64,000 bases of DNA from IMG/VR virus record IMGVR_UViG_3300009502_000021, positions 1 through 64,000 of that record; one strand, 5' to 3'. The position numbers were made by a program, and so were the translations under genes. This document shows positions 1-64,000 of the stretch, piece after piece (position 1 is the first letter of the stretch; every line of letters starts with the position of its first letter). The notes under the pieces were generated by a model, which did no database searches, was not told the origin of the DNA, and saw only the letters and a list, made by a program, of their open reading frames with translations. The DNA comes from a virus.

Positions 1-27
1 CGCTCGATCACTGAGCCGAAATTTAAA

Positions 28-113
28 TGGTAGCGGGGGGACGATTTGCACATCCGAACCTTTTCAGGACTGGATTATGAGCCCAGTTTCGTTGACTACT
101 TGAATACCCCGCA
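28..113 (-). tRNA. tRNA-Met (CAT), initiator-like
   Basis: On the minus strand a cloverleaf can be drawn: acceptor stem, D arm, anticodon arm with loop CTCATAA (anticodon CAT), a long variable arm (CCT, GAAA loop, AGG), a T arm with loop TGCAAAT, discriminator A and an encoded CCA. Positions 1 and 72 form a T.T mismatch above a GCGGGG/CCCCGC stem, which resembles bacterial initiator tRNA. The initiator's three G:C pairs in the anticodon stem are only partly kept (two G:C, one G:U). Initiator use is an inference. Confidence 0.8.
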
Positions 114-125
114 ACAAACATTTCT

Positions 126-192
126 ATGTGGCCGGTGGGGTATCTTGGTACTCTGTACCATGCCCATCCTCCGTTTACTTTCCTTACCACAT
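126..192 (-). ncRNA. structured RNA element in tRNA cluster
   Basis: A 6-bp perfect inverted repeat (ATGTGG at 126-131, CCACAT at 187-192) encloses a tight hairpin (TGGTAC, 3-nt loop, GTACCA, 146-160). The unit is tRNA-sized (67 nt) but has no anticodon arm, T loop or CCA. It lies between tRNA-Met and the first tRNA-Ala, so it should be part of the same transcript. Function unknown. Confidence 0.45.
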
Positions 193-268
193 AAAATCAA
201 AACTAGACGACCTTTTGCCGCTGGGATAAAACCAGCACCACTTATCGGGAAGGCGGCCGAACCTTATT

Positions 269-348
269 TGGTGGAGTATGTCGGCATCGAACCGACCTGC
301 ATATTCTCGGTGCAAGCGAGACGTCCACTCCAAGCAGACCCATACCCC
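269..348 (-). tRNA. tRNA-Ala (TGC), copy 1
   Basis: The minus strand folds as acceptor GGGGTAT/ATACTCC with the G3.U70 wobble that AlaRS needs, a D arm, an anticodon stem TCTCG/CGAGA with loop CTTGCAC (anticodon TGC), an 8-nt variable region, T loop TTCGATG, discriminator A and encoded CCA. Its body differs from the second TGC tRNA at 425-500, so it is not a recent duplicate. Confidence 0.85.
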
Positions 349-424
349 AAATTTAGTAGGATTCTCTCACCCTTGTCAAGTCTGATTCGCCCGACTTTCT
401 CTAGCCATCTTTTCAATGGCAATT

Positions 425-500
425 TGGTGGAGGTGACAAGGATCGAACTTGCGACATTTTGGTTGCAAACCAAACGCTCTACCAACTGAGCTACACCCCC
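425..500 (-). tRNA. tRNA-Ala (TGC), copy 2
   Basis: Canonical 76-nt tRNA on the minus strand: acceptor GGGGGTG/CACCTCC with G3.U70, a standard D arm, anticodon loop TTTGCAA (TGC), T loop TTCGATC, discriminator A and encoded CCA. Confidence 0.93.
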
Positions 501-507
501 AATAAAC

Positions 508-702
508 TTACTTAGCTGCCTTGATCTGTTCGCCAAAAGTCTTTGTGACGTTGGCACCAAATGCAAGCAAGCTCTTTGTATACGCAGCCTGTGCTTCCGC
601 GAGCTTTACTAGTTCACGACGTGTTTCAACGTGTGGAACATGATCCGCAAAACTCTTGAACGAAGCCAAACCATCATCTACCATTGTGTCGAAATTAAAC
701 AT
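508..702 (-). CDS. small helical protein, unknown function
   Basis: A 64-residue protein, rich in Ala and Lys and likely helical; the spacing of residues faintly recalls phasins, which is not enough to name it. The start at 702 is preceded by AGGAGA, and a late-type box CATAAATA lies at 728-735, giving a short normal leader. It stands alone between tRNA-Ala and the acetyltransferase gene and appears to be a late gene. Confidence 0.75.
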   Translation of the reverse strand: MFNFDTMVDDGLASFKSFADHVPHVETRRELVKLAEAQAAYTKSLLAFGANVTKTFGEQIKAAK

Positions 703-727
703 TGTAGTGTCTCCTGTACTGACATAG

Positions 728-735
728 TATTTATG
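728..735 (-). promoter_or_regulatory. late promoter (CATAAATA)
   Basis: CATAAATA on the minus strand, one mismatch to the T4 late box TATAAATA, about 25 nt upstream of the start at 702. Confidence 0.6.
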
Positions 736-756
736 TCTGCTCGCTGCACTGCAACA

Positions 757-1347
757 TTATTCTCTGTTAGAGTAAAATCTCTCTACTATCGGATTTATTC
801 TCTGTTTAATCTTTAGAGATGGTATGAGCAACTTATTCTCCGTGAACGTCGTGGTAGTTACTAATACTAAAGTGTCATCTTCATCAGAGTAATAATTCTG
901 ATACGCATCTTTAGCATCACGCGATACGATCTCACCAGTTGATGTATCCATGACTGCCAAATTGAATGCTTTTGACAACGTAGACCATAGTTTCTTACCA
1001 TCTAGTGTTTGTCTATGACCACTCATTAGATTTACATGTTCATTGTGTGAAATCGAATGATACATTCGAATCCCCAACTCTTGTCCTCGATACCTAGGTG
1101 CGACCTGAACACCATTAGTTTGAAAATACGTTGTACTATGTATTTTGGTTGGAGTGCATAATGTACCAGCTATAACCTTGTCGTTATCTAATAGGTAGTA
1201 AACAAACGAGTTTACTCCAAATCTATTTTTCTTCATCGGGTAACCGTTGATTTCGTGATTAAACCCAAAATCAACTTCATCATCGCGAGGTACCCTGGAT
1301 AACTCCAGTCCGCCTTCGTGGGCGATTGTAATCTCTTTAATTTGCAT
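757..1347 (-). CDS. GNAT-family acetyltransferase-like protein
   Basis: A 196-residue protein whose middle (about residues 81-97) reads QVAPRYRGQELGIRMY, the acetyl-CoA-binding motif A of GNAT N-acetyltransferases (V-P-x-YRG-x-G-L/I-G). The N-terminus MQIKEITIAHEGG resembles the short charged/hydrophobic leaders of the ADP-ribosyltransferase-like proteins elsewhere in the window. The late box AATAAATA ends only 5 nt before the ATG and no ribosome-binding site is visible, so the mRNA may be leaderless. Substrate unknown; it could act on the host or be packaged in the virion (inference). Confidence 0.75.
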   Translation of the reverse strand: MQIKEITIAHEGGLELSRVPRDDEVDFGFNHEINGYPMKKNRFGVNSFVYYLLDNDKVIAGTLCTPTKIHSTTYFQTNGVQVAPRYRGQELGIRMYHSISHNEHVNLMSGHRQTLDGKKLWSTLSKAFNLAVMDTSTGEIVSRDAKDAYQNYYSDEDDTLVLVTTTTFTENKLLIPSLKIKQRINPIVERFYSNRE

Positions 1348-1352
1348 AACAG

Positions 1353-1360
1353 TATTTATT
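1353..1360 (-). promoter_or_regulatory. late promoter abutting start codon
   Basis: AATAAATA on the minus strand with 5 nt between its end and the ATG at 1347; transcription would start at or near the start codon. Confidence 0.55.
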
Positions 1361-1379
1361 GTCCTACTTGTTACACGGT

Positions 1380-1685
1380 CTAATTATGCTTTATGTACTC
1401 TTTCTTCATGTACGAATCTAAAGCATCAACAATCTTCTTTACTCTATCGAGCTGGTTAGGACCAGTTCGATGCAATGTATTCTGGTGTAGATTCTGCAAC
1501 TCTAGTACGAGTTGATCCTCTGTGATATCTTGGTTTCTGATTTGCTCTAGCACAACCTTGTATTTGGTTGCGCACTCTGCAACACCAGCCGCATACGGAA
1601 AGCCGCTTGCGCAAGCACCTTTGTTCTCCAACGCTTCAATCAACATTTCGACATGTGGTTGAAGATCATCATACTTGAAAGCCAT
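1380..1685 (-). CDS. hypothetical helical protein
   Basis: About 101 residues, mostly helical, with no family recognised. GAGG five nucleotides before the ATG at 1685 sets this start rather than the GTG two codons upstream. Confidence 0.75.
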   Translation of the reverse strand: MAFKYDDLQPHVEMLIEALENKGACASGFPYAAGVAECATKYKVVLEQIRNQDITEDQLVLELQNLHQNTLHRTGPNQLDRVKKIVDALDSYMKKEYIKHN

Positions 1686-1794
1686 ACACACCTCGTTACC
1701 ATTACAAAGTCAGAATTGAAACCCCCCATCACGGCTACCACACCTTACGATGTCCTGTGACCGCACTACAGGTTACATGGCGTGCTTCAAAATT

Positions 1795-1870
1795 TGGTGC
1801 CGCCCCCCGGGATCGAACCGGGCACACTACGCTCTTCAGGCGTATGCTCTACCAACTGAGCTAGAGCGGC
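1795..1870 (-). tRNA. tRNA-Phe (GAA)
   Basis: Canonical 76-nt cloverleaf: acceptor GCCGCTC/GGGCGGC, D arm GCTC/GAGC, anticodon stem TACGC/GCGTA with loop CTGAAGA (anticodon GAA), T loop TTCGATC, discriminator A and encoded CCA. Confidence 0.95.
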
Positions 1871-1878
1871 ATAATAAG

Positions 1879-1978
1879 ATGCTGATGGTGTTTACCTACG
1901 TTTCAGTCCCCGAGTTAAACACAACCCTCGGACTTACTCTGCTAGGAAGTAGGGCGGGTCTTAACCGCACATCAGCAT
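1879..1978 (-). ncRNA. cloverleaf-like RNA, not a tRNA
   Basis: A 9-bp perfect outer stem (ATGCTGATG 1879-1887 with CATCAGCAT 1970-1978) encloses a GCGG/CCGC hairpin (1954-1968), a short CTA/TAG arm and an 8-bp bulged arm (AGTC plus CGAG at 1905-1914 with CTCG plus GACT at 1927-1934). The overall shape is a four-way junction like a tRNA, but there is no anticodon arm of 5 bp/7 nt, no TTCRA loop and no CCA. It lies between tRNA-Phe and tRNA-Asp, 8 and 4 nt from them. Confidence 0.6.
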
Positions 1979-1982
1979 TGTT

Positions 1983-2062
1983 TGGCGACCGACAGGGGTA
2001 ACGATCCCCTCTGAATATCTTGCGTGACAGGCAAGCGACCACTCCATGCAGTCCCGTCGGCC
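1983..2062 (-). tRNA. tRNA-Asp (GTC)
   Basis: Acceptor GGCCGAC/GTCGGTC, D arm GACT/GGTC, anticodon stem CTTGC/GCAAG with loop CTGTCAC (GTC), an 8-nt variable region, T stem AGGGG/CCCCT, discriminator G and encoded CCA. The T loop ATCGTTA lacks the usual TTCRA. Confidence 0.85.
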
Positions 2063-2068
2063 ATAAAT

Positions 2069-2157
2069 TGGCTGGTGGAGTTGGATTCGAACCAACGATG
2101 AGGAATTAACCTGACAGATTAACAGTCTGTTCTCTGCTACCACTCGAGTACCCACCA
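2069..2157 (-). tRNA. tRNA-Asn (GTT) with long variable arm
   Basis: Acceptor TGGTGGG/TCCACCA, anticodon stem ACAGA/TCTGT with loop CTGTTAA (anticodon GTT, Asn), T loop TTCGAAT, discriminator G and encoded CCA. Between the anticodon and T arms lies a 17-nt variable region that can form AGG/CCT, a class II feature normally found in Ser, Leu and Tyr tRNAs. The anticodon arm also resembles that of tRNA-Tyr, so descent from a Tyr tRNA is possible. Confidence 0.82.
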
Positions 2158-2161
2158 AAAA

Positions 2162-2791
2162 CTACTCGTGAATGAATTGTTTCGCTATACCAATATAAGT
2201 CTTGGTATCTTTAAACATTTTCTTCCACTCTATTCTTAACACTTTCCAACCGGCTTCGGCTAGAACTTGGTCTTTTCTTTTATCGCGCGCCTTAACTTCG
2301 TCAAAGCGTTGATGCTGCTCGCCATCAATCTCTATGGCCAATTTTTTATCAGGCCACGCAAAGTCAATTGCATAAATGCCAACAGGATATTCCCTGCTGT
2401 AATTCTTATCTTCAAATTCGTTTTCGATAACTTGTATGAAGAATTTTTCTGGCCAGGATGGCTCGTTATTCCAACGACTTTTTCCTATGTTCCACGCAGT
2501 ACCGTTATCGTGCCGGGCTTTCATCTTAGCAGCAAGTTTTGCTTTTGTTTCGAGAGTATGCCGTCGCTTAGATGATCTAGCTGATAACTTTTGTCGTGTC
2601 TCCTTCGATATTACCGGAGGAGGTAAACCCAACTTTTTCGCCTTTATGAATTGATTTGAATTTGATACTTTGTCTCGGTTGTTTTTCATCCATGTAACTT
2701 GTTTATTGGGGTTGTTATTGCACAACCGCTCATGATTTAACAAGCTATTTTGGCTCTTACACATTCGATCACAAAACTTACAATTGGACAT
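2162..2791 (-). CDS. homing endonuclease, Vsr/DUF559-like
   Basis: A 209-residue protein. Residues 4-24 form a C2H2-like finger (CKFC, then H and C). The middle, about residues 60-100, is a basic NUMOD-like DNA-binding region. The C-terminus holds a PD-(D/E)XK-type nuclease core of the Vsr/DUF559 kind: IDFAWPDKKLAIEIDGEQH, a spaced DKRKD and a final GWKVLRIEW. Free-standing homing endonucleases of this type occur in phages. The start has AGGAG upstream and its own late box (GCTAAATA). It sits between a tRNA half-gene and tRNA-Asn, as expected for an element that invaded the tRNA cluster. Confidence 0.85.
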   Translation of the reverse strand: MSNCKFCDRMCKSQNSLLNHERLCNNNPNKQVTWMKNNRDKVSNSNQFIKAKKLGLPPPVISKETRQKLSARSSKRRHTLETKAKLAAKMKARHDNGTAWNIGKSRWNNEPSWPEKFFIQVIENEFEDKNYSREYPVGIYAIDFAWPDKKLAIEIDGEQHQRFDEVKARDKRKDQVLAEAGWKVLRIEWKKMFKDTKTYIGIAKQFIHE

Positions 2792-2810
2792 TTGGTAGTG
2801 CTCCTGTCTA

Positions 2811-2848
2811 TGTATTTAGCTGCTCTACCGCTGAGCTACTTACCAATA
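2811..2848 (-). pseudogene. 5' half of a tRNA gene, with overlapping late promoter
   Basis: The minus strand shows a canonical D arm (GCTC-AGCGGTA-GAGC) preceded by an acceptor-like strand, then passes directly into GCTAAATACAT, the late promoter of the endonuclease gene. The anticodon and T arms are missing. No matching 3' half is seen on the far side of the endonuclease, where a complete tRNA-Asn begins. Confidence 0.6.
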
Positions 2849-2854
2849 AACTCT

Positions 2855-2902
2855 AATAACGGTGCCACCCAGTCCGCCGTTTGCAGACCATATTCCGTTA
2901 TT
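2855..2902 (-). ncRNA. stem-loop RNA element
   Basis: An 8-bp perfect inverted repeat, AATAACGG (2855-2862) with CCGTTATT (2895-2902), closing a 32-nt loop; immediately followed by another unit of the same kind. Confidence 0.45.
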
Positions 2903-2904
2903 CT

Positions 2905-2950
2905 GACTGTGCCCTTTCTTTCGTCTACAGAGTTTTGTTAATGCACAGTC
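2905..2950 (-). ncRNA. stem-loop RNA element
   Basis: An 8-bp perfect repeat, GACTGTGC (2905-2912) with GCACAGTC (2943-2950). Its left arm on the plus strand overlaps the next unit's stem, so the two folds may be alternatives. Confidence 0.45.
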
Positions 2951-3011
2951 CCCAAACTCAATCTACCAAATGGATTATCGCCCTCTTCTGACGGCCCGAG
3001 TTTACGGACTG
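2946..3011 (-). ncRNA. two-tier stem-loop RNA element
   Basis: CAGTCC (2946-2951) pairs with GGACTG (3006-3011) and AAACTC (2954-2959) with GAGTTT (2998-3003), a 12-bp stem with a small internal loop. Confidence 0.5.
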
Positions 3012-3065
3012 GACGCAAGGCTTCAAAAGCCCCGACTTACACCACAAGAAAAAGTGACTGCGTCC
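3011..3065 (-). ncRNA. stem-loop RNA element with inner hairpin
   Basis: GGACGCA (3011-3017) pairs with TGCGTCC (3059-3065); inside, GGCTT and AAGCC (3019-3031) form a tight hairpin. Confidence 0.5.
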
Positions 3066-3090
3066 CCACCTTATATATTTACGCAATCTA

Positions 3091-3139
3091 GTTGCACGCC
3101 GATAGAAAGTGTAGACGGTATGTTCAATGTCTGTGCAAC
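3091..3139 (-). ncRNA. stem-loop RNA element
   Basis: A 7-bp perfect repeat GTTGCAC (3091-3097) with GTGCAAC (3133-3139) closing a 35-nt loop. Confidence 0.4.
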
Positions 3140-3165
3140 CGCCACCGTAGTACACTAGGGATATA

Positions 3166-3215
3166 TCGGAGCCCCCTCTCGGCGTATTTTCAACGCTGGT
3201 CCACGGCGCCGTTGA
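3166..3215 (-). ncRNA. short hairpin beside a repeated G-rich motif
   Basis: TCAACG (3190-3195) pairs with CGTTGA (3210-3215). The adjacent minus-strand motif CCGAGAGGGGGCTC (3168-3181) recurs at 3378-3391, in both cases directly next to a hairpin. Confidence 0.35.
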
Positions 3216-3297
3216 TCAGGCGACGACGGTTAGCTATTTTTATGTGATAGTTTACCGACCAAATTCAAAATATAATACAAGGCCACCATCCTGTATT

Positions 3298-3348
3298 GTG
3301 ATCGTACTCCTTAATATTGGTTGCTGCAACTCACCTCAGTACGATCAC
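3298..3348 (-). ncRNA. long perfect stem-loop RNA element
   Basis: An 11-bp perfect inverted repeat, GTGATCGTACT (3298-3308) with AGTACGATCAC (3338-3348), with a GTTGC/GCAAC hairpin in its loop. This is among the strongest structures in the cluster. Confidence 0.55.
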
Positions 3349-3413
3349 CAGTTGCCACGCCAGGGGTCTGGCTTGACTGAGCCCCCTCTCGGTAGAGACG
3401 CTATCCTCTCTAC
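3349..3413 (-). ncRNA. paired hairpins with the G-rich motif
   Basis: GCCAG/CTGGC with a 4-nt loop (3358-3371) and TAGAGA/TCTCTA (3392-3411) flank the second copy of the motif CCGAGAGGGGGCTC (3378-3391). Confidence 0.35.
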
Positions 3414-3457
3414 TAGACTTCCAAAAGTATTAGTGGGCCGACCATCCACCAATTGAT

Positions 3458-3526
3458 GTTGTGTCCTATCGTTTGTACCAGGGCCTTGCTTATAGATATG
3501 TGGTGTAATGCCACATGACTCACAAC
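3458..3526 (-). ncRNA. two-tier stem-loop RNA element
   Basis: GTTGTG (3458-3463) pairs with CACAAC (3521-3526); inside, ATGTGG (3498-3503) pairs with CCACAT (3511-3516). Confidence 0.4.
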
Positions 3527-3564
3527 CTCCCGCCCACGCATACAGAGCATGTATCGTATAGCCC

Positions 3565-3599
3565 AACTACGGTTGACGATCATCAACAAGGACTTAGTT
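3565..3599 (-). ncRNA. nested hairpin element
   Basis: AACTA (3565-3569) pairs with TAGTT (3595-3599) around a GTTGA/TCAAC hairpin (3572-3587). Confidence 0.35.
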
Positions 3600-3644
3600 T
3601 AACACCAAGCAACACCTTGCGGTATTCTTCACGCCTTTATAGTG

Positions 3645-3726
3645 GGCCTCTTGTCCCCACGCACATCGCCGATTCTCACGGCCGGCTCCTTTGTTCCATC
3701 TCAGGGCATACAAGTATGCGGGATGG
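3645..3726 (-). ncRNA. hairpin pair
   Basis: GTGGG/CCCAC forms a hairpin near 3645-3660. CCATC (3696-3700) with GATGG (3722-3726) encloses GCATAC/GTATGC with a 2-nt loop (3706-3719). Confidence 0.35.
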
Positions 3727-3743
3727 AGGTTTGCTTCACTGAA

Positions 3744-3834
3744 TTTGACGAACAAGGACTCGAACCTTGTATTAACCCCTTTGGAATCGAACCGTTCGGT
3801 GCCGCCGCGCCGCCTCACCAGAGGAATCGTCAAA
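3744..3834 (-). ncRNA. tRNA-like RNA with a canonical T arm
   Basis: An 8-bp outer stem (TTTGACGA/TCGTCAAA) encloses a CCTC/GAGG arm and a true-looking T arm, CAAGG/CCTTG with loop TTCGAGT. No 5-bp/7-nt anticodon arm and no CCA are found. It could be a decayed tRNA or a tRNA mimic. Confidence 0.5.
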
Positions 3835-3841
3835 ATTTGAA

Positions 3842-3923
3842 TGTCCCAACGGTTTTGAACCGTCTACCGGGCCACAAGGACCCTGCTGTGACCAACACCG
3901 AGCGTGGCCTACGCCCCGGGACA
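3842..3923 (-). ncRNA. tRNA-like RNA without CCA
   Basis: The minus strand gives a 7-bp acceptor-like stem (TGTCCCG/TGGGACA), a D-like arm GCGT/ACGC, a 7-bp arm GGTCACA/TGTGGCC in the anticodon position with a 10-nt loop, and a T-like arm ACGG/CCGT with loop TTCAAAA. The end reads TCA, not CCA. Size and layout match a tRNA, but the anticodon arm does not. Confidence 0.55.
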
Positions 3924-3927
3924 AAAT

Positions 3928-4005
3928 TGGAGCACCGAGTCAGATTTGAACTGACGATGGTTTCGTTTTGCAGACGAATGCGTTGGACCACTCCGCCACC
4001 GGTGC
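3928..4005 (-). tRNA. tRNA-Cys (GCA)
   Basis: Acceptor GCACCGG/TCGGTGC, anticodon stem TTCGT/ACGAA with loop CTGCAAA (GCA), T arm GTCAG/CTGAC with loop TTCAAAT, discriminator U (normal for Cys) and encoded CCA. Confidence 0.93.
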
Positions 4006-4017
4006 ATTATATAGTTG

Positions 4018-4077
4018 GGGCAATGACGGACCGGTGATTAGCCGGAATCCTTAGCTTATCAGGCTTAGTCATTGCCC
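4018..4077 (-). ncRNA. cloverleaf-like RNA element
   Basis: A 10-bp perfect outer stem (GGGCAATGAC 4018-4027 with GTCATTGCCC 4068-4077) encloses a CCGG/CCGG arm with a 7-nt loop and a short AGC/GCT arm. Confidence 0.55.
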
Positions 4078-4086
4078 TCATGTAGT

Positions 4087-4136
4087 GCGGCGGGTTTGGG
4101 TTTACCGCCAACCCCAAGTCATTTGTATGGACTTGG
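4087..4136 (-). ncRNA. two hairpins upstream of tRNA-Tyr gene end
   Basis: GGCGG/CCGCC (4089-4109) and a 7-bp CCAAGTC/GACTTGG hairpin (4114-4136). Confidence 0.4.
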
Positions 4137-4141
4137 ACATT

Positions 4142-4227
4142 TGGTGGGCCAGGTAGGGTTCGAACCTACACCCCGATGGGGACTTCCGCTTTACAGGCGG
4201 ATGCACTTCCACTTATGCGTCTGACCC
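4142..4227 (-). tRNA. tRNA-Tyr (GTA)
   Basis: Acceptor GGGTCAG/CTGGCCC, D arm GCAT/GTGC, anticodon stem TCCGC/GCGGA with loop CTGTAAA (GTA), class II variable arm CCCC/GGGG, T loop TTCGAAC, discriminator A and encoded CCA. Confidence 0.94.
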
Positions 4228-4236
4228 AAATAAAAC

Positions 4237-4273
4237 GTGCGTTTGAAAGGAACACTGACCTTTCTCGACGCAC
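4237..4273 (-). ncRNA. two-tier stem-loop RNA element
   Basis: GTGCGT (4237-4242) pairs with ACGCAC (4268-4273) and AAAGG (4246-4250) with CCTTT (4259-4263). Confidence 0.45.
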
Positions 4274-4289
4274 AGCGGCATAAAATAGG

Positions 4290-4463
4290 GGCGGAATATC
4301 GGATCCGCCAAACGATGAGAGTTGCACTCACAGGTAGGTTGATAGGAACTAGTATACCTCGTACCTTCTGCTTGAATTCACGCACCTTTTTTCGTGATAC
4401 GTCTGGACAGCTTGCCAGCTTTGACCGCCACTTGCTCTCGCCCCCTGTTACCCGTTGCAACGG
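4290..4463 (-). ncRNA. stretch with several hairpins, no gene seen
   Basis: GGCGGA/TCCGCC with an 8-nt loop (4290-4309), TCACG/CGTGA near 4378-4397 and the self-palindrome CCGTTGCAACGG (4452-4463). No tRNA or supported reading frame was found here. Confidence 0.3.
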
Positions 4464-4527
4464 TTGGCAGCAGGTCCGAGTAGATCGGTACGGGCTCGTT
4501 GTGACTCGCGATTGCTCAGCGTAGTCG

Positions 4528-4668
4528 AATGGGAAGGGATGACACGGGTTTTCACCGCAAACGGACAAGTCACTCCGTATTTTATTTCGCATCCAGCAGA
4601 ACTCGGGAACTACCCCTTTACCACCAGTGCGTATTTGTCGGACTCGATCACCGACCCATCATCCCATT
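4528..4668 (-). ncRNA. large structured RNA element
   Basis: AATGGGA (4528-4534) pairs with TCCCATT (4662-4668), and GATG (4538-4541) with CATC (4657-4660), an 11-bp stem with an internal loop around about 115 nt that includes a GTCGG/CCGAC hairpin near its end. It lies just upstream of tRNA-Leu on the plus-strand map. Confidence 0.45.
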
Positions 4669-4675
4669 GAAACAG

Positions 4676-4760
4676 TGGTGCCCGAAGAGGGACTCGAACC
4701 CCCACACCTTTCGGCGCCTGATTTTGAGTCAGGTGTGACTACCAATTCCACCATTCGGGC
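4676..4760 (-). tRNA. tRNA-Leu (CAA)
   Basis: Acceptor GCCCGAA/TTCGGGC, anticodon stem CCTGA/TCAGG with loop CTCAAAA (CAA), class II variable arm, T arm GGGGG/CCCTC with loop TTCGAGT, discriminator A and encoded CCA. Confidence 0.95.
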
Positions 4761-4768
4761 AAAAATAA

Positions 4769-4840
4769 GATCCGCTTTTCGTTGCAGAGTTGCAACTTGG
4801 CCACTTTATGCGTGGCTACCTCATTGAGGCGGTGCGGATT
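4769..4840 (-). ncRNA. cloverleaf RNA with 5-bp/7-nt arm, no CCA
   Basis: Outer stem ATCCGC (4770-4775) with GCGGAT (4834-4839). Three arms follow on the minus strand: CCTC/GAGG with a 3-nt loop (D position), GCCAC/GTGGC with a 7-nt loop GCATAAA (anticodon position, but C rather than U at 33), and GTTGCA/TGCAAC (T position, no TTCRA). This is the clearest tRNA-shaped RNA that is not a tRNA. Confidence 0.6.
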
Positions 4841-4858
4841 AACCCAAGAATATTAGCG

Positions 4859-4937
4859 ACGGGGCGCAGCCATTTGAAATTTGCTTTCTGTCGTTTAAGA
4901 CTTGGAGCAGGCATGATGATGCCCGCAAGTCCCCCGT
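4859..4937 (-). ncRNA. tRNA-sized structured RNA
   Basis: Outer stem ACGGGG (4859-4864) with CCCCGT (4932-4937). Inside, GACTT/AAGTC (4899-4931) closes a second stem with GC and GGCAT/ATGCC pairs around a GATG loop. Confidence 0.5.
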
Positions 4938-5012
4938 GCTCATCAAAATTGAATTTCACATTTGCAGCAATCGAAAGTTACTGCGAACCACCGTCGTATA
5001 TTTGGGTGGGGG

Positions 5013-5136
5013 CTGTGAAAGTGCCCAGTTGCCGTGCATTTTACTCCCCGCGTTTCCACCACGGGTTTCATCCGACGTCCGCCCATATGAGCTTTGTTTA
5101 GTGTGGCGCTCGCAGTCACGTTCCGCGTTACCACAT
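5013..5136 (-). ncRNA. hairpins, including a TGTGG/CCACA unit
   Basis: GGGC/GCCC lies near 5013-5029, and TGTGG (5102-5106) pairs with CCACA (5131-5135) around a GCG/CGC inner pair. Confidence 0.35.
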
Positions 5137-5139
5137 AAT

Positions 5140-5170
5140 GAAAAACCCTGGGATCTTTCGATGCCAGGGT
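5140..5170 (-). terminator. Rho-independent terminator or attenuator
   Basis: On the minus strand ACCCTGG pairs with CCAGGGT (5145-5151 with 5164-5170) and is followed by TTTTTC. It lies about 180 nt downstream of the innermost promoter and before all the tRNA genes, so it may reduce transcription into the cluster. Its stem shares 3 nt with the next hairpin (5168-5205), so the two folds may compete. Confidence 0.65.
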
Positions 5171-5205
5171 CTAGTTTAACAGATTTGTACTGTTGGGACT
5201 AGACC
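5168..5205 (-). ncRNA. two-tier stem-loop, possible antiterminator
   Basis: GGTCTAGT (5168-5175) pairs with ACTAGACC (5198-5205) and AACAG with CTGTT inside (5178-5194). It overlaps the terminator stem by 3 nt. Confidence 0.5.
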
Positions 5206-5321
5206 CCTAGCTTATCTCCCATATTCACTGTTCTAGGTAGAATGGTAAACTGGGAGAACCCGAGTTGCGACCAATAGGTTGCCAAGGCACCTTTGGCTGC
5301 TAATTTACTCTTTTCTATATG
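5199..5321 (-). CDS. possible small protein at head of tRNA transcript
   Basis: A possible 40-residue product starting at 5321, preceded by AAGGA, in the leader downstream of the promoter at 5352-5380. No family is recognised and it may be chance; the longer frame starting at 5408 runs through the promoter and is unlikely. Confidence 0.3.
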   Translation of the reverse strand, partial: HIEKSKLAAKGALATYWSQLGFSQFTILPRTVNMGDKLGV

Positions 5322-5351
5322 CATTCTTCCTTTTTCCATTACGTTACTTAC

Positions 5352-5380
5352 ATTATATATAGTCTGCTTCGCGTTGTCAA
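5352..5380 (-). promoter_or_regulatory. sigma70 promoter P1 of tRNA cluster
   Basis: TTGACA, 17-nt spacer, TATAAT on the minus strand: a perfect consensus. Confidence 0.85.
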
Positions 5381-5422
5381 CCACTATTTTTTCGTTAGCA
5401 ATCAACAACCTATCTACGGACT

Positions 5423-5451
5423 ATTATACACACTTTTCATAGTGCTGTCAA
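5423..5451 (-). promoter_or_regulatory. sigma70 promoter P2 of tRNA cluster
   Basis: TTGACA, 17-nt spacer, TATAAT on the minus strand: a second perfect consensus, 71 nt upstream of P1. Confidence 0.85.
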
Positions 5452-5455
5452 CAGA

Positions 5456-5463
5456 TATTTATA
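5456..5463 (-). promoter_or_regulatory. late promoter of tRNA cluster
   Basis: Exact TATAAATA on the minus strand between P2 and P3, so the cluster could also be transcribed late. Confidence 0.6.
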
Positions 5464-5495
5464 CTCACTCTGTCAACTACACTATTTATGATCGA

Positions 5496-5523
5496 ATTAT
5501 AGCACCTTTTTGGATACTGTCAA
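5496..5523 (-). promoter_or_regulatory. sigma70 promoter P3 of tRNA cluster
   Basis: TTGACA, 16-nt spacer, TATAAT on the minus strand. Confidence 0.8.
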
Positions 5524-5545
5524 GTTTATTTAGCCTGACAAAAAG

Positions 5546-5553
5546 TATAAATA
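5546..5553 (+). promoter_or_regulatory. late promoter (exact TATAAATA)
   Basis: Exact T4 late box on the plus strand, 28 nt before the ATG at 5582. Confidence 0.75.
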
Positions 5554-5581
5554 TCAATAACGTACCAGTGGACCCAAAATA

Positions 5582-6790
5582 ATGTTGTTGAATGACCTAT
5601 TTGAAGCAGCACCCAAAAAAGCAGAGTTGAGATCCGGCGAGCGGAGGGACCTTGCTATAAAGTTGAAATACACCACCGAACTAATACGTCGGTTGGAAAG
5701 ATTGCGCAGCACATTGAGCAGTTTGAATATGACCCGGGATACTGGTGTTATTAAATTGGATCGACAGATTGAGGCCTTACGTGCAAGAATTGGTACCGAA
5801 CAGAAGAAGTTGGCCCAGACAATCGACAAACATCGCTCTATTGTTCCAGCAAAGGTTCAACAGTTATTCGCCAAGATGAAAGTGGAGTGCAGTGACTTTA
5901 TAAAGACATTACACCTCACTGGACCAAGTTACTATTTGTATCGAGGCATCAAGGGTTTTGATAAGCCGGCATTTGTTGCCCAGAGTCGAAGCGATCGAAA
6001 AGCTAAGGATAGCAGCCCGGCAGTGGCCAAAATGTTCGATAAGATGTTAAGCGAGCTTGGTTACAAGGCATTGCGTAGCAACAGTATCTTTGTTACTTCC
6101 AGCGACAGCTCGGCAGGTTCGTACGGTACGGTATACATGATCTTTCCGCGAAATGGATTCAACTATACCTACACCAAGCATCGCGATTTGATCCTTGACA
6201 ACAATTCGATGAGTGATGTTGTTGATAAAGACGAGATGCAGAAATTCCTTAAGGAGTTCCAAGACTGGGTTGCAACACCAGTTGGTCAGGAACAATTAAC
6301 ATTGGCCAAGGCATATGAAGGATTTGGTACACACAGCAGTGATCCAAATTCAGGATCCCTTCTCCTTCTATACAACATTATGATGGCCGCTGCCACAGAC
6401 AATGCCACCAAACTAATCTATAAATTGAACGACGCTGCATCTTATACCAGCCCTAGCATACTCAACTATGTCTTTAAAGGTATGCCGGACAAATTTAGAA
6501 AAGTGGATATGAGTAGTCTTATATCACAAAAGAGCTTCCAGCAATACTTTGACCCACATTCAACGGATCTAGCTCAGGCAATTATGGATCGTGTGGAGAT
6601 TTATATTTCGGGTACATATTATGCTTTACGATCAGATGTGTTCTCCGATTGGGTCTACGATGGCTTGCTAGCCGATTCCGATCCACACAAGCCTTGGGGT
6701 CCAACATACGCAAAAGAAAATCCTCCGGATTGGGAACCGGAGGATAATAAGTTTAGCTCGTATGATCCCGATAAGGATGATCCGTTTTAA
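5582..6790 (+). CDS. Alt-like ADP-ribosyltransferase homologue
   Basis: 402 residues, the longest of five related proteins here. The N-terminus MLLNDLFEAAPKK resembles capsid-targeting leaders of T4 Alt (MELITELFDED) and T4 internal proteins, and LFE/A fits the L/I-x-E cleavage rule of T4 prohead protease. The family core has an R motif (YLYRGIKG, about residue 119-126), an S motif (SNSIFVTSSDSS, about 174-185) followed by an aromatic strand, and a C-terminal RVEIYISG segment matching HEVMISG in the paralogues and carrying the presumed catalytic Glu; the first Glu of the usual ExE is Arg. Predicted role: modification of host proteins after injection (inference). Confidence 0.7.
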   Translation: MLLNDLFEAAPKKAELRSGERRDLAIKLKYTTELIRRLERLRSTLSSLNMTRDTGVIKLDRQIEALRARIGTEQKKLAQTIDKHRSIVPAKVQQLFAKMKVECSDFIKTLHLTGPSYYLYRGIKGFDKPAFVAQSRSDRKAKDSSPAVAKMFDKMLSELGYKALRSNSIFVTSSDSSAGSYGTVYMIFPRNGFNYTYTKHRDLILDNNSMSDVVDKDEMQKFLKEFQDWVATPVGQEQLTLAKAYEGFGTHSSDPNSGSLLLLYNIMMAAATDNATKLIYKLNDAASYTSPSILNYVFKGMPDKFRKVDMSSLISQKSFQQYFDPHSTDLAQAIMDRVEIYISGTYYALRSDVFSDWVYDGLLADSDPHKPWGPTYAKENPPDWEPEDNKFSSYDPDKDDPF

Positions 6791-7839
6791 TCCTTCTCTG
6801 CTAGAAGGTATTGGTTCGAGATCACCTTAAACGAGAAGTTTGGATCTTCAATGCATCGCCAAACTACACCCTCTCGTACTTGGGCGTGAAGGGATGGACC
6901 ATCGGCTGCTATCAACATCTTGGGCAATGAATCCAACGGCCGGAATGTTCCAAGTGATGGCACAAGTCGGCATAGCGTTGTATCAAGTCCTTCATACCGC
7001 AACTTCTCATAGAACAACTCTACAGCTCGAGTAGTATAGAAACTTTGACTATCGATGTCGTAAATGTCAAAGATGAACAAGGTGTGACAACCAAGCCCTT
7101 CTCGGTTACCTTGCACGCCGGGACCCATTAGCTCGCCTTGGATAGCAATGTTCAACCCAAACTTGGCCAGGCAAATAGCCAACTTTGATTCGGTGGCAGT
7201 CTTGATAAACGAGTTATCCTTGTTCTCTTCGGAGATAATCAATTCTAGATTGCGACTGCAAACACCAACATCGCCATCCTTGTAATACACAGTGCAGGAA
7301 CTTCCATCGAGCTTAATCGATACCTTAAAGTCCTTGCGTGAAAACTTCTCCATGACCTTGTCGTAGATGTTTTGAATACGCTCCTGGTCGGTCTTTGGAA
7401 TGAAGGATGGGAAGTTACCCTTCATCTTGCCGGCAAGTTGAGCCGGGATTGGTGCCTCCCACTTTTGAATACCCAAATGGTAAGCAAGATCCACACCCTC
7501 GGCAAACTTGAGCCACGGAGAACCAGTTACAGTCTCAACAATGTCTGTTGGCAATAGCAAACCCTGGCTCACTTGTCCGCGTAGCTTAATTGTACGGAGC
7601 CGGTTACCTTCGACATTGTTGTACACCTTTGGTGCCAAACCCTTTGAAAGGAACGGAGCCATTGTGTGCGGGACCCAAGAGTCAACCTCCAAATAGAGTA
7701 CCATGTCGCCAACATTGTAACGACCAACTTGATCCACAACCCACCAACCATCTACGCGATATGCGCAAATCTTGTCGGCGTTTGGGATTGCAGCGACTTC
7801 GGCAATTTGCCGGATCGTTGCTAACTTACGCTCACTCAC
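6787..7839 (-). CDS. RNA ligase, Rnl5 (DraRnl)-like
   Basis: 350 residues. The N-terminal 100 or so look like the OB-fold domain of the Deinococcus-type ligases. The nucleotidyltransferase domain follows: motif I KLDG with the adenylated Lys at about 176, VCSRN, QGELMGPGVQGN (motif III/IIIa area), EGVVWR (motif IV) and FKVISNQYL (motif V). It should join 5'-phosphate and 3'-OH RNA ends with ATP. It converges with the ART-like gene, overlapping by 4 nt, and overlaps the upstream gene by 8 nt. Confidence 0.88.
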   Translation of the reverse strand: MSERKLATIRQIAEVAAIPNADKICAYRVDGWWVVDQVGRYNVGDMVLYLEVDSWVPHTMAPFLSKGLAPKVYNNVEGNRLRTIKLRGQVSQGLLLPTDIVETVTGSPWLKFAEGVDLAYHLGIQKWEAPIPAQLAGKMKGNFPSFIPKTDQERIQNIYDKVMEKFSRKDFKVSIKLDGSSCTVYYKDGDVGVCSRNLELIISEENKDNSFIKTATESKLAICLAKFGLNIAIQGELMGPGVQGNREGLGCHTLFIFDIYDIDSQSFYTTRAVELFYEKLRYEGLDTTLCRLVPSLGTFRPLDSLPKMLIAADGPSLHAQVREGVVWRCIEDPNFSFKVISNQYLLAEKD

Positions 7840-8197
7840 TGTCTCGCTCCTCTATATCAATGTCAATTGCTCTTAGAACATAATCGGGAAAGTTATACCC
7901 AATCGCTCTAAGAGTCAATAGCATGTCTTTAAACTGTTCCAACGTCCTAAGGTAAAACGATTCACCGGCGTGCGGGAGTGTGATGTCCTCCCGTACGGCA
8001 ACTTCCATTGCTGCTTCCCATGCTGATCGCTGTTTACAAAACTCATCCCAGTTTGTATCCGCGAGCTTCCAATCGGTCTCAAACGGCATCTCGCTAACAA
8101 TCCTGTTACCGGCAACGTGGATAACATAGCTAGTATCGCTTTCGTAGCAATACAAATCACACCTGAAATTGTCTGTGGACCAGCGACAGTATGCCAT
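7832..8197 (-). CDS. conserved phage protein of unknown function
   Basis: 121 residues starting MAYCRWSTDNFRCDLYCYES, a start seen in many phage hypothetical proteins with W/C-rich N-termini. No catalytic motif is evident. Coupled to the ligase gene by an 8-nt overlap. Confidence 0.8.
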   Translation of the reverse strand: MAYCRWSTDNFRCDLYCYESDTSYVIHVAGNRIVSEMPFETDWKLADTNWDEFCKQRSAWEAAMEVAVREDITLPHAGESFYLRTLEQFKDMLLTLRAIGYNFPDYVLRAIDIDIEERDSE

Positions 8198-8202
8198 GTG
8201 AG

Positions 8203-9009
8203 TTACTTCGCAGGAACCGAAATAATACCCTTGAAGTCATAAGGAACAACAATTGATGTTACCTTACCGGTCTTCACACCCTCGGCAATATCCTGCAATG
8301 CCTTGGCATGCATATACTCAATCGACTGTGGGTTACCCGCCAGTTCCTTGAGTCGCTGTGCTTCGGCAACCGCAGTCTGCACTTCAACCTGCTTGGCACG
8401 CAATGCGTTCTGCTGAGTAATCACAGCATTGGCACTTTCGATGATGCTTGCAGCCGGCTGAATGTTACGCACCTGAACCTGACTCACAATGATATCGGTA
8501 TCGAGCTTCTCATTATGTAGAGCCTCGACCATAAAGTTCTTGATGTCCGATTCAATCTCACTGCGATGGTTTGTGGTCTGTAGTGCTTCATACTTGGCAA
8601 TTGACTTGTATGCCGCGCTATTCGCTACCGTGCTCAGGTAATTGTACATCAGATATGTATTACCGGTTTTCTCGTCGGTGCCATGCAGACCGTGACTCTT
8701 TGTGGTATACAGGTCATACGCGGCACTTGGGTTTACCGAGTAGATTACTGTGATATCGAGGTCGGCCAGCGTACTCTTGTCCAACGTCTGGGGCATGAGA
8801 TGATCCAGATGCAGGGCAATCTCCTTCACAGGGAAGAGCAGCACTTCACCAACCATAGTCTGGTTAAACGAACCCGGCTGGAGTTCGGTCTTCTGGACCT
8901 GCTTGTCAAAGCCAACACGCAGACCAATCTCACCGGTCTCCACTCGAGCACAACCCACTGCGAAACTCGCAAGGGCAATAACAATACCAATCTTCATAAA
9001 CTTACTCAT
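8203..9009 (-). CDS. SPFH/prohibitin-like lipoprotein
   Basis: 268 residues. The N-terminus is a lipoprotein signal ending in a lipobox (FAVGC, Cys at about 20). The body has the band-7/SPFH layout: a beta-rich domain (LRVGFDKQV, LDITVIYSVNP) followed by a long charged helix with repeated Ala/Glu/Gln (about 195-240), as in prohibitins and HflK/C. It would sit on the periplasmic face of the inner membrane and could oligomerise there. AGAGG precedes the start. The next gene downstream in the transcript is the unknown W/C-rich protein. Confidence 0.85.
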   Translation of the reverse strand: MSKFMKIGIVIALASFAVGCARVETGEIGLRVGFDKQVQKTELQPGSFNQTMVGEVLLFPVKEIALHLDHLMPQTLDKSTLADLDITVIYSVNPSAAYDLYTTKSHGLHGTDEKTGNTYLMYNYLSTVANSAAYKSIAKYEALQTTNHRSEIESDIKNFMVEALHNEKLDTDIIVSQVQVRNIQPAASIIESANAVITQQNALRAKQVEVQTAVAEAQRLKELAGNPQSIEYMHAKALQDIAEGVKTGKVTSIVVPYDFKGIISVPAK

Positions 9010-9023
9010 AGATACCTCTTACT

Positions 9024-9200
9024 TTAGAACAACCAAATAATAAAACCAAGCGCGCCGATTGCCATGCCCGCACACATTACAGAGTACGCAACAGTAATAG
9101 CAACGTCGAACTTCTCTCTTCCGGTCAAATGCCGGACTGCACGAATACCCACGTAAAAGAACGCAGTAATCGCAAGAAACAATAATACAGTCTTAAACAT
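9024..9200 (-). CDS. small two-helix membrane protein
   Basis: A 58-residue frame starting at 9200, with two hydrophobic segments (about residues 4-22 and 35-57) separated by a basic linker. Its ATG overlaps the stop of the preceding gene (8 nt), the coupling typical of this operon. Position next to the SPFH gene suggests a membrane partner (inference). Confidence 0.7.
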   Translation of the reverse strand: MFKTVLLFLAITAFFYVGIRAVRHLTGREKFDVAITVAYSVMCAGMAIGALGFIIWLF

Positions 9201-9618
9201 TCTTCTTCCCCTTCTTAGTCGATGACTTCTTCTTGGGCGGGCCTTTGATAACTACCACCGGTTCTGTGGACTTGGTCTTAACCTGCGGCGTCCTCCCGGA
9301 AAGGATTGCTGCTACCCGAGCATCTTCCTTAGCATCCCGCCGCGCTTCCATTGCATCCATAGCAGCAAAGAGCTTTTCATTCTGGTGCGCTTGAATAAGC
9401 TCAACCTGTTCTCGGTTTACTGCAATGAGCTTTTCAAACTGTCGAAACAGTTTGTCAAACTTGAGCTGATACAGCTCATGCAGCCCGAGCACAAGGTTGG
9501 CCATTCGATCCTTGGTCATGTCCTCGCCCTCACAGCAGGCTTCGAACACAATGTCAAGATCGTCGACCACATGCCAGCAGTCCAGAATACTCTGTTCAAC
9601 GTTATTAAGGTGTTCCAT
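9193..9618 (-). CDS. hypothetical protein with basic tail
   Basis: 141 residues: a helical acidic N-terminal part and a Lys-rich C-terminus (PPKKKSSTKKGKK) suited to binding nucleic acid. No family recognised. Confidence 0.8.
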   Translation of the reverse strand: MEHLNNVEQSILDCWHVVDDLDIVFEACCEGEDMTKDRMANLVLGLHELYQLKFDKLFRQFEKLIAVNREQVELIQAHQNEKLFAAMDAMEARRDAKEDARVAAILSGRTPQVKTKSTEPVVVIKGPPKKKSSTKKGKKNV

Positions 9619-9619
9619 G

Positions 9620-9712
9620 TTACTTACCTACCCCTAGTGCAATAGTCACTAGAATCATTGCCACTAGAATGCCGGCACCAATAACCTTATCAATCCAATC
9701 TGATTCTATCAT
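9620..9712 (-). CDS. 30-residue membrane peptide
   Basis: Starts MIESDWIDKVIGAG and continues as a single hydrophobic helix. GGAG precedes the ATG at 9712, which overlaps the stop of the prepilin-like gene. Short, but well placed in a chain of coupled genes. Confidence 0.5.
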   Translation of the reverse strand: MIESDWIDKVIGAGILVAMILVTIALGVGK

Positions 9713-9951
9713 CTTACTTCTCCACACTTGACGCCGTGACCAAACTCGTCCATAACCTGATTGGCGTTACCTCGGTTACCGACTACAAACTTGTACCCAC
9801 CAACGCAACGTGTCTCCACGTAGCCGTTGATACCGAATGATGTATCGCTGCCCTTGTTAGATCCAACAGCACCAATTACAATGGATGCCAGGATGCCAAC
9901 AATAGCGATAACAATCAACAGTTCAATCAATGTAAATCCTCGAGTCTTCAT
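9709..9951 (-). CDS. type IV prepilin-like protein
   Basis: 80 residues starting at 9951 (GGAGA upstream). The N-terminus MKTRGFTLIELLIVIAIVGI is a class III prepilin leader: basic residues, Gly before the cleavage point, Phe+1, Glu+5 and a long hydrophobic helix. The mature domain is only about 75 residues with two Cys (CVGG and KCGEV). Host PilD could process it. Phage roles to consider are interfering with pilus assembly (superinfection exclusion) or anchoring in the membrane (inference). It is flanked by two tiny membrane proteins. Confidence 0.8.
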   Translation of the reverse strand: MKTRGFTLIELLIVIAIVGILASIVIGAVGSNKGSDTSFGINGYVETRCVGGYKFVVGNRGNANQVMDEFGHGVKCGEVR

Positions 9952-9953
9952 AT

Positions 9954-10052
9954 CTATCTCCGTTCGTCTAAGTATAAGCCCAATAGAATTAATCCAATTA
10001 TCCAATGTCCCGTGATAAAGCAGACAACTACTATGGCAAGAATAAGAAACAT
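9954..10052 (-). CDS. 32-residue membrane peptide
   Basis: Starts MFLILAIVVVCFITGHW; nearly all hydrophobic and ending in charged residues. Its ATG overlaps the stop of the phosphoesterase gene (TAATG). Confidence 0.5.
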   Translation of the reverse strand: MFLILAIVVVCFITGHWIIGLILLGLYLDERR

Positions 10053-10648
10053 TACTCGTCATCCTTGTTGTCATGATGCGTCCGAATTGGGCGCTTGGAC
10101 ATGATACGATTAATCTGTGCAAACTCCCACAGGCTCATCGGACCGTATGCTTGCACCTCACCATCTGGGCGACCATCGATGCCGGCATCCATCATGCGGC
10201 CCCTGGTAACCAGTGGGCTGGCGCAATGGTCACCGTGTACGTGCCCGTACAGATGGAACGCACCATGATGCATATGATTCCACTCCAGCATTGGGAAGTG
10301 GAACATGATGATCTTCTGCCCACCAACCCGAATCTCCTTGTAGTCCTGTACGCTGACAAACATGTCGCGCAGGTCCTTATTGGAATGGATAACTTTATCA
10401 TGGTTGCCAAAGATCAGATGCTTCTGTCCAGGCAGGCGGTTCATAATGCTACGGGCACGCACTGCATCACAGAAGAACACATCGCCCAGCAGGTAGACAT
10501 GATCGTTCTGACCAACCTGACGCTGCCAGTTGGCAATCTGAATCTCGTCGTGCTCGGCAGCATCCTTGCCCATGCGGGTTTCTGGGCAGAACTTCAGAAT
10601 GTTCTTGTGCCCAAAATGATTATCACTCGTAAACCAAACCTTTTCCAT
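10052..10648 (-). CDS. calcineurin-like metallophosphoesterase
   Basis: 198 residues with the ordered metal-binding motifs SDNHFGH (D-x-H), LLGDVF (GD), FGNHD (GNH), MFHFP and YGHVHG (GHxH). The family hydrolyses phosphomono- or diesters; the substrate cannot be told. It starts at 10648 and is the first of a coupled run with the membrane peptides. Confidence 0.88.
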   Translation of the reverse strand: MEKVWFTSDNHFGHKNILKFCPETRMGKDAAEHDEIQIANWQRQVGQNDHVYLLGDVFFCDAVRARSIMNRLPGQKHLIFGNHDKVIHSNKDLRDMFVSVQDYKEIRVGGQKIIMFHFPMLEWNHMHHGAFHLYGHVHGDHCASPLVTRGRMMDAGIDGRPDGEVQAYGPMSLWEFAQINRIMSKRPIRTHHDNKDDE

Positions 10649-10662
10649 TTTCTTCCTATCCC

Positions 10663-10857
10663 TTATTCTTCATTGGACCACGGTCCATCCCAACAAAGCG
10701 TGTCGCATTGTGCTTGCTCCATTGCCTTGTACAGCGGTGCGTTGGTCTCGTACATCATCTTTACGTTATCGCAACAGACGCCAGAGAACCACGGTTCTTT
10801 GCCGTAGAGGGCAACTACGCTCTCAACTACAGCAGCTCTATATTCGGCGAATGTCAT
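10663..10857 (-). CDS. hypothetical protein
   Basis: 64 residues with three Cys and several Trp; no family recognised. GGAAG precedes the start. Confidence 0.65.
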   Translation of the reverse strand: MTFAEYRAAVVESVVALYGKEPWFSGVCCDNVKMMYETNAPLYKAMEQAQCDTLCWDGPWSNEE

Positions 10858-10868
10858 ACTTATCTTCC

Positions 10869-11123
10869 TTACTCGCGCCCGCCGGACTTAATTGCCAGCA
10901 GCGCAACCCTAACAACTTCGACAAGTTCCCGAGATTCATTTAGTACAGTGAGGAGTGCATCTGTTACTGCAACAACAATCCCACGACCAAATTCGAGCAA
11001 TCCATCACACACGATACCAAGTACCGCTAGCGGGACAGATATCAGCAGCCCCAACGAAACCACCGTGCGGAACCGCCACTTACTCTTCCCTGACCAAACA
11101 CCAATATCTGACCATCTGCTCAT
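10869..11123 (-). CDS. hypothetical membrane-associated protein
   Basis: 84 residues with a hydrophobic segment (TVVSLGLLISVPLAVLGIV) after a basic N-terminus, then an amphipathic helix. Confidence 0.65.
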   Translation of the reverse strand: MSRWSDIGVWSGKSKWRFRTVVSLGLLISVPLAVLGIVCDGLLEFGRGIVVAVTDALLTVLNESRELVEVVRVALLAIKSGGRE

Positions 11124-11135
11124 TGCACTGTTTCC

Positions 11136-11405
11136 TTAAAACGGAATCTCATCAAAATCGGGTTCGGGGTCGTACACCTGCTGCCATTCAGGCTTGTCGG
11201 CCTCGGGAGCCAGATCGTACTCGTCTTCAATTCCGTCACCGGGATACGGCTGGGGCGGGCCCTTGTAATGCGGGTTCTGCTCGCAGGTATCGTAATCCGA
11301 CCAAAGCCACTGTCGATCGGGATAATCCTGTCCCACGTTCCAAACCCATTCGCGGACTGCTTCTGCAACAGTGGCCACGCGATCCTCTTCGTGCCAACCG
11401 TACAT
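11136..11405 (-). CDS. hypothetical acidic protein
   Basis: 89 residues, Trp-, Asp- and Pro-rich. A strong GAGGAGG precedes the ATG, which overlaps the upstream stop (TAATG). Confidence 0.7.
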   Translation of the reverse strand: MYGWHEEDRVATVAEAVREWVWNVGQDYPDRQWLWSDYDTCEQNPHYKGPPQPYPGDGIEDEYDLAPEADKPEWQQVYDPEPDFDEIPF

Positions 11406-11737
11406 TACAGCACCTCCTCAAAGCCACAACCCGCGACGCGGAACGTGCGACCATCAACTTCCATCAGGTCACCCACCATCGACGAGCGCAGTCCGTAAAC
11501 CACACCACGATGCACGGGTAGTTCCGCAACCACTTCAAGAAAGTCCCGGTCGTCGGGGTTGCCATCCTTGCGTGACCACGAACCCATAATGTTCTGGGTT
11601 GCAACCCACGCAATCTCAAGCATCGGGTCGACCATGTTGGGCAGCGTCTTGACCGTAACGTTGGCCACATGGGTCTTTTCCATGCCCGAACCATCTTCGA
11701 GCGGATCCATGTGGAAAACCTTAATAACAGTGTTCAT
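11405..11737 (-). CDS. hypothetical early protein
   Basis: 110 residues, predicted beta-rich, no family recognised. It is the first gene after the early promoter at 11769-11797; AAGGA precedes the start. Confidence 0.75.
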   Translation of the reverse strand: MNTVIKVFHMDPLEDGSGMEKTHVANVTVKTLPNMVDPMLEIAWVATQNIMGSWSRKDGNPDDRDFLEVVAELPVHRGVVYGLRSSMVGDLMEVDGRTFRVAGCGFEEVL

Positions 11738-11768
11738 CGTTGCGTCCTTTTCCTTACCCTATGTTCGT

Positions 11769-11845
11769 ATGATACGGGATTTGGATCCAATTTGCAACAT
11801 CTAAATTCCCAATGATTTCAACAACTTATAAGTCATTGATTTTCA
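11769..11845 (-). promoter_or_regulatory. early promoter with conserved upstream cassette (copy A)
   Basis: TTGCAA, 17 nt containing GGATCC, TATCAT (11769-11797). The 45 nt upstream (11798-11845) are shared with copies at 26.6, 27.8 and 36.7 kb and contain a near-palindrome around ACTTATAAGT. Confidence 0.8.
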
Positions 11846-12720
11846 AGGAAACTTCGTATCACTGTAATTCGTCCCTGTTCGGACAACTTTGCAAACTCGC
11901 CCTTCCAGGGTTCAATCCAATCTAACAGCGGGTAATATTCCTCGTCAATCGTCTTGCGAAAATCCGGAGTCTGTATACGTTCGAGGAACTTCTCTTCCTT
12001 CATGCGCCCCAGGAACTTGGTCACCAAATAATATGGCGACTTGATCTTGAGTGCAATGTCCTTGCCGTATGCAACAAACCCTTCGTGCTTGCAAGTCTTG
12101 GCCTCCTGCACTACATCGGAGAAGCGACATACCTTCCACTCGGGGCGCAGGTATCCTTGCGCCTTGGCCACAGCGTCTAGAATTTCTTCACTGAGCATCT
12201 TGCCAGTAGAAATTACTCGGGCTCCGATCAAATACGCTCCTAAGTTTTCCTTGATGATGTGTGGATCCGATTCGTCGCAGATCTCAAACAACCAAGTCGT
12301 CGGAAATCCAAAGTGATGGGCTGGTACGAAACACTTGAGGTGCTTCTCAACCATTACAGCAAAATCCGAATCCAATGAACCAGTTGTCGAATAAATGATA
12401 TCATCTCGGGTACGGTCCCAAGTAATGGCACCCATGAACCCATTTACCTTCCGTACAGCAATAACCATTTCGTCACGCGGGATATCAACACCGCGCTCAA
12501 AGCGATTGTATATCTTCTGGAATGGACGCACTACTACGTTCCAATCCGCGTCCACAACCAATCCACGACATTCTTCAAGAAGGTCGTTCCACAGTGCATC
12601 GTAGAATACCTTGCGGGTATACTTGATGACATACAATCCCGGATACTTTGTTGACTCGCGACGAGTTATCAACTTTGGGTTGGCATCAATAAATTCGCGT
12701 AACTGTGCGATGTCAATCAT
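11833..12720 (-). CDS. RNA ligase, T4 Rnl1-like
   Basis: 295 residues. The motifs follow T4 RnlA: ECRGLVVDADWNVVVRPFQK upstream, a nucleotidyl-Lys motif KVNG at about 91-94, a FEICDESD region, EGFVAYG (motif IV) and LKIKSPYYL (motif V). KVNG differs from the standard KxDG in its third position. It should seal RNA breaks, for example in cleaved tRNA. Its ATG overlaps the stop of the kinase gene (ATGA), so kinase and ligase are probably made together. Confidence 0.85.
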   Translation of the reverse strand: MIDIAQLREFIDANPKLITRRESTKYPGLYVIKYTRKVFYDALWNDLLEECRGLVVDADWNVVVRPFQKIYNRFERGVDIPRDEMVIAVRKVNGFMGAITWDRTRDDIIYSTTGSLDSDFAVMVEKHLKCFVPAHHFGFPTTWLFEICDESDPHIIKENLGAYLIGARVISTGKMLSEEILDAVAKAQGYLRPEWKVCRFSDVVQEAKTCKHEGFVAYGKDIALKIKSPYYLVTKFLGRMKEEKFLERIQTPDFRKTIDEEYYPLLDWIEPWKGEFAKLSEQGRITVIRSFLENQ

Positions 12721-13157
12721 GGATGATACTCGAAGTGAATGTTTTCATCTGGTGTGTACTTTGTTGCGATGGTCGAGTTATCCTCGAACCGATCCCTCAT
12801 CTGATCCAGCTTATCCTGTGGCACGTTGTGAACGTTGTCCCACTTGCCGTTGCACTGTATCACTCGAATATTATAGTCGTTACAGAAGGCCTTGAGAATG
12901 TAATTCTGCATCTCCCAGAGCTTAGTGAAGGTGTTGGAGACAACTACATCTTCTCCACGGTTAATGCATTGTGCCACGGTCTCAAAGCACCACCGGTGCG
13001 CTGCGCCGAGCTGCTTCGGATCAAAGTGGTATTCGTTGCTCTTCATAAAATACATATCGGCTTCGACATGCTCTATTCCGGCAACATGTGCAATCTTGCG
13101 AGCAACCGTGCTCTTGCCCGAGCCCGGCAGTCCACGAATGATAAAAAGTGTCGGCAT
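12717..13157 (-). CDS. P-loop kinase, polynucleotide-kinase-like
   Basis: 146 residues with a Walker A motif (GLPGSGKST, about 9-17), an EADMYF segment where T4 Pnkp-type kinases have a metal/phosphate-binding Asp, and a C-terminal part (VVVSNTFT, VIQCNGKWDNVHNVP) like the AAA_33 kinases. It lacks a phosphatase domain. Paired with the Rnl1-like ligase, a role in healing 5' ends of broken RNA is likely (inference). Confidence 0.8.
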   Translation of the reverse strand: MPTLFIIRGLPGSGKSTVARKIAHVAGIEHVEADMYFMKSNEYHFDPKQLGAAHRWCFETVAQCINRGEDVVVSNTFTKLWEMQNYILKAFCNDYNIRVIQCNGKWDNVHNVPQDKLDQMRDRFEDNSTIATKYTPDENIHFEYHP

Positions 13158-13159
13158 AA

Positions 13160-13432
13160 TTATTTCCAGTAGAGTGAATATTTTGTTGCTAGTGCCGGTG
13201 TCGACTGATATGAGCCAACCGGACGGGGTCCTAAATAGATCACCTTGATGCCGAAGGGCCGCACAGCCTTTCGCACGCGATCAACTGTATCCATTGGGAG
13301 CCACTTGGCAATCGAGTTCTCATTGTCCGGAGACTTGTGCTTCAATAGAAGATCATAAATCTCGGGATCCGAAACCCAAATGGACCACAGCTCGCCCATG
13401 CGCTGATCAATTGTTTTGTCTTTCCAACCCAT
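13160..13432 (-). CDS. hypothetical early protein, leaderless mRNA predicted
   Basis: 90 residues starting MGWKDKTIDQ. The ATG at 13432 lies 6 nt after the -10 box TATACT, so transcription should begin at or next to it; no ribosome-binding site exists. No family recognised. Confidence 0.7.
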   Translation of the reverse strand: MGWKDKTIDQRMGELWSIWVSDPEIYDLLLKHKSPDNENSIAKWLPMDTVDRVRKAVRPFGIKVIYLGPRPVGSYQSTPALATKYSLYWK

Positions 13433-13438
13433 ATCAAT

Positions 13439-13467
13439 AGTATAGCAAATCACAGAGCAAAAAGCAA
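13439..13467 (-). promoter_or_regulatory. sigma70 promoter abutting start codon
   Basis: TTGCTT, 17 nt, TATACT; 6 nt separate the -10 box from the ATG at 13432. Confidence 0.8.
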
Positions 13468-13495
13468 GCACAATTTACCCAATCAAATCAATGGG

Positions 13496-13687
13496 CTACA
13501 AACGAATTACATCCTCTTTATTGGCGTAAAAATTTGTATTTTGGAAGCGGAAATGTAGTTGATCTCCCTCGTATCCAACCAGTTGAGCTTTGTCGAAGCT
13601 CAGGTAATCCGGAACGGTAACAGTTGAGTACCGGTTGGCATTTTGGATTGTGATCCTTGTGCCAGGCTGAATGGAATACAATGTCAT
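13496..13687 (-). CDS. hypothetical small beta protein
   Basis: 63 residues, beta-rich, no family recognised; AGGAG precedes the ATG. Confidence 0.7.
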   Translation of the reverse strand: MTLYSIQPGTRITIQNANRYSTVTVPDYLSFDKAQLVGYEGDQLHFRFQNTNFYANKEDVIRL

Positions 13688-13695
13688 ACAGTCTC

Positions 13696-14706
13696 CTATT
13701 CTTCGAGGTATTGAATAAACTCCTTGGCGGCATTCTGCCAGGTGATATCCTTCACTGTACTATATACCTTCTCCCGCGATAAAGACATACAATTTATGAC
13801 AGAAGACAGTAGATTCGAGCCCGTGTACCCATTTACCCCGTTTTTGATTTGATCTATGGGTCCAGTTACGGGATATGCTGCAACTGGGGTTCCACAAGCC
13901 ATAGCTTCCAAAATAACAATCCCATATGTATCTGTGCGGCTCGGGAATACAAAGACATCGGCTTGTCTATATTGTTCCGCTAGTAATTCTCCAAATTTGT
14001 AACCCACAAAATGCACGTCGGGATATTTCTTCTTTAGACGCTTTCTATCAGGCCCGTCACCAACCACCACCTTATTAATGTTGGGTAAGTATATGCGGCA
14101 GAAGTCCTCAATGTTCTTCTCTTTACTCACTCGCCCGACATACAGCAACGTTTTGACTTTATTCTTTTGGTGTGGCTTTAATGGATCCGGCCGGAAGTGA
14201 TCATCGTAGCCCTTACCCATAACTCTAGTGTTCCAATTCGGGTGTTCTCGAGCAGTGGAGTTTGACGAAACAATAACTGTTTTGGCACTACGATGAAACC
14301 AATCAAAATACCAACTGGTATACTTTACTGGGATCTTAGTAATGTGTTCGATAAATTCCGGAAACTTGGTATGATACGCAGTGGTATACTTGATGTGCAT
14401 TGCATCTAGCACTCGCTTGGCTTTATAACCAATTGGTCCTTCTGTAGCAATATGGAAGCGGCAAACAGGAGCCTCATCTAAATTGCGTTTGATGATTTCC
14501 TTGATACGGTTGCGAGTAACAATCGACAGCCCAATTTCTTTATAGAATGGAAGTTTGATGGTCGTAAACATACTTGGTTCAATAATCTCGACCTCGTGCC
14601 TCTCATGGTCGATATGTTGAATGGTGTTGATGTATGTTGTGACTACACCGTTTACTTGTGGATACCAAGCATCGGTGAATATTACGATTCGCTTTTTGTT
14701 AACCAA
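13696..14706 (-). CDS. glycosyltransferase, GT4 family
   Basis: 336 residues with the GT-B layout. The N-terminal domain opens IVIFTDAWYPQVNGVVTTY, typical of the mannosyl/sulfoquinovosyl GT4 group. The C-terminal domain has LLYVGRVSKEKN, VVGDGP and VFPSRTDTYGIVILEAMACG, the E-x7-E donor-binding motif. It starts at a TTG (14706) with GGGAG upstream, inside the end of the LpxH-like gene. This gene pair occurs in bacteria, where it is thought to serve glycolipid synthesis, so it probably changes the host envelope (inference). Confidence 0.87.
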   Translation of the reverse strand: MVNKKRIVIFTDAWYPQVNGVVTTYINTIQHIDHERHEVEIIEPSMFTTIKLPFYKEIGLSIVTRNRIKEIIKRNLDEAPVCRFHIATEGPIGYKAKRVLDAMHIKYTTAYHTKFPEFIEHITKIPVKYTSWYFDWFHRSAKTVIVSSNSTAREHPNWNTRVMGKGYDDHFRPDPLKPHQKNKVKTLLYVGRVSKEKNIEDFCRIYLPNINKVVVGDGPDRKRLKKKYPDVHFVGYKFGELLAEQYRQADVFVFPSRTDTYGIVILEAMACGTPVAAYPVTGPIDQIKNGVNGYTGSNLLSSVINCMSLSREKVYSTVKDITWQNAAKEFIQYLEE

Positions 14707-15440
14707 TGTACAATCTCCCAGGTTCCATCATGATTCTCAACGAGTGCTGTGCAACTTTCTACCCAGTCACCGTCATTCATATATTCAACACTACCAATAG
14801 TCTTGATCGTTGCGTGGTGGACATGTCCACAAATGATCCCATCTGCCTTTTTATTCTCGCAATATTCTACGATTAGCTCTTCGAAATCCGATAGATAAGC
14901 GAGCGCCTCTTTGGTCTTATTTTTGAGATAGGCACTCAAGCTCCAGTGCTTCATTCCAAACCGTTGACGAATCTTGGCCAGGATCGAATTCAATCGCAAT
15001 AATAGATCGTAGAAGAAATCGCCCACGCCATACAACCATTTGAGTTTGTTTTTCAGCACAGTGTCAAACAAGTCACCGTGAATTATAAGATAGGTTTTTC
15101 CGTTTACTCCGCGGTAACGACAATAATCAACCATCTCAATGTTTCCAAAATGGATATCAAATGGGATCAATGTACGAAACAGGTCGTCATGATTGCCCGG
15201 GAGGTAAACAACTTTGGTATTGCGTTTGGCCGCTGTTAATATTCTTCGCACCACGTTAGTGTGCGATTGTGGCCAATAGAAGCGGCGTTTGAGGCGCCAT
15301 CCATCTACTATGTCACCGACCAAAAATAGATTTTCGGCTGTGTTATGTTTGAGGAAATCGCAAAGCTCATCGGCTTTACAGCCGCGTGAACCTAAGTGTA
15401 TGTCCGAAATAAATATTGCACGGTATTTCTTTTGGTCCAC
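14682..15440 (-). CDS. LpxH-like UDP-diacylglucosamine pyrophosphatase-family hydrolase
   Basis: 252 residues with FISDIHLGS, VGDIVDGW, LPGNHDD, IIHGDLFD and ICGHVHHA, the metal motifs of calcineurin-like enzymes in the order and spacing of the LpxH branch. It starts at a GTG with AAGGA upstream, and a late box lies about 25 nt before. It overlaps the GT4 gene by 25 nt. Confidence 0.87.
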   Translation of the reverse strand: MDQKKYRAIFISDIHLGSRGCKADELCDFLKHNTAENLFLVGDIVDGWRLKRRFYWPQSHTNVVRRILTAAKRNTKVVYLPGNHDDLFRTLIPFDIHFGNIEMVDYCRYRGVNGKTYLIIHGDLFDTVLKNKLKWLYGVGDFFYDLLLRLNSILAKIRQRFGMKHWSLSAYLKNKTKEALAYLSDFEELIVEYCENKKADGIICGHVHHATIKTIGSVEYMNDGDWVESCTALVENHDGTWEIVHWLTKSES

Positions 15441-15465
15441 AGTATATCCTTATTGCGGCAGTTAT

Positions 15466-15699
15466 TTAGTCGGTCCGTGTTTCCGGATCAAAACTAAGTT
15501 CCATTACTCGAACTTTAACACCATGCGGCCATTCGCCATGATGCATTCTGTATTGCAAGGCGCAGCGAACGCATCTCGGGGTTCCATATTCATTGAAATA
15601 TTCATTGCCAACCAACTGCCCTTCAATGCAGGAAGTTCTTGTATGTTGGGGGGCGAGCTCGTCCACCAGTCCCCCGGTGAATAGTTTTTCAAAAATCAT
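15466..15699 (-). CDS. hypothetical protein with Cys pair
   Basis: 77 residues with a CVRC motif and a further Cys at about 24. AAGGAG precedes the start at 15699 and decides this frame over the alternative on the same strand. Confidence 0.75.
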   Translation of the reverse strand: MIFEKLFTGGLVDELAPQHTRTSCIEGQLVGNEYFNEYGTPRCVRCALQYRMHHGEWPHGVKVRVMELSFDPETRTD

Positions 15700-15708
15700 G
15701 TTTGCTCC

Positions 15709-15921
15709 TTATCGGTTTCGACGGGCCTTGCTTAATGCAGCCTTATAGCGCAATGCCAAAGCCACTAATTCAAGATAATCGTCGGCGTGGACAACATTAA
15801 TGAGCTGTCCGGATACTGTATCGATAGCCATGAATGGTTGGGCCACCTGATACTTTTGCGCACCTGTTTCGGTTCGGAATGCTTGAATTCCTTTGAGAGT
15901 TGGTAATTCATCTGTAGTCAT
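15709..15921 (-). CDS. hypothetical protein
   Basis: 70 residues, no family recognised. A late box (GCTAAATA) ends 7 nt before the ATG, so the mRNA would have almost no leader. Confidence 0.65.
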   Translation of the reverse strand: MTTDELPTLKGIQAFRTETGAQKYQVAQPFMAIDTVSGQLINVVHADDYLELVALALRYKAALSKARRNR

Positions 15922-15946
15922 ACTCTCATATTTAGCGTATTTTTAC

Positions 15947-16420
15947 TCAGAACCAATCCGGCACGGGCGCGTTCCGCCACCGTGCAATAGACGCCTTGTG
16001 TACGCGATAATAGTTACGATATGCCTCAACGGTGTCGCCGGGAACCTTGCAATCATCGGGCATACATTGTGGTGGATCTGTCCATTCGGTGAGTGGTATA
16101 TTATTCGGTACCTGAATTAATACATCCCACAAACGCTCCGATGCATGAAATTTGCCATACCGTGCAGTGTATTCCTTTAGAAGATACGCATAATGGGCAT
16201 ATGCCCACCTATATGCATAAGGTGACGAACGCACCCAAACAGCACAAGGATGATTCTTATGGGTTTCTTTATAAATGCCCAGTGGCGCATTGGGTCCATC
16301 GAGTACATGATGCGCCGTTGAAAGTAACTGTGCAGTTTCAACAATCATCTTGACGACATGCTTATCACACATCATCCTAGCAGCTTGCTCGGCATCACCA
16401 CTGAGGTAAAAGATGTTCAC
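15947..16420 (-). CDS. conserved phage protein, DKHVVKM motif
   Basis: 157 residues beginning MNIFYLSGDAEQAARMMCDK and continuing HVVKMIVETAQLLSTAHH, a pattern common to many phage proteins, some loosely labelled pyrimidine-dimer glycosylase-like. The function is not proven. ATGA overlap with the next gene. Confidence 0.82.
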   Translation of the reverse strand: MNIFYLSGDAEQAARMMCDKHVVKMIVETAQLLSTAHHVLDGPNAPLGIYKETHKNHPCAVWVRSSPYAYRWAYAHYAYLLKEYTARYGKFHASERLWDVLIQVPNNIPLTEWTDPPQCMPDDCKVPGDTVEAYRNYYRVHKASIARWRNAPVPDWF

Positions 16421-16692
16421 GCCTTGTAAACGTCCCCGTTCTCCTTGGCCTTAATGTCCTCGTATGGAGCAGCAACTCGACGGTAGTATTCCTGCTTCAC
16501 GCATTCAAGAACACCCATTGCCTCATTCATTTGTGTATAGCGGCGACCATACAATTGGTCAATCAATCGTGTGATTGCATAATTGAGGTTACCGTCTTTC
16601 TCTTCGTCGAGTGACATAAAGTCAATTGTTCGTGCGAGGGCATCAATATCGGCATCGAGTTGCTCGCGCTTGTATGGCTTGATGTATGGCAT
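16417..16692 (-). CDS. conserved phage protein (DUF6899-like)
   Basis: 91 residues with LNYAITRL, GVLECVKQEYYRRV and YEDIKAKENGDVY, a signature shared by many phage proteins of unknown role. Confidence 0.82.
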   Translation of the reverse strand: MPYIKPYKREQLDADIDALARTIDFMSLDEEKDGNLNYAITRLIDQLYGRRYTQMNEAMGVLECVKQEYYRRVAAPYEDIKAKENGDVYKA

Positions 16693-16908
16693 TTAAATAT
16701 ACTCCACGTTAAATTTAAGTTCATCGGCAATCTCCGAAAGAACTGTTGGTGCCTCGATTAATGGACCATCACATTGCATAATAGTCTCACCATCGAACGC
16801 TTCGTGTTCTAGAAAGAACTCCATAACCTTTGCAACAATCATTTTTTTGGCAGCGGCATCTAGGTTGACACTCACCTTCGAGCCATTTTTCAAGGTGTAT
16901 TCATTCAT
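16693..16908 (-). CDS. hypothetical protein
   Basis: 71 residues, acidic, no family recognised; TTAGGAGA precedes the start. Confidence 0.7.
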   Translation of the reverse strand: MNEYTLKNGSKVSVNLDAAAKKMIVAKVMEFFLEHEAFDGETIMQCDGPLIEAPTVLSEIADELKFNVEYI

Positions 16909-16909
16909 T

Positions 16910-17605
16910 TTATTCTCCTAATACCTTTGAAATAAAATCATATCGATCGGCGTGCTTTTCGCGTGTTGTGGCAACAACATCGACACATGGCAAGCAATAT
17001 GGCCGTGACACCTTTGATACGTAATGGTGCTTCGACTTTAAAAAGACATCACCACACAACGAGCACAAATAATAATTGCCCGAGCTGTGGTTACCATATC
17101 GGTCATCCTTTAGAATACCATGTGGCAATTCCTTAAGGTATGCATACAGTTCCTGAAATCCAGCATCGGTACCATTCTGATAAAAGATGCGAGTCGATAA
17201 TGCCTTGAGCCAGGATGGAACATGCTGGAACTCGGACACAATAAACAACGGCTTCTCGTTGTCGTAGGTACACTGGCATTCGGCAAACGAGCCAGCACCA
17301 TCCTTAAAGGATTGGTCGTAATATGCAATCACTGCATCGGCATCGTCGATGATAAGTCGCATGTCGGTATAGATGAACTGGTGCCTAATATTGGATTTGT
17401 TCTGAAGTGGGTTGGCTGTTGGGTCAGTTGTCATTACCGGACCATGCACCTCGGTGTACAGCACATCGAGCGCCGTAATGTCAATGGGCCTGTAATCCAT
17501 ATCTAAAAGGCGATTGGAACAAACTGTGCGCCATGCAGCGCCCAGGTTCACAGCCTTCTCCATTCCACCACTCAGGTATATCTTTCCTCGATGTTCTCTT
17601 GTCAT
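16910..17605 (-). CDS. nucleoside deoxyribosyltransferase-like protein with zinc ribbon
   Basis: 231 residues. The N-terminal 150 or so have KIYLSGGME, DDADAVIAYYD and GAGSFAE, the nucleotide-binding and catalytic-Glu regions of nucleoside 2-deoxyribosyltransferases. The C-terminus (about 180-212) adds two CxxC pairs (CSLC and CLPC), a likely zinc ribbon. It may remodel (deoxy)nucleosides or a related N-glycosidic substrate. ATGA overlap with the downstream HD protein's partner. Confidence 0.78.
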   Translation of the reverse strand: MTREHRGKIYLSGGMEKAVNLGAAWRTVCSNRLLDMDYRPIDITALDVLYTEVHGPVMTTDPTANPLQNKSNIRHQFIYTDMRLIIDDADAVIAYYDQSFKDGAGSFAECQCTYDNEKPLFIVSEFQHVPSWLKALSTRIFYQNGTDAGFQELYAYLKELPHGILKDDRYGNHSSGNYYLCSLCGDVFLKSKHHYVSKVSRPYCLPCVDVVATTREKHADRYDFISKVLGE

Positions 17606-18045
17606 TTCAACCTCGCCTTGATCTCAGTATAGAACTGATGATATTTCGCCATACGGGTAATGTCCTTTTCGGAAATTCCCTTTAACCGTCGGATGTCGGT
17701 ATTGTGTCTTAGATCTGAAAGTTTAACGCGCATGGCATCTTCATTGGCAAAAATGCGCTCTTTGTACTCGTCAAGTGTTTCGCCGGGCACTTTGGTAAGC
17801 GCCCTAATGCCGTTGATGACTCGTTCGGTTGCACCAATTACCCGAAGGTCGGCATATGTGGTTTTGGTATCTTCAATCACGTCGTGTCCGAGTGCAATAG
17901 CTTGCAGCTCTTCATCGTCGGATTTGAGATAGTGCATTACCTTGAGGGGATGCAAAATGTATGGGGCACCACCGCGATCAAATTGACCACTGTGTGCGTT
18001 GGTCACAAGTACCAACATCTTCCCAAGCAACTCACCGCGTTTCAC
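17602..18045 (-). CDS. (p)ppGpp-hydrolase-like HD protein
   Basis: 147 residues matching the hydrolase domain of SpoT/MESH1: HPLKVMHYL, GHDVIEDT (the HD plus ED motif), RALTKVPGETLDEYKERI and VKLSDLRHNTD. No synthetase domain is present, so it fits a small alarmone hydrolase that could lower the stringent response. Other HD phosphohydrolase substrates are possible. Coupled by ATGA to its neighbours. Confidence 0.82.
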   Translation of the reverse strand: MKRGELLGKMLVLVTNAHSGQFDRGGAPYILHPLKVMHYLKSDDEELQAIALGHDVIEDTKTTYADLRVIGATERVINGIRALTKVPGETLDEYKERIFANEDAMRVKLSDLRHNTDIRRLKGISEKDITRMAKYHQFYTEIKARLK

Positions 18046-18218
18046 TCATCGTCTCCACGAAAGAGATCATTCTTATTGAACTTCTTTCGATTGTACGAAC
18101 GATCCGATTCCACCAAACGTGGACGGAATTCTGGATCCTGCCGTAGTCGCTTCGCAACCGGGTTGCGACCAACTGAACGCATAAGCCAATTCGGATTGTC
18201 CACTCGCTTCGTCATCAT
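18042..18218 (-). CDS. hypothetical basic protein
   Basis: 58 residues, Arg-, Lys- and Asn-rich. GGAGA precedes the ATG pair at 18218, just after the upstream stop. Confidence 0.65.
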   Translation of the reverse strand: MMTKRVDNPNWLMRSVGRNPVAKRLRQDPEFRPRLVESDRSYNRKKFNKNDLFRGDDE

Positions 18219-18219
18219 C

Positions 18220-18453
18220 TTACTCTCCAATTTCCTGAAAGGGTTTCTTACCATCTAACATGCCCAATTGGGCCAACCAATAAATCTTCTCGGCCTTTTC
18301 CTTTACATCAAAAAGAGATTGGCCCATGTCCTCGATTCGCCATGCGCCCCGGCTCGTCTTGTACTCTAGCAACCACCTGGTGGAAGCATACAGTGACGGC
18401 ATCGGTCGAATACGGAGACGATCTCCAACTCGTGTAATCTTCGGCTCGGGCAT
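18220..18453 (-). CDS. hypothetical protein
   Basis: 77 residues, no family recognised; starts right after the upstream stop codon. Confidence 0.68.
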   Translation of the reverse strand: MPEPKITRVGDRLRIRPMPSLYASTRWLLEYKTSRGAWRIEDMGQSLFDVKEKAEKIYWLAQLGMLDGKKPFQEIGE

Positions 18454-18651
18454 TTACTCGTCCACTCCAGCAGCATATTCATACTGCGCCCTGTACACCT
18501 TGTTGTCAAAGTCTTCGGCGTGCGTCCGCCCAAACGTTTGGTGAACTACACCATCTTCGTCAACAAGCATATCAAGGTACCCATGCCGTTCCCAATGGCA
18601 ATTACCCGTAAATGGATACTGCCCGTTAATTCGTTGCTTCAATCTGTCCAT
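18454..18651 (-). CDS. hypothetical early protein
   Basis: 65 residues starting MDRLKQR; a strong AGGAGG precedes the ATG at 18651. First gene after the promoter at 18672-18700. Confidence 0.72.
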   Translation of the reverse strand: MDRLKQRINGQYPFTGNCHWERHGYLDMLVDEDGVVHQTFGRTHAEDFDNKVYRAQYEYAAGVDE

Positions 18652-18671
18652 ATCGTACCTCCTATATACAT

Positions 18672-18700
18672 AGTGTAGCATCAAAACAGAAAAAATGCAA
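18672..18700 (-). promoter_or_regulatory. sigma70 promoter
   Basis: TTGCAT, 17 nt, TACACT on the minus strand. Confidence 0.7.
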
Positions 18701-18789
18701 CTGCTAAGTCCGTTTATGAATCAACATGTTGCGTACTTTTATCCTCTAGTCAATTATATAGCAGTTGACCCCGTATCACAACCGTTTTT

Positions 18790-18797
18790 CATAAATA
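18790..18797 (+). promoter_or_regulatory. late promoter (CATAAATA)
   Basis: Late-type box on the plus strand with a normal leader and AGGAGA before the ATG at 18817. Confidence 0.6.
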
Positions 18798-18816
18798 ATT
18801 GGACAGGAGATCCCAC

Positions 18817-19167
18817 ATGAGCCTTTTATCTATTCTTAACTATTTTTGGATTGGGGTGGGTATCTTTACACTGCTATCAATTATTGCCGGGGTGTTCTCC
18901 AGTGACCGCACCTGGATGAAATTGTTTGCAGTTGGTTTCGATGTGTTCATCAACATCATTACCGGTGGCACCTTTGATATTACCATTTCGGCTCGTGCTG
19001 GTATGGCAGAGATTGATGGTAAGAAGTGGGGCAAATACATGTCGTACTGGTTGGGCAAATGCGAAAAGAATCATTGCCAACTTGCCATACAGGCCGACAT
19101 AGACAGGGCTAAGTTGGTTATTGCCCAACTTAGCCCATACGATGCTAGAAACAAACCTGTTGCTTAA
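18817..19167 (+). CDS. hypothetical membrane protein, late
   Basis: 116 residues with a hydrophobic N-terminal segment (WIGVGIFTLLSIIAGVF) and a second weaker one (VFINIITGGTFDITI), then a soluble tail. One of only six plus-strand genes. Confidence 0.75.
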   Translation: MSLLSILNYFWIGVGIFTLLSIIAGVFSSDRTWMKLFAVGFDVFINIITGGTFDITISARAGMAEIDGKKWGKYMSYWLGKCEKNHCQLAIQADIDRAKLVIAQLSPYDARNKPVA

Positions 19168-20544
19168 TTACTGAGCCTTAACGCGCTCTCGAATCAAGCT
19201 CAGGCTTTCCTCGCGTACCAGCTTACCATCTTCGTACACTACTTCAAGCACTGGATTGTGGACATGGTCACTACCTTCAATATCGGTGTGGTATGTATTG
19301 TTGATGTGATTGTAGTAGAGTTCCAAGCGACCCTTCTTTGACTTCTTGCCAAAATCCGTAACGGGATCCTTAAACACATCGCGCCATACGCCGTTCACCT
19401 TGACTGCGCTTGCCTTCATTGCAAACTTTTGCGTGTCCCGGTTCATGTGCTGGAGCAACGCACCACCCATACCAAACGCCACGTTATCCGCACTGTAGCC
19501 CATCATCCAAAGCCTTGCGAGAATGTCCTTAATGCTCTGCTCGTTGATGCCGTCACCTTGGATGACACGAACATTGTTGAGTAGCTTGTACCCATCTTTG
19601 GTTAGTGTGTGACCAAACTTCTTGTCCAGCAGTACCACCGAATGTGCAACAATGTCTGTTGGGTTACCCGAGTCCGGACGAACGACAAGCGTAGCACCAC
19701 TGTCGATCACTTGCTGGCGTAGTGTACCACCCCAGATGTTCTCAATGGCGTTGAACAGATCGTAGCTGTCGGAAACTACTGCAACTAGCGCACCGGGCTT
19801 GGCGAACTGCTTCAGCATATTTGCGTAAGCATCTTCCTCATGCTCCTTGCCCCAGCTGGTAATAGTGCTGTGTTCCGCTGCCGGAATACTAAAGCCCGCC
19901 ATGTGCTCGTTGTAATACTTGCGGGCGAACATTAGCGCCGGAACGTTGTCGGTACCCTTGAAGTTTACAAGATGTGCAGCACCACCAATAGCCGCACTCT
20001 CCAGCGAACTTACGCCACGCGCACCAAAGTCGTGCAGCTTGAAGTCAAGACCATCGAGGTTGTTGGCACTGGTATCCAGTCGCTCCTTGATGATCTGGCG
20101 AATGCTATGACTGATCGTTGCCACTGTGGTGGGATACCATACCGCACGAAGCAGGGCAGTCTCAACGTAGCTCGTCAACCAGGGCACTTCTGGGTCTGTG
20201 TTCTCCACCGTGACCAAAACGTTATGCGTTGGGACAATCGTTCCTTCGCGCACTGCCTTGATCTTGATTGGCAGAAAGCCATTGTGCTGGAGAAGAATGT
20301 GCTTCCACCCCGCCTCATTGAAGGGCACACCGTGTAGCGCATACACTTCCTTCGCCTCCGCGATATCTTCGTATGTGATCGGCTTCAGCAGGTATTCCTT
20401 GATAAATGCCTGCAGGCCGAAAAATAGCGTGTGATCATATTCGCCCCCGCGTGACTCGATGTAACTGAATACATTGGTTGTACCTTCTGGGTACTGCGCG
20501 AAATGCGAAACCTTGTACGAATCGGTATTTAGAATCATGTTCAT
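19168..20544 (-). CDS. nadV: nicotinamide phosphoribosyltransferase
   Basis: 458 residues, the normal family length. Motifs include LNTDSYKVSHFAQYP, KLHDFGARGVSS, FSIPAAEHSTITSWG, VRPDSGNPTD (PRPP/phosphate site), VIQGDGI and VAFGMGGALLQ. It makes NMN from nicotinamide and PRPP. With the NadM-Nudix protein at 20865-21944 it completes a two-step route back to NAD, known in phages as a way to restore NAD depleted by host defences. The leader matches that of the NadM gene. Confidence 0.95.
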   Translation of the reverse strand: MNMILNTDSYKVSHFAQYPEGTTNVFSYIESRGGEYDHTLFFGLQAFIKEYLLKPITYEDIAEAKEVYALHGVPFNEAGWKHILLQHNGFLPIKIKAVREGTIVPTHNVLVTVENTDPEVPWLTSYVETALLRAVWYPTTVATISHSIRQIIKERLDTSANNLDGLDFKLHDFGARGVSSLESAAIGGAAHLVNFKGTDNVPALMFARKYYNEHMAGFSIPAAEHSTITSWGKEHEEDAYANMLKQFAKPGALVAVVSDSYDLFNAIENIWGGTLRQQVIDSGATLVVRPDSGNPTDIVAHSVVLLDKKFGHTLTKDGYKLLNNVRVIQGDGINEQSIKDILARLWMMGYSADNVAFGMGGALLQHMNRDTQKFAMKASAVKVNGVWRDVFKDPVTDFGKKSKKGRLELYYNHINNTYHTDIEGSDHVHNPVLEVVYEDGKLVREESLSLIRERVKAQ

Positions 20545-20590
20545 TTGGATCTACTCCTTAGTTAAAAAACGTGCCGGTCTACCCTGCACT
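20541..20590 (-). promoter_or_regulatory. conserved leader of nadV
   Basis: The leader carries GGTAGACC, a T-run and AACTAAGGAGTAGATCCA directly before the ATG. The same elements occur before the NadM gene (21942-21990), which suggests shared translational control. Confidence 0.5.
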
Positions 20591-20854
20591 TTACCATTCA
20601 ACAATCGTATACATATCGACAAACTGCCTTTCTTCGTAATAAAACGAAACCTTGAATCCGAGCTTTTCAAGTTTGGCCACTCCTTGTTTCCAATCATCCG
20701 ATTTACTATATCCACCATTAACCCAAAACGGATCATGCAATGCCACCTTACGCTTCTTGGCCTTGGCGGCTTCTTCAATCACCTTACCAGCATCTTCAAC
20801 TCTCTCATCAATTGTGGGACCTGCAAGGTTGCGTGCTTCATTTGCTGTAATCAT
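20591..20854 (-). CDS. hypothetical protein between the NAD genes
   Basis: 87 residues starting MITANEARNL, a start common in T4-like phage proteins; helical N-terminus and a beta-rich end. AAGGAG precedes the ATG. Confidence 0.75.
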   Translation of the reverse strand: MITANEARNLAGPTIDERVEDAGKVIEEAAKAKKRKVALHDPFWVNGGYSKSDDWKQGVAKLEKLGFKVSFYYEERQFVDMYTIVEW

Positions 20855-20864
20855 GTTGCTCTCC

Positions 20865-21944
20865 TTACGCCCTGTTAATCATCTTAGATGCAATCGAGTA
20901 GTGGTCCTCGTACATCTCTGCGGTCATTGTGTAAAACTTAGAAAGTGGAACCCACTTGGCGCGTTCAGCATCATCACTTCCGCGTACCTTTGGTAGGTTG
21001 CGCTCGTGTAGCACAATCAGATATGCGTGTGTAATCGTGCGTCCGCGTTCACTGCGGTTGGGATGATCAAATACTTGTGAACCTTTGATGCTGGCACGCA
21101 GCACATCTCCATGTATCCGAATGCGAGTCTCTTCTTCGAGTTCACGAAGCATAGAATCTTCAATCCTCTCATTTGGACCGAGGAAGCCACCGGGCAATGC
21201 CCACAACCCCTTACCCGGCGCCATACGACGCTTGATGAGTAGAATGTGCCCATTGCAAATGACCACAGCGTCCGTTGTCACAAACACTGGTTGGAATGGT
21301 GCATTGGACCACATCTGCTTATAGTCCTTAAGGAACTTGTGTTCTTCACAGAGTGCGTTATTAAGGGCGGGGTTATTCTGGCGCCACGTATCGATGAAAT
21401 TCTTTACGCGCTCGGGCATAACATCTGCCGGTACCATCTTGTTACCAAACAGAATGTCACGGATGGTAGTCGAGTCCAGTGTATCGAAGTTTGGAACCTC
21501 AACAACTTCGTAATTTGGAAACATATCGAGATAGTAAGACGAATCGTCTTTGTGGTGGCCAATGATACAAACAGACTTGCCAACTGCCGTATCATAAATG
21601 TTATCTAATTCGTTTTCGATTTCTTGCTGCACCATAGCAACCCACTGTTGGTCATTGTAGAGATCGTCTACAAGTGGTGCCGATATTGTGCCCGGGGGTA
21701 ACATTGCAGCCCGTTCGTCATAAGTGAACGGGTTCTTAATGTTGCGTGCAATAAAGGAACTGCCGATGAGCACCAGGACGTTGTCCGAATGCTTTTTGGC
21801 TTCCTCAATCAACTTTTCGTGGGCATTATGGAATGGCTGAAAGCGCCCGATGATCACTGCTAGATCATAGCGCCTGGGTGTGATGGCCTTATCGGACCAT
21901 CCCATTGGGGACTTGTGTATATGAGCTGTTGTATTCATTACCAT
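20865..21944 (-). CDS. nadM: bifunctional NMN adenylyltransferase/Nudix hydrolase
   Basis: 359 residues. Residues about 30-200 form the adenylyltransferase: IIGRFQPFHNAHEKLI (HxGH-type site, here HNAH) and a late STTIRD (ISSTxxR-type). Residues about 215-350 form a Nudix domain with the full box G-x5-E-x7-RELEEE (from GGFLGPNERIED). The family makes NAD from NMN and ATP; the Nudix half probably cleans ADP-ribose or related nucleotides. AAGGAG lies 9 nt before the ATG. Confidence 0.94.
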   Translation of the reverse strand: MVMNTTAHIHKSPMGWSDKAITPRRYDLAVIIGRFQPFHNAHEKLIEEAKKHSDNVLVLIGSSFIARNIKNPFTYDERAAMLPPGTISAPLVDDLYNDQQWVAMVQQEIENELDNIYDTAVGKSVCIIGHHKDDSSYYLDMFPNYEVVEVPNFDTLDSTTIRDILFGNKMVPADVMPERVKNFIDTWRQNNPALNNALCEEHKFLKDYKQMWSNAPFQPVFVTTDAVVICNGHILLIKRRMAPGKGLWALPGGFLGPNERIEDSMLRELEEETRIRIHGDVLRASIKGSQVFDHPNRSERGRTITHAYLIVLHERNLPKVRGSDDAERAKWVPLSKFYTMTAEMYEDHYSIASKMINRA

Positions 21945-22002
21945 GTGGATCTACTCCTTGTTAAAAATGCAACTGGTCTACCCTGTTGCAAAAGTATTTA
22001 GC
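21942..22002 (-). promoter_or_regulatory. late promoter and conserved leader of nadM
   Basis: GCTAAATA (about 21992-21999), then GGGTAGACC, a T-run and AACAAGGAGTAGATCCA before the ATG, matching the nadV leader. Confidence 0.5.
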
Positions 22003-22003
22003 C

Positions 22004-22222
22004 TTAACCGTCTAAAAGTCCAAAATCTACAATCCATCTCATCCTATCGGCATATGCGTGCGCTTCGTCTCGTGTCCTAAAGCGTTCAAGTGGTTGCCAT
22101 CTAAAGAACCAAACATTTGGGTTGTATATCTCAACCTGCCACCGAACCATTTCGGGACCAAATTTAACTCCGGTTTTAATTACCCGAATTTGACTTATTG
22201 GCTTTCGCAGTTTCGATAACAC
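22004..22222 (-). CDS. hypothetical protein
   Basis: 72 residues from a GTG at 22222 (weak GGGG upstream), overlapping the previous gene by 47 nt. The start is uncertain; the C-terminal part (RFRTRDEAHAYADRMRW) looks like a real folded protein. Confidence 0.6.
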   Translation of the reverse strand: MLSKLRKPISQIRVIKTGVKFGPEMVRWQVEIYNPNVWFFRWQPLERFRTRDEAHAYADRMRWIVDFGLLDG

Positions 22223-22517
22223 TTACTAACCCCGCAACACGAGAAAGCAACTCGGAATTCAATGCGACCATGTTGTTCAGCAATTCCGTCGATGCTCGCC
22301 TAAACATATTATAAAAGATTCCATTTACAAAATCAAGCCCGCACCACATAACCACACCCAGTGCCCAAAATGCAGCAACATCATTATTGGCATTGTGCAG
22401 TTTGATTGCCGATGCTGCGGCAAAAACCATTACCACAACATGAATACCAACCTGAATGAAATCCCTTATCTTTTCATCTCTAGTCGATACTACTTCTTTT
22501 GGAGTTGCTTCAGCCAT
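22176..22517 (-). CDS. hypothetical membrane protein
   Basis: 113 residues with two hydrophobic helices (VGIHVVVMVFAAASAI and FWALGVVMWCGLDFVNGIF) and a charged tail. Confidence 0.75.
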   Translation of the reverse strand: MAEATPKEVVSTRDEKIRDFIQVGIHVVVMVFAAASAIKLHNANNDVAAFWALGVVMWCGLDFVNGIFYNMFRRASTELLNNMVALNSELLSRVAGLVSVIETAKANKSNSGN

Positions 22518-22675
22518 TCTCTTTCATCCTCTGTGTCGGTGATTCGATATTCCGTAACTTCAATGCCATCTAGACTATATGGAATATGTGGATACTGTAC
22601 CGGTTCGGGTATTTTTACCGATTTCGGCACTTCCTTCTTTTTAGTCCGTTCAACGTTATAGTCAAAATAATTCAT
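22490..22675 (-). CDS. hypothetical protein
   Basis: 61 residues from the ATG at 22675 (AAGG upstream), Pro/Tyr-rich centre, charged tail. Confidence 0.62.
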   Translation of the reverse strand: MNYFDYNVERTKKKEVPKSVKIPEPVQYPHIPYSLDGIEVTEYRITDTEDEREWLKQLQKK

Positions 22676-22682
22676 TAACGCC

Positions 22683-22874
22683 TTATAGATTAGCAATATC
22701 ACCAATCTTGTAATAAAACATTGTGAGTCCGCGCTGGCGAGCAATGTATTCGGCTACTGCCGAGGTTGCCGAAAGTCGACCCTTATCAAAGGTTGGATAA
22801 CTCAAAACAAATGCCTTGGCTTGTTTATGAATCTCTGTGGCCTGTTCGGCTGTTGCTGCAATCAATGTACTCAT
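22683..22874 (-). CDS. hypothetical protein
   Basis: 63 residues, helical, no family recognised. Its ATG overlaps the stop of the coiled-coil gene upstream. Confidence 0.68.
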   Translation of the reverse strand: MSTLIAATAEQATEIHKQAKAFVLSYPTFDKGRLSATSAVAEYIARQRGLTMFYYKIGDIANL

Positions 22875-23050
22875 CGTTCGGTATCCTCGTTGTCTTCCTG
22901 GAGAGATCTAATAAACCTATTAGCGTGGGCAAGTTCCTGTTCAAGATACTTTGCCCGCTCGGTCAATCGTTTGATTGTACCTTTGTTTGATTCAAGATGG
23001 AATTCTAATTCTGCAATCCGATCATCAATCTGCTTTTTCGACATTCTCAT
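22871..23050 (-). CDS. small coiled-coil protein
   Basis: 59 residues starting MRMSKKQIDDRIAELE, with heptad-like Leu/Ile spacing along nearly the whole length. ATGA overlaps on both sides. Confidence 0.65.
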   Translation of the reverse strand: MRMSKKQIDDRIAELEFHLESNKGTIKRLTERAKYLEQELAHANRFIRSLQEDNEDTER

Positions 23051-23277
23051 TTTGGTTCCAATCCTGCAATACGGGATTCTAAATTGTTAATTCGGTGTAG
23101 CAGCAAGGCAATCATAATGTATGGCCCCATCGTTTCACCGTACCTGTTCAATTCTCCAGCATTCCAATCGTTCATAAGTTTTAGAATCTCTGGATGACTG
23201 GCGCATACTTTTAGCTCGCCGGCTGGAGTAATCTCCAACATCTTTGTCGGGGCACTCTGCGAAATTGTAAGTTCCAT
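23047..23277 (-). CDS. hypothetical protein
   Basis: 76 residues from the ATG at 23277; a C-terminal helix (MIALLLHRINNLESRIAGLE) could form a coiled coil. Confidence 0.65.
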   Translation of the reverse strand: MELTISQSAPTKMLEITPAGELKVCASHPEILKLMNDWNAGELNRYGETMGPYIMIALLLHRINNLESRIAGLEPK

Positions 23278-23317
23278 TAATTCACCAATGAGTAGATTGT
23301 TGAAGTCGATGTACACA

Positions 23318-23470
23318 TTATACAGATAAAAACGGATAATGTAAGCCCAACAGGGCAAACACCACACTTAAAAACAACTTTTCATTTGGTGACTTCAGTG
23401 CGCCAAAAACACCAGCAGCAATAGTTGCCACTACAATTACCGCAACATCAACGACCTCGGGTCGAATCAT
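23318..23470 (-). CDS. small two-helix membrane protein
   Basis: 50 residues from the ATG at 23470 (GGAG upstream), with two hydrophobic segments split by a KSPNEK turn. Confidence 0.65.
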   Translation of the reverse strand: MIRPEVVDVAVIVVATIAAGVFGALKSPNEKLFLSVVFALLGLHYPFLSV

Positions 23471-23783
23471 TATTCTTCTCCAAAGCAACCATGCCCATAT
23501 TACTGATACCAAGATACTGTTTGCCGGTAACAATATCGGTAATAAGATACACACCGCGGTATCCAGTTGTGGACATATTATCCTTCAGTACATCAATCCT
23601 TTCAACCTTAAACCTTAATACATCAATTGATGGAATTATGGTTGGGTGCTGTGTTTGCTCGACCTGTCCTTGCAATCCTTTAAGGTGTTGGATTGAGAGT
23701 TGGCGATCATCAGCATCGGGTTCTTCATGCGGAGATGAACAGCCAGATAGTAACAGTGCAGTGAGCAGAATGGATTTGTACAT
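23448..23783 (-). CDS. small lipoprotein
   Basis: 111 residues with a clear lipobox (LLSGC, Cys at about 15). A late box (ACTAAATA) ends 6 nt before the ATG. No family recognised for the mature part. Confidence 0.75.
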   Translation of the reverse strand: MYKSILLTALLLSGCSSPHEEPDADDRQLSIQHLKGLQGQVEQTQHPTIIPSIDVLRFKVERIDVLKDNMSTTGYRGVYLITDIVTGKQYLGISNMGMVALEKNNDSTRGR

Positions 23784-23800
23784 ATCCTGTATTTAGTATC

Positions 23801-23998
23801 TCACGCGCACCGAAGCTGACGTTCTACGGATGCAATATCGCAATGCTCAAGTGGAATGACCACATTGACTCCGTTGATTGCCTTGATGACAATGTATTCG
23901 GTAAGGCTCCGACCAAGGAGGAAGGATACCACCTGAGATGGTGTGGAAAGGGTACGTGATCGTGTGGGCCATTTCTTGTCAAAGACGTGATACATCAT
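23801..23998 (-). CDS. hypothetical protein
   Basis: 65 residues starting at the ATG pair that overlaps the upstream stop (TAATG at 23998). No family recognised. Confidence 0.62.
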   Translation of the reverse strand: MMYHVFDKKWPTRSRTLSTPSQVVSFLLGRSLTEYIVIKAINGVNVVIPLEHCDIASVERQLRCA

Positions 23999-24162
23999 TA
24001 GCTCCATGGGCTCAAAAATTGAAGGTGGGCAGCGTCGTAAACAAGAGCGCCGCGTGCAAACCCAACGCGCCATCGTCGCGGGCTAATCTGTCGAATGACA
24101 CCCGACCCCCATTCGGGCCACCAACGGTCGTAAACTAGAGTTCCCGACTTTATCTTATTCAT
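23998..24162 (-). CDS. small KOW/DUF3553-like protein
   Basis: 54 residues with VYDRWWPEWGSGVIRQ, RWRVGF and ALVYD, resembling the short beta fold of DUF3553 or KOW proteins. AAGGA precedes the ATG at 24162. Confidence 0.55.
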   Translation of the reverse strand: MNKIKSGTLVYDRWWPEWGSGVIRQISPRRWRVGFARGALVYDAAHLQFLSPWS

Positions 24163-24163
24163 G

Positions 24164-24367
24164 CTACTCATCCTTTGGTAGTTCCGGCAACGGCATCCAG
24201 TGTGTAATCATATTATGCAACGGATTACTCCGTGATAGCAAGGACCATTGCGGACCATCATCTAGAACCCAGTACCATTGGACATTCATTGTGCAAGGTG
24301 GGGTAAACGTTAGCACCAGTGAATCGTGTTCCGGTTGATAATCTTTCATGCTGACCCACTTGCTCAT
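24164..24367 (-). CDS. DUF551-like protein
   Basis: 67 residues ending ITHWMPLPELPKDE, the signature end of DUF551 phage proteins; function unknown. Confidence 0.75.
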   Translation of the reverse strand: MSKWVSMKDYQPEHDSLVLTFTPPCTMNVQWYWVLDDGPQWSLLSRSNPLHNMITHWMPLPELPKDE

Positions 24368-24582
24368 AGTTTCTTTCCTTCACGGAGTACGGCGTAAACC
24401 AACTCCTGTACATCACTCGGACCTTCTTCACCGTAATACAGCCAACCATCGTCGGCTATTGCTTGCAGTGCCGTTGTCAGCCTTGCAACCTTTGCGTCAT
24501 AATCGCAGGCAAGGACATATTCGCCGCGTTCGGCCTCTTCCATACCACCCGTAGTACAATTATATCGCTTCGTATCCATCAT
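24364..24582 (-). CDS. hypothetical protein
   Basis: 72 residues with an ARLTTALQAIADDGW helix seen in many phage proteins; ATGA coupling on both sides. Confidence 0.7.
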   Translation of the reverse strand: MMDTKRYNCTTGGMEEAERGEYVLACDYDAKVARLTTALQAIADDGWLYYGEEGPSDVQELVYAVLREGKKL

Positions 24583-24737
24583 TATCTCCCACTAGATCCT
24601 GGAGTAGTGAACCAACCCCGAATTTCTTTATTACAGCATTGACAGCGCATCTTTTGATCGGTGTACCCACCATCTCCAAATCCCATGAATTCCCAACGGT
24701 GAATCCCTATCCTGCAACGTAGTCTCATAGCCTTCAT
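24582..24737 (-). CDS. zinc-binding DUF1660-like protein
   Basis: 51 residues from the ATG at 24737 that overlaps the upstream stop. CRIGIHRW and CQCC provide Cys/His ligands like those in DUF1660 phage proteins. Confidence 0.65.
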   Translation of the reverse strand: MKAMRLRCRIGIHRWEFMGFGDGGYTDQKMRCQCCNKEIRGWFTTPGSSGR

Positions 24738-24943
24738 TTCCCGTACTCCTGTCCGGCAAGGGTGGTGCGCTTCAAATTCCATTCGTCCACACCAATGTAG
24801 ATGCGTCCCGGCAGCGGCTCACGAAAGCACCACGGGTCGTAGCAGGAACATGCAACCGGCTCCAGATCAGAAGCCCGTACCGGGAACACCATGCGATCCT
24901 CACAGCGGACGAGAATATTTGCGGGATTCTGAAATGCGTTCAT
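24734..24943 (-). CDS. hypothetical protein
   Basis: 69 residues from the ATG at 24943 (GGGAGG upstream). Four Cys around residues 14-40 could bind a metal. Confidence 0.68.
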   Translation of the reverse strand: MNAFQNPANILVRCEDRMVFPVRASDLEPVACSCYDPWCFREPLPGRIYIGVDEWNLKRTTLAGQEYGK

Positions 24944-25140
24944 TTTCCTCCCTCCATCTGCACCGTGCAGCGTGGGCATTCTAAAACCATTGTGGTGTTC
25001 AATTGAAGCCCGTAACGCTCCGGCACGGCGTGTAGCTTAGTTCCGCAACTGTTGCAATGCGTTGGCGTCGGTGGCGCTGTTGCGACCAGCCACGAGACAC
25101 CTCCTAGAAGCGCCACAATCAGGCAAAGTAATGCGATCAT
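24940..25140 (-). CDS. membrane-anchored zinc-ribbon protein
   Basis: 66 residues: an N-terminal hydrophobic helix (about 2-21) then CNSC and CPRC pairs. Confidence 0.7.
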   Translation of the reverse strand: MIALLCLIVALLGGVSWLVATAPPTPTHCNSCGTKLHAVPERYGLQLNTTMVLECPRCTVQMEGGK

Positions 25141-25508
25141 GATTTCGGCCCCGCCTCGGGCGCTTCGTCACAGCCGCACGGCCCTACTGGCAGCGCCGGG
25201 GCGTTATGCGTCGCGCAGTCGGATGCGTGACCATCACCGAGCGCAGCGGCGGCGGGCGGCAGGGGGATCAGGAAGTCCGAAAGCTGTTCGTTGGCGTCCC
25301 TATTGTGTAGGCATACGTACTCCACGAAATCGTTATGCGCCTCTATCGCGGCGCGGAGGGCGTCGCGGTCGGCAACGGCCCGCATAGCCTCAAGGATCTG
25401 GCGGTCGCACTGGCGCGTGATTACCTCCAACTCCGCCCGCGCTTCGTCGAGTTGGGAGCGGAGAAGATTCACCTCTCGTACGAGAGCCTCTACGAATTGG
25501 TCACTCAT
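25137..25508 (-). CDS. coiled-coil protein
   Basis: 123 residues from the ATG at 25508 (GGAGG upstream). Residues about 5-65 are a long charged coiled coil; the tail has a Cys cluster (GPCGC). The GC content here is visibly higher than in neighbouring genes. Confidence 0.68.
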   Translation of the reverse strand: MSDQFVEALVREVNLLRSQLDEARAELEVITRQCDRQILEAMRAVADRDALRAAIEAHNDFVEYVCLHNRDANEQLSDFLIPLPPAAAALGDGHASDCATHNAPALPVGPCGCDEAPEAGPKS

Positions 25509-25921
25509 TATGCGGCCTCCATTACCTTCTTCGGCACAAAAACGTACAGTCCACCAAAGCAAGTCAAGTCACCAACGTAGGTATCGAGCTCTTCGGTGAA
25601 CTGGGACTGGGCCGTAGTGATGCGGTACACTGGTGTCCGACCAGTCTGACGCAGTGCATCCTTAAAGGAGTCGCCAACAATGATGTACTCGACATCCGGG
25701 AGCGCCTCACGGGCCAGAAAGGACTGCGCGTTGAAACGGCACACGGTCCGATTCTTCTTGTACCGACCAGCAGTGCCGGTCAACTTTGCCGGAATCCAAA
25801 CGTCGGTATCGCCATCGGGCATCCAATTGTTTCCGAGCTTGTACGCAAAAGCAAATCGACCGATCTGCTTCCCATCCACGTGAATCGAATCCTTGCGCAT
25901 GGTGTACTGGTAAATGCCCAT
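25508..25921 (-). CDS. hypothetical protein
   Basis: 137 residues from the ATG at 25921 (GGAGAA upstream), not from the longer out-of-place upstream extension. Beta-rich; no family recognised. Confidence 0.75.
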   Translation of the reverse strand: MGIYQYTMRKDSIHVDGKQIGRFAFAYKLGNNWMPDGDTDVWIPAKLTGTAGRYKKNRTVCRFNAQSFLAREALPDVEYIIVGDSFKDALRQTGRTPVYRITTAQSQFTEELDTYVGDLTCFGGLYVFVPKKVMEAA

Positions 25922-25922
25922 C

Positions 25923-26276
25923 TTACTTCTCCGAGAGATACTTAACAATGAACTTGGCTGCACCAAGGTAGTCGTTGTACTTGAAGAGGTTCCGATCCTG
26001 CCAAGCCCGCTCATTCGGCACGTTGGTGTTGAATTCGAACTCGCCCTTGTCGCCAGTGTACACAACGATGTCATCGCTGTTCCGGTTCTCGGAGAACGCT
26101 ACCTTCTTGCCCTTCAGGCCATCAAACGACTTCTGGAGCGAAAAGCCCTGCTCACGGCAGTTAACGTACACGCGAAGATCGAGATCTTCGTCGTTCTTGG
26201 AACGCTTGGCCACCTTGCGGATCTCGGCGAGAACCTTCTTGGCCTTGGTGTTGTTGATGCAGTTGTAAACGCGCAT
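25923..26276 (-). CDS. hypothetical protein
   Basis: 117 residues, basic and beta-rich, no family recognised. Confidence 0.75.
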   Translation of the reverse strand: MRVYNCINNTKAKKVLAEIRKVAKRSKNDEDLDLRVYVNCREQGFSLQKSFDGLKGKKVAFSENRNSDDIVVYTGDKGEFEFNTNVPNERAWQDRNLFKYNDYLGAAKFIVKYLSEK

Positions 26277-26286
26277 GGTGTTCTCC

Positions 26287-26538
26287 TTAGACCACAGTCA
26301 GCTGGATTTGGAACGCGCCGTACGTGCGTCCGGTGCCGACAGTTTCGGCAATGTCCTTCGCGAGACGGGACAGTGTCCGGTCATCGTCGAGGCTTTCAAT
26401 TGCGCTGCGCAGCGAAAGGTTCAGGGGCGCAAAGTCGCCAGCATTGCCGTCGCGTAGTGCCTTGGCAGTCGTGTAAAACGACACCGTGCCATTAACGCGG
26501 ACCAGCATCTTCTGGGACCCTTTGAGCTTTCTGTTCAT
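26287..26538 (-). CDS. hypothetical early protein
   Basis: 83 residues, no family recognised. First gene after early promoter copy B; GGAG precedes the ATG. Confidence 0.72.
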   Translation of the reverse strand: MNRKLKGSQKMLVRVNGTVSFYTTAKALRDGNAGDFAPLNLSLRSAIESLDDDRTLSRLAKDIAETVGTGRTYGAFQIQLTVV

Positions 26539-26568
26539 TTGACCAATCTCCAGTTACCTTATGCTCGT

Positions 26569-26645
26569 ATAATACGAGAATTTGGATCCAGTTGCAACAA
26601 CTAAATCGTCAATGTTTTCAATGACTTGTAAGTCTTTGATTTGTA
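26569..26645 (-). promoter_or_regulatory. early promoter with conserved upstream cassette (copy B)
   Basis: TTGCAA, 17 nt containing GGATCC, TATTAT (26569-26597), with the shared 45-nt upstream block. Confidence 0.82.
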
Positions 26646-26653
26646 TAGAGATT

Positions 26654-26872
26654 CTACCAAACGCACTGCACTAGATCTTCTAGAATCTTTCGAAGCTCTT
26701 CGAGGTTCGATTCCAAAAAACGAATCGTTATAGAGAAGTGAACATCGGGTGCTCGACCTCCCCACCTTGCTGATTCATCTTCGGCGTCGCGATTCTTCTT
26801 GAGATCCGCCAATAGCATTTCCTTGCCGGCAATGGTATTCCGGAGATTGGCAATTACTGTTTGGACATCCAT
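26654..26872 (-). CDS. coiled-coil protein
   Basis: 72 residues from the ATG that overlaps the upstream stop (TGATG); two heptad-rich helices. No family recognised. Confidence 0.68.
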   Translation of the reverse strand: MDVQTVIANLRNTIAGKEMLLADLKKNRDAEDESARWGGRAPDVHFSITIRFLESNLEELRKILEDLVQCVW

Positions 26873-27066
26873 CAGAAGTTTTCCAGTGCAATGAACTTCT
26901 TGGGCATGTTCCATTCCTTCGGATAGTCGCCACGCTTTACCTTTTCGAGTCCAGCAGACGAGATAGCATACACCGAATGATCGTTTGGTTCGATCATTAG
27001 CACATCGAGATCACCATGTTCAGCGAGCTGTTCGGTAAGGGCCTTGATAAGTTCGGACGTTTTCAT
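26872..27066 (-). CDS. hypothetical protein
   Basis: 64 residues beginning MKTSELIKALTEQLAEHGDL, like many phage proteins with a short helix and a DxxV strand (GDLDVLMIE). Function unknown. Confidence 0.72.
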   Translation of the reverse strand: MKTSELIKALTEQLAEHGDLDVLMIEPNDHSVYAISSAGLEKVKRGDYPKEWNMPKKFIALENF

Positions 27067-27067
27067 T

Positions 27068-27295
27068 TCAGGTACTCCAATATGCTTCGCGGCTTTGATC
27101 ACAGCAACCCGGTGCGGGTTGCTTTGGCAGGTCTACAAGGGCAACCGCAGCCCATGTATTGACCCCACGATAATTGCGCTTGTTTAGCGCAACTGCACCA
27201 CGTCGGGCGCCAACTAGCGTCTCGTAACGCTTGGCACCGAGGCTGTTGCCCTTGTAAGCAAAACCTGTGAGCGGATTGTAAACGGCGTACATCAT
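27068..27295 (-). CDS. hypothetical protein
   Basis: 75 residues from the ATG pair at 27295 with GAGG upstream. Beta-rich and basic. Confidence 0.68.
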   Translation of the reverse strand: MMYAVYNPLTGFAYKGNSLGAKRYETLVGARRGAVALNKRNYRGVNTWAAVALVDLPKQPAPGCCDQSREAYWST

Positions 27296-27759
27296 GCTAC
27301 CTCGTACTTGTCGTATAAGAACGACTCGTAATCGTCCTTGGCCTTGTCGGCCTTCTGCTCCTCGGTCAGCACCTGCTGCTCGAGGTAGTATTCGTACGAG
27401 CACTCGTATTCTTCGCGAGCACGACGCGCATCGCGATCGACCTTGGAAGCCGCTGCCGCAGCAATGTACGCGGGGTCGGTCTCTTCGACAACCCAACCTT
27501 CTTCGCGCATCTCTTCGCGGCCTTCGAACGTGCTCTTGCGCTGCTCGATGTCGGCGTGCAACTGCTCAACCGCAGCACGAAGCTGGGCCAGCGCCGCACG
27601 GAGGTCGGACACGCAGGTGAAGCCATCGGCGCAACCAACAATCCAACGCGGGCGGAAGCCATTCACATCCTTGTGGAAGTCGCTGTAGTAGCTGGCCACC
27701 GAGTTGTACTCGGCCGACAATTCCGGCTCCCCGGGAAAATTAAATTCGGTGTCGAACAT
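27292..27759 (-). CDS. conserved phage protein, helical
   Basis: 155 residues from the ATG at 27759. The first 45 (FNFPGEPELSAEYNSV and SDFHKDVNGFRPRW) form a signature repeated in other large phages; the rest is a long charged helix. Confidence 0.78.
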   Translation of the reverse strand: MFDTEFNFPGEPELSAEYNSVASYYSDFHKDVNGFRPRWIVGCADGFTCVSDLRAALAQLRAAVEQLHADIEQRKSTFEGREEMREEGWVVEETDPAYIAAAAASKVDRDARRAREEYECSYEYYLEQQVLTEEQKADKAKDDYESFLYDKYEVA

Positions 27760-27791
27760 TTGTTTGTCCTGCTTCCTTATCCTGTAAACGT

Positions 27792-27870
27792 ATATTACCT
27801 GATTTGGATCCAAATTGCAACAACTAAATCTTCAATGTTTTCAATGACTTGTAGGTCGTTGATTTACTTG
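27792..27870 (-). promoter_or_regulatory. early promoter with conserved upstream cassette (copy C)
   Basis: TTGCAA, 17 nt containing GGATCC, TAATAT (27792-27820), with the shared upstream block. Confidence 0.82.
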
Positions 27871-28157
27871 GAGTTTTTAAGTATATACATTAAAATGTCC
27901 GGAGAGTCAACCACAATCACATCCTCCGGAACACGAAGCGTCTCCCGCCAAAATCCGTCTGTTACCCATTTACGGGTGTTAGTATCCCATCCGTGGCCTT
28001 GGTTGTGGATTCGAAGGCGGACATATTTTGGTGTGCTGTTTACTACCACGCCAACACGGAGAGCATTTCGGTAATGTGTCACCACCGATGCTTGCATTGC
28101 AATAGGATTACCCATCAAGTCTAAATGTACTGGAGGAGGGGCTTTTACCTTGGCCAT
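27864..28157 (-). CDS. hypothetical protein, paralogue of 35662-35967
   Basis: 97 residues. VVTHYRNALRVGVV, TPKYVRLRI and VIVVDSPDILMYILKNSK align with VVTHHRNALVIGQV, TPKQVRVSV and IIKIDDPDVLFYALQNS in the second copy. Function unknown. Confidence 0.75.
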   Translation of the reverse strand: MAKVKAPPPVHLDLMGNPIAMQASVVTHYRNALRVGVVVNSTPKYVRLRIHNQGHGWDTNTRKWVTDGFWRETLRVPEDVIVVDSPDILMYILKNSK

Positions 28158-28160
28158 AAA

Positions 28161-28361
28161 TTATCGATTATTTTTCTCGGCTTCGTACCTTGCTTTGAGA
28201 TCCTGTTCAAGTTCGTAAAACAATTCCCCGAGCGTTTGCAATCCCGGAATTGGTGTGGGCTCGATTGTTTGATTGGGATAAGTGATGCTGACCACCTTGG
28301 CCTTCTTCTTGGTTGCTAGTTTCTTCTTGCGGTGTTCGTCAAAGTTAACTACGTTACTCAT
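28161..28361 (-). CDS. hypothetical basic protein
   Basis: 66 residues with a Lys-rich N-terminal third; no family recognised. Confidence 0.68.
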   Translation of the reverse strand: MSNVVNFDEHRKKKLATKKKAKVVSITYPNQTIEPTPIPGLQTLGELFYELEQDLKARYEAEKNNR

Positions 28362-28678
28362 AGACTCGATCCTACTGCTGATTCGGCCTTGGATTTAATG
28401 AGAATGCGGGCCGACTTGTATTGCTCATAAAGATCCTTGAGCATTGGATGAGTTTCTGCTTCTTCCTCTTCTTTCATCTTACGCTGGATCCAGGCGAAAA
28501 TCTTGGGGTCCATTGTTACTGTAAGCAACCCTGGAGTGATTGGCGTAACCTCGGCATTGAAGCCCATGACTTCAAATCGTTGAGCCGAGCTGTTCCACTT
28601 TACTATTCCGGACTGATAACAACTACCAGTGGAAATTGTTGCTTGAATACCGTTTTGGCCGAATCCCGATCCAATCAT
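28358..28678 (-). CDS. hypothetical protein
   Basis: 106 residues, beta-rich start and charged helical tail; ATGA coupling on both sides. Confidence 0.72.
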   Translation of the reverse strand: MIGSGFGQNGIQATISTGSCYQSGIVKWNSSAQRFEVMGFNAEVTPITPGLLTVTMDPKIFAWIQRKMKEEEEAETHPMLKDLYEQYKSARILIKSKAESAVGSSL

Positions 28679-29010
28679 TTGGCTTCCCCTTCCTTCTTAA
28701 TTTCTTCAAGTTCTTGTGCAGTGTAAATCGAATTGTGAATTTCTAAATAGCCGGCCATTTGTGCTGCGGTATATGCTTCCATCCCAAACCCAAATACATC
28801 ATAGAGCACATAGCGGTATGAGCCACGGAGTTCAATATCACCCTTGTGAATACGGCGAACTACTGCACAAAATGCTTGGAGTTGCTGTTCCTTGGTCAAA
28901 GAGTTCCAATATTCTTCGCTGAGATCTTCTTCTTGGGCCATGACAGAATTAAACACTTCGCTAAAGTCCTGGAGTGCATCCACAAGCGATTTCTTTTTAT
29001 CTTCTTCCAT
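28675..29010 (-). CDS. conserved phage protein
   Basis: 111 residues with QLQAFCAVVRRIHKGDIEL and YRYVLYDVFGFG, a well-defined block suggesting a conserved fold. Function unknown. Confidence 0.76.
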   Translation of the reverse strand: MEEDKKKSLVDALQDFSEVFNSVMAQEEDLSEEYWNSLTKEQQLQAFCAVVRRIHKGDIELRGSYRYVLYDVFGFGMEAYTAAQMAGYLEIHNSIYTAQELEEIKKEGEAK

Positions 29011-29013
29011 ATG

Positions 29014-29265
29014 TCACCACTTCTTGTTGTTCATGTAATGTTCGAGTTTCTTAATTCTTCGATCACCGGCAAGCATCAGCTCTTCACCATCAACATAACC
29101 TTCTTCGGTGAGTAGCTTTACCAGTGCCAACAATCCGCCAAACTCATCTGTGAGCTTATCCATGGTTTCTTGGGATTTTCCAAAGCGGTGAATCTTGGCA
29201 ACTTCTTGCACAATATCCCCGCATGTTCCCTGCAATAGCACCATCAATTCTTGTTCTCTGTTCAT
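29014..29265 (-). CDS. MazG-like protein, degenerate
   Basis: 83 residues. IVQEVAKIHRFG and DEFGGLLALVKLL resemble the helices of MazG nucleotide pyrophosphohydrolases, but the acidic EExxE site is not intact (GTCGD). It may be inactive or a distant relative. Confidence 0.6.
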   Translation of the reverse strand: MNREQELMVLLQGTCGDIVQEVAKIHRFGKSQETMDKLTDEFGGLLALVKLLTEEGYVDGEELMLAGDRRIKKLEHYMNNKKW

Positions 29266-29266
29266 T

Positions 29267-29506
29267 TTAATCCTGTAACTCTATATTGCCGTCTTTGTTG
29301 CGTGGTAGCTTATGCATCGCTTCCATCATTTCTTTCCATGTCTCCGAATTGAACGCCCGGTTGTAGTTGAGGTGAATGGAACCATTGCCATTCACATCAT
29401 ACATGTCGTTGAGTTTGGTCCACGTATGTTCTCTGCGGTAGTGGAGATACTTATCGAGTCCCAATACGACTACCATAATTATCAGGATAATAATAAACGG
29501 ATTCAT
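29267..29506 (-). CDS. membrane-anchored hypothetical protein
   Basis: 79 residues with one N-terminal hydrophobic helix (IIILIIMVVVLGL) and a charged soluble part. Confidence 0.72.
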   Translation of the reverse strand: MNPFIIILIIMVVVLGLDKYLHYRREHTWTKLNDMYDVNGNGSIHLNYNRAFNSETWKEMMEAMHKLPRNKDGNIELQD

Positions 29507-29700
29507 CTTTTCTCCCTGGCATAACTTTGCTGCCGTCGAGCCTCTACAATCTCTTCTAGATTATAGCGTACCTGTTGATCCACTACAAATGTATCAAATG
29601 TTTCCGGATCATAGTACCTCGGTGCATATAGCAACTCTTCAAGTCTATCGTGTGATAGCTCGAGCAATTGTTCCTTGGTGCATGTTCGTAAGTACATCAT
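29503..29700 (-). CDS. hypothetical protein
   Basis: 65 residues, charged and helical, ATGA coupling on both sides. Confidence 0.68.
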   Translation of the reverse strand: MMYLRTCTKEQLLELSHDRLEELLYAPRYYDPETFDTFVVDQQVRYNLEEIVEARRQQSYAREKR

Positions 29701-29966
29701 TCTTGTGTCTCGGCATAATCTTTAAACCGACGCTCCTGCATTGTCAATTTTTCTCTTGTCTTATTGTACCCACTCCTGCGTGGATTGCAGCAACCATCGC
29801 ATGAACACAATTTGCCGTGGCTGGCATATTTCCGTGCGTGATATAGCTTATCGGATTCGGGAGTATTGTCAAACCAATACCAATCTTTAATAACACGCAA
29901 CCACTTCTTTAGATTGCGTTTCTTTTCATCAATGCGCTTGCCACGCTTTTCCTTATTGTACGTCAC
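29697..29966 (-). CDS. conserved basic protein with SHGK/Cys motif
   Basis: About 89 residues. KYASHGKLCSCDGCCNPRR resembles a small Cys-rich family widespread in bacteria and phages. The start is either GTG at 29966 or TTG at 29981. Confidence 0.7.
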   Translation of the reverse strand: MTYNKEKRGKRIDEKKRNLKKWLRVIKDWYWFDNTPESDKLYHARKYASHGKLCSCDGCCNPRRSGYNKTREKLTMQERRFKDYAETQE

Positions 29967-30312
29967 TGTCGTTGACCTCAATCACTTGCACACCGGCCTT
30001 GCGGCATATGCCGGTCATATGGGCTGTACCAGTTCCCCCGGGAAATGCAATCAAAATTATCATGCCCGAATCTAACATCTTTTGGTTACGAATCGGCCCT
30101 GCGGCTTTCCCGTGCGTCTTCCAATCTGCTTTGAACTCTTCAAATGTGATACCATGCTTAATAGCCCAGTTGCGTACAAGCCTGTCGAGCCCATTGGCAC
30201 AACCAACAACGATAGTAATCTCATTTTGCATGACTCGGGCAAATCCCAACATCTCGGCAACTAACCGCGCATTGTGATAGTTTCTGCCGCCCGTAACACC
30301 AACACGAATCAT
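29953..30312 (-). CDS. SLOG/DUF2493-family protein
   Basis: 119 residues with VGVTGGRNY, VVGCANGLDRLVRNWA and AFPGGTGTAHM, the nucleotide-binding loops of the DprA/YspA (SLOG) superfamily. Such proteins bind or process nucleotide ligands; the ligand is unknown. Confidence 0.82.
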   Translation of the reverse strand: MIRVGVTGGRNYHNARLVAEMLGFARVMQNEITIVVGCANGLDRLVRNWAIKHGITFEEFKADWKTHGKAAGPIRNQKMLDSGMIILIAFPGGTGTAHMTGICRKAGVQVIEVNDSDVQ

Positions 30313-30632
30313 CTATGTTCCTTTAGATAAACCGAGGTAACATCATCAACGACTGTTTCATTTCGTTCTTCCCAAACATCCAGCACATATTGTGCTTCTT
30401 CGGGTAATGCAGTCGATGGGCCAACCAAATGATACTCTCTGCCCGACCGAGTTTTACCGGTCATCTTGTTGGCATCAAATTCATCTATTGGCGAGCTTAC
30501 TCGACCAAACCCATCCACAACACCAACAAAATGATATGTCTCGTGTTCAACAATGGTAGTATTTGCTCGAACAATCTTCCAATGTTCCATAGAAGATATA
30601 CGCTCGTGTGTAAGATCGGGGGTGTAAATCAT
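30309..30632 (-). CDS. conserved phage protein
   Basis: 107 residues from the ATG at 30632, with GVVDGFGRVSSPI and TRSGREYHLVGP, a pattern repeated in other phages. A late box (ACTAAATA) ends 4 nt before this ATG; the earlier ATG lies inside the promoter. Confidence 0.75.
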   Translation of the reverse strand: MIYTPDLTHERISSMEHWKIVRANTTIVEHETYHFVGVVDGFGRVSSPIDEFDANKMTGKTRSGREYHLVGPSTALPEEAQYVLDVWEERNETVVDDVTSVYLKEHR

Positions 30633-30639
30633 ACAGTAT

Positions 30640-30906
30640 TTAGTCACGTAAATTGGGATTTAATACTTCATTGGAACTATGCAGCAAGTCAATCAATCCC
30701 CGTACGGCATGGTGTGCAAAGACATCGAGATTGCTATTGGTGGGATCAATGCAACGCAACAATAATTCAAGATACATTGCATACGCGGCCGCATTGTCCC
30801 CACGAATAAACACACCCGTCCAATCCTTCGATCCATCGCGGTATTCAACCGTCACTGGACCAGTTTCAATTCTCATGTTTGGTGAAAGATCAACTTTTAT
30901 TTTCAT
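30640..30906 (-). CDS. conserved phage protein
   Basis: 88 residues with DWTGVFIRGDNAAAYAMYLE; similar proteins are frequent in phage genomes, function unknown. Confidence 0.76.
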   Translation of the reverse strand: MKIKVDLSPNMRIETGPVTVEYRDGSKDWTGVFIRGDNAAAYAMYLELLLRCIDPTNSNLDVFAHHAVRGLIDLLHSSNEVLNPNLRD

Positions 30907-31511
30907 TTGCGTCTCGTTCCTTTATCGACAAATTCCCAGCAAGCAATTGCCACCGATGCACTCACGTTAAACGATCGAATAACGCCGTACTGCGGAATGC
31001 TGTATATCTTGCTATTTTCACTTTCGAGTAATGCCCGTGGAATACCCTCACTCTCGGAACCAAACACCAAACAAGGTTTGGTCTCGGAGCTCCAATAATC
31101 ATGCAAATCAAAGAATCCGCTACAAATGGATTGTACGCCACCGGTCTCAATGAATACTGGACGATAACCATAATGGAACATGGTCAACCAAAATACGTTT
31201 AAATCATATTCCTGTTTATCGAAATTATATGCCTTCACTACTTCAATTGGGAGGTAATGGTTTGTTCCGACACACGACCTCTTGTCGTAATGCTTGCGCC
31301 CAATAACAAATACTCGTTCGGCACCAAGGTTGCAAGCGGTCCTAATTGACATGCCGATGTTGAGATTGCCTTCGATGTTCCAAAGGCAAATAGCATAAGG
31401 CAACCGATCGCTCATGTTGATTTCACGGTTCCTCTCGACGGTATTATCCTTGAGAATGTCGTGGACGTTAAAGTTTGTTTTAAGGAGTTCGGGGTCGACG
31501 TCGTGCGTCAC
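30903..31511 (-). CDS. SpoU/TrmH-family RNA 2'-O-methyltransferase
   Basis: 202 residues from a GTG at 31511 (GGAG upstream). SPOUT motifs: LNIGMSIRTACNLGAERVFVI (motif 1), CLVFGSESEGIP (motif 2) and RSFNVSASVAIACWE (motif 3). It should methylate a tRNA or rRNA ribose; with the tRNA cluster and the ligases it adds to an RNA-maintenance set. Confidence 0.87.
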   Translation of the reverse strand: MTHDVDPELLKTNFNVHDILKDNTVERNREINMSDRLPYAICLWNIEGNLNIGMSIRTACNLGAERVFVIGRKHYDKRSCVGTNHYLPIEVVKAYNFDKQEYDLNVFWLTMFHYGYRPVFIETGGVQSICSGFFDLHDYWSSETKPCLVFGSESEGIPRALLESENSKIYSIPQYGVIRSFNVSASVAIACWEFVDKGTRRK

Positions 31512-31947
31512 GTAACTTCTCCAATTTGGTAATGGCTTCTACTTCATCGCGGTACAGTGGTATGTTCGGAATCTCGTTACGCTTCTTGGATACCCAATAT
31601 GTAATACCGGCGTGTCCATACATCCTAGCCAAATGACCCAGTTCCGGCATCTCATCGGGCAGCACTTCTTCGGCATCGGCACAAGCATACGCAAAAATGT
31701 CATTCATGTTTAGAATGAGCCGTCCATCCTCCCACCAACCGGCGTCGAGTATATTTAGAATATCGCGGTGTGGATCATACGGTTGGTTGTTACGTTCAGT
31801 GATAGCCGTTACCTTCCCTCTCAACTCATCAGCACAAGCATTCCAACCATCACCAAATGGTGTTCTTGGCTCACCGTTTATAGCTGCTGGATAGCAACCC
31901 ACATTATCCACTGCATCGCGTAGCTCAATACATTGTGGGCAACTCAT
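31480..31947 (-). CDS. conserved phage protein
   Basis: 155 residues. The second half (HRDILNILDAGWWEDGRL, LNMNDIFAYA, YWVSKKR) is a recognisable phage block of unknown function. N-terminal CPQC may bind a metal. Confidence 0.75.
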   Translation of the reverse strand: MSCPQCIELRDAVDNVGCYPAAINGEPRTPFGDGWNACADELRGKVTAITERNNQPYDPHRDILNILDAGWWEDGRLILNMNDIFAYACADAEEVLPDEMPELGHLARMYGHAGITYWVSKKRNEIPNIPLYRDEVEAITKLEKLRDARRRPRTP

Positions 31948-32315
31948 GTCTGCTTCCCATCCTTAAGGGCATCAAATAGCTTTTGATGCTCGGCAACAAA
32001 TATACGTCGTGCAGCAATCAATCCACAAATAAGCCAATATAACAGAAGACCACAAATTGATATCTTGAAATGGGTTGACTGCTCTTCCAGACTAGAACCG
32101 GAAGTCTTTTCATATACCACAAGAGGGAACACAAGGACAATATACAACAATACAGACAAGCAGATCATCCTTGGGATACCATCCCCTGGATCAGTGGCCA
32201 TATCCTTAACAAAATCCTTGTGTGTCTCCACAAAAAAACTGAACATTGTTTTCAACCCTCGAAAGGTACTACCGAAGATCTTACGAAGTAGCCACAATGT
32301 AAAACTAGGTCTCAT
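31944..32315 (-). CDS. hypothetical membrane protein
   Basis: 123 residues with two hydrophobic helices (MICLSVLLYIVLVFPLVV and ISICGLLLYWLICGLI). Confidence 0.75.
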   Translation of the reverse strand: MRPSFTLWLLRKIFGSTFRGLKTMFSFFVETHKDFVKDMATDPGDGIPRMICLSVLLYIVLVFPLVVYEKTSGSSLEEQSTHFKISICGLLLYWLICGLIAARRIFVAEHQKLFDALKDGKQT

Positions 32316-32586
32316 CGCTCACCTCCCATGTGCCAGCAGCCTCGTCCCAATGCCTGCTGTCGTAAAACACAAATTCAACATTCCATGTGAATAACGAAAA
32401 ATCTAGCGCAAGTCCTGCATGGTCTGCGCGTGTGGTAAATCTAATGGAGCCCGATACGATGCATCGATCACGATATACGTTGAATTCGATGTGCTTGTTT
32501 TTGGACAGGCTCACTGCCTTGTCATACACGAGATCAAACCGTCGCTTTGAAAACGGATTGGATAGACCAAAACTTAGATGAATCAT
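32305..32586 (-). CDS. hypothetical protein
   Basis: 93 residues, strongly beta-patterned (NVEFVFYDSRHWD), no family recognised. Confidence 0.72.
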   Translation of the reverse strand: MIHLSFGLSNPFSKRRFDLVYDKAVSLSKNKHIEFNVYRDRCIVSGSIRFTTRADHAGLALDFSLFTWNVEFVFYDSRHWDEAAGTWEVSDET

Positions 32587-32587
32587 G

Positions 32588-32791
32588 TTACCCCACTTCG
32601 GCTCGCGTAACTACGCCATTCTCAAATTCAATGTTCATTCGTTCGCGTCTGAAGTCGCGAGTGCAAACATACCGCTCTTCGTCTCGTCGCGTGATGCGCG
32701 AAACCATCCCGTAATACTTAATGAGAGCCAATGCAGCTTCCTCATCCAACCCCATCACTTTCTGTAGAATCAACTCGGAATTATGGCTCAT
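32588..32791 (-). CDS. I78-inhibitor-like small protein
   Basis: 67 residues ending in SRITRRDEERYVCTRDFR and RMNIEFENGVVTRAEVG, the layout of I78/potato-inhibitor-I-like proteins common in phages. Confidence 0.7.
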   Translation of the reverse strand: MSHNSELILQKVMGLDEEAALALIKYYGMVSRITRRDEERYVCTRDFRRERMNIEFENGVVTRAEVG

Positions 32792-32813
32792 CTCGTCACT
32801 CCTATTACCTTAC

Positions 32814-33320
32814 CTAAAGTATAACAGATTTATCTAGTCCGGTCAACCAATATCGAAAATCTGTCCAATTATTATTTGGACCTATCCAAAATGTTCTGCA
32901 TCCGGCTTTTCGTCCGGCTTCAATGTCTGTGGCCCAATTGCCGATCATTATGCAATCCCGTAATTCGGCACCAACCATGGCGGCACCGGAAAGGAGCATT
33001 CCGGTATTTGGTTTTCGGCAAAGGCAATTGTCATCGGGATGGTGGGGGCAGTGCAGTACGGCTTCAAACACTATGTTTCTGGAGGCAAAAACCTCCACCA
33101 AACGAGTGGTTACTGCATCATATTGTTCCTGGGTAAAGAATCCACGTGCAAAGCCCGATTGGTTGGTGACCACCACCAACTTGTAACCTTTCTCTTGAAG
33201 GAGGGCGAGTGCCTGAAATACTCCGGGCATCGGCTTGATGTCTTTTGGATCCGAGAGGTAGTTACCATCTTCGATGATAGTACCATCTCGGTCCAAAAAT
33301 GCTATCTTAGAGATAGTCAT
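32814..33320 (-). CDS. GmhB/HisB-N-type HAD phosphatase
   Basis: 168 residues from the ATG at 33320. FLDRDGTIIEDGNYL (motif I), VVTNQSGFARGFF (motif II), CPHHPDDNCLCRKP (the zinc loop of GmhB) and IGNWATDIEAGRKAG (acid motif). GmhB removes a phosphate from heptose bisphosphate in LPS or S-layer precursor synthesis, so a sugar-phosphate role is likely. Confidence 0.88.
   Translation of the reverse strand: MTISKIAFLDRDGTIIEDGNYLSDPKDIKPMPGVFQALALLQEKGYKLVVVTNQSGFARGFFTQEQYDAVTTRLVEVFASRNIVFEAVLHCPHHPDDNCLCRKPNTGMLLSGAAMVGAELRDCIMIGNWATDIEAGRKAGCRTFWIGPNNNWTDFRYWLTGLDKSVIL
32818..32846 (-). promoter_or_regulatory. sigma70 promoter inside the HAD gene end
   Basis: TTGACC, 17 nt, TATACT on the minus strand, feeding the genes from 32791 downwards. 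Confidence 0.75.
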
Positions 33321-34368
33321 ATCGCGCAATGCTCACAGCATCGCGCACCACGGTCTCCGGGGAAAGCGTGTCAACGTCGGCAGCAAGCACAGCCTTCATA
33401 ATCGAAGGACTGAAGCCCGATACCAAGCAAACACCGTGCTCGTCAAACGATACCGGCACGTTGCCGTAGTTTGTACCCAAGTTCCAAAACACAATAGTTG
33501 GAACCTTGTAGCCCGCAGTCTTGTACTTTCGGTGAATCATTTGAAACGCTGAGTCGTCGTAACGAGTGCAACTGTCAAACTGCATGTCCGAAAGGATAAG
33601 GACTGTGCTTGGCATGTCCTCTGGCTTAACGTTACCCTTCACTGCCACTTCCAACACACGGTCAAAGGCAGCGTGTAGATTGGTGTTCATGTTCCAAGTA
33701 GATCCTTCCATCTGCTCCATCTTTTCGGCCAAATTGCCCTTGACCTGCATGAGCTGTGGTGCAGCCGAGAAGGTCAGGAATAGGTCCTTGAACGCACCCT
33801 TGTTCTTGGATGCGCAATACAGACCAAGCGATAGTGCAACGTCGATACATTCCACAGACTTACTGCCACCTGCCGGACATGCCATCGAACCCGAAACGTC
33901 AACCATCGGAAGAACGTTTGAGTCATCGAGATAATCCGGCAAGGCATCCCACTGTGCGCTGCATACAGCCGGATCGGCCTCGTTGCGCAGTGCCTTGATA
34001 ACGTCATACGGGTAAACCGCTGCTGCATTGATCTTGACCGACTTGTCGCCGGACTTCAGTGCCTCGCGATATGCCACGAAACGAGTTGCATCGTTCTTGG
34101 AGAATGCCTTCATGTACCGCGACATTGCCAGTGACGGAACATGTGAGTAGTTGATTTCCTCGAAGTTCTTGGCGCACATCTTCTGCTCAACAGTATTGGA
34201 CAAGCCAACAATGAGCTTACGATAAGCCTTTGGTGAAAGACCAAGATACGCACGAAGATCAGCCGCAACTGAACCCTTGCGCTTTTGCCATTTCGCACAC
34301 ATTTCACCTTCCATGGCGATTTGTTGTAGTTTGTTGCGAAGTTGTTGTTTTGCAGAAATATTTTTCAT
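33307..34368 (-). CDS. Ro/TROVE-like (DUF2828) protein, C-terminal part
   Basis: 353 residues. It contains the rest of the helical repeat domain (MCAKWQKRKGSVAADLRAYL, VNAAAVYPYDVIKAL) and a von Willebrand A domain with the metal site DVSGSM and later LILSDMQFD. The first part of the same protein is encoded at 35047-35550; an HNH endonuclease gene on the other strand lies between. The ATG at 34368 has AGGTGA upstream, so this half could be made as a separate polypeptide. Ro proteins bind Y RNAs and misfolded RNA. Confidence 0.82.
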   Translation of the reverse strand: MKNISAKQQLRNKLQQIAMEGEMCAKWQKRKGSVAADLRAYLGLSPKAYRKLIVGLSNTVEQKMCAKNFEEINYSHVPSLAMSRYMKAFSKNDATRFVAYREALKSGDKSVKINAAAVYPYDVIKALRNEADPAVCSAQWDALPDYLDDSNVLPMVDVSGSMACPAGGSKSVECIDVALSLGLYCASKNKGAFKDLFLTFSAAPQLMQVKGNLAEKMEQMEGSTWNMNTNLHAAFDRVLEVAVKGNVKPEDMPSTVLILSDMQFDSCTRYDDSAFQMIHRKYKTAGYKVPTIVFWNLGTNYGNVPVSFDEHGVCLVSGFSPSIMKAVLAADVDTLSPETVVRDAVSIARYDYL

Positions 34369-34395
34369 TTTGTCACCTTTCGAGGCATCCATTTG

Positions 34396-34403
34396 TATAA
34401 ATA
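34396..34403 (+). promoter_or_regulatory. late promoter of HNH endonuclease (exact TATAAATA)
   Basis: Exact T4 late box, followed by AGGAGG and the ATG at 34421. Confidence 0.75.
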
Positions 34404-34420
34404 ATTATTTAGGAGGAATT

Positions 34421-35116
34421 ATGATAAAGTTTTTAGACAACAAATACACTAAGTGGTACATGGCAATCATCAATAAGGCAAAAGTCCGAGCTAGCACCAG
34501 AGTTGCAGCCAAAAAAATTCTTATTTGTGTTGAGGGTCATCATGTATATCCTAAGTCAATTATTGCAAATAATGATATTGTTTACTTGTCGATCAAAGAG
34601 CATTTTGTGTGTCATTGGTTGTTAACTAAGATGACTACTGGAGCTGATTTGACCAAGATGCGCCATGCTATGACATTCTTTACCAAGCGAGACACACTCA
34701 CACCGTTTGAAGTAAAGGTTTATATGTCGTTCAAACATACACCTTGCTCTGACACCCGACGCTTGAATATCGCAACAGCTAGACACAATACAGTTAAGCA
34801 AACTTGCCCACATTGCAACAAACAGTGTGACGGTGGTAACTATAAAAGATTTCATGGTGAACGATGTAAGCATAATCCTAATGTAGATCCGTCTGTTTGG
34901 GAAGCGTTGTCGATAAAGAATAAGCAGTCAACACTAAAGTCAATTGCTAACGGTAATCACAAGCATCGCAGTCCTAACAGTTATGGTACGATCATTTGCC
35001 CTCATTGTGGTGTAACCGGTATCAATATGCCTAATATGAAACGCAATCATTTTGATCGCTGTTCAAGTTTAACTAGCTCTGCTTCACATGCCGACTCACT
35101 CATTGAATCAATCTGA
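34421..35116 (+). CDS. HNH homing endonuclease
   Basis: 231 residues. EGHHVYPKSI, N at 54 and EHFVCHWLLTKM form the HNH pattern seen in T4-like mobile endonucleases. Two Cys/His fingers follow (CPHCNKQC to HGERC; CPHCGVT to NHFDRC), like tandem C-terminal DNA-recognition modules. It lies antisense between the two halves of the Ro-like gene. Its last 17 or so residues are read from DNA that also encodes the end of the N-terminal half. Confidence 0.87.
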   Translation: MIKFLDNKYTKWYMAIINKAKVRASTRVAAKKILICVEGHHVYPKSIIANNDIVYLSIKEHFVCHWLLTKMTTGADLTKMRHAMTFFTKRDTLTPFEVKVYMSFKHTPCSDTRRLNIATARHNTVKQTCPHCNKQCDGGNYKRFHGERCKHNPNVDPSVWEALSIKNKQSTLKSIANGNHKHRSPNSYGTIICPHCGVTGINMPNMKRNHFDRCSSLTSSASHADSLIESI

Positions 35117-35550
35117 TCCAGCATCACTCTTGCAGCGGCTCCACGCAACAATGCATCAGCAATAATTGCATAGGCTTGGCGCTTGATGAGTGGTGTGGAG
35201 AAAATCAACAGGTCATCCCAACGGCCGAGTTCGGCAACGTTGTTCAGTAGCTTGGTCTTGGTAAGTGCATCTGGGTGCAGCTTTTCAAGGTGCAGGAGAA
35301 TGTCACGGAATAGCTGACGCTCACCAGCACCACCCCGGACGTCGCGGGTCCACTGGGCGATGCGGATGGCTAGATCCTGATTCTCCTGATATGCACGCTC
35401 AAAGAGCGGGGTGATATCCTTACCACGGGATGCACCGATCTTGTAGAACAGATCGGTGATTGCCTGCATGGTGGACACTTGCGCCTTCATACCATTTTCG
35501 GTACGGGACTCGACTGGAATGGTCAAAACGGACTTTACGAATGTGTTCAT
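35047..35550 (-). CDS. Ro/TROVE-like (DUF2828) protein, N-terminal part
   Basis: 167 residues, with FYKIGASRGKDITPLFERA, RIAQWTRDVRGGAGERQLFR and VAELGRWDDLLIF, the N-terminal helical repeats of DUF2828/TROVE-like phage proteins. The frame stops inside the endonuclease gene; the last 20 or so residues may be partly foreign. AAGGAG precedes the ATG at 35550. Confidence 0.82.
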   Translation of the reverse strand: MNTFVKSVLTIPVESRTENGMKAQVSTMQAITDLFYKIGASRGKDITPLFERAYQENQDLAIRIAQWTRDVRGGAGERQLFRDILLHLEKLHPDALTKTKLLNNVAELGRWDDLLIFSTPLIKRQAYAIIADALLRGAAARVMLDQIDSMSESACEAELVKLEQRSK

Positions 35551-35565
35551 CTCTTCTCCTTTAAC

Positions 35566-35620
35566 GGGTTAGCATTTTTGCTGCTATGTGCATTTGATTG
35601 CTGAAACTAACCCAAAATCT
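35566..35620 (-). promoter_or_regulatory. hairpin in leader of the Ro-like gene
   Basis: GGGTTAG and CTAACCC, a 7-bp perfect repeat about 35 nt apart, lie between the promoter and the ribosome-binding site. It could be a translational control element or a small RNA contact for the Ro-like protein. Confidence 0.45.
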
Positions 35621-35635
35621 ACAAATGCGTAGTCA

Positions 35636-35665
35636 ATTATATATCCTGCTCATATGTCTTGTCAA
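35636..35665 (-). promoter_or_regulatory. sigma70 promoter of the Ro-like gene
   Basis: TTGACA, 18 nt, TATAAT on the minus strand. Confidence 0.82.
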
Positions 35666-35967
35666 GAATTTTGTAATGCGTAAAACAGAACATCTGGGTC
35701 ATCAATTTTGATAATGTCCCGGGCGGGGCGCAGTACCGTAATCGGTGTACTGATGTGGTCCCACGTATATCCTTTTGGAGCCGTTGGATCCAAAATCTTA
35801 ACTGCTTTACGGTGCTTGTTCTTTGTATATACCGATACACGAACCTGCTTTGGGGTCATCTTCATAACCTGACCAATCACCAACGCATTTCGGTGGTGCG
35901 TTACTACTTGATCGTTGATCTCGAGTAACTTGCCTAGTTTATCCTTATAGAGATTCTCTGTGCTCAT
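35662..35967 (-). CDS. hypothetical protein, paralogue of 27864-28157
   Basis: 101 residues from the ATG at 35967 (GGTGG upstream); see the other copy for the shared blocks. It is longer in the middle by a Pro/Lys loop. Confidence 0.72.
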   Translation of the reverse strand: MSTENLYKDKLGKLLEINDQVVTHHRNALVIGQVMKMTPKQVRVSVYTKNKHRKAVKILDPTAPKGYTWDHISTPITVLRPARDIIKIDDPDVLFYALQNS

Positions 35968-35978
35968 AAGCCACCCAA

Positions 35979-36305
35979 TTACGTACCGGTACCAACGGGG
36001 CCCATGCAACCACTATAAAATTGCATGGCCTTATCCCGAATGTTCTGATCCTTAATATCCCAAGCCGCTTCGACAATTTTTGCTAGCATCTTTCGCTCTT
36101 CCTGGGTAGCATTACCATTGGCAATTGCTTTGTATGCAAATACATCGAATGCTTCCTTTGATGGAGCAGTGTGTGCAAACACCCCAAACAACGCAAGGCG
36201 CACAGAGAGGTCGGCACAAAACGATGCCTGGGTAGCATCAACTCGGTCTCCGGCAAATGCTACCGAGGACGCCATCATCATAATCACAGCAATCAATATC
36301 TTCAT
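35979..36305 (-). CDS. secreted hypothetical protein
   Basis: 108 residues with a Sec signal peptide (MKILIAVIMMMASSVAFA, cut after AFA). The mature part has two Cys that could pair. AAGGAAA precedes the start. Confidence 0.78.
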   Translation of the reverse strand: MKILIAVIMMMASSVAFAGDRVDATQASFCADLSVRLALFGVFAHTAPSKEAFDVFAYKAIANGNATQEERKMLAKIVEAAWDIKDQNIRDKAMQFYSGCMGPVGTGT

Positions 36306-36314
36306 ATTGTTTCC

Positions 36315-36641
36315 TTAATGTTTAACTCGATAAATTACCGCAGTCCCAGTGGTAACGCGCTCGATACCATGCTTCGCGGCCCATGCTTCAACTTCCTTGA
36401 CAGCCGAGCTCACACGATCTCGAACCGTTGGCTTCATCACCTTGACTGCTGCAAACTTCTCACGATAGTTAGCAAACACTCGAGCCGAATAAGCACCACT
36501 CACCTTGGAGAGCAGTTCCTGGACAAACCTTTGTTCATCCTCGGAATAGAGCTTTCGATTCTCGGTGCTCTTGCGCTGCGCATCCTCGGCAGCAACCCAC
36601 TTGGGAAGTGATGTTTCGTCGTTTTCAATATCTCTATACAT
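36315..36641 (-). CDS. hypothetical early protein
   Basis: 108 residues, charged and helical. First gene after early promoter copy D. Confidence 0.72.
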   Translation of the reverse strand: MYRDIENDETSLPKWVAAEDAQRKSTENRKLYSEDEQRFVQELLSKVSGAYSARVFANYREKFAAVKVMKPTVRDRVSSAVKEVEAWAAKHGIERVTTGTAVIYRVKH

Positions 36642-36698
36642 ATAAACCTCTGCAAATTACCTTGTTTAATAAGCCGTTATGTCAGCGCTTATATGTAT

Positions 36699-36785
36699 AT
36701 ATTACACTCTAATACAGGAAATGTCAAGTTTGGGCAACCACTAAATTACCAATGATTTCAATGACTTATAAGTCGTTGATTTATT
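36699..36785 (-). promoter_or_regulatory. early promoter with conserved upstream cassette (copy D)
   Basis: TTGACA, 17 nt, TAATAT (36699-36727) with the shared upstream block; here the block is a few bases further away and the -35 box is consensus. Confidence 0.85.
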
Positions 36786-37077
36786 TACGGTTTGCCTTAC
36801 GAACCCTGGGCTTACGTGTTGGCCGTGGGGAGGTAGCAACGGTGTTGGATTTTGCATTGAGCATGACGTCAAGCGGGGGTGGTGCATCTATCCGTTTCTG
36901 CTTTGGGATCAACAAGGTCATCACCCAATATAAAATCAGTCCCATGAGGCAACCGGTGAATGCCGAAAATATGACATAACCAAACCGAATGAAAAATGGA
37001 TCGACATCAAAATGTTCCGCAATGCCACCAAGCACGCCGGACCAAATTGGTTGAGTTGTTCTTTGAATGTTGCTCAT
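36781..37077 (-). CDS. PspC-domain membrane protein
   Basis: 98 residues. WSGVLGGIAEHFDVDPFFIRFGY followed by a hydrophobic helix is the PspC signature; a basic tail follows. In bacteria PspC acts in the phage-shock response to membrane stress, so the phage copy may damp or mimic it (inference). Confidence 0.85.
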   Translation of the reverse strand: MSNIQRTTQPIWSGVLGGIAEHFDVDPFFIRFGYVIFSAFTGCLMGLILYWVMTLLIPKQKRIDAPPPLDVMLNAKSNTVATSPRPTRKPRVRKANRK

Positions 37078-37103
37078 AAAATTCCTTATTGCTGTATATA
37101 TCT

Positions 37104-37361
37104 TCAGTCGTCGACCCGGGTATACGAATCGTACATATCGCGCACGTACCGGTCAACGCATCGTTCAAGTATTTCCGGGGATGCATGACCAACAACCGTC
37201 ACCCGATCAATGTCCCATGTTGACCAACGCATATCGGCCTGTTCCGAAATCATTACAAACGGATCAACAGATACAACCACTGCCCGAAAATATAGCTCGG
37301 CTCCGGACCGCAGTGGATCGGTCAGCGAATTCTTCGACGCAACTAAATCACCTATTTCCAC
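37104..37361 (-). CDS. hypothetical protein
   Basis: 85 residues from the GTG at 37361 with AAGGAAG upstream. A short beta domain (VEIGDLVASK, FRAVVVSVDPF) of unknown role. Confidence 0.65.
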   Translation of the reverse strand: MEIGDLVASKNSLTDPLRSGAELYFRAVVVSVDPFVMISEQADMRWSTWDIDRVTVVGHASPEILERCVDRYVRDMYDSYTRVDD

Positions 37362-37983
37362 GATACTTCCTTTTCTGCGTTGGACCTTCAAACTGCTGGT
37401 AATACTTTAACACAGTCGGAACGTAATGTCTTGTCTCCTTGTATGGTGGAATTCTACCACCATACTTGTCCACAGCATCTTCACCGGCATTGTATGCGGC
37501 CAGTACCAACTTCATGTTGTTGTTGTATCGCTGCATGAGCTCGTTAAGATACATTCCACCACCGGTAATATTTTGCTCGGGATCAAATGGATCGTCGACA
37601 CCAAACCGCATGGCTGTCTTTGGAATGAGTTGCATCAATCCTTGTGCGCCGGCACGGGATACTACCCGTGGATCAAACGCCGATTCGGTCAAGATTACTG
37701 CCCGTAGTAGTGCCGGGCGCACATCGACTTTCTTGGCCACACGATCAATCATGTCCGAAAAGAATGCTGCCCGCTCGTGCCAAGAATCCATTGGAATAAA
37801 AGGTGGAGACTGTAGTGGTGGAAGTGGAGCGATTGCGATTGTTTCTTCGGCAATGAACAATTGATACTGATCGGTGATTTGATGATTTGCATAATGCGCT
37901 TCGTTGTCACTGTCAATGAAAACGAAGATGTCGGCATATGCCGGTGCCGACATCAAACATAACAGTATGATTAAAAATCTCAT
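37348..37983 (-). CDS. lytic transglycosylase, SLT type, secreted
   Basis: 211 residues: a Sec signal (cut after PAYA), a DUF4124-like linker and an SLT domain with catalytic Glu in AVILTESAFDP, GAQGLMQLIPKTA, NITGGGMYLNELM and LAAYNAGEDAV. It cleaves peptidoglycan in the periplasm. Its length matches soluble host-type transglycosylases rather than a tail-fused one. Confidence 0.9.
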   Translation of the reverse strand: MRFLIILLCLMSAPAYADIFVFIDSDNEAHYANHQITDQYQLFIAEETIAIAPLPPLQSPPFIPMDSWHERAAFFSDMIDRVAKKVDVRPALLRAVILTESAFDPRVVSRAGAQGLMQLIPKTAMRFGVDDPFDPEQNITGGGMYLNELMQRYNNNMKLVLAAYNAGEDAVDKYGGRIPPYKETRHYVPTVLKYYQQFEGPTQKRKYRGNR

Positions 37984-38219
37984 CGCTTCCTTGGGATTGG
38001 GCCAGCACCCACTTTAAGGTAGTTAAACTCTAAGGTCTCACAATGCAGCTCGATTTCTTCAATCCTTATATCCGTTGTCGGATCATGCAAAATACGTGTC
38101 CTGATATGACCACGCTCCGGAGAGATATTTGCAGCCTCGTGGATTATGTTTAGGTCATTCCATTGGCTGTTGAAAAAATCTCAAATCTTTTGAACATATG
38201 TTCTGTGTGTATCGGACAT
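37980..38219 (-). pseudogene. gene with an in-frame UGA at codon 13
   Basis: From the ATG at 38219 (GGAGA upstream) the frame reads 12 codons to a TGA at 38181-38183 and then stays open for 66 more codons to the stop at 37980, which overlaps the transglycosylase ATG in the usual ATGA way. Context KI-UGA-DFFNSQW fits a lost Trp codon. It is either a nonsense mutation, a sequence error or UGA readthrough; UGA is an ordinary stop elsewhere here. Confidence 0.6.
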
Positions 38220-38239
38220 CTTACTGTCTCCAATTATGG

Positions 38240-38305
38240 TTAATCACGAACATCATTGTTCCAATAACGCTCGGCACTCTTGCCGGACGTTATAATACTT
38301 AGCAT
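38240..38305 (-). CDS. possible 21-residue peptide
   Basis: Starts at an ATG overlapping the upstream stop (TGATG) with AGGGA upstream. Too short to support beyond its position. Confidence 0.3.
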   Translation of the reverse strand: MLSIITSGKSAERYWNNDVRD

Positions 38306-38583
38306 CAGTTACTTCCCTGTTTCTTCTCTTCTCGAATCTCGCGAGCCAAGCGATCTGCACGGTTGAAGTCAACCATATCGACCATCTTCCACAAGAATCG
38401 AGCAATGAAGAAGAGCGAAGTAAACACAATTGTCAGGCCGACAGTTACCTTGCCATCAAAATACGGAATCACACCACCGTATACCCAGGCGCCAAGCCAT
38501 AGTGCGGCGCCGATCTTGAGGTTGAGGAACACACCGGCACGCTTGCGCAGTAGCTCGTGTTCTTCGTCGGTAAGTTGTCTCAT
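38305..38583 (-). CDS. hypothetical two-helix membrane protein
   Basis: 92 residues with two hydrophobic stretches (IGAALWLGAWVYGGVI and VTVGLTIVFTSLFFIARFL) between charged ends. Confidence 0.75.
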   Translation of the reverse strand: MRQLTDEEHELLRKRAGVFLNLKIGAALWLGAWVYGGVIPYFDGKVTVGLTIVFTSLFFIARFLWKMVDMVDFNRADRLAREIREEKKQGSN

Positions 38584-38744
38584 GTTACTTTCTCGTCCCT
38601 CAGAAGATCCATCAATTGGGCCATCGCCTGTCGTTCGAAATCCAACCGAGCTTCGGCAGCACGGAGTACCTGTCGGGCTTTTAGAACCCGCTGCCTGGCA
38701 ATTTCAATCGACTCTAGAATATCCTTACGGCTATCGGTTTTCAT
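38580..38744 (-). CDS. small coiled-coil protein
   Basis: 54 residues starting MKTDSRKDILESIEIARQ, charged and heptad-patterned; ATGA coupling to the membrane protein. Confidence 0.62.
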   Translation of the reverse strand: MKTDSRKDILESIEIARQRVLKARQVLRAAEARLDFERQAMAQLMDLLRDEKVT

Positions 38745-38745
38745 A

Positions 38746-38922
38746 TCACTTCACCACTACGGTCATTTGAACACATTTGCTTGTTGATACAAATTCGTAA
38801 ATCTTTGGAATTTGAGTCTTAACTCGCTCGCATTCGGCCTGCGTGGCAAAGGGTGGACTGTATACGAGATCGTTGGTGCGAGCACTCCACGTCATCAACA
38901 CCCAAACGAGAGTAGTGTTCAT
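38746..38922 (-). CDS. hypothetical protein, possibly secreted
   Basis: 58 residues from the ATG at 38922; hydrophobic start (TTLVWVLMTWSA) and two later Cys, like small exported phage proteins. Confidence 0.6.
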   Translation of the reverse strand: MNTTLVWVLMTWSARTNDLVYSPPFATQAECERVKTQIPKIYEFVSTSKCVQMTVVVK

Positions 38923-38923
38923 G

Positions 38924-39325
38924 TTACGCCACCACCTCGTACGGCTTGTCCCACTTGCCCACGTGGAGGTCAACGTACCAGCCCACATCAAAGTAATCGA
39001 TCTCCGACCGACTGTTGTCGTGGTTGCCGTCGTTCAGCGCAGCAAACGCCTCGCGCAAGAACTCCTTGGCCTTGCCATTGAAGTGGTCCTGGTACCAATA
39101 CTTGTTGACGTCCAAGTACCGAAGTCCGGCCATATCCTTCATTGTCTGCGACTCACCAACCGTATTGCGGTAGTTGCCGATAAAGTCGATTGGGCCCGAC
39201 TTGAGTGTCAAGCAAAGCGTCATGCGGTTGCGCACTGCAATAGTGCCCTTCACGCCGTACTTCTTGAGCACCGCCTTAATCTGGGGTGCGAGGCGTGCCT
39301 TGAGATCCTGACTAACGTATGCCAT
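38924..39325 (-). CDS. conserved phage protein (LPD29-like)
   Basis: 133 residues from the second ATG (39325) set by GGAGG. MAYVSQDLKARLAPQIKAVL and YGVKGTIAVRN are a signature found in many phages; unknown function. Confidence 0.75.
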   Translation of the reverse strand: MAYVSQDLKARLAPQIKAVLKKYGVKGTIAVRNRMTLCLTLKSGPIDFIGNYRNTVGESQTMKDMAGLRYLDVNKYWYQDHFNGKAKEFLREAFAALNDGNHDNSRSEIDYFDVGWYVDLHVGKWDKPYEVVA

Positions 39326-39327
39326 CT

Positions 39328-39522
39328 TCATGCCCTCCGGCAATCATCATAACCAGCAACGCGAACCACATACGACTTCTGCTCCGTCTTACAAAACGGG
39401 CAGTCGAAAGTCACATGGTCCGCACCATTCATCGCTTCTTCAACATTCTTGATCTTGAAGTCCGCAGTATGCACGGGCTCGCTGCAAGTCTCGCACCAAG
39501 CCTCATAGTGTCCAGTACCCAT
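39328..39522 (-). CDS. zinc-ribbon protein
   Basis: 64 residues from the ATG at 39522 (GGAGG upstream) with CETC and CPFC pairs. Confidence 0.75.
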   Translation of the reverse strand: MGTGHYEAWCETCSEPVHTADFKIKNVEEAMNGADHVTFDCPFCKTEQKSYVVRVAGYDDCRRA

Positions 39523-39523
39523 C

Positions 39524-39676
39524 TTACTTCGCCTCCAGCGCGTCGTTGGCAATATTGTAAATGTCCGCATACGTGTCCGTGTCCGAACCACAGAGCTCGT
39601 ATGGCATATCCTTGATCTTCTGGAGTGCAGCGCGAAGCCGGGCAATTTCTTCCTTCTGCGTTTGGATCGTGTCCAT
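39524..39676 (-). CDS. small coiled-coil early protein
   Basis: 50 residues starting MDTIQTQKEEIARLRAAL, with AAGGA before the ATG at 39676. A second in-frame ATG at 39697 lies exactly 6 nt after the -10 box and would add seven residues. Confidence 0.65.
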   Translation of the reverse strand: MDTIQTQKEEIARLRAALQKIKDMPYELCGSDTDTYADIYNIANDALEAK

Positions 39677-39703
39677 CGTCTTTTCCTTACTGTCCATGCT
39701 CGT

Positions 39704-39732
39704 AGTATACCCGATTTGGACAAAGAAATCAA
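39704..39732 (-). promoter_or_regulatory. sigma70 promoter
   Basis: TTGATT, 17 nt, TATACT on the minus strand, with a partial match to the conserved upstream block. Confidence 0.75.
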
Positions 39733-39760
39733 CTACTAAATGTTCAAAAGAATCAACGAC

Positions 39761-39946
39761 TTATTTGGATTCTACGGTTGTTTTGGCAGCGTTTCTACGC
39801 AATTCTTCAATTGCAGCATGGAATTTGGCCAGGGTATCTTCCCCAACTTGTACACCGGCTCGCGGATCGGTCGAATCAATTGTCAAAGTGGGCTCTTTAC
39901 TAGATCCCGTCTTTGGCTTGGCGTGATAGTCATAATATGTGCTCAT
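39761..39946 (-). CDS. hypothetical protein
   Basis: 61 residues, charged, no family recognised. Confidence 0.6.
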   Translation of the reverse strand: MSTYYDYHAKPKTGSSKEPTLTIDSTDPRAGVQVGEDTLAKFHAAIEELRRNAAKTTVESK

Positions 39947-39969
39947 GCAAAATCTCTCAAAATAAACAG

Positions 39970-40090
39970 GATGGCTGAGTTTTACTGACTCAGCAACAGA
40001 TTCGGTTACTGCCGACCAGTGTTGACGATATAGCCTGTCTCGCGACAGTCGTCACATCAACGCGTCAGTATTTGGTTTGCTGAACTCATC
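39970..40090 (-). ncRNA. structured intergenic stretch
   Basis: Three inverted repeats without a gene: GCTGAGT/ACTCAGC with a 7-nt loop, CTGTC/GACAG with a 4-nt loop, and TGACG/CGTCA around the latter. Possibly a leader or small RNA. Confidence 0.4.
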
Positions 40091-40106
40091 CTTAGTTTTT
40101 TACTTA

Positions 40107-40904
40107 TCAACTATTCATCCACAATCCAAATATTGACCAGAAATCTTTTGGATAGCTTCTGAAACTAACATTGTCGACATCCAATAATGCACCCGAGTAT
40201 AAATCAATCTTGTTCGCTCTGCGGAAATCAATTGTAGTCGGATTTTTGTTTTCCGGCACATTCAATTCCTGGTGGGCAAAACTTTCAATTTTACTAATCG
40301 TATCCCCGGCAATACCAAAGTTCGAAAGGTGCCACCCACTGTTTAGTAACTGTTCTCTAGAATCCCATGTATGACGCAAATTGGTCAACGTCATGTACCT
40401 TAGATCCTGCACCCTTGCTGCAAATGGTCCGTTCCAAGCATTCTTGCCGGCCCATAGAAGATTGTAGTGCAGCAATACCATCGACAAGGAAATAGGGATT
40501 CCCATAGTCTTGAGTTTGGAGATTATATCCCTGTTTGGAATTTCATCGAGATCCGAACATATCACAATATCGCTATCTTCGAAGAACTTGAGTGTCTCCA
40601 TGGCAAAGTTGCGCTGGTCGTATTCCAACTGCCAATATGGCGACTGTGGATCGTACCCCGAACAAACATATCCATCGAACTGATATTGGTGCTGCTGAAC
40701 AATGTATGGCGTATAGATAATCTTGTCTCTATACGGTTCAAACATCTTGTAGTTTGCCAGATAGTTCAATTGCTTTACTTTACCCGAAAAGGTATAGTTA
40801 CTCTCTACGATTACGAATTTGTCAACGTAATCGTAGAGGTATTTGAGCCGCTTTTCTAAAAGAACTAACTCGTTATTGAGTAGTGTGCAATCAATAACAC
40901 TCAT
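40107..40904 (-). CDS. glycosyltransferase, GT17-like
   Basis: 265 residues from the ATG at 40904. DCTLLNNELVLLEKRLKYLY, FVIVESNYTFSGK and DIVICSDLDEIPN match the GT17 family (MGAT3-like N-acetylglucosaminyltransferases); SDLDEIP is the metal/nucleotide-binding DxD. Likely to glycosylate a surface polysaccharide or virion protein. Confidence 0.85.
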   Translation of the reverse strand: MSVIDCTLLNNELVLLEKRLKYLYDYVDKFVIVESNYTFSGKVKQLNYLANYKMFEPYRDKIIYTPYIVQQHQYQFDGYVCSGYDPQSPYWQLEYDQRNFAMETLKFFEDSDIVICSDLDEIPNRDIISKLKTMGIPISLSMVLLHYNLLWAGKNAWNGPFAARVQDLRYMTLTNLRHTWDSREQLLNSGWHLSNFGIAGDTISKIESFAHQELNVPENKNPTTIDFRRANKIDLYSGALLDVDNVSFRSYPKDFWSIFGLWMNS

Positions 40905-41203
40905 TCTTCCACCGGAACGTACACTTCGCGGCATTCGCGACGAACGTGTTCGTAGCCATTGTAGTCATAAAACACTACATCGCGGCATTCCATTACACGA
41001 CGCATCGGTGGCTGATATTCCCGACTGCGCTCGGATTCGTGTACAATGATGCCACCAAGGATAGCACCACCAATTAGCCAGCCGAGATCGTGTCCATGAC
41101 GTTCACCATGAAACTCCCTGTGCTCGCCACGATGTTCGTCGGCTTTCACCACACCCGAAAATGTGAATGCTGCCAACATAACCGCAAGTAAAATTTTCTT
41201 CAT
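40901..41203 (-). CDS. exported His-rich protein
   Basis: 100 residues: Sec signal peptide (cut after VKA), a His/Glu/Arg-rich stretch, a Gly-rich hydrophobic helix (WLIGGAILGGIIV) and a charged tail with two Cys. May sit in the envelope and bind metal. AGGAG precedes the start. Confidence 0.75.
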   Translation of the reverse strand: MKKILLAVMLAAFTFSGVVKADEHRGEHREFHGERHGHDLGWLIGGAILGGIIVHESERSREYQPPMRRVMECRDVVFYDYNGYEHVRRECREVYVPVEE

Positions 41204-41211
41204 AAAAACTC

Positions 41212-42045
41212 CTATACTGTAAATGTAAACGCCGGCTCAAACGTCTCGTTGACTTGATATCCAGCGTATCCGCGTGGATTGCACATCACCCTGCAATCTC
41301 CAATCGGGTAGTCCATACTGTCATGAACATGCCCATGCACCCAATGCGTAATCTGCTTGTGGTTTAGAATAAATTCCGACAACTCGGTGATGTACGCATA
41401 GTTGGTCAAATTTTCACCCTTACCCCAAACTGGATGACTTGATTCCATTGATGGCGCGTGGTGCGACATCACAATGAATTGATCGTCGGCGTGTTGATGC
41501 AACGCATCCGTTAGCCGCGCCATAGCAGCACGATGGAACCCAACCGTATCCAATGGTGTCATTCGACGCTTGCGTGACCCATATGGTCCGTTTAGCGCCG
41601 CAAGATCCGGATACCGTTCGATAACGTGAAAATCACTCATGTAGTTGTCCACGGCCTTTTTAACGAACCAATCATCGTTTCGGAGATCGGTCCACATTGT
41701 GGCACCAAACACACGAAGCCCGGGACGCAATACAGCATCCTGACTTTGCAGCAAGGTGACATTTGTACCTTTGAGGAAGTCCCTAAGAATTGTCTCACAA
41801 TCCTCATAGTACCCGTGATAGTATTCGTGGTTGCCGGGCGTGTAGAAAACGCGCTCATACTTGTCGCATTCCTCAAAGAAGAATTGCTTGCATACTCGCT
41901 GGTGGTTACGCGCTTCTGCATCGGTGCGAAGTGGTCGTAGAAAGTCTGCAACGCAAATGTCACCTGCGAGCAGTAAAGTTTCACCACCCGGAAGTTCAAT
42001 TGGTTCGAACTCAAGATGGAGATCATCCAAAAGCGAAATGTTCAT
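41212..42045 (-). CDS. calcineurin-like metallophosphoesterase
   Basis: 277 residues with DDLHLEF, LLAGDICV, YTPGNHEYY, VMSHHAP and VHGHVHDSMDY. The first motif has Leu-Asp-Asp for the usual SDxH start. Distinct from the one at 10052-10648. Substrate unknown. Confidence 0.87.
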   Translation of the reverse strand: MNISLLDDLHLEFEPIELPGGETLLLAGDICVADFLRPLRTDAEARNHQRVCKQFFFEECDKYERVFYTPGNHEYYHGYYEDCETILRDFLKGTNVTLLQSQDAVLRPGLRVFGATMWTDLRNDDWFVKKAVDNYMSDFHVIERYPDLAALNGPYGSRKRRMTPLDTVGFHRAAMARLTDALHQHADDQFIVMSHHAPSMESSHPVWGKGENLTNYAYITELSEFILNHKQITHWVHGHVHDSMDYPIGDCRVMCNPRGYAGYQVNETFEPAFTFTV

Positions 42046-42073
42046 GCGATTCCCAAAGTATTATCAACAGCAC

Positions 42074-42103
42074 ATTATATAACACTTTGACACAGGGTGT
42101 CAA
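42074..42103 (-). promoter_or_regulatory. sigma70 promoter with inverted repeat
   Basis: TTGACA, 18 nt, TATAAT. The -35 box is one arm of a TTGACAC/GTGTCAA palindrome with a 3-nt centre, a possible operator. Confidence 0.75.
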
Positions 42104-42106
42104 GTA

Positions 42107-42751
42107 TTACTTGCTGATGTTGCGCCTTGCCTTTTGGTCGGCTATCCATTTTGTAGCAGCCGGACGATTTGGGGGCGTGCGGACAAACTTGTCCAATTCT
42201 TTTCCGTAATAAGACAGATCTGGATACTCCTCACCGCTGTTGTCCACGATGAGTAGCTTGTTGCCAAATATGCGCTGAAGATCGCCCAAGTTGTCATTGA
42301 CCTCTTGGTGCATCTGTTTCACCAAACTCGGATCAACTCTTCTGGTGCGGAGCTCGTTGCGGGTGATTGCGGTCTTGAGGTCGGTGTTAACGAAAATGGC
42401 CATTGTCTCATAACCCAAATCTTCGAGTAATTTTTTGGTTTGCTTCAAACGATCGATCTTGCGACCGGTACCATCGATAATCATACCCAATCGATGTTGT
42501 AAAAAGAGTTCAAATCTCTTGTCGGTTTTGTTACCGGCGTGCCAATATAGTTCCTTGGCGTAGTTACCGGTGATACCGGCTTTGGACATGAGTAGGGTAT
42601 AGAAACGATCAATATCAACTGTACGCAACCCGGTGCCACCAAGTAGCTTATTGGCTATGGTTGTCTTACCCGATCCCGGACCACCAAGAGTAAACACGGC
42701 CTTGAATATGCCCGGATCATTTATACCTTCGATTAAGTTAGCCCCAGTCAT
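42107..42751 (-). CDS. P-loop kinase, zeta-toxin-like
   Basis: 214 residues from the ATG at 42751. Walker A TLGGPGSGKTT, DIDRFYTLL in the Asp position used by zeta/PNK-type kinases, LGMIIDGTGRKIDR and ELRTRRVDP (lid Arg). It overlaps the last ART-like gene by 14 nt, so it belongs to that operon. Zeta toxins phosphorylate nucleotide sugars; the substrate here is unknown. Confidence 0.78.
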   Translation of the reverse strand: MTGANLIEGINDPGIFKAVFTLGGPGSGKTTIANKLLGGTGLRTVDIDRFYTLLMSKAGITGNYAKELYWHAGNKTDKRFELFLQHRLGMIIDGTGRKIDRLKQTKKLLEDLGYETMAIFVNTDLKTAITRNELRTRRVDPSLVKQMHQEVNDNLGDLQRIFGNKLLIVDNSGEEYPDLSYYGKELDKFVRTPPNRPAATKWIADQKARRNISK

Positions 42752-43658
42752 CATAGTCATCCATCCAGTCAATAAAATTTGCGTCCGGTTTCCCACCATT
42801 AAGCATTGGAATAATCATATCGTCGTACATAGAATCGTCAATGTATATAGCCGAATTGCACTGAATCATAATTTCGTGCCCGGATTTAATTGCCTTAGGC
42901 AAACCCATATCAACCAAGATGTACTTCTTAACTGCTGGCACACTAAAGAATTCTTCGCCGGGCAACTTGCGCATCTTGGCGGCTTCTCTTCTATAATATA
43001 GTTGTCGGGTATCTAACCATCTTCTCTTATTGGCTTGTTTGGAAAAATTCTTGAGTTCCTGGAAATATTTTTTGGCATTGGGATCTTTTTCCCGTCGGGC
43101 TTTTGTGGCCTTGTCGTCGAGCTTGTCAATTAACGCCATATACTCGTCGCGTGCCGCGCGGAAATCATCGTCGGCCTTTAGATACACTTTGGCAATTTTT
43201 GAATTTAAGAAATAGTTCCAGGCACCCATCTCGGTTGAATCATTGGTCCAATCGCGCCACCGTGTGTTCCATGTGTAATGGAACTTACCCTGTGGGATTA
43301 CTACCCATGTTTTCCCAAATGTTTCTGCTAGAGATTCGTCGCCGGTAACAAACATTGAATTGTTTCTATTGGCAATACCCCCAGCAACTGCAATCAGTTT
43401 ATTGAACATTTCGTGCTGTGAGGCATCGGAATCTTTTGGCCTACGATTGTCACGAACTGCACGAATATATGCATAGTTATTATCACCAGCATCCGAACCG
43501 CGATACACTCCTATCTTTCCATTATCTGTTTGATTCAACCATGGACGGGCAGTTTTTTTGATCAACGCAACAAGTTTGGATGCGGCTTCGTGAGCTTTCT
43601 TTTTTGTAAGGCCACCAATAACCTTCTGCGGAGCGTAGCTGATTTCGTTGAGCTTCAT
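42738..43658 (-). CDS. ADP-ribosyltransferase-like protein (tandem copy 4)
   Basis: 306 residues. N-terminus MKLNEISYAPQ; R motif IGVYRGSDAG; a conserved R-D-x-R-x-P-x-D linker; S motif NRNNSMFVTGDES; a VVIPQGKFHYTW strand; and GHEIMIQCNSAIYI with the presumed catalytic Glu. A lysine-rich helical insert lies at about 145-215. A late box (GCTAAATA) ends 5 nt before the ATG. Of the usual ExE, only the second Glu is present. Confidence 0.72.
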   Translation of the reverse strand: MKLNEISYAPQKVIGGLTKKKAHEAASKLVALIKKTARPWLNQTDNGKIGVYRGSDAGDNNYAYIRAVRDNRRPKDSDASQHEMFNKLIAVAGGIANRNNSMFVTGDESLAETFGKTWVVIPQGKFHYTWNTRWRDWTNDSTEMGAWNYFLNSKIAKVYLKADDDFRAARDEYMALIDKLDDKATKARREKDPNAKKYFQELKNFSKQANKRRWLDTRQLYYRREAAKMRKLPGEEFFSVPAVKKYILVDMGLPKAIKSGHEIMIQCNSAIYIDDSMYDDMIIPMLNGGKPDANFIDWMDDYDDWG

Positions 43659-43662
43659 GTTA

Positions 43663-44388
43663 TTATTTAGCTTTACCCGTCAACAACGGTTGCACATAGT
43701 CTTTGTAAAAATATGCATTGATGAACAGCGTTTTTTCACACTTCACCATAATTTCGGTGCCCTTCTTAAGAGCAACAGATAGTCCAGTGTCGGCCTGTAT
43801 TACCTTGGGGACTTTCTTTGGATCATAATTCTTGGCCTGTAATGTTAGTTTCTCTAACATTGCCGATAATTCGAACGGACCCAATGGTTTTTTATAAATT
43901 GTCTTTACAATTGCCGGGTTCAAAAAACTAATCAACTTATCGTACTTCAGTTTGTTCGTCCAATCCTTTGCTACTGGGGACCAAGTATAATTGTATGCAC
44001 CCAAAGGAATTACCACAAATATATTTCCGTAGAATCCAGCCATTGTGTGATCCGAGGTAAGAAATATACTGTTTGATCTATTGGCTATACCACCACCGGC
44101 GGCAATCAAAGCATTAAATGCCTTATGTCTAAATGATCCAGTATCCCGGGGTTTACGGTCGAGTCGTGTTTTTCGAACAAATGCCACCGGGACCTCGTCA
44201 TTAAAGTGTACGCCACGGTACACGCGCACCCCCTTAGTAGCCTCGAACCAAATGCTACCTTGCTTTAAAATTTGGGCTGCAATGAGTTCGGCCTTGCGTT
44301 CTATATCTTCGTGTTTAAGGGGGTTTGTTACTTGTTTTAGGCCATATGGACCCTTGGCAGTTGTTGGTGATATTTCATTAATTTTCAT
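43663..44388 (-). CDS. ADP-ribosyltransferase-like protein (tandem copy 3)
   Basis: 241 residues. N-terminus MKINEISPTTAKGP; R motif VRVYRGVHFND; VAFVRKTRLDRKPRD; S motif NRSNSIFLTSDHT; VVIPLGAYNYTWSP; and GTEIMVKCEKTLFINAYFY. The shortest intact member, it probably represents the bare domain. ATGA coupling with copy 2. Confidence 0.72.
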   Translation of the reverse strand: MKINEISPTTAKGPYGLKQVTNPLKHEDIERKAELIAAQILKQGSIWFEATKGVRVYRGVHFNDEVPVAFVRKTRLDRKPRDTGSFRHKAFNALIAAGGGIANRSNSIFLTSDHTMAGFYGNIFVVIPLGAYNYTWSPVAKDWTNKLKYDKLISFLNPAIVKTIYKKPLGPFELSAMLEKLTLQAKNYDPKKVPKVIQADTGLSVALKKGTEIMVKCEKTLFINAYFYKDYVQPLLTGKAK

Positions 44389-45133
44389 ACTGCGGACCTT
44401 CGTAATTCGGCTTGCACCCCGGCGGTTTTATACATTTCTTCGGAGACATACACCGCAGCATCACACTTGATCATTACTTCGTGATTGGTGTGTAAAGCAT
44501 TTTGCAGGCCGGTGTTAATATCAAAAAGGTTTTTAACTTTAGCCAGGTCATATGTCTTTGGATCGTCAAGTGGGGCCAAATATATGTAGCCACCATGACT
44601 GTGCTTCTCGACAAAACGCTTCTTTGTATACCTTGCAAGCTCGTCGGCTTTCAACATGAGAAGATCTTCATATGGTGGGCTCCACGCATATTCAAAATTA
44701 CCAATTGGGAAGATGGCATACCTATCACCGTAATAACCAGCGGAGCCATAGTCACCAACAAATATGCTATTCGACCGAGTAACTGGCGATTTGATTAACG
44801 ATAGCATTGCATTAAAGGCATTGTGCATTTCCATCGATGATCCAAGTGGCAGTCTATCCGGTCTAGTCTTTCTGACAAAGACATGACCAGTTGGCCTTGT
44901 GTATTAATACCACGCCATGCAGTAACACCGCCGCTGCCGCCGTTACCGGTTAATTTGATCCAACGTGCGCAATGTGTTCGCAAATAATGTACCACCAAAC
45001 CAGCATAGTGACTCAATGGCAGTGAGGGATCAAAATCTATTTCTGGAACGGACTGTGGCTTATATGGTGTGGAGTCTGTGGCCTTCTTGGCTCTCTCGAT
45101 TGGGCCGTCTTCAAATAGTTCCATTATCTTCAC
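44385..45133 (-). pseudogene. ADP-ribosyltransferase-like gene with frameshift (tandem copy 2)
   Basis: The start MKIMELFEDGP is the closest match here to the T4 Alt leader. The first frame runs through the R motif AWRGINTQG; the family continuation (HVFVRKTRPDRLP) lies in another frame, and from there RSNSIFVGDYGS, AIFPIGNFEYAWSP and NHEVMIKCDAAVYV are intact. Comparison with copies 1 and 3 suggests one missing base near 44889-44895. No slippery heptamer is seen, so a mutation or sequence error is likelier than programmed shifting. Confidence 0.7.
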
Positions 45134-46011
45134 AGTATCAAATCTCTTACATATTGACCATAAAAGGTTTTGTTGATGTACAAAATATCCGATCCGGAAA
45201 TCATAACCTCGTGCCTACTCTGAATAGCATCGGCAAGGTAACGGTCGACAATAATGGATTGCTTGAGTTTATCCAAGTCATATACTTCGGGCTTTAAAAT
45301 GTTCGGCGAATCATAATTCAAACTTGCCATTGCCCTAGCAATTTCGACACCCCTTGGTCCTTTAAGGTTCTCGATATCTTTCTTAAGATTGTTAATGCGG
45401 TTTATCGACGGGCCGCCGGCGTACTGTATGCGCTCTAATTCCCTAGAATATTTTGCAATCTCGATTTCAATCCATTCTTGCACCTCTTCATCGCTCATCT
45501 CTTTATATTCTGGTTTCATCAGATGTCGCATCTGAGTATTCTTGAAGTTAATGGTCCAGTCATCAAAATATGGACTCCATGTATAATGGAAATTGCCAAT
45601 TGGGAATACTGTGAACGTATCACCATATTCGGTTGTTGATACTGTGCTGCTGGTGCAAAATGCCGCGTTGGATCTGTTGGCTGTACCACCGGCTAGCTTG
45701 ATGAGCATGTTGAATGCATTGTGTCTGAATTTTTCAGTATCGCGGGGTTCACGATCTGTTCTAACATCCCGAATGAACGCAACTGCACCACCAGTGTGTC
45801 GCACACCACGATATAGTGTTTGATCATGCGGATTGACATCGGCGAGATATGGTTTGCAATTTTTGTTAATGAATGCTGCAAGGCCCGCTGCTACCTTCTG
45901 GGCATCTTCGAAGTGCATAAGGCGGTTAATGCCGACAAGCAAGTCGTCGGCAAACGGGACTCCGGGTACAGCCTTGTTTTCGGCTTCTATTAAGAATTCC
46001 GAGGCTCTCAT
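45130..46011 (-). CDS. ADP-ribosyltransferase-like protein (tandem copy 1)
   Basis: 293 residues. N-terminus MRASEFLIEAENK, where LIE/A fits a prohead-protease site; R motif TLYRGVRHTGG; AFIRDVRTDREPRD; S motif NRSNAAFCTSSTV; TVFPIGNFHYTWSP; a helical insert; RHEVMISGSDILYI. First gene of the coupled set of four plus the kinase. Confidence 0.73.
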   Translation of the reverse strand: MRASEFLIEAENKAVPGVPFADDLLVGINRLMHFEDAQKVAAGLAAFINKNCKPYLADVNPHDQTLYRGVRHTGGAVAFIRDVRTDREPRDTEKFRHNAFNMLIKLAGGTANRSNAAFCTSSTVSTTEYGDTFTVFPIGNFHYTWSPYFDDWTINFKNTQMRHLMKPEYKEMSDEEVQEWIEIEIAKYSRELERIQYAGGPSINRINNLKKDIENLKGPRGVEIARAMASLNYDSPNILKPEVYDLDKLKQSIIVDRYLADAIQSRHEVMISGSDILYINKTFYGQYVRDLIL

Positions 46012-46026
46012 TCAAGAACCCCAAAA

Positions 46027-46350
46027 TTAGCGGCGGCGCTTCCTTGTGGGTCCAACTGCCCAAAATTGGCGGGATCCTGCACTGCGCGACATTGGATCTC
46101 TTGTGAGTTTGATACCTGCATCATTCTTTATCTCAGTTCTTTTATTTACCACTTTCTTCTTCTTGAACTGTGCTAAAGACTTTGCTTCCGCGAGCGTTTT
46201 GATCGGGTGATTGTTGAGGTAAACTTCCCCAAGCACCATGCCCCATTGTCCGTGCAATGTTTCAACACTCCAGCCAGTGAAATTGAATACCTCAATTTTG
46301 GCTGCTTCGAGCATTGCCCGCAAATCAACGAGACAGTTGATTCCCTTCAT
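46027..46350 (-). CDS. hypothetical basic protein
   Basis: 107 residues: a folded N-terminal half with YLNNHPIKTLAEAKSLAQFK and a basic C-terminus ending TRKRRR. Could bind nucleic acid. Confidence 0.7.
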   Translation of the reverse strand: MKGINCLVDLRAMLEAAKIEVFNFTGWSVETLHGQWGMVLGEVYLNNHPIKTLAEAKSLAQFKKKKVVNKRTEIKNDAGIKLTRDPMSRSAGSRQFWAVGPTRKRRR

Positions 46351-46352
46351 AG

Positions 46353-46574
46353 CTAGATATTTCTATCCTTGTTGAGATAGTAGTTGAGCAGCATATCACG
46401 GCACATTGTTGCTGCCGAAGCATATGGCTGCATCACAATAAATGGGCACGGTTCGCCCCATCCACCGGAAGTAAGAAAGAACTTGACCTTCCTTCGATGT
46501 TCCTTGTTGTTCGGGTCAAACATAACCGTGTTCGTGGCTCTATACATATGAAATGGTTTCAACACTGCGTTCAT
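46353..46574 (-). CDS. hypothetical early protein
   Basis: 73 residues, no family recognised; follows the promoter at 46609-46637. Confidence 0.66.
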   Translation of the reverse strand: MNAVLKPFHMYRATNTVMFDPNNKEHRRKVKFFLTSGGWGEPCPFIVMQPYASAATMCRDMLLNYYLNKDRNI

Positions 46575-46608
46575 TGGACATTGTATCCGTATTGCTTAAC
46601 ACTTTCGT

Positions 46609-46637
46609 ACTATAGCAGGAAAATTGGATACTGTCAA
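46609..46637 (-). promoter_or_regulatory. sigma70 promoter
   Basis: TTGACA, 17 nt, TATAGT on the minus strand, inside the end of the next gene. Confidence 0.8.
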
Positions 46638-46855
46638 TGAATTCGGTTCATCAACCGGGCAAGCGCCAATTCTCCCTGAATTTCGTTGTCCTCTGTCAAC
46701 CGTAATACTATGTTAAATTGATCGGACGGGATTTCTTCCTCGTCGATGCCCATAAGCATCATCAACTCACCGCTCGAAATCGACTCAACTCCCTGCATCT
46801 TAAGTTGATACAGCACCGATAAAATTTGGTCGTTTGTTTCGTCTCGGTCGGTCAT
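46634..46855 (-). CDS. hypothetical protein
   Basis: 73 residues, acidic and helical, ATGA-coupled to the paralogue run upstream. Confidence 0.68.
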   Translation of the reverse strand: MTDRDETNDQILSVLYQLKMQGVESISSGELMMLMGIDEEEIPSDQFNIVLRLTEDNEIQGELALARLMNRIH

Positions 46856-47184
46856 GTAAGTTCATCTCCTGTGAAAGAACGCTCGGATAAGCGGCAGCGG
46901 ATAATAAAATGGGATGCACGATCCTTCTTGGCGCTTGAATAATATTTACCAAAGCGATCCAACTTAAACCACCTAAGTCGAACGGGGAAGATCTTAGCAA
47001 TCTCCTTGGCATTGCGATGGTTTTCCGGTGTATATTTAATCGGCTTGGTATTCCAAATCTGTGTTGGATCACTCCAAATTTTCTCCTCAGCCTCATTGCG
47101 CAAGCATTGGTTCAACCACTCTTGCTGTTCGGGTGTGAGTAGTAGGAAACGAGATGATGGATCGGAGATGGATACTTCAATCAT
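46852..47184 (-). CDS. FLRF-family protein, copy 4
   Basis: 110 residues opening with SSRFLLLTPEQQEWLNQCL, the block shared by four adjacent genes (F-x-LLT-x-x-Q-x-x-WLN). A basic C-terminal half follows. Function unknown. Confidence 0.74.
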   Translation of the reverse strand: MIEVSISDPSSRFLLLTPEQQEWLNQCLRNEAEEKIWSDPTQIWNTKPIKYTPENHRNAKEIAKIFPVRLRWFKLDRFGKYYSSAKKDRASHFIIRCRLSERSFTGDELT

Positions 47185-47513
47185 AGTTTAAAGGATTTTA
47201 AAATCTCTTTCAAAACCATCTCATCGATTTCTTTCTGAATCTCTTCGGACATTATAGCTGTTACCTCGGCCTCGAGATCAATTTCGTCGCTGCGCCGGAA
47301 CGAAAACGCCGGTTTTTCGTAATTATGTTTTACGAGCACATCAAAATATCTATTGATGCGGTCAAATATTTCTAGATTTTCGGCTGTACTCGAAATCCAC
47401 AATACACGATCGTATCTAGATATATGCATATCCAGCCAATGGTTCTGCTCAGTGGTGAGCAGTGTAAAGCGGACCATCTTGTTATCGACAGAATACCGGT
47501 TTTCTTCGTTCAT
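47181..47513 (-). CDS. FLRF-family protein, copy 3
   Basis: 110 residues with MVRFTLLTTEQNHWLDMHI near the start and an acidic helical tail. ATGA coupling on both sides. Confidence 0.74.
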   Translation of the reverse strand: MNEENRYSVDNKMVRFTLLTTEQNHWLDMHISRYDRVLWISSTAENLEIFDRINRYFDVLVKHNYEKPAFSFRRSDEIDLEAEVTAIMSEEIQKEIDEMVLKEILKSFKL

Positions 47514-47773
47514 GGCCAGAACTTAAACAGTTTGCCATCGGGGGACAATATCCACGCAAATTGCAATGAGAGTTTCTTGGCAATAGCTTGAGCCATTTTT
47601 CTATTGTACCTAGTGTTCTTAACCCACTCACTCTTAATGCGAAAAAAATCACCGGCTCCCACCGGAGGCCAATTCCTATTAAGCCACCCAACTTCTCGTG
47701 CTGTGAACAAACTAAACCGTAAGAACGGATCCTCCATAATACCACGTAAATTCGATTCGCGTTCGATAATCAT
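47510..47773 (-). CDS. FLRF-family protein, copy 2
   Basis: 87 residues with FLRFSLFTAREVGWLNRNWP and a later RYNRKMAQAIAKKLSLQFAW that matches RYNYQMLERIAKRLDI in copy 1. Confidence 0.74.
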   Translation of the reverse strand: MIIERESNLRGIMEDPFLRFSLFTAREVGWLNRNWPPVGAGDFFRIKSEWVKNTRYNRKMAQAIAKKLSLQFAWILSPDGKLFKFWP

Positions 47774-48063
47774 ATGTAAAACCTAAACTCTCCATTGATA
47801 TGGTCTGCTGCGGTTGCAGGCGCGATATCAAGCCTCTTGGCAATACGTTCCAACATTTGGTAGTTATAGCGCGATGCTTTGATTGGTAAACTGGCACTAG
47901 TCTGAGTTATCAACCAATCGCCCAAGGGCCAATACTTGTTCAACCAATGATTCTGAATTGGAGTCAAAGCACCGAATCGTAGAAACGAATCGTTAATTCG
48001 TTCTCTCCTTTTTGCCGCTATACCCACTGGAATCGTCTCGATGTCTATGTGATACTTGGCCAC
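47770..48063 (-). CDS. FLRF-family protein, copy 1
   Basis: 97 residues with FLRFGALTPIQNHWLNKYWP and RYNYQMLERIAKRLDI. First of the four tandem copies; overlaps the deaminase gene end by 19 nt. Confidence 0.75.
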   Translation of the reverse strand: MAKYHIDIETIPVGIAAKRRERINDSFLRFGALTPIQNHWLNKYWPLGDWLITQTSASLPIKASRYNYQMLERIAKRLDIAPATAADHINGEFRFYI

Positions 48064-48557
48064 TTCACCACCCGTACCTTAACGCCGGCTTCTTCGAGCA
48101 TTTTACCCGAATATGTCAATTGATAATGTGTCCCAACACCTTTACCACCAAATGGAATGTTCGGTCCGATGATCTCCTTGATGCCAGTTTGAATCATTGC
48201 CCGTGTGCAATCGGCGCACATTGCTTCTGGTTCAAAATTGAGATACATCTTGCTACCGGCTAGTTTGGTACCATTGCGTGCTGCATTGTAGATGGCATTT
48301 CTTTCGGCGTGTTCGGTCCATGAATATTTCTCCGGGCGATCCCACCGTGTAAATCGAATGTCTCCCAATGCTTCCTTATGGGTGTATTGGTGCCACTCAA
48401 ACTCATCTTCGATGATACCGCGTGGGAACCCGTTGTATCCCATCGACAGGACAACGTTATCATCACTGACAATAACGCATCCCACCTTGGTACTTGGATC
48501 CTTGCTCTTCTCGGCAATTAGCATTGCCTGTCGAATAAACAATTCGTCCCATTTCAC
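48045..48557 (-). CDS. deoxycytidylate deaminase
   Basis: 170 residues with TEHAERNAIYNAA (HAE site with catalytic Glu) and EAMCADCTRAMIQ (zinc Cys pair), plus the insert typical of dCMP deaminases. It converts dCMP to dUMP for thymidylate synthesis. Confidence 0.92.
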   Translation of the reverse strand: MKWDELFIRQAMLIAEKSKDPSTKVGCVIVSDDNVVLSMGYNGFPRGIIEDEFEWHQYTHKEALGDIRFTRWDRPEKYSWTEHAERNAIYNAARNGTKLAGSKMYLNFEPEAMCADCTRAMIQTGIKEIIGPNIPFGGKGVGTHYQLTYSGKMLEEAGVKVRVVKWPSIT

Positions 48558-49180
48558 TTGTGTCCGCCTTTATAGAAGATGTGCCTTCCAATCCTTGCCA
48601 CAATATTGTCATCGTTCCAATTGGGTTCAACGTATGTGGCATGGAAATATAGTGCTTCCTTTGCTTCCGGTGATCGAGTACCAAGCAACAGCACATTGGC
48701 TGCGGCCTTGCGTGCCTCTTCATACATCGCCGGCATTACCTTGGGGACCCGATCCATGCAAGTCCAACTGAATTGACACCCGGTCTCAGTATGCTGATAA
48801 ACAACTCCACAAACCGACTTGGGGAATGCTGGATTCCTCATCCGATTTACGGTTACTGTTGCCACAGCCACCTTACCTTCATACGGCTCGGTTCCGGCTT
48901 CGTAGTACACATTATCGGTGAGGCATTTTAGCTCGGCCTGTGTCCTCTCGTTCTTGACAGCCATCTTGGATGCTGCTTGAAGTCGAAGAGCTAGGTCGTC
49001 CATTTGTGCTTGTGTGCTTGACCGATATTCATCATATTCACTGCTAATGCTGTGAAGTTGTCTTTCACTCTGAAGGACTGCTCTGCCGGGCACATAGATA
49101 CAGAAGAATGAGAATAATACAATTCCCAATACTTTAAGCATCAACTGCTTCTGGCTCTCTCTATCGCAATCTGTAGTCAT
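48554..49180 (-). CDS. SleB-like cell-wall hydrolase with membrane anchor
   Basis: 208 residues. An N-terminal hydrophobic helix (VLGIVLFSFFCIYV), a coiled-coil linker, then a Hydrolase_2/SleB domain: CLTDNVYYEAGTEPYEGKVA, AVATVTVNRMRNPAFP and QFSWTC. Likely an endolysin exported by its signal anchor. AGGAGG precedes the start. Confidence 0.87.
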   Translation of the reverse strand: MTTDCDRESQKQLMLKVLGIVLFSFFCIYVPGRAVLQSERQLHSISSEYDEYRSSTQAQMDDLALRLQAASKMAVKNERTQAELKCLTDNVYYEAGTEPYEGKVAVATVTVNRMRNPAFPKSVCGVVYQHTETGCQFSWTCMDRVPKVMPAMYEEARKAAANVLLLGTRSPEAKEALYFHATYVEPNWNDDNIVARIGRHIFYKGGHK

Positions 49181-49219
49181 CGTTAGTTACCTCCTAAGGC
49201 TGTCAGATTGTTCGAAGAC

Positions 49220-49256
49220 AAAAAAGGGCGATGTGCTTCATCAGTACAATCGCCCT
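49220..49256 (-). terminator. Rho-independent terminator in hydrolase leader
   Basis: AGGGCGAT/ATCGCCCT with a 16-nt loop, followed by TTTTTT. It lies between the sigma70 and late promoters on one side and the hydrolase gene on the other. Confidence 0.8.
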
Positions 49257-49273
49257 GCTTGTCTATACTGTAT

Positions 49274-49281
49274 TTAGTAAC
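49274..49281 (-). promoter_or_regulatory. late promoter (ACTAAATA)
   Basis: Late-type box upstream of the terminator at 49220-49256. Confidence 0.5.
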
Positions 49282-49312
49282 ACAGGACGTCGAATTCCAA
49301 CATTGCTATAGA

Positions 49313-49341
49313 ATTATAGCAGTGTTACAGGTACTTTGCAA
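49313..49341 (-). promoter_or_regulatory. sigma70 promoter followed by a terminator
   Basis: TTGCAA, 17 nt, TATAAT. Transcripts would meet the terminator after about 80-90 nt. Confidence 0.82.
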
Positions 49342-49352
49342 GCGGTTTTTGA

Positions 49353-50144
49353 TTAAGCTAGTTTAAAATTGGACAATTCGCCCAATTGATCAAACAAATC
49401 CGTGGTGACCATCGGCATAGAATTGGTTGATAGTGTTCTTGTGACGACATCTGTAACAGTTGGAACCACAGTAACGTTCAATCCAAATGCGTCGCTGATC
49501 ATCTTCACCAACTCACCTTTGGTAACTGTGTTCGGAGAGAAGATGTGCTGCACCCCTTCCCAATATGCACCCGATTCAATTACTCGTTCAATTACCTTGC
49601 ACAGTTCGAGGCAGGTGACACCATTCCAATCGTGATACACGTACCCCTGTACTTCCTTACCGGCTTGGGACTTAACCCATTCGATTAAGGATAGCTTGTT
49701 TTCGTACTCTTCACCAATAATCGAAGTACGGATAATGGTCAACTTTGGATGTTCACCAAGTGACTTTGTCTTTCCATATTCGTCAGTGCAATCGTGTAGC
49801 GACGTTTCTGTGTAATCGCCATCGCGTCCACTGAACACGCAATCGGTAGTGATATGGATAATTTCGGCACCAAGCTCTTCTTTGAGCTTACCGAGCATCT
49901 GTGGGAATACTGTGTTGACTGCAACGAGGTCCAAAACTTTTGGATTGCGTTGCTTAATAAGTCCGGCGGCATTGATGATAAGATCGGGCTTGTGCTTTTT
50001 GACAAACCGCTTCAATGCCACTTCCGTAAGTTCCAACAAATCGAGTTCCTTCCGTGTTACCGGAATAACTGTATGCCGATCTTGGAAGTCCGTTACCAAA
50101 TAACGCCCAAGCATTCCATTTGCACCAAAAATCATGATTTTCAT
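49353..50144 (-). CDS. dTDP-4-dehydrorhamnose reductase-like SDR (RmlD family)
   Basis: 263 residues from the ATG at 50144. IFGANGMLGRYLV (NAD(P) site), NAAGLIKQ, TTDCVFSGRDGDYTE and YGKTKSLGE (catalytic Tyr/Lys). RmlD-like enzymes make the last step of deoxysugar nucleotides. ATGA overlap with the dehydratase gene. Confidence 0.86.
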   Translation of the reverse strand: MKIMIFGANGMLGRYLVTDFQDRHTVIPVTRKELDLLELTEVALKRFVKKHKPDLIINAAGLIKQRNPKVLDLVAVNTVFPQMLGKLKEELGAEIIHITTDCVFSGRDGDYTETSLHDCTDEYGKTKSLGEHPKLTIIRTSIIGEEYENKLSLIEWVKSQAGKEVQGYVYHDWNGVTCLELCKVIERVIESGAYWEGVQHIFSPNTVTKGELVKMISDAFGLNVTVVPTVTDVVTRTLSTNSMPMVTTDLFDQLGELSNFKLA

Positions 50145-51076
50145 TTGTAATCTCTCTTTTCCAAGTAACAGTGTAACTGTTCTTTTGAAATAACGCAATC
50201 CTTAGATGAATATTCTCCGGATGGGAAATCTTCCACTTGCGTTGGTTGGTTCAAAGGATGGATCATGTAAATGTCATCGCCATCCCTAAATGTTGTGCGC
50301 CGCACTTCTTCAGCCGAAATCATAATCTCGTGAATCTTCTCGCCCGAACGTGGCGCAGCAATAGTGTACTTCAAACCGTACAAGTCTCGGTACAATTCGA
50401 ACATATCTTCAATCCGGAAACTTAAGGCCATTGGCACCGTATTAACGCCGGTGTACCTCAACGACTTTTCGATGAGGTCCATGGCATCGGTTATGCTCAA
50501 CATGAAACGGGTCATCTCGGTACCATACAATGTCAGCGTCGCATCATTCTCAATGGACTTCCAAATCAGTGGAATGATGCTGCCTGTACTACCCATCACA
50601 TTTCCGTAGATCGCAGTAGTCAGCCGCACGTTCGATTTAGATGCATTAGCGATAAACGCCTCTCCGGCAACAAACTTCATGGCGCCATAAATGGTTGTTG
50701 CTGCGCGACTTTTATCACTGGAGATAAAGCAGGCCGATTCAAATTCATTCTCTTCGGCTACTCGGCGGCTGTTAAATGCCCCCTCGACAATTACCTTGTT
50801 CGCTTCTTCGTAGTTGTCGTAACATGCTTCGATTTGTTTGAGAGATGCCGCAAATATTCCAATATCGTGTGAACGGCTGGATCGCTGCATAAGATCAAGA
50901 TTACGAACATCTCCAACAATGAAATTGACATTTGGGTACGCCTTCTTTAGATAGTAGTGCTTTGCTTCGTCACGCGAATACACAGTGATTTCGTTGGTAC
51001 TGTGCAATCGCTTAATAAGATTGGAGCCCAAATAGCCGGCTCCACCTGTAATAAAAATTCTCTTACCATTCACCAT
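50141..51076 (-). CDS. CapD-type sugar-nucleotide 4,6-dehydratase
   Basis: 311 residues from the ATG at 51076 (GGAGGG upstream). ITGGAGYLGSNLIKRL (Rossmann), FISSDKSRAATTIYGAMKFV (active-site S-D-K and Y-x3-K of the PseB/CapE/FlaA1 group) and RSGEKIHEIMISAEE. Likely acts on UDP-GlcNAc; with the RmlD-like reductase this resembles UDP-deoxyhexosamine routes. Confidence 0.86.
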   Translation of the reverse strand: MVNGKRIFITGGAGYLGSNLIKRLHSTNEITVYSRDEAKHYYLKKAYPNVNFIVGDVRNLDLMQRSSRSHDIGIFAASLKQIEACYDNYEEANKVIVEGAFNSRRVAEENEFESACFISSDKSRAATTIYGAMKFVAGEAFIANASKSNVRLTTAIYGNVMGSTGSIIPLIWKSIENDATLTLYGTEMTRFMLSITDAMDLIEKSLRYTGVNTVPMALSFRIEDMFELYRDLYGLKYTIAAPRSGEKIHEIMISAEEVRRTTFRDGDDIYMIHPLNQPTQVEDFPSGEYSSKDCVISKEQLHCYLEKRDYK

Positions 51077-51815
51077 AATCACCCTCCGAACTCCCCCAAC
51101 CGCCACAGATCCATGATGTTTGGATGAAGGGCCTGTGCTTAACAATCAAGTGAAACATTAGTGCTTCGTAATCTATGAATGCGACCTTGTCCCCGCCCTC
51201 AAAGTAGAACGGTGGGAATTGTTGTAGGCCGGCGTAGAAATGGTCGTAAAGGTCGTGTCCCACTGCATACGTTTGGGTTGGTGTCCACCACATTTGATTG
51301 TTGACAGCCATTTCTTTTGGGTACCCCCAAGCGTCATTCCAGGGGAAAATTCGTAGTTGCTTGAACAAGTAGTTAGCTCGGTTCTGTTCATTGAAATAGT
51401 CGAGGGAGAAGTCGACATAGAAATAACGACCGGATAGCTTGACCATGTAATCAAATTGCTTCACCTTATCCAAATAATTCTTTAGAAACACAATCATCGA
51501 GCTTGCTTCGCATAACCCCTTAGTTGGATTTGTGCGGCACATTTCTGCTACACCCGGAGCCAACTCCTCGCACGAAATGTATTCGACGTTTGCTTTGTAT
51601 GCTAGGTCCTTTTTGTACATCTCATGATTCTTGCTGATGTCAAACAGGTAAATCTGTGAACCCGGAGCAACTGCATTGATACTGTTGATCGAATACTGTG
51701 TTTGGCGGAAGCGTTCTTCTTGACTAAAGGCAGTACGCCGCACCGGACGACTAGTGAGCAATGGGGCATTGTTTTCAATGCCAATTGCCGATGTTACAAT
51801 GAAACACTTCTTCAT
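51063..51815 (-). CDS. putative glycosyltransferase, tandem copy 2
   Basis: 250 residues from the ATG at 51815. KKCFIVTSAIGI, VKLSGRYFYVDF, FPWNDAWGYPKE and TYAVGHDLYDHF align with copy 1. The KxSGRY motif is seen in nucleotide-sugar transferase-like proteins of surface-polysaccharide loci. Naming it a transferase is an inference. Confidence 0.7.
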   Translation of the reverse strand: MKKCFIVTSAIGIENNAPLLTSRPVRRTAFSQEERFRQTQYSINSINAVAPGSQIYLFDISKNHEMYKKDLAYKANVEYISCEELAPGVAEMCRTNPTKGLCEASSMIVFLKNYLDKVKQFDYMVKLSGRYFYVDFSLDYFNEQNRANYLFKQLRIFPWNDAWGYPKEMAVNNQMWWTPTQTYAVGHDLYDHFYAGLQQFPPFYFEGGDKVAFIDYEALMFHLIVKHRPFIQTSWICGGWGSSEGDYGEW

Positions 51816-52561
51816 ACTTCGATGTGCTCGCCGGTGCTTGCTCCGAGACCGGCGCAGCGCCAATCAACTGTTACTAACTTATGCCCACGAACAACATACA
51901 GATAAAAAAGTGGTTCGTAATCTATGGTTTTGTACAGTGCATAGGAATTTTCGTAACGTGTTGGCATTGCCTTCATGTCCTCACAGAATTTGACAAGGGC
52001 ATAGCGTCCAATTGCGTATGTTACAGTGGGTGCCCAACGGTATTTGCCGTTATCATTGAGTTCGGCCGGCGCGCCCCAACTGTCACTCCAGTCCCACTCC
52101 CAAAAACGTTTGACTAGAAACTTGTCGAGATTTTCCTCGGTCAATACACTTGCATCAAATTTGGTGAACTCATATCGACCGGACATTTTGACAATGTAGT
52201 CATATTCTCTTAGACGATCTGCGTACTTGGTGAGGAATGCTGCCATCAGCTTTGATTCACAATAGCCTTTGGATTCGTGCGTCTGGCAAATCGTTTTCGT
52301 TTCCTCGTCCAATTTGACTACTTCAACATTTCTGAAAAATGTCAATTCGATGGGGGTTGACCGACCAACATCAACCACAAACATAGTGGCATCGGGTTGG
52401 AATTTTGCAATGTTCAAAATAGTGTGCATTGTTTGCTCAAATCTTTCATTGGGCGTAAAGACGGAACGCATCATAGCATTGGTGCCATGTAGCGTATTGT
52501 CCTTTAATGCCATATCTCCGTCGATGTCAATCGCCGAGGTGATTACAAAACAAATTTTCAT
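51812..52561 (-). CDS. putative glycosyltransferase, tandem copy 1
   Basis: 249 residues: KICFVITSAIDI, VKMSGRYEFTKF, WDWSDSWGAPAE and TYAIGRYALVKF. ATGA coupling to copy 2. Confidence 0.7.
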   Translation of the reverse strand: MKICFVITSAIDIDGDMALKDNTLHGTNAMMRSVFTPNERFEQTMHTILNIAKFQPDATMFVVDVGRSTPIELTFFRNVEVVKLDEETKTICQTHESKGYCESKLMAAFLTKYADRLREYDYIVKMSGRYEFTKFDASVLTEENLDKFLVKRFWEWDWSDSWGAPAELNDNGKYRWAPTVTYAIGRYALVKFCEDMKAMPTRYENSYALYKTIDYEPLFYLYVVRGHKLVTVDWRCAGLGASTGEHIEV

Positions 52562-52743
52562 TTCTTAATATTGGGGGCTTTGACGATTCCAAATAAAACA
52601 ATTGCAGCCAGCCATGTCCAAAAATTATATGGGATGGACAATGCTGGGAAAAGGGTATTCAACGACCAAACAATAAACAGCGGGCTGAGTAAAACAGTAA
52701 GAATGATGCCGAATACAATGCCGGCAAATGCAAAATTTTTCAT
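52558..52743 (-). CDS. small two-helix membrane protein
   Basis: 61 residues, two hydrophobic helices split by a Pro/Asn turn. A late-type box (AGTAAATA) and AGGAG precede the start. Confidence 0.72.
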   Translation of the reverse strand: MKNFAFAGIVFGIILTVLLSPLFIVWSLNTLFPALSIPYNFWTWLAAIVLFGIVKAPNIKK

Positions 52744-52758
52744 AGAATCTCCTGTCAG

Positions 52759-52908
52759 CTATTTACTGCTGGGAGAGGGGTGGTACCAAATAGTACCACC
52801 CCGTTTATTCAGGCGAAGAGTTCGAGTGCCGGCAACTAGGAATGCCTCAACTTCCTCAGGATTAGTTGGGCCGTGTGTGATATCGTCTTTGGTGATCTTT
52901 ACCGTCAT
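52759..52908 (-). CDS. 49-residue protein, leaderless mRNA predicted
   Basis: Starts MTVKITKDDITHGPTNPEEV. The ATG at 52908 lies 6 nt after the -10 box TATACT. Its last codons lie in a perfect 10-bp hairpin (GGGGTGGTAC/GTACCACCCC). Confidence 0.65.
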   Translation of the reverse strand: MTVKITKDDITHGPTNPEEVEAFLVAGTRTLRLNKRGGTIWYHPSPSSK

Positions 52909-52914
52909 AAAGAC

Positions 52915-52955
52915 AGTATAGAGAAGGTACGCGGAACGGTCAAGCTCCGCGTACC
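52915..52955 (-). promoter_or_regulatory. sigma70 promoter in a 10-bp inverted repeat
   Basis: TTGACC, 17 nt, TATACT (52915-52943). GGTACGCGGA/TCCGCGTACC (52926-52955) places the -35 box in the hairpin loop, a possible operator or remnant terminator. Confidence 0.8.
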
Positions 52956-53000
52956 CATTTCCTCAAGCGAAGATTTCCAATGCGGTTTCTCAGTCATTAA

Positions 53001-53008
53001 GATAAATA
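53001..53008 (+). promoter_or_regulatory. late promoter of GIY-YIG endonuclease (GATAAATA)
   Basis: Late-type box, followed by GAGGAG and the ATG at 53026. Confidence 0.55.
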
Positions 53009-53025
53009 AGCACAGAGGAGAAATT

Positions 53026-53745
53026 ATGAAAATCTTACCATATGTATACCAACTTACACATACTGAAACTAACGAATTTTACATAGGAGTTAGATGGGGT
53101 AACAAAGTTCCGGCGTCAGATGATCTGGGCAAGAAATATTTTTCTTCGTCAGTTGAAACCAAGCCTCGCTTTTCAGAATTCATCCCCTTGATAATTGCTG
53201 AATTTTTTGACAAAGAGGACGCTATAGAGTTTGAACAACAATTGATTACCGAACACTGGGGTAACCCTCTATTGTTAAATAAAGCTATTCAAGTATCAAA
53301 AACATTCAGGTGTTCCGGGCATTCGGAAGAGACTAAACAGAAAATGTCAAATTCAAAAAAAGGGAAGCCCCCAAATAATAAAGGAACAAAATTGTCGGCT
53401 GAAAGGGTAGAACAGATAAGGAAAAGGGCTAGTGAATATCGGCACACCGATGAATCTATTGAAAAGATTCGCCAAAAAGCATTAGGTAACAAACGAGGAG
53501 TTGGCAACAAGAGTAGGACTGGTCAACAACAATCAGTAGATGAGCGATTGAAAAAGAGTGAGTCACTTAAAGGAGAAAAAAATCCAAATTTTGGAAAATC
53601 ACTCTCAGAGTGGCAAAAAGAAATAATTAGGGCGGCTATGTTAAACCGCCCTAAGTTAAAATGTCCGCATTATTCTAAAGAACTGGATCCGGCGAACTAT
53701 AAACGCTATCACGGTGATAAATGCAAATCACGCATAGATAGTTAA
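53026..53745 (+). CDS. GIY-YIG homing endonuclease with NUMOD3 modules
   Basis: 239 residues. YVYQLTHTETNEFYIGVRWG is the GIY-YIG core; a catalytic Glu lies in IEFEQQLITEHW. The linker has NUMOD3-like SEETKQKMSNSKKGKPP and a second basic repeat, and the end has CPHYSKELDPANYKRYHGDKC. It is plus-strand, and its last 18 nt overlap the end of the structural-type gene on the other strand. Confidence 0.86.
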   Translation: MKILPYVYQLTHTETNEFYIGVRWGNKVPASDDLGKKYFSSSVETKPRFSEFIPLIIAEFFDKEDAIEFEQQLITEHWGNPLLLNKAIQVSKTFRCSGHSEETKQKMSNSKKGKPPNNKGTKLSAERVEQIRKRASEYRHTDESIEKIRQKALGNKRGVGNKSRTGQQQSVDERLKKSESLKGEKNPNFGKSLSEWQKEIIRAAMLNRPKLKCPHYSKELDPANYKRYHGDKCKSRIDS

Positions 53746-54588
53746 GTGCGTACCGCACTCAACACAGAACTTGGCTGTTGCCTTATTCTGTCTGTTGCAG
53801 GACTTGCAACGTGGCTTCGACTTTACAGTCACCGGCGCTGTCACCGGCTTGTTCTCGGAATTTGCCCCAAGCAACTTGAGCACAATCGAATGCTTCTCGT
53901 TTTCCATTGGGAACGAAGATGCTGTACCAAATGATTGTGTACTTTGGCTTCCTGGAACAGTGATGCCGGCGTCGTTTACGGATGCAGTCGACGTAAAGGT
54001 GGTTTCGGTTGCAATGTTATTGGATACCGAACAACTAGTGTAGGAAACACTTTGTGAACTACCACCGGCTTCACTAACATTGCCCAAATTGTTCAACATC
54101 ATTGATCGTACAATCCGATCACCATGCTTATGATTGAATCCGGTGTTCAATGGAGAATCAATCCAAGGATCCTTATCCCATGGGTGCTTCAGAGGATACT
54201 TGTCCATTGTATTTGGAATATAAGGTGGTGGTGCAATGTAGCGTTCGAATTGGTATTCGATACGAACAATGCCATCCTCAAGTTTGATACCACGGTGCGC
54301 TTCCACTGCCCCACTGCGCTCAATGAATTTGAACTTGTTACCTTGTGTCAACGATCCGTTCTTTAGACTGCGTTCAAGGTCAATCTCTTGCCCTGGATAG
54401 AGAACAAATCCCTGCGGGGTGTGATTTTCACCATCGATATAAACGTTGAACAACATTCTAACGGAATTGAGGTTCTTGATGAGTAACGAGTACTCTGCGC
54501 CAAAGGGCAGGTAGACGGTATCTTTGAACTCTCTTAGGATTTTGCCATTGGCCTTAACGCTGGCCACACATTTCGAATTAAACATCAT
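53728..54588 (-). CDS. phage protein with beta domain and zinc ribbon, possibly virion
   Basis: 286 residues. LPFGAEYSLLIKNLNSVRML and FNVYIDGENHTPQGFVLYPG form a beta domain seen in large-phage proteins; a Ser/Thr-rich linker and a C-terminal zinc ribbon (CKSC, CVEC) follow. Late-type promoter about 70 nt upstream. Confidence 0.75.
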   Translation of the reverse strand: MMFNSKCVASVKANGKILREFKDTVYLPFGAEYSLLIKNLNSVRMLFNVYIDGENHTPQGFVLYPGQEIDLERSLKNGSLTQGNKFKFIERSGAVEAHRGIKLEDGIVRIEYQFERYIAPPPYIPNTMDKYPLKHPWDKDPWIDSPLNTGFNHKHGDRIVRSMMLNNLGNVSEAGGSSQSVSYTSCSVSNNIATETTFTSTASVNDAGITVPGSQSTQSFGTASSFPMENEKHSIVLKLLGANSENKPVTAPVTVKSKPRCKSCNRQNKATAKFCVECGTHLTIYA

Positions 54589-54665
54589 AGTATCTCCTTC
54601 ATACGGTACACAGAGTAAGTACCCAGGTTAAACTCTGTTGGTGTAGGACCTTCCTACAATACTAT

Positions 54666-54875
54666 TTAGCGGCGACGATTCAATGTGCTAATAATATTGG
54701 CAAGATCGGTGTTCGAACGCCGAAGTGATCGTTCTGTGGCTACGAGTTTGGCTTCGAGTATAGCCATCTTCTCCAATATCATTGCGTACTTTGCTTCCAA
54801 CACTACTATCTTTTTCTGTTCTTCCGTGACAGATTTTGTAATCGGTTTTGTGTCGTGTGAGTACATGTTCGTCAT
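54666..54875 (-). CDS. coiled-coil protein
   Basis: 69 residues with a long coiled coil (KKIVVLEAKYAMILEKMAIL). A late box ends 6 nt before the ATG. Confidence 0.7.
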   Translation of the reverse strand: MTNMYSHDTKPITKSVTEEQKKIVVLEAKYAMILEKMAILEAKLVATERSLRRSNTDLANIISTLNRRR

Positions 54876-54876
54876 A

Positions 54877-55104
54877 TCATTTATTTAGCACAGTAATCGT
54901 TTCTAAAATAATATTGGGGAATTTGAGATGCAGCAAAATCTCATCCCGCTCATCTCGAGTGGTGATCATGATTCGGGGGATTGCATTGGAGTGGGAATAG
55001 TAGTCAAAGTCCGTAGTAACATCGACATTCAATCCACTGCCCGCTAGCCACTCTAGCGCGTCACTGCGAGGCCGATCAATAACCACCCACTTCTTCACAA
55101 TCAT
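54877..55104 (-). CDS. hypothetical protein
   Basis: 75 residues, alpha/beta, ATGA coupling to the next gene upstream. Confidence 0.7.
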   Translation of the reverse strand: MIVKKWVVIDRPRSDALEWLAGSGLNVDVTTDFDYYSHSNAIPRIMITTRDERDEILLHLKFPNIILETITVLNK

Positions 55105-55424
55105 TGCTTGAATCTCAGTGTATTAAATGCCAACAAAATGTCGCGCTTGTCCTCGTTAACAGGATGGACTGCAACCGCAGTAATTCCAACATCGAGATCG
55201 GGCTCACCAAAGCACTCATACGCATAAGAAAATTCATCAAGTATACGCATAACGGCCCATAGCCCGTCGCGATCGCGAACACCAATGCAAACAAAAATGG
55301 TTTCATTGGCCTTAGCTTTCCGGCCCAATGTTGAACCAATCTTGTAGGCCACGTGGGCCGTTTGGACAAGTTGCTGCTCGGGTGTGAGATCTTGTCTTGT
55401 GAAAAAGTAAACGTATCGTTTCAT
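55101..55424 (-). CDS. peptidyl-tRNA hydrolase II-like protein
   Basis: 107 residues from the ATG at 55424 (GGAGA upstream). YVYFFTRQDLTPEQQLVQTA and HVAYKIG resemble the start of Pth2-fold proteins. It sits next to the tmRNA gene, and both relate to rescue of stalled translation products, which may be chance. Confidence 0.6.
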   Translation of the reverse strand: MKRYVYFFTRQDLTPEQQLVQTAHVAYKIGSTLGRKAKANETIFVCIGVRDRDGLWAVMRILDEFSYAYECFGEPDLDVGITAVAVHPVNEDKRDILLAFNTLRFKQ

Positions 55425-55443
55425 TATGGTCTCCGAAAAATAT

Positions 55444-55472
55444 AGCATACACAAAAAGAAAGGGGCCGTCAA
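55444..55472 (-). promoter_or_regulatory. sigma70 promoter with -35 in a terminator loop
   Basis: TTGACG, 17 nt, TATGCT; the -35 box is the 6-nt loop of the terminator at 55451-55480. Confidence 0.7.
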
Positions 55473-55480
55473 GCCCCTTT
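55451..55480 (-). terminator. terminator of the tmRNA gene
   Basis: AAAGGGGC/GCCCCTTT, 8 bp with a 6-nt loop, followed by TTTCTTTTTG (the T-tract partly overlaps the stem's end). Confidence 0.85.
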
Positions 55481-55499
55481 CTTGGTTGCTTAGGTTACA

Positions 55500-55797
55500 G
55501 AGTGTTTCCTACTCCGGCTCAGCTAGTTTTTAGGCTGCTAGAGCGTATGCACTATCGTTTGCATTTACGTTTTTACGCCGATTACGTCGGTCGTCTCTCG
55601 AGTGGTCAGTCATCCTATTCTCTGTCAATCGATCCCTTTCACCCCCATAGATACCGGAACGTTAACCCTATGGCGTTTAGGTTAACTACTGTCTGCCAAC
55701 CAGCCGGTATTTTAAATTGGTGGAAGTGGCGGCATACGATAGCCGCGTCTTGTCCAGTTTTACGAATCCCTCATACCACTATAACTTTTGTGGCATA
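55500..55797 (-). ncRNA. ssrA: tmRNA, circularly permuted two-piece form
   Basis: The minus strand encodes first an acceptor piece ending GCGGC-loop-GCCGC, CACTTCC, A, CCA (55718-55745), then an intervening hairpin (ATACCGG/CCGGTAT with GTTAACC/GGTTAAC inside), then a coding piece starting GGGGGTG (55640-55646). GGGGGTG pairs with CACTTCC over 7 bp including G3.U70, the alanine signal. The coding piece holds the tag frame GCAAACGATAGTGCATACGC onwards (55530-55562), reading ANDSAYALAA and stop, with a helix overlapping the tag end as in other tmRNAs. A terminator follows. Confidence 0.88.
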
Positions 55798-56537
55798 CTC
55801 GTTTTGAGTCTACCACGAATAAACCCGTTATCCAAATGTTCTGCCAATTGCGATATTTGAATTACATGCTCGTCTATACCATTATTTATCCAACAGGTGC
55901 TTACTCGATGTCCAAGTTTACCACGAACCCAACCATCTGGTATTGGTTCATCTTTACCTATTCTTCTCACCTCTTTGGTAAGAGTATTAGATATCCAGTA
56001 TTTTCCAAATTGACTATTGCCTTCTCCTGTTGCTTTTTCACTTATCTTTTTCTTGTGTTCTTCCCTTTCTTTGGGGGTAGCATGTTTCCAACCATTTCTT
56101 GGATTGGTTTTATTTGAGGTTTGAACCTTGTTCAACCAATTCCGATAATGTTCGGTGTGGTTTGCTTTTTGATTGGCCATAAATTCTATCAACTTCCTAC
56201 GTGCAATTTTTCCACCAACTCGGGCAGCTTCTTTATGTTGTTCAGAACCATTCCAATGATTCCATCCACCGACTCCACCAGTCCGTATATTATATGTGTC
56301 GGTTCTCTTGCAGAATTCTTCATTAACTATATTGAGTTCTTCAACCCACATGTCCTGTTCATTGTCAAATATATGCAATATTTCTTTGATGAAATGTTCG
56401 ATTCCGTATTTCTTTTTGGCTCGATTTAACGCATGTCCAGAGCCCATGTAACCGTCGTTGATGTCCCAAGTTACATGAGCACCAACATAAATCTTACCGT
56501 TTACGGTATTAGTAATTTTATAGATTAGGTACAGCAC
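55779..56537 (-). CDS. GIY-YIG homing endonuclease
   Basis: 252 residues from a GTG at 56537. LYLIYKITNTVNGKIYVGAH is the GIY-YIG core, with a Glu-containing helix and a NUMOD-like basic region; the tail has repeats such as STCWINNGIDEHVI. A late box (CATAAATA) ends 5 nt before the GTG. Its last codons run into the acceptor piece of the tmRNA gene. Confidence 0.84.
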   Translation of the reverse strand: MLYLIYKITNTVNGKIYVGAHVTWDINDGYMGSGHALNRAKKKYGIEHFIKEILHIFDNEQDMWVEELNIVNEEFCKRTDTYNIRTGGVGGWNHWNGSEQHKEAARVGGKIARRKLIEFMANQKANHTEHYRNWLNKVQTSNKTNPRNGWKHATPKEREEHKKKISEKATGEGNSQFGKYWISNTLTKEVRRIGKDEPIPDGWVRGKLGHRVSTCWINNGIDEHVIQISQLAEHLDNGFIRGRLKTSMPQKL

Positions 56538-56577
56538 AGTTGTATTTATGCCGGACGATAGTTCGATACTTATTTTA

Positions 56578-56656
56578 AATGTTGGATCGGTTGCATGGCC
56601 CTGATTACCCAACCACCCCTATGTCGTTAGGTGACTTACGATTGGTGTCCAACATT
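56578..56656 (-). ncRNA. structured RNA upstream of endonuclease
   Basis: A 9-bp perfect outer stem (AATGTTGGA/TCCAACATT) encloses CCAA/TTGG and CACC/GGTG pairs and a possible pseudoknot (GGTTG/CAACC). It could be a leftover of the tmRNA region or a separate RNA. Confidence 0.5.
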
Positions 56657-56657
56657 A

Positions 56658-57308
56658 TTATTTAGTTCTACTACGGAACTCTTCAAACAAAGGATATATT
56701 GTTTTCCTTTTAAGTTCCATAATGTCAAAAGAGTGCTTGAGTCCCAACTGCACATCTTTGTTTTCCGAAAGAACAAATACATACCGTATCTTCGATTTGT
56801 CACCGATAAACTGTTGGAGTTGATCCGAATCTATAACCGGAGACAATTTATATTCTTTTGTGAAAGTATCATATACTGATATTGTGCCGCCACGATCGAC
56901 CATTCCGGACCATAATCGTATTGCATCGTCGGACATTATACCATCACTGGAAAATACCAAGTTTAAATTTGATACGTCCTGTTTGATTGCGACATACAAA
57001 TCTGAAGCATACGGCGATATGTTCTTGCCGAGCAGCGGATTTTTTGATGTCAGCACCACTTTACAAAAGTTACCCATACGTTCAGTATCAACTATGATGG
57101 ATACTTTTTGTGCAGACTTATCTCCAACCCAATATGTTACCTGATCCCCCATTTCAATCTTGAACATTTTGCTATTCAATAGAATGGCTTTTCTGTCTAC
57201 AAGATTTTCTTTTAGGAGTTTGTGTTGGGCATCAAAAGCATTCTCGCTCGGCAACATCCAGGGTGTCTCTGTCAAGAATGCTCGAAAAAATACCTCATAA
57301 TTGTCCAT
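56658..57308 (-). CDS. hypothetical late protein
   Basis: 216 residues starting MDNYEVFFRAFLTETPW; the leader has an L-T-E/T sequence that loosely fits a prohead-protease site. A late box (GCTAAATA) ends 4 nt before the ATG. No family recognised. Confidence 0.74.
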   Translation of the reverse strand: MDNYEVFFRAFLTETPWMLPSENAFDAQHKLLKENLVDRKAILLNSKMFKIEMGDQVTYWVGDKSAQKVSIIVDTERMGNFCKVVLTSKNPLLGKNISPYASDLYVAIKQDVSNLNLVFSSDGIMSDDAIRLWSGMVDRGGTISVYDTFTKEYKLSPVIDSDQLQQFIGDKSKIRYVFVLSENKDVQLGLKHSFDIMELKRKTIYPLFEEFRSRTK

Positions 57309-57323
57309 GCAGTATTTAGCACA

Positions 57324-57509
57324 TCACTTGGTCTGTGCTAGACAAACAAAGTGAAGATCCTTGGCGGTATTGTCAACGAGCGGTTTGGACTTGTTGCCCG
57401 CTGCCACGCATTCCTGCTCCGAATGAAAACCCGGAATTGCTGTGACCGTAACACTGTCACCCTTCGCAAAGGTACCGGCATAAATGTATAGAACTAGAAT
57501 CCAACTCAT
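57324..57509 (-). CDS. small protein with signal-like start
   Basis: 61 residues from the ATG at 57509 (AAGGAG upstream); hydrophobic start SWILVLYIYAGTFAKG and two Cys likely to pair. Confidence 0.68.
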   Translation of the reverse strand: MSWILVLYIYAGTFAKGDSVTVTAIPGFHSEQECVAAGNKSKPLVDNTAKDLHFVCLAQTK

Positions 57510-57510
57510 A

Positions 57511-57828
57511 TCAATCTCCTTCCTTGTTATGTAAACCCAACTCTCGATTATTTTTCTCGAACCAACGAACAAAATCTAAGTACGGTTTGTGATCCACAAA
57601 CATGTCATAATCGTAAATTGTTCTATCTGATGCCGGGACGTCGCGCTTGTCGCGTTTAATTTGAAACTCTATCCATGTCTTGCATGAACAGTCCATATAG
57701 AAATTATCGGTTTGGCTAAATTCCAATACATCTAGATTGCAGTCTTTGTCTTTAGATTGAAAAGAATTTACCACCTTTTGGCATTTTGGACAGGTGGCAG
57801 TGGCCTTCACCCAATCAAACATTCCCAT
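57511..57828 (-). CDS. zinc-binding phage protein
   Basis: 105 residues with CPKC and CSC ligands about 33 residues apart; similar proteins occur in other phages. Confidence 0.75.
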   Translation of the reverse strand: MGMFDWVKATATCPKCQKVVNSFQSKDKDCNLDVLEFSQTDNFYMDCSCKTWIEFQIKRDKRDVPASDRTIYDYDMFVDHKPYLDFVRWFEKNNRELGLHNKEGD

Positions 57829-58129
57829 ACATACCCACCGTCTTTAGTGGTTGCCAATTGTGTCCAAGCAACCAATAAATCCAATCATCGCCGGCGGGAA
57901 CAGGTGCCTCTGGACTATCTAAGCGATTCTTCAACCACCGGGTACCATATGGTCCACCAACCTCCAGGATGCGCTCGGCTGCATATAGAATCTTGTATGG
58001 TATACTCACCCAACCATCCAAACTTCCAGCTGTGGGCGTAACATGCATCATAAGATGCGGGCTGCTCTGCTTGGTGCGCTCTAAACAGCCCGGAGCAATT
58101 TCAATATAGACAACGTGCTTTTTCATCAT
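57815..58129 (-). CDS. hypothetical protein
   Basis: 104 residues, alpha/beta, no family recognised; ATGA coupling upstream. Confidence 0.72.
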   Translation of the reverse strand: MMKKHVVYIEIAPGCLERTKQSSPHLMMHVTPTAGSLDGWVSIPYKILYAAERILEVGGPYGTRWLKNRLDSPEAPVPAGDDWIYWLLGHNWQPLKTVGMYGNV

Positions 58130-58524
58130 CCTCGCCGCATCCGAGCAATGTCAATCGCCACTTCTTTATTGTCGGCAAAGATCGGCACCATGTTGGATTT
58201 GTGCATCGTTGCAATACCTATCAATTGCCGTTCACCCGAATACTTACGCTCCGGTGGCTTGCTGCATACCCCCAAACCCGGTGTATGGCTAGTGATTTCT
58301 TGCTTCAAATGATCCTGGTAACGCGGGTGCATTTCTTTTGGCTTCAAATCGGGGCTTTTGTGGCACTTCTGTTCCGGTGGACGAATGTTGTATTCGCGCA
58401 GCATGGCCTCACGTTCAGCAACGGCCTTCTCCGAGCGCCGCTTGGCTTCAGCTGATGCCCACTTCTTCTTACCTTTCTTCTTACCGGTTGTGGTAAGAGA
58501 AGGGTGTGCTAAATGCATGGTCAC
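58126..58524 (-). CDS. conserved phage protein
   Basis: 132 residues ending IGIATMHKSNMVPIFADNKE, a tail common to many phage proteins; basic N-terminal half. Confidence 0.78.
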   Translation of the reverse strand: MTMHLAHPSLTTTGKKKGKKKWASAEAKRRSEKAVAEREAMLREYNIRPPEQKCHKSPDLKPKEMHPRYQDHLKQEITSHTPGLGVCSKPPERKYSGERQLIGIATMHKSNMVPIFADNKEVAIDIARMRRG

Positions 58525-58814
58525 TTGGGTAACTTCTTTGTTGCTTCTTTTAATATGTCATGGTAGGTATACAGTGCGTCACGCTCAAAGGCATTGAGCT
58601 GTTCCCCGCTCATAAAGAGGGCTGTATTATACGCATCCCTTGCTTCCTTGAGCGCAGGTTCAATAAACCGATTATGTCGTTCAAGAGCCTCAACCATACT
58701 GTTTACTTCAAGGTGTACAAAGTACGCCTGCAACTTTGCGCTAACCACCCGACCGGCATTTAGGGCGTCATTGGATGGAAGTGGTCCCGGTCCCATATTA
58801 TCGGATTGACCCAT
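58521..58814 (-). CDS. helical protein
   Basis: 97 residues from the ATG at 58814, predicted all-helical, no family recognised. Confidence 0.68.
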   Translation of the reverse strand: MGQSDNMGPGPLPSNDALNAGRVVSAKLQAYFVHLEVNSMVEALERHNRFIEPALKEARDAYNTALFMSGEQLNAFERDALYTYHDILKEATKKLPK

Positions 58815-59166
58815 CCGTGTATCCCACCAAGGCCAATGCCATAAGATATTTCTCGTAAGCATCCTGGACGAATGCATACTCCTCACGTATTTTGGACTCT
58901 TTAACCACCGCAGCAGATTCCCTGTCAATACACTTAACCACAACTTTCAGTGTATGTGCAGTGCTATATAATGCATAGCCTTGTAGTCTACGTTGGCGTG
59001 CAAGGGAATTTACTGCGGTTGCTGTCTGTGGCGGACATTGGGGTATGTCCATTTCATACCGCATTCGATCGGCACGAGGATCTTGCTTTAGATCTATTCC
59101 AATATTGCTAAGGACGGCGATCTCATAATCGTTTAGATAGATGTCGTCATCGTCGATGATGTTCAA
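58798..59166 (-). CDS. hypothetical helical protein
   Basis: 122 residues, acidic start (MNIIDDDDIYLND), helical body, unknown. Confidence 0.73.
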   Translation of the reverse strand: MNIIDDDDIYLNDYEIAVLSNIGIDLKQDPRADRMRYEMDIPQCPPQTATAVNSLARQRRLQGYALYSTAHTLKVVVKCIDRESAAVVKESKIREEYAFVQDAYEKYLMALALVGYTDGSIR

Positions 59167-59507
59167 ACGATCACATCCTTTTCCTTCCTGCGGTCGGAGT
59201 ACAACTTTGTGCCGCGTTCGCGCACAAGGTCAGCCATGGCCTGCGGATGATCGTTAAACTGCTCTACCATCGATTCCTTGGTAATCGACTCATCGGTCTC
59301 GAGGTAGTAGATCTCGTAATGGCGTTGGACGTTGAACTTTGCCCGTGTTTCCATATAGAAAATGTGATGGGCGATGGCTTTGGTTGCCCGCATACTGCCA
59401 CCAATGGCTTCGAACAGGATCTGATCCTTTTCGGCAGTGATGTCAATGCACGCCTCCAGGCCATTGCAGTCCCACGAAAGAAGAAACTTGTTAGTCTGCT
59501 CGGACAT
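59163..59507 (-). CDS. conserved phage protein
   Basis: 114 residues opening FLLSWDCNGLEACIDIT, a start found in phages of several proteobacteria; unknown function. Confidence 0.78.
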   Translation of the reverse strand: MSEQTNKFLLSWDCNGLEACIDITAEKDQILFEAIGGSMRATKAIAHHIFYMETRAKFNVQRHYEIYYLETDESITKESMVEQFNDHPQAMADLVRERGTKLYSDRRKEKDVIV

Positions 59508-59661
59508 GTTCTTTCACCTTTACACGAATGCTGTTGTTCACCAGTGCATTATACAACGCCGGATAGTGAGTTTGCAACTCGCCAAGAAGATGCGTTGGCC
59601 CATATTCGTCCAACGCATCGTTTAATGCTGCAAGCGCCGAGTGAAGGCTTGCCTCATTCAT
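59491..59661 (-). CDS. hypothetical small protein
   Basis: 56 residues starting MNEASLHSALAALNDALDEY, overlapping the next gene by 17 nt. A TTGCAA-18-TATAAT promoter lies inside it. Confidence 0.6.
   Translation of the reverse strand: MNEASLHSALAALNDALDEYGPTHLLGELQTHYPALYNALVNNSIRVKVKEHVRAD
59548..59577 (-). promoter_or_regulatory. internal sigma70 promoter
   Basis: TTGCAA, 18 nt, TATAAT on the minus strand, upstream of the gene at 59163-59507. Confidence 0.65.
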
Positions 59662-59925
59662 TTACCGTGCCATCCACTTTCCAATCTTGTATGCCGCAGC
59701 GCCGGAAATGGCAACCTTGGCTGCATACTTGCCAACTGACATAGCAGTGCTCTCGCGACCTTCTCGGGCCAGGCGCTTGTCTTCTTCCTTGGCGGCCTTT
59801 GCTTCCTGCTTACAATATGCTTTGTATTCGGGATCATTATCTCGGGAAATTTCTTTCATCTTCCAGCAATCATCGCTGTAGTCGATTTCCCACCAGGGTT
59901 TCCATTCGATACGTCTTCCCCACAT
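59662..59925 (-). CDS. hypothetical protein
   Basis: 87 residues: a Trp/Cys-containing start, a charged helix and an Ala-rich C-terminal helix (VAISGAAAYKIGKWM) that may touch the membrane. AAGGAG precedes the start. Confidence 0.7.
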   Translation of the reverse strand: MWGRRIEWKPWWEIDYSDDCWKMKEISRDNDPEYKAYCKQEAKAAKEEDKRLAREGRESTAMSVGKYAAKVAISGAAAYKIGKWMAR

Positions 59926-59937
59926 AACACTCTCCTT

Positions 59938-59985
59938 AAAACAAAAATGGGTGTTTTCGGCCGCGCCCGGATTACACCCAACCTG
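59938..59985 (-). terminator. Rho-independent terminator
   Basis: GGGTGT/ACACCC with a G+C-rich loop, followed by ATTTTTGTTTT, directly after the gene at 59994-60323. Confidence 0.78.
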
Positions 59986-59993
59986 GGTTCAGA

Positions 59994-60323
59994 TTAGGCC
60001 TGAACTTCGGCCTTGGCCTTGGGGGCCTTGGTCTTGCTGGCCTTCGGCGTCACGGGAACCGAAACCTCGGTCTCCGAACGATTCAGGACGTGCTTCAGCG
60101 CAACACCCGCACCAGCCGGAATGTTCTCCAGCGTAGCAAGCAGATGGTTAACCGCAGCGACCTTGGTCATCGCATGTGGGAGTTCCACAAACGTAACCTC
60201 AGTCATGCCAGTACGCTCCAAGAGCGCAATACGCGCCTTTGAAGTAGTGTTGGCAAAGCGAGCCTTGTACTGACCATTGGCCAGCTTGCTGTATCCAGCA
60301 ATCTTAAAAGTCTTAGTCGTCAT
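59994..60323 (-). CDS. conserved small basic protein
   Basis: 109 residues: FKIAGYSKLANGQYKARFAN, VTFVELPHAMTKVAAVNHLL, and an Ala/Lys-rich tail (KASKTKAPKAKAE). Similar proteins are common in phages and may be highly expressed. Confidence 0.78.
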   Translation of the reverse strand: MTTKTFKIAGYSKLANGQYKARFANTTSKARIALLERTGMTEVTFVELPHAMTKVAAVNHLLATLENIPAGAGVALKHVLNRSETEVSVPVTPKASKTKAPKAKAEVQA

Positions 60324-60368
60324 ATCATATCCTCACAATTTACAAAAGTACCAAAGGGGTACCACCAT

Positions 60369-60397
60369 ATAATGCAGTCGGTTGTTCTTATTGTCAA
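60369..60397 (-). promoter_or_regulatory. sigma70 promoter
   Basis: TTGACA, 17 nt, CATTAT (or 19 nt to TTATAT). Confidence 0.7.
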
Positions 60398-60407
60398 CCT
60401 AAATGCA

Positions 60408-60587
60408 TTACAACCAACGCTGACGGTCTTCGACCGCAACGCAGATCTCTACCAGCTCATCCCGTTCGTACAGGTGAGCATTTTGGACACCAAACTCAAC
60501 TTGCGCCACGCGGGCCAAGTTGGCCTCTTCGAGAAGAGCATTCCGAAGTCGCTCAAGTTCCATGTCCATAGATTCCTCACTGTTCAT
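60408..60587 (-). CDS. small helical early protein, leaderless mRNA predicted
   Basis: 59 residues from the ATG at 60587, 6 nt after a perfect TATAAT. Helical, charged, unknown. Confidence 0.68.
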   Translation of the reverse strand: MNSEESMDMELERLRNALLEEANLARVAQVEFGVQNAHLYERDELVEICVAVEDRQRWL

Positions 60588-60593
60588 TTTAAA

Positions 60594-60622
60594 ATTATAG
60601 CAAAGGACTAAACCGATGTCAA
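60594..60622 (-). promoter_or_regulatory. consensus sigma70 promoter abutting start codon
   Basis: TTGACA, 17 nt, TATAAT; ATG 6 nt downstream. Confidence 0.88.
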
Positions 60623-60828
60623 CTCTTTTTACCGGAAAGTTTATCAAAAATCTGTTGCGAAAGAGCAAGGGCCTCATCGTCCGACAAGTACCAGTCGGTA
60701 AGCGGATTCCAATACTTGCCCTCCTTGGGATCATAGTACGCAACCTGCCCGTTGGGATAATGGAAGGGACCCTCGAGTCCCTTACGGGGACCAAATTCCT
60801 GTCGGTTCATCACAACCACGTATCCCAT
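60619..60828 (-). CDS. hypothetical protein
   Basis: 69 residues with YPNGQVAYYDPKEGKYWNP and DWYLSDDEALAL, a pattern shared by other phage proteins. TAATG overlap with the upstream gene. Confidence 0.74.
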   Translation of the reverse strand: MGYVVVMNRQEFGPRKGLEGPFHYPNGQVAYYDPKEGKYWNPLTDWYLSDDEALALSQQIFDKLSGKKS

Positions 60829-61082
60829 TACAGTTTCTCCTCGAGCTCATCGTACACAAAATTGTGTCGAAGGTCAATCGATTTTGTAACCAGTTCCGGC
60901 GAAATAATGTACTGCTTCGTAACAGCTTCGCCATTCTTACCATGGAACACGTCGTAAACGTTGGTCCGACTCTTCATGCGGATGCCAACGATAAGCCCAC
61001 GAATATTTGAAGGATTCTTAAGAATAACCTTCTGTCCATTTGTTAAATGGTATTCTGTGTAACGTGTTTCTTTACTGTCCAT
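60828..61082 (-). CDS. hypothetical early protein, leaderless mRNA predicted
   Basis: 84 residues starting MDSKETRYTEY; the ATG at 61082 lies 6 nt after the -10 box TATACT. Beta-rich, unknown. Confidence 0.7.
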   Translation of the reverse strand: MDSKETRYTEYHLTNGQKVILKNPSNIRGLIVGIRMKSRTNVYDVFHGKNGEAVTKQYIISPELVTKSIDLRHNFVYDELEEKL

Positions 61083-61088
61083 ACTCAT

Positions 61089-61117
61089 AGTATAGCAAAA
61101 GGGTACCCAAAAGTCAA
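61089..61117 (-). promoter_or_regulatory. sigma70 promoter abutting start codon
   Basis: TTGACT, 17 nt, TATACT on the minus strand. Confidence 0.8.
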
Positions 61118-61137
61118 ATATTAAATATCGTTAAGAA

Positions 61138-61269
61138 TCATTGGGTTACAAGCGAATGCGATTCAATTATCCAAAAAATGGTGTAAAATAGAACGGATAG
61201 CAGTGCAATGCCCGAAAAGGCCATTACCATTCCTGCTTTAAGCGCCCAATGCGTTTTATTTTTACCCAC
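61138..61269 (-). CDS. 43-residue membrane peptide
   Basis: GTG start at 61269 with GGAG upstream and a late box (GCTAAATA) near 61290; one long hydrophobic helix. Confidence 0.55.
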   Translation of the reverse strand: MGKNKTHWALKAGMVMAFSGIALLSVLFYTIFWIIESHSLVTQ

Positions 61270-61312
61270 AGGTATCTCCGTTCTGTAAGTATTTAGCCAA
61301 GCCTCAAATTAA

Positions 61313-61423
61313 CTACTGTTTGGCCCGGATCAAAATATAGGTGAACAGTGCAGCCACAAGAAATACCCCAGCGGTATATAGTGCGGCATACAGATTTTCT
61401 CGAAAATGCTTATTGTGCAGCAT
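61313..61423 (-). CDS. 36-residue membrane peptide
   Basis: Starts MLHNKHFRENLYAAL; single hydrophobic helix ending IRAKQ. Overlaps the upstream gene by 14 nt. Confidence 0.5.
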   Translation of the reverse strand: MLHNKHFRENLYAALYTAGVFLVAALFTYILIRAKQ

Positions 61424-61649
61424 GGTACGGATCTTTCAAGATTGCGCGGATTTGCTTGAGAGCCGCACCAGCTGAAAAATAGTCATCTTCCCATTTTCCA
61501 ATTATATGATTTGCCTGCTCGATTCGATCGAGAAGATCATCATATAGTTCGGCTGGAACCACTTCCACGCCCGGGGCCAATGGCCCACGGGGGATGTTTG
61601 GATCCTCTGCACTCCAACGATCAATCTTATTGGCCCAACGATCATCCAT
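61410..61649 (-). CDS. hypothetical protein
   Basis: 79 residues with VEVVPAELYDDLLDRIEQA, common in phage proteins; helical end. Confidence 0.7.
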   Translation of the reverse strand: MDDRWANKIDRWSAEDPNIPRGPLAPGVEVVPAELYDDLLDRIEQANHIIGKWEDDYFSAGAALKQIRAILKDPYHAAQ

Positions 61650-61652
61650 ACA

Positions 61653-61778
61653 TTAGCCCCCGGTTCTAGTCATCCACCAGACTGCAAAGCAAACCACCGA
61701 TACTAACGGGTTGCCGATCAGGAGAAACCCAACACCACCGGCTAACAGCACCACATTGACGTCTATGGTAGTTTTCAT
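61653..61778 (-). CDS. 41-residue membrane peptide
   Basis: Starts MKTTIDVNVVLLAGG; two short hydrophobic stretches. The frame ends just before the next start. Confidence 0.5.
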   Translation of the reverse strand: MKTTIDVNVVLLAGGVGFLLIGNPLVSVVCFAVWWMTRTGG

Positions 61779-61779
61779 G

Positions 61780-62001
61780 TTAAATCTGGCTACGATTAAG
61801 TCCAACGGTCTTGAGCTTTTCGTCGGCCTTGGCCAACTGAGCCTTGGCGTAATCGAGCTTGCCTTCGGCAGTAGTTACAGCAACCTCATCCGGGGTCGTT
61901 GCACGCTTTGCACGACGGAGATTCCGCTTGGCCAATTCCAGGTTGCGCTGGGCGCAAATGTAATCAACACCTTGACTCAACATACGGGTCGTCTTCGCCA
62001 T
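61780..62001 (-). CDS. coiled-coil early protein
   Basis: 73 residues, basic then heptad-patterned; TAGGAGA precedes the ATG. First gene after the promoter at 62032-62060. Confidence 0.7.
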   Translation of the reverse strand: MAKTTRMLSQGVDYICAQRNLELAKRNLRRAKRATTPDEVAVTTAEGKLDYAKAQLAKADEKLKTVGLNRSQI

Positions 62002-62021
62002 TCTGCTCTCCTAAAATTAGT

Positions 62022-62453
62022 TCACTGTTCTATTATACGGTATTCTTGGGCTGCTGTCAACAATTTTTTTGGATCCAATTTTAGGTACTCGATTAGCAGT
62101 TTTAGGTAGATTTCTACAAATTTGACGTCGTGCTCATCATAGCCCATTGAATGGATTAGCTCGTGTATCAACACCAAAAAGTTACGTTGGTTTCGAGACA
62201 ATTGGATATAATCGCCCTGCGAGTAGCTGAACCATGCACCACCGTGCTTTGTTCCTTTTCCGGCAACAATTTTGGGTTCAGGTTTGCCCTTACCGTACTT
62301 CTTCCAAATTTTGGAGGCCAATGCCCGCAACGTGGACATCGACAATACTTTGGATGCTGCTGTACCCCAAAAGTAATCGGCTTCGAATTTATACAAGCGA
62401 CGGGTATCAACTCCCCGGGCGTGACTGGTTTTTGTTACTTCGTCGATCTTCAT
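62022..62453 (-). CDS. zinc metallopeptidase-like protein (HELIH)
   Basis: 143 residues with LVLIHELIHSMGYDEHD (HExxH plus a third His), a minimal zinc-protease fold of the SprT/WLM kind. Basic, with an N-terminus MKIDEV like the ART-like proteins. A late box (CATAAATA) ends 4 nt before the ATG. Target unknown. Confidence 0.8.
   Translation of the reverse strand: MKIDEVTKTSHARGVDTRRLYKFEADYFWGTAASKVLSMSTLRALASKIWKKYGKGKPEPKIVAGKGTKHGGAWFSYSQGDYIQLSRNQRNFLVLIHELIHSMGYDEHDVKFVEIYLKLLIEYLKLDPKKLLTAAQEYRIIEQ
62032..62060 (-). promoter_or_regulatory. consensus sigma70 promoter
   Basis: TTGACA, 17 nt, TATAAT on the minus strand. Confidence 0.88.
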
Positions 62454-62522
62454 ACTGTATTTATGGTTGAACGAAAAAGGTGGAAGGCTATTAGAAACTA
62501 ACAGCCTTCGTTCACCGAACCA

Positions 62523-62597
62523 CTACTTGACTTTGTCAAATGCTTCGGCGCCCATTATGGCCAATGCCAGGGCCAAGTTTGCTACGATTAGAAACAT
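62523..62597 (-). CDS. 24-residue peptide with strong ribosome-binding site
   Basis: MFLIVANLALALAIMGAEAF and four more residues. AAGGAGG and a late-type box (GAATAAATA) precede the ATG. Single hydrophobic helix. Confidence 0.5.
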   Translation of the reverse strand: MFLIVANLALALAIMGAEAFDKVK

Positions 62598-62679
62598 GGT
62601 ATATCCTCCTTTATTTATTCTGTTATTGTACGCGAGTATTTATGGCAGTGCAACATGAAATTCAATAAAATCGTATCAG

Positions 62680-62687
62680 CATAAATA
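62680..62687 (+). promoter_or_regulatory. late promoter abutting start codon
   Basis: CATAAATA on the plus strand, 5 nt before the ATG at 62693. Confidence 0.6.
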
Positions 62688-62692
62688 CTATC

Positions 62693-63235
62693 ATGCGACG
62701 AACCGATTTTGAACCACGAAAACCAACAATTTACTTGGACATGGATGGTGTCCAATGTGATTTCTTTTCGGCATGGGCAAGATTACATGGCAAGTCCAGG
62801 TATAAGGATATCGGCAGTGACATTGCACGCGAACAAAGTCTAAAGGATTTGGCTGCGCTGGGGCCGGATGCCATTCATAAGTTCTTTGCTACTTTACCAC
62901 CAATTGCCGAAGGATTGGATTTGGTAAATTGGTTTCGATACCGGAAGATACCGTACATTATTTTGAGCTCACCATTACGCTATCACAGCGAAGCAAGCAT
63001 CGAGGGCAAAAAGGAATGGTTACAAAAATACACACCTTGGGCATTAAGCTCGGCTATCTTTTTAAGCGAGAAGGCAAACCTCGCCACAAAAGATGGACAA
63101 CCAAATGTGTTAATCGATGATTACAAGAAGAACATTAACAGTTGGAATAAGGCCAATGGATTGGCAATCTTATTCCGGACGGACCGAGTTGATGAGATCA
63201 AACAACAACTCGCCGAAATATACAAAAAGGGTTGA
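62693..63235 (+). CDS. HAD-family 5'(3')-deoxyribonucleotidase-like protein
   Basis: 180 residues. IYLDMDGVQCDFFSAWARL is HAD motif I of the NT5C group, IILSSPLRYHSEA motif II, KKEWLQKYTP the Lys region and VLIDDYKKNINSW the acid motif. It probably dephosphorylates (d)NMPs. Confidence 0.84.
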   Translation: MRRTDFEPRKPTIYLDMDGVQCDFFSAWARLHGKSRYKDIGSDIAREQSLKDLAALGPDAIHKFFATLPPIAEGLDLVNWFRYRKIPYIILSSPLRYHSEASIEGKKEWLQKYTPWALSSAIFLSEKANLATKDGQPNVLIDDYKKNINSWNKANGLAILFRTDRVDEIKQQLAEIYKKG

Positions 63236-63270
63236 TGGTTAGTAATTTATAAACAACAAGGAGGAAGTTT

Positions 63271-63564
63271 ATGATGAAGTCATTTATTTTTGCGATAATG
63301 CTAACACTGTCTAGTGTGGCAATGGCCGATACGATTACATTGGGTCCAGTTAGCTGTGGTACCTTAAAGCAATGTTATACTATCCCAAACGACGCAGCAC
63401 TCGATATCAATTTGTTTGCTGGTACAGGTGCGGGGTCGGGGTCAACATTGCAATACCCACTGGCAGCTCACAGATGGTTCGATCGTCCGATAACTGAAGT
63501 TAGTCTTTATACTAAGCCGTCTGGTCCCACGCTAATAGTCATGCGACCTGCGGTCTTAGTATAA
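63271..63564 (+). CDS. secreted hypothetical protein
   Basis: 97 residues with a Sec signal (SSVAMA then DT). The frame runs 58 nt into the convergent gene, so the end may be altered. AAGGAGG precedes the ATG. Confidence 0.7.
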   Translation: MMKSFIFAIMLTLSSVAMADTITLGPVSCGTLKQCYTIPNDAALDINLFAGTGAGSGSTLQYPLAAHRWFDRPITEVSLYTKPSGPTLIVMRPAVLV

Positions 63565-63710
63565 AGGCCACTTGCCTCATCCCAATTCAGCACCAAAACC
63601 TCGTCGAACATCTTAACCCAAATCTTCCCTTTGCGTTTGTCAATGTCGACTAACGTGGCGGGCTTGGCCTGCATACCACACTTAACAGTGACGCGCTGAC
63701 CTTTGATCAT
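63507..63710 (-). CDS. hypothetical KOW-like protein
   Basis: 67 residues, beta-rich (RVTVKCG, GKIWVKMFDEVLVLNW), unknown. ATGA coupling upstream. Confidence 0.7.
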   Translation of the reverse strand: MIKGQRVTVKCGMQAKPATLVDIDKRKGKIWVKMFDEVLVLNWDEASGLYTKTAGRMTISVGPDGLV

Positions 63711-64000
63711 TTCCGACCCTTTGCCTTGACACCAAGTTGTTTGAAGATTTGTTGCACGGAAACTGCCTGTGCATAAGCATCGGCTAATGCATTGTGGAGT
63801 GCAGCGTTTGACGTCTTAGCCGAATCATCGCCCATATCCATTACGGTGCGCGAATCTCGAATTTGCCAATACTGCCAGGGAACCGGGCGGCCCATTGATT
63901 GGTACAAGTTTTCTAGAATGCCAATGTCGAACATCACACCCTGTGCCCAAATCTTGCTGCTACCCGAAAGGTACTTGTTGAGCTGCGTTACAACATCTTC
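63707..64000 (-). CDS. 3'-5' exonuclease (DexA-like), partial
   Basis: The frame enters from the window edge and stops at 63707. IWAQGVMFDIGILENLY and DSRTVMD with SNAALHNALADAYAQ match the last exonuclease motifs (D and H-x4-D) of T4 DexA-type RNase T fold nucleases. The N-terminal part lies beyond 64000. Confidence 0.8.
   Translation of the reverse strand, partial: EDVVTQLNKYLSGSSKIWAQGVMFDIGILENLYQSMGRPVPWQYWQIRDSRTVMDMGDDSAKTSNAALHNALADAYAQAVSVQQIFKQLGVKAKGRK

Follow-up and report, generated by a model that had tools for sequence, protein, structure and literature searches.

A tandem array of genes in the window analyzed here, 64,000 nucleotides of DNA corresponding to positions 1 to 64,000 of the virus record IMGVR_UViG_3300009502_000021, is rather likely to be a head-packaged, injected effector cassette, composed of enzymes with an ADP-ribosyltransferase (ART) fold and of a kinase that also bears a leader. 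The evidence assembled here consists of homology among the copies, their arrangement in tandem arrays, conserved residues of a putative active site, an ART-like predicted fold, phage-specific leaders and linkage to the kinase gene. Dozens of other large phages contain similar rows of genes, mostly unnamed, and the majority of the array proteins carry only the names "hypothetical" or "uncharacterized".

A sequence-only reading of the window had described four tandem paralogs and a fifth copy elsewhere. Its ORF positions were confirmed, as were the R, S and E-block motifs that it assigned to all five copies. Four homologous copies do lie in a row; according to the ORF list, however, only three of these are complete genes, a frameshift dividing the third in the row. 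Copy 1 (293 aa; 45130-46011, minus strand) contains LYRG, NAAFCT and HEVMI and matches phrog_11975 at E 2e-41. Its leader, MRASEFLIE/A (45982-46011, minus strand), resembles a capsid-targeting sequence with a putative cleavage position at the [LIF]xE site. The 241-aa copy (43663-44388, minus strand) has the motifs VYRG, NSIFLT and TEIMV and the leader MKINE, and the 306-aa copy (42738-43658, minus strand; phrog_11975 E 3e-29) has VYRG, NSMFVT and HEIMI with the leader MKLNE. The dispersed fifth copy (402 aa; 5582-6790, plus strand; phrog_11975 E 5e-31) has LYRG, NSIFVT and VEIYI and begins with MLLNDLFEAAP. Homology among the copies is far above chance, with the 241-aa copy matching the other four at E values of 2e-28, 2.4e-28, 4e-24 and 2.5e-14. 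Adjoining the array is a P-loop kinase gene that the earlier reading had overlooked (42107 to about 42751, minus strand; phrog_12810 E 7e-50), with a likely start at 42751 and the leader MTGANLIEG.

In the frameshifted copy (44385-45133, minus strand; WRG, NSIFVG and HEVMI; leader VKIMELFEDG), ORF 44795-45133 encodes the N-terminal half, which contains the R motif. The C-terminal part with the S and E motifs is encoded in another frame by ORF 44385-44834, and this frame is open to about 44903; joining the two halves requires a -1 shift near 44880. The identical break is present in a second assembly, L008, which matched over 20,393 bases at 99.995%, and this makes a random sequencing error improbable; the frameshift probably did not arise in that way. 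A programmed frameshift was considered and rejected. Inspection by eye revealed no canonical slippery heptamer at the junction, and decay or a real indel is therefore preferred.

The family comprises 286 ORFs from 63 viral contigs, most of them in tandem arrays, with up to 13-15 per record. A ten-sequence profile proved too divergent for a contig scan. Every intact copy in the window matched both PHROG 11975 and PHROG 15932; against the phrog_11975 profile, four copies as well as the C-terminal part of the broken one scored E values between 2e-41 and 9e-17. These two groups and PHROG 12810, in which an ART-like domain is joined to the kinase, are all labelled "unknown function", and no named PHROG identity was found for the family. 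Pfam searches with all copies returned only sub-threshold or chance matches, such as Pet100, and among 39 members there was no match to a Pfam ART domain at E 0.1. A nucleotide search in phages gave no match.

Conservation across this family is concentrated in a few residues. The Glu is present in 266 of 266 sequences and a second Arg in 278 of 278, while the R motif is found in 254 of 275, being substituted in about 8% of members, and the S-motif Ser is present in 31 of 39. The earlier observation that only the second Glu of the classic ExE is kept extends to the whole family, since the first position is free: 36 of 39 members have neither E nor Q there, two have E and one has Q. In the window this residue, two positions before the Glu, is G in the 42738 and 43663 copies, N in the frameshifted copy and R in copy 1 and the fifth copy. 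The family differs here from the R-S-E clade with ExE or QxE (T4 Alt/VIP2, Mod), in which E or Q occupies that position. Most measurable orthologous pairs have dN/dS values of 0.03-0.35, a sign that the genes are maintained.

On the basis of predicted structures, the family is best read as a set of divergent R-S-E enzymes with an ART fold, their activity being putative. The AlphaFold model of the 241-aa window copy has a pLDDT of 83.8, with core blocks at 93-98 and residues 1-13 and 19-22 below 50; for a compact relative the pLDDT is 95.1 and the pTM 0.89. The catalytic positions fall in the order expected of an ART, with R on an early strand of the predicted model (R34, strand 33-36), then the S motif, and E on a late one (E163, strand 163-166). 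When the compact relative was compared by VIA-align, 12 of 14 rows belonged to the ART superfamily, but known ARTs reached a Z of at most 4.4. These were Arr (Z 4.4, 89 aligned, rmsd 4.5; a second Arr row, 3.7), exotoxin A (Z 3.5, 121 aligned, rmsd 4.5), cholix (Z 3.5, 110 aligned, rmsd 4.1), diphtheria toxin (Z 3.3, 85 aligned, rmsd 3.8), Tpt1 (Z 2.4, 74 aligned, rmsd 4.0), pertussis S1 (Z 2.2) and OspC3 (Z 2.0). The top row was BC2332, a protein of unknown function (Z 6.5, 128 aligned, rmsd 4.1). Structural matches of the window copy were Arr, CopC/OspC3, Tpt1 and AcrIF11.

Every structural Z is low (at most 6.5), which counts against the ART assignment. Searched against the PDB with plain Foldseek, neither model had a significant match. 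A sequence profile had no match in the PDB, and Pfam, the PDB profile and hhalign did not connect the family by sequence with any known ART. Of the proposal that these are Alt-like R-S-E ARTs, the R-S-E part is supported by the ART-like predicted fold, weak though the individual alignments are, and the conserved R, S and E residues, whereas membership in the T4 Alt family is not: neither Pfam, PHROG nor hhalign connected the family to Alt, and the hhalign probability of homology to Alt was 0.1, equal to that of a DNA ligase control. Arr, AcrIF11, Tpt1, OspC3 and the exotoxin A-type ARTs resemble the family in aligning weakly over most of the domain, but they have no sequence similarity to it and possess other sets of catalytic residues.

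The neighboring kinase matches AAA_33 (PF13671, E 1e-11) and Zeta-toxin (PF06414, E 7e-8), has the P-loop GGPGSGKT and also resembles polynucleotide kinase. Of the 32 contigs that carry it, 28 have it next to the array or fused to it. Such tight linkage, together with Arr and Tpt1 among the structural matches, the RNA ligases of the window and the extra invariant Arg residues, would suit enzymes whose substrates are nucleic acids or small molecules, with the kinase in the same RNA or nucleotide pathway. Tpt1 removes 2'-phosphates and Arr modifies a drug. We consider this unlikely, because the invariant Glu of the family lies outside the Arg-His-Arg-Arg set of Tpt1, and the many paralogs fit many targets better than a single housekeeping reaction.

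Two further genes may bear on the chemistry of the proposed ART-fold enzymes. The window encodes a predicted nicotinamide phosphoribosyltransferase of NAD salvage (19168-20544, minus strand; phrog_448 E 2e-166), a possible support for the use of NAD. Judged by its profile matches, the NadM-like cytidyltransferase/Nudix protein (NMN to NAD; 20865-21944, minus strand; phrog_395 E 6e-77, phrog_1198 E 2e-20) is its predicted partner in NAD salvage. RNA ligase genes are also found within the window. A macro domain, as a dedicated eraser, was not detected in the record to which the window belongs; of 10 array records, 4 do have a macro domain.

The N-termini of the copies had been likened to T4 capsid-targeting leaders, and this resemblance is strengthened by the wider family. 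The pattern [LIF]xE occurs in the first 14 residues of 34/34 members, compared to 37/113 other phage genes. The 490 kb of Agrobacterium phage Atu_ph07 contain 10 occurrences of the leader pattern, all of them where a family gene begins, and a reversed control gave no occurrence. Leader sequence tracks the phage and not the subfamily: within one phage, leaders of different subfamilies are 0.58 identical at a domain identity of 0.18, and between phages, leaders are 0.33 identical at a domain identity of 0.23. The same phage leader is found on unrelated neighbors as well, including kinase, PARP-like, GNAT and amidoligase proteins. Leaders in the window are less uniform than those of other arrays, and in the window phage a shared leader on unrelated cargo was seen only on the kinase. 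One family member begins with MKTFKQF, nearly identical to the MKTFKEF of T4 IPI.

In Atu_ph07 the array, gp053-gp063, lies inside CDS 31-76, a cluster for which mass spectrometry detected 29 of the 46 products in virions, counted over the cluster as a whole; only two had been predicted to be structural (PMC6102473). Attai et al. called the cluster structural and tied it to the hairy morphology of the phage (PMC6102473). The family might accordingly consist of structural virion proteins, for example of whiskers or the capsid interior, built on an ART-derived fold and devoid of enzymatic activity, in keeping with the incomplete conservation of the S-motif Ser and the R motif. This seems improbable to us: the retention of the Glu and second Arg in very divergent members is what would be expected of an active site, copy number and subfamily vary by phage, unlike those of a lattice protein, and clear enzymes (kinase, amidoligase) carry the same leader.

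Other observations weigh against packaging. The window array is preceded by strong sigma-70-like promoter matches (46637-46609), and a search of its surroundings for the T4 late-promoter octamer found none. Prohead protease (PF03420) is encoded by 7 of 13 distinct array-bearing records examined, but neither a T4-type prohead protease nor a convincing gp23 was found in the 108-kb fragmentary record of the window or in its 242-kb relative G006, so that a processing machinery is only presumed for the window phage. These observations would suit ART-fold enzymes made after infection and left unpackaged, their conserved start having some other role. We regard that as quite unlikely, given that the leaders track the phage, sit on unrelated proteins, are disordered in the model and resemble T4 IPI, and that the Atu_ph07 array falls within a virion-protein cluster.

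The packaged-cassette reading has precedents. T4 Alt is an injected ADP-ribosyltransferase with the partial duplicates alt.-1 and alt.-2 adjacent to it, and a full-length duplication of alt occurs in 44RR (PMC1524935). The family shares with Alt a proposed ART activity, an [LI]xE leader (MELITE in Alt), tandem duplication and probable head packaging; it differs in having no detectable sequence relation, no ExE, a much shorter length, arrays that can reach 13 or more copies and a linked kinase. As in the injected T4 internal proteins IPI-IPIII with their capsid-targeting sequence, a short N-terminal leader is common to otherwise diverse proteins, except that here it would be carried by ART-like proteins, a kinase and further cargo, and leaders vary by phage. 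Passages from the phage ART survey and the work on polyvalent injected proteins of the Aravind group (PMC9503650, PMC7824862, PMC5512222) indicate that phage ARTs are often head-packaged, particularly among myoviruses, and that a single jumbo phage may encode a large number of them, at least 10 in phage G; the passages searched describe neither this family nor its arrays in Atu_ph07 or SCTP-2, and mention neither the leader signature nor the kinase partner.

From these comparisons we infer packaging of these exact proteins, their cleavage, injection and catalysis, and a range of targets. The ART-fold proteins would be made with a short N-terminal leader through which they co-assemble into the head core; the leader would then probably be trimmed by a prohead protease at the [LIF]xE site, and the proteins injected together with the phage DNA. 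Inside the cell their most likely action would be to ADP-ribosylate a number of different host molecules with NAD as the donor, each copy having acquired its own target as it was duplicated and its target-contact loop diverged. The leader-bearing kinase next to the array would be part of the same cassette. More speculatively, and with considerable doubt, large phages may share a modular head-packaged cassette in which ARTs of a new, ExE-less R-S-E type expand by lineage beside a dedicated kinase that shares their targets or modifies the ADP-ribose product, and which unrelated effectors join by gaining the leader.

The virus thus probably injects a set of these proteins to reprogram its host. 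T4 packages one ART, Alt, whereas each phage record here encodes 5 to 15 divergent ART-like proteins with leaders of the head-targeting type. Its association with a kinase hints that the array may bring about a second modification. If the array proteins are injected enzymes, many large phages would be altering a whole panel of host targets during the first minutes of infection, and their leaders would provide a simple means, from sequence alone, of listing all of the injected effectors of a phage.

The record that contains the window is viral and 108,297 bases long. ORFs listed in the sequence-only reading are present, and their mutual homology is far above chance. Of the four tandem Alt-like copies claimed, three are intact (45130-46011, 43663-44388 and 42738-43658), but one is split between frames, with the start and R motif in one frame and the S and E motifs in another. 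The identical break is found in a second assembly (99.995% identity over 20.4 kb). A further array member, in viral contig L017 (9938-10597), is broken by an in-frame TAA, so that copy decay occurs in other phages too. A fifth family copy lies outside the tandem row at 5582-6790. Two RNA ligases are also encoded in the window (6787-7839 and 11833-12720), one adjoining this dispersed copy. Just upstream of the tandem row is a second array on the minus strand (46852-48063), comprising four small paralogous ORFs of 87-110 aa with about 27-31% identity to the first and a common DPFLRFxLLTPEQNHWLN-like core. A 12/12 match to the sigma-70 promoter (42103-42074, minus strand) lies upstream of a metallophosphoesterase gene; the palindrome TTGACACCCTGTGTCAA overlaps its first hexamer, placed as an operator would be.

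A Pfam profile search found no fitting family for the ART-like copies, and every intact window copy has matches to two PHROGs of unknown function, 11975 and 15932. AlphaFold modeled the 241-aa window copy (43663-44388) with pLDDT 83.8 and a disordered start, and a compact relative with pLDDT 95.1. For neither did Foldseek find a significant match in the PDB. Of the 14 rows that a second-look aligner returned for the compact model, 12 belong to the ART superfamily: Arr, exotoxin A, cholix, diphtheria toxin, Tpt1, pertussis S1 and OspC3, each a weak match (Z 2.0 to 4.4). First in the list was BC2332, whose function is unknown (Z 6.5, rmsd 4.1, 128 residues). With the same aligner the window model weakly matched Arr, CopC/OspC3, Tpt1 and AcrIF11. 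Family-wide, the Glu is conserved in 266/266 members, the R-motif Arg in 254/275 and an additional Arg immediately before the S motif in 278/278, and the conserved residues follow ART order. This order and the consistent match list indicate that the family likely has an ART fold. The reported loss of the first Glu of the classic ExE motif was borne out: only 3 of 39 members have E or Q two positions ahead of the Glu, making the missing residue a family trait.

Scans of viral contigs, some of them near-duplicates, identified 286 family ORFs in 63 contigs. Counted inside the retrieved stretches, at least two occur in 49 contigs, and 207 ORFs have a same-strand family neighbor within 200 bases; whole records show up to 13-15 matches. 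A quick, unrefined tree gave two old subfamilies, side by side in many arrays, plus phage-specific expansions. Orthologue pairs mostly have dN/dS of 0.03-0.35. All 27 significant BFVD matches are to phage proteins, nearly all uncharacterized. Cultured relatives are Agrobacterium phage Atu_ph07 and Salicola phage SCTP-2.

A P-loop kinase gene follows the window array, slightly overlapping it. Kinases occur in 32 of the 63 contigs, in 28 of them fused to a family member or abutting one (9 bases or less). In PHROG 12810 the ART-like domain precedes the kinase; in Atu_ph07, gp053 is a fusion of the two, adjoined by an unbroken array, gp054-gp063. Contig L014, which bears a kinase-ART fusion, also encodes a macro-domain protein at about 14124. 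The window includes an NAD salvage pair, a nicotinamide phosphoribosyltransferase (19168-20544) and a NadM-like protein (20865-21944), and phrog_448, the profile matched by the former, was detected in 6 of the 10 array records examined. These observations are compatible with NAD use; salvage of this type is also common in large phages, according to passages of a survey of viral NAD-ADP-ribose systems (PMC9503650).

Array members of one phage start alike: M[RK]WxQLxE in Atu_ph07, MRAIELYE in L017, MITFKQFLxE in several contigs and MKINDILKEN in SCTP-2. Searching 490 kb with the DNA pattern of the Atu_ph07 leader gave 10 matches; each coincides with a family gene start, and the reversed control gave none. 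Within a phage, members from separate subfamilies have a leader identity of 0.58 (domain identity 0.18), compared with 0.33 (domain identity 0.23) when the subfamily is shared but the phages differ; start-codon choice favored leader-like starts equally in all classes. Other protein types bear these leaders as well: kinases, including relatives of the window kinase, PARP-like YHGT/YHGS proteins, a GNAT-like protein, amidoligases and a C39-like protein. Two small PARP-like proteins with the array leader and YHGT are encoded at L017:9542-9934 and L017:14555-15082, the latter with a weak PF00644 match. The amidoligase at 1501-2679 of contig L045 (PF12224, E 1.5e-9; leader MITFKQFLDEA) is possibly a packaged peptide ligase. 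A C39-peptidase-like protein, assigned by eye, has the array leader MRLNEFISEK (contig 3300046710_000261:105185-105760). The leaders resemble the N-termini of two T4 proteins, Alt (MELITELFDE) and IPI (MKTFKEF), the latter an internal protein known to be injected. The capsid-targeting sequence is the only thing T4 internal proteins share (PMC3012670).

Passages of the mass spectrometry study by Attai et al. give 131 virion proteins for Atu_ph07, 29 of them from CDS 31-76, with only two predicted to be structural (PMC6102473). Eleven family genes, gp053-gp063, lie inside this region. Using these figures, the probability that no family gene is among the 29, were they random over the 46, is ~1e-6, a rough, cluster-level argument. 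Packaging of family proteins is likely.

In the passages available, packaging has been proposed for many phage ARTs (PMC9503650) and adjacent alt duplications are known in T4-like phages (PMC1524935); the idea itself is therefore not new. None of the literature passages searched describes the family or its arrays, the leader signature or the link to the kinase, and so the family and its organization look new. T4 internal proteins counter first-response host defense (PMC9391042). The reading we favor, with moderate confidence, is that the array would constitute a cassette of injected ART-like effectors.

Follow-up and report, generated by a model that had tools for sequence, protein, structure and literature searches.

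Permuted tmRNA Gene of the Phage

The stretch of DNA analyzed here (the window, 64,000 nucleotides) is part of a 108,297-bp IMG/VR record and carries on its minus strand, at positions 55826-55455, a permuted gene for tmRNA, the RNA that frees stuck ribosomes. The tmRNA_permuted model (RF04321) matches positions 55780-55530 over its full length (model positions 1-213 of 213), and its score of 109.9 bits (E = 1.5e-20) exceeds the cut-off of 47; this match bears out the two-piece identity proposed in an initial annotation made from the sequence alone. The beta_tmRNA model (RF01850) covers the whole region 55826-55455 including the terminator (model positions 1-331; E = 1e-25), with a score of 83.5 bits just under the cut-off of 84, and the alpha_tmRNA model (RF01849) gives 63.6 bits against a cut-off of 50, which is lower than the beta model. 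The gene is described as a precursor region of beta-like type with a terminator (55455-55826) around a permuted core (55530-55780). The initial annotation had named ARAGORN and a permuted covariance model as checks; the latter gave the match above, and ARAGORN missed the gene both in the window and in the cut-out sequence, with a relaxed threshold too. This miss is a limit of the program and no argument against the gene.

In the direction of transcription, the first mapped feature is the T-arm GCGGC-UAUCGUAU-GCCGC (55746-55729), a 5-bp stem that also forms in the minimum free energy (MFE) fold and that closes a variant 8-nt loop. The 3′-strand of the acceptor-stem, CACUUCC (55728-55722), and A73 with an encoded CCA (55721-55718; RF04321 match and sequence) follow. 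An intervening sequence of 71 nt (55717-55647), which contains the hairpin UACCGG...CCGGUA, then leads to the coding piece, which starts with the 5′-strand of the acceptor-stem, GGGGGUG (55646-55640), so that the reversed order of the two pieces is as first described. By analogy with known permuted tmRNAs, the intervening sequence is expected to be excised, leaving two pieces. All seven acceptor pairs form when G-U is counted, including the G3.U70 wobble already recognized in the initial annotation, which had passed over a second wobble, G4.U69. Downstream lie a 3-nt linker (AAA) with the D-loop GG...UCGA (55639-55628) and the tag reading frame ANDSAYALAA with its stop codon UAA (55562-55530), which the translation and the alignment to RF04321 confirm. 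The gene ends, as had been claimed, in a terminator of its own, a 12-bp stem with a 4-nt loop and a subsequent U-run (55483-55456), inside the RF01850 match. Folding of positions 55826-55454 without any model formed both the T-stem and the terminator, with a z-score of -3.9 relative to shuffled sequences.

The gene directly upstream of the tmRNA gene (55779-56612, minus strand) codes for a homing endonuclease of the GIY-YIG (SegE-like) type (PF19835, 30.3 bits, cut-off 25; PHROG 314), and 32 nt separate its stop codon from the T-arm. Matches in PHROGs to DnaB-type and UvsW-type helicases, a ribonucleotide reductase, and homing endonucleases within the record agree with the assignment to a phage. 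Transfer RNA genes lie at positions 28-4760 of the window, and the T-loops of those of the phage's own tRNAs that were seen in the Rfam output are canonical. At 19168-21944 (minus strand), genes for a nicotinamide phosphoribosyltransferase and a cytidyltransferase/NUDIX protein are likely a phage NAD-salvage pair. A ribonucleotide reductase gene at positions 17312-19968 of locus L123 (record positions 80312-82968) is split over two open reading frames, with a homing endonuclease domain fused to the N-terminal part (PHROG 367 and PHROG 314), an arrangement that is intein-like or represents a split gene.

The initial annotation regarded a phage copy of a two-piece tmRNA as unusual. This view does not hold: such phage-borne genes are already known, and dozens were found in IMG/VR. 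A two-piece tmRNA has been described in phage Melnitz, together with 402 tmRNA-bearing phages (Buchholz et al., 2022; PMC9004378), among which 53 of the 133 unique tmRNA structures are two-piece forms (PMC9004378), and 79 unique sequences in a tmRNA database of 2025 come from bacteriophages (PMC11915505). Our tag-pattern scan of IMG/VR returned at least 120 loci, most of those listed being permuted tmRNAs according to ARAGORN, and RF04321 was passed by 33 of the 44 records tested. An isolate whose host is a gammaproteobacterium, Stenotrophomonas phage vB_SmaS-DLP_6, carries an unannotated permuted tmRNA gene beside tRNA genes (L122, positions 1360-1581; RF04321, 136.8 bits).

T-Loop Class with an Internal Base Pair

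Few portions of tRNA-like molecules are as conserved as the T-loop, which in tmRNA is usually 7 nt long. The window T-loop, which the initial annotation did not describe, departs from the canonical rule (7 nt, U54...A58, GUUYRANYC at positions 53-61) in being 8 nt long with the sequence UAUCGUAU. In the first scan, viral tmRNAs have T-loops of 7 nt (UUCGAUU, GGCAGUA, and others), save two 6-nt readings and L003, a locus from the tag-pattern scan of IMG/VR with the same 8-nt T-loop as the window. The viral permuted tmRNAs L057 and L108 were read as having a 6-nt T-loop of the GGGGU-UUCAAU-ACCCC type with a 3-nt linker (ACA, AAA), which is possibly another elbow variant.

When IMG/VR was scanned completely for TATCGTA in the T-arm register, 113 stretches were returned, about half of them with a perfect 5-bp T-stem and an acceptor-stem. 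Among 50 records with such T-arms, the permuted model is passed by 26 and the standard tmRNA model by 21, indicating that the 8-nt loop crosses gene topologies. The T-loop of L444, the locus of a relative of the endonuclease, reads UCUCGGAG and pointed to a pair between positions 2 and 6 of the loop. When positions 2 and 6 were left free as C or G, the scan returned 33 perfect-stem T-arms (30 with an acceptor partner), all with C-G; none of the 33 had G-C, C-C, or G-G. A scan for U-A at these positions gave 23 T-arms, and a scan for A at position 2 opposite a base other than U at position 6 matched a single stretch, which has no T-stem and is not a tmRNA. Because the two-sided changes expected from such a pair were found and mismatched versions, although searched for, were not, the class is described by the rule U1-N2-U3-C4-G5-N6-A7-N8 with a Watson-Crick pair between N2 and N6. 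The triplet UCG is present in 30 of 30 C-G loops among the matches listed. Substitutions at U1 and A7, sought on an A-U background with a C-G closing pair, yielded no tmRNA; with no substitutions found at either position, a simple Watson-Crick U1-A7 pair is unsupported.

Besides the window gene, which has UAUCGUAU, the linker AAA, a 5-bp T-stem, and G3.U70, the class comprises 75 unique viral members (55 after stricter de-duplication), of which 39 are permuted and 36 standard. The N2-N6 pair is A-U in 46 members, C-G in 21, and U-A in eight; this final compilation was filtered on 2-6 complementarity, and the unfiltered test is the free C/G scan. The conserved loop is surrounded by 19 different T-stem sequences, and the acceptor identity element G3.U70 is retained in the class. 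Recognizable tag frames are present in most members in which one could be read. Among the frames returned by a simple script for L130, L135, L154, L175, L177, L190, L192, and L199, and for L134, L140, L173, and L189, several are apparent long tags of about 27-36 residues (e.g., ADDNTSDLLAEAEYIFNNADEFLGGIEEESYALAA), and others end in AV or LA and not in AA. ARAGORN detects five of the 75 members and misses 70. No description of this elbow variant was found in the open-licence literature searched.

The D-side of the elbow differs as well. The linker between the 5′-strand of the acceptor-stem and the GG of the D-loop is 3 nt long, mostly AAA or ACA, in 72 of the 75 class members. The same length occurs in four of the 73 viral tmRNAs that are permuted and have a 7-nt loop, where 4 or 5 nt are usual, and in three of the 20 cellular standard tmRNAs in which the linker was measurable (10 more were not). 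With the 55 stricter members, and with phages counted as independent, Fisher's test gives p ~3e-27 relative to the viral 7-nt set and ~4e-11 relative to the cellular set. Contacts between the D-loop and the T-loop are required for SmpB binding (PMC3968760). Judged by these sequence comparisons, the lengthening of the T-loop by one nucleotide and the shortening of the D-side linker look like a concerted elbow change.

Distribution of the Class and of the Upstream Endonuclease

The A-U pattern yielded no tmRNA in 399 Pseudomonadota genomes (around a Paraburkholderia) or in 396 Bacteroidota genomes (around a Mucilaginibacter), about 795 genomes for both phyla, and there was none among the 119 stretches listed from the contigs of the genome collection. 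Likewise, 399 genomes searched with the general pattern, its closing pair being C-G, yielded no tmRNA. T-arm-like matches of cellular origin such as GGCGGTATCGTACTCGTCC, in which four or five pairs of the stem form, were discarded: they lack a preceding GGAC, their stems are rich in G-U, and they also have a recurrent conserved flank that is protein-coding in appearance. The term “phage-specific” is used as a working claim that rests on a partial survey of bacterial genomes. In BLAST searches against isolated phages, the window tmRNA gave one short match, to Stenotrophomonas phage DLP_6, and seven other variant tmRNAs gave no match; thus, no cultured member of the class was found.

In L153, L178, and L204, homologs of the window endonuclease (44-49% identical) immediately precede variant permuted tmRNAs, and their reading frames also end just before the T-arm. 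The C-terminus GRLK.SM is conserved in the tmRNA-preceding endonucleases of at least four phages (the window, L153, L178, and L204), and further homologs occur near variant tmRNAs in L140 and L146. None was found among the loci fetched for canonical viral tmRNAs, and the association between endonuclease and variant tmRNA has p ~0.01, uncorrected and from small numbers. The endonuclease gene may be mobile together with the tmRNA. The idea that it always travels with a tmRNA was rejected, as a tmRNA lies in reach for only a few of the 80 best relatives. Most variant tmRNAs have no adjoining endonuclease of the GIY-YIG (SegE-like) type.

Possible Function of the Variant tmRNA

Taken together, the window gene probably encodes a functional, beta-like permuted tmRNA of the phage that belongs to a phage-specific elbow class with an 8-nt T-loop, a 2-6 pair, and a 3-nt linker. 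The tRNA-processing enzymes of the host would cut the transcript so as to separate its acceptor piece from its coding piece, the tmRNA would be charged with alanine through G3.U70, and host SmpB and EF-Tu would bring it to stalled ribosomes, where the tag ANDSAYALAA would be appended and lead to proteolysis. That the tag, the acceptor, and the CCA are intact favors genuine trans-translation by way of the SmpB of the host. Searches of the window's record and of 31 other variant-bearing records (32 in total, most of them fragments) revealed no SmpB gene, and a phage that supplies its own SmpB was accordingly set aside within this sample.

Stiffness of the elbow is normally conferred by modification of the T-loop. 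In the variant class, the internal N2-N6 pair may provide a rigid elbow without the m5U54 and pseudouridine-55 of the host, and an elbow that is rigid without modification would allow prompt function during infection and avoid the host enzymes that act on canonical T-loops. TrmA requires a 7-membered loop and TruB requires 53-GUUYRANYC-61 (PMC7912444); from these published substrate rules, the variant loop should escape both enzymes. Since the T-loops of the phage tRNAs are canonical, such an escape would benefit the tmRNA alone. Variation of the tmRNA elbow has a precedent in the GGCAGUA T-loop of tmRNAs of the Alphaproteobacteria type. It is tempting, although still tentative, to regard the variant as a distinct, modification-independent phage elbow that is common to standard and permuted genes and marks a viral lineage apart from cells, largely invisible to ARAGORN.

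Other explanations of the variant loop were weighed against this functional reading. The window gene could be an ordinary beta-type permuted tmRNA that the phage took over from a host, with a T-loop that reflects inconsequential drift or early decay. A beta-like model matched over its whole length and the commonness of permuted tmRNAs in phages (IMG/VR; PMC9004378) accord with such an origin; however, the 8-nt loop is shared by tmRNAs with 19 different T-stem sequences and by both topologies, the changes at positions 2 and 6 compensate each other and are accompanied by a matching 3-nt linker, and the gene retains an intact tag, acceptor, CCA, and terminator, so that drift or decay is unlikely. 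We consider rather improbable an inhibitory or decoy role like that of the RNA of mycobacteriophage DS6A, in which the RNA would occupy the SmpB or the alanyl-tRNA synthetase of the host and thereby block its trans-translation. The DS6A sequence is barely more than a tRNA-like domain, a similar RNA strongly inhibits tmRNA (PMC4131195), and the lack of a phage-encoded SmpB in the 32 records would fit a decoy; a decoy would nevertheless need no tag, and in the window the tag frame is complete and ends in LAA; most class members, too, have recognizable tag frames where one is readable.

The altered T-loop might also shield the DNA by removing the attachment or cleavage site of integrases and homing endonucleases that act on the 3′-ends of tmRNA genes; tmRNA genes are often used for integration (PMC4383910; PMC11915505). 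This possibility draws on the GIY-YIG endonuclease that directly precedes the window tmRNA and three other variant tmRNAs and on the absence of a homolog from the fetched canonical viral loci. It is very unlikely, as protection of the DNA predicts neither Watson-Crick covariation at positions 2 and 6 nor a 3-nt linker on the D-side, most variant tmRNAs have no adjoining endonuclease, and most endonuclease relatives have no tmRNA nearby.

Significance and Comparison with Known tmRNAs

The window gene is confirmed as a permuted tmRNA of a phage and brings to light a new variant of the tmRNA elbow. A T-loop with an internal pair that was found in viruses only, in both tmRNA layouts, represents a natural experiment on the requirements of the elbow, and the variant class makes the elbow needs of SmpB, alanyl-tRNA synthetase, and the modification enzymes addressable. 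In addition, surveys that rely on ARAGORN undercount phage tmRNAs.

In its gene order, G3.U70 acceptor, encoded CCA, intervening sequence, resume region, LAA-ending tag, and terminator, the window gene resembles the tmRNAs described by RF04321 and RF01850, and it differs from them in the 8-nt T-loop with its 2-6 pair and in the 3-nt linker before the GG of the D-loop. Melnitz and further phages from marine sources likewise carry permuted, two-piece tmRNAs (PMC9004378). By contrast with the window gene, those of the Melnitz-type set are detected by ARAGORN, and no description of the T-loop was found for that set. The T-loop GGCAGUA of the alphaproteobacterial-type tmRNA, which is frequent among the viral tmRNAs of the first IMG/VR scan, departs from UUCRA as the window T-loop does; however, it is a 7-nt loop of another sequence, mostly combined with a linker of 4-5 nt. 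Finally, the DS6A RNA (PMC4131195) shares with the window tmRNA a phage-encoded tmRNA tRNA-like domain, but it has no tag, whereas the tag of the window tmRNA is complete.
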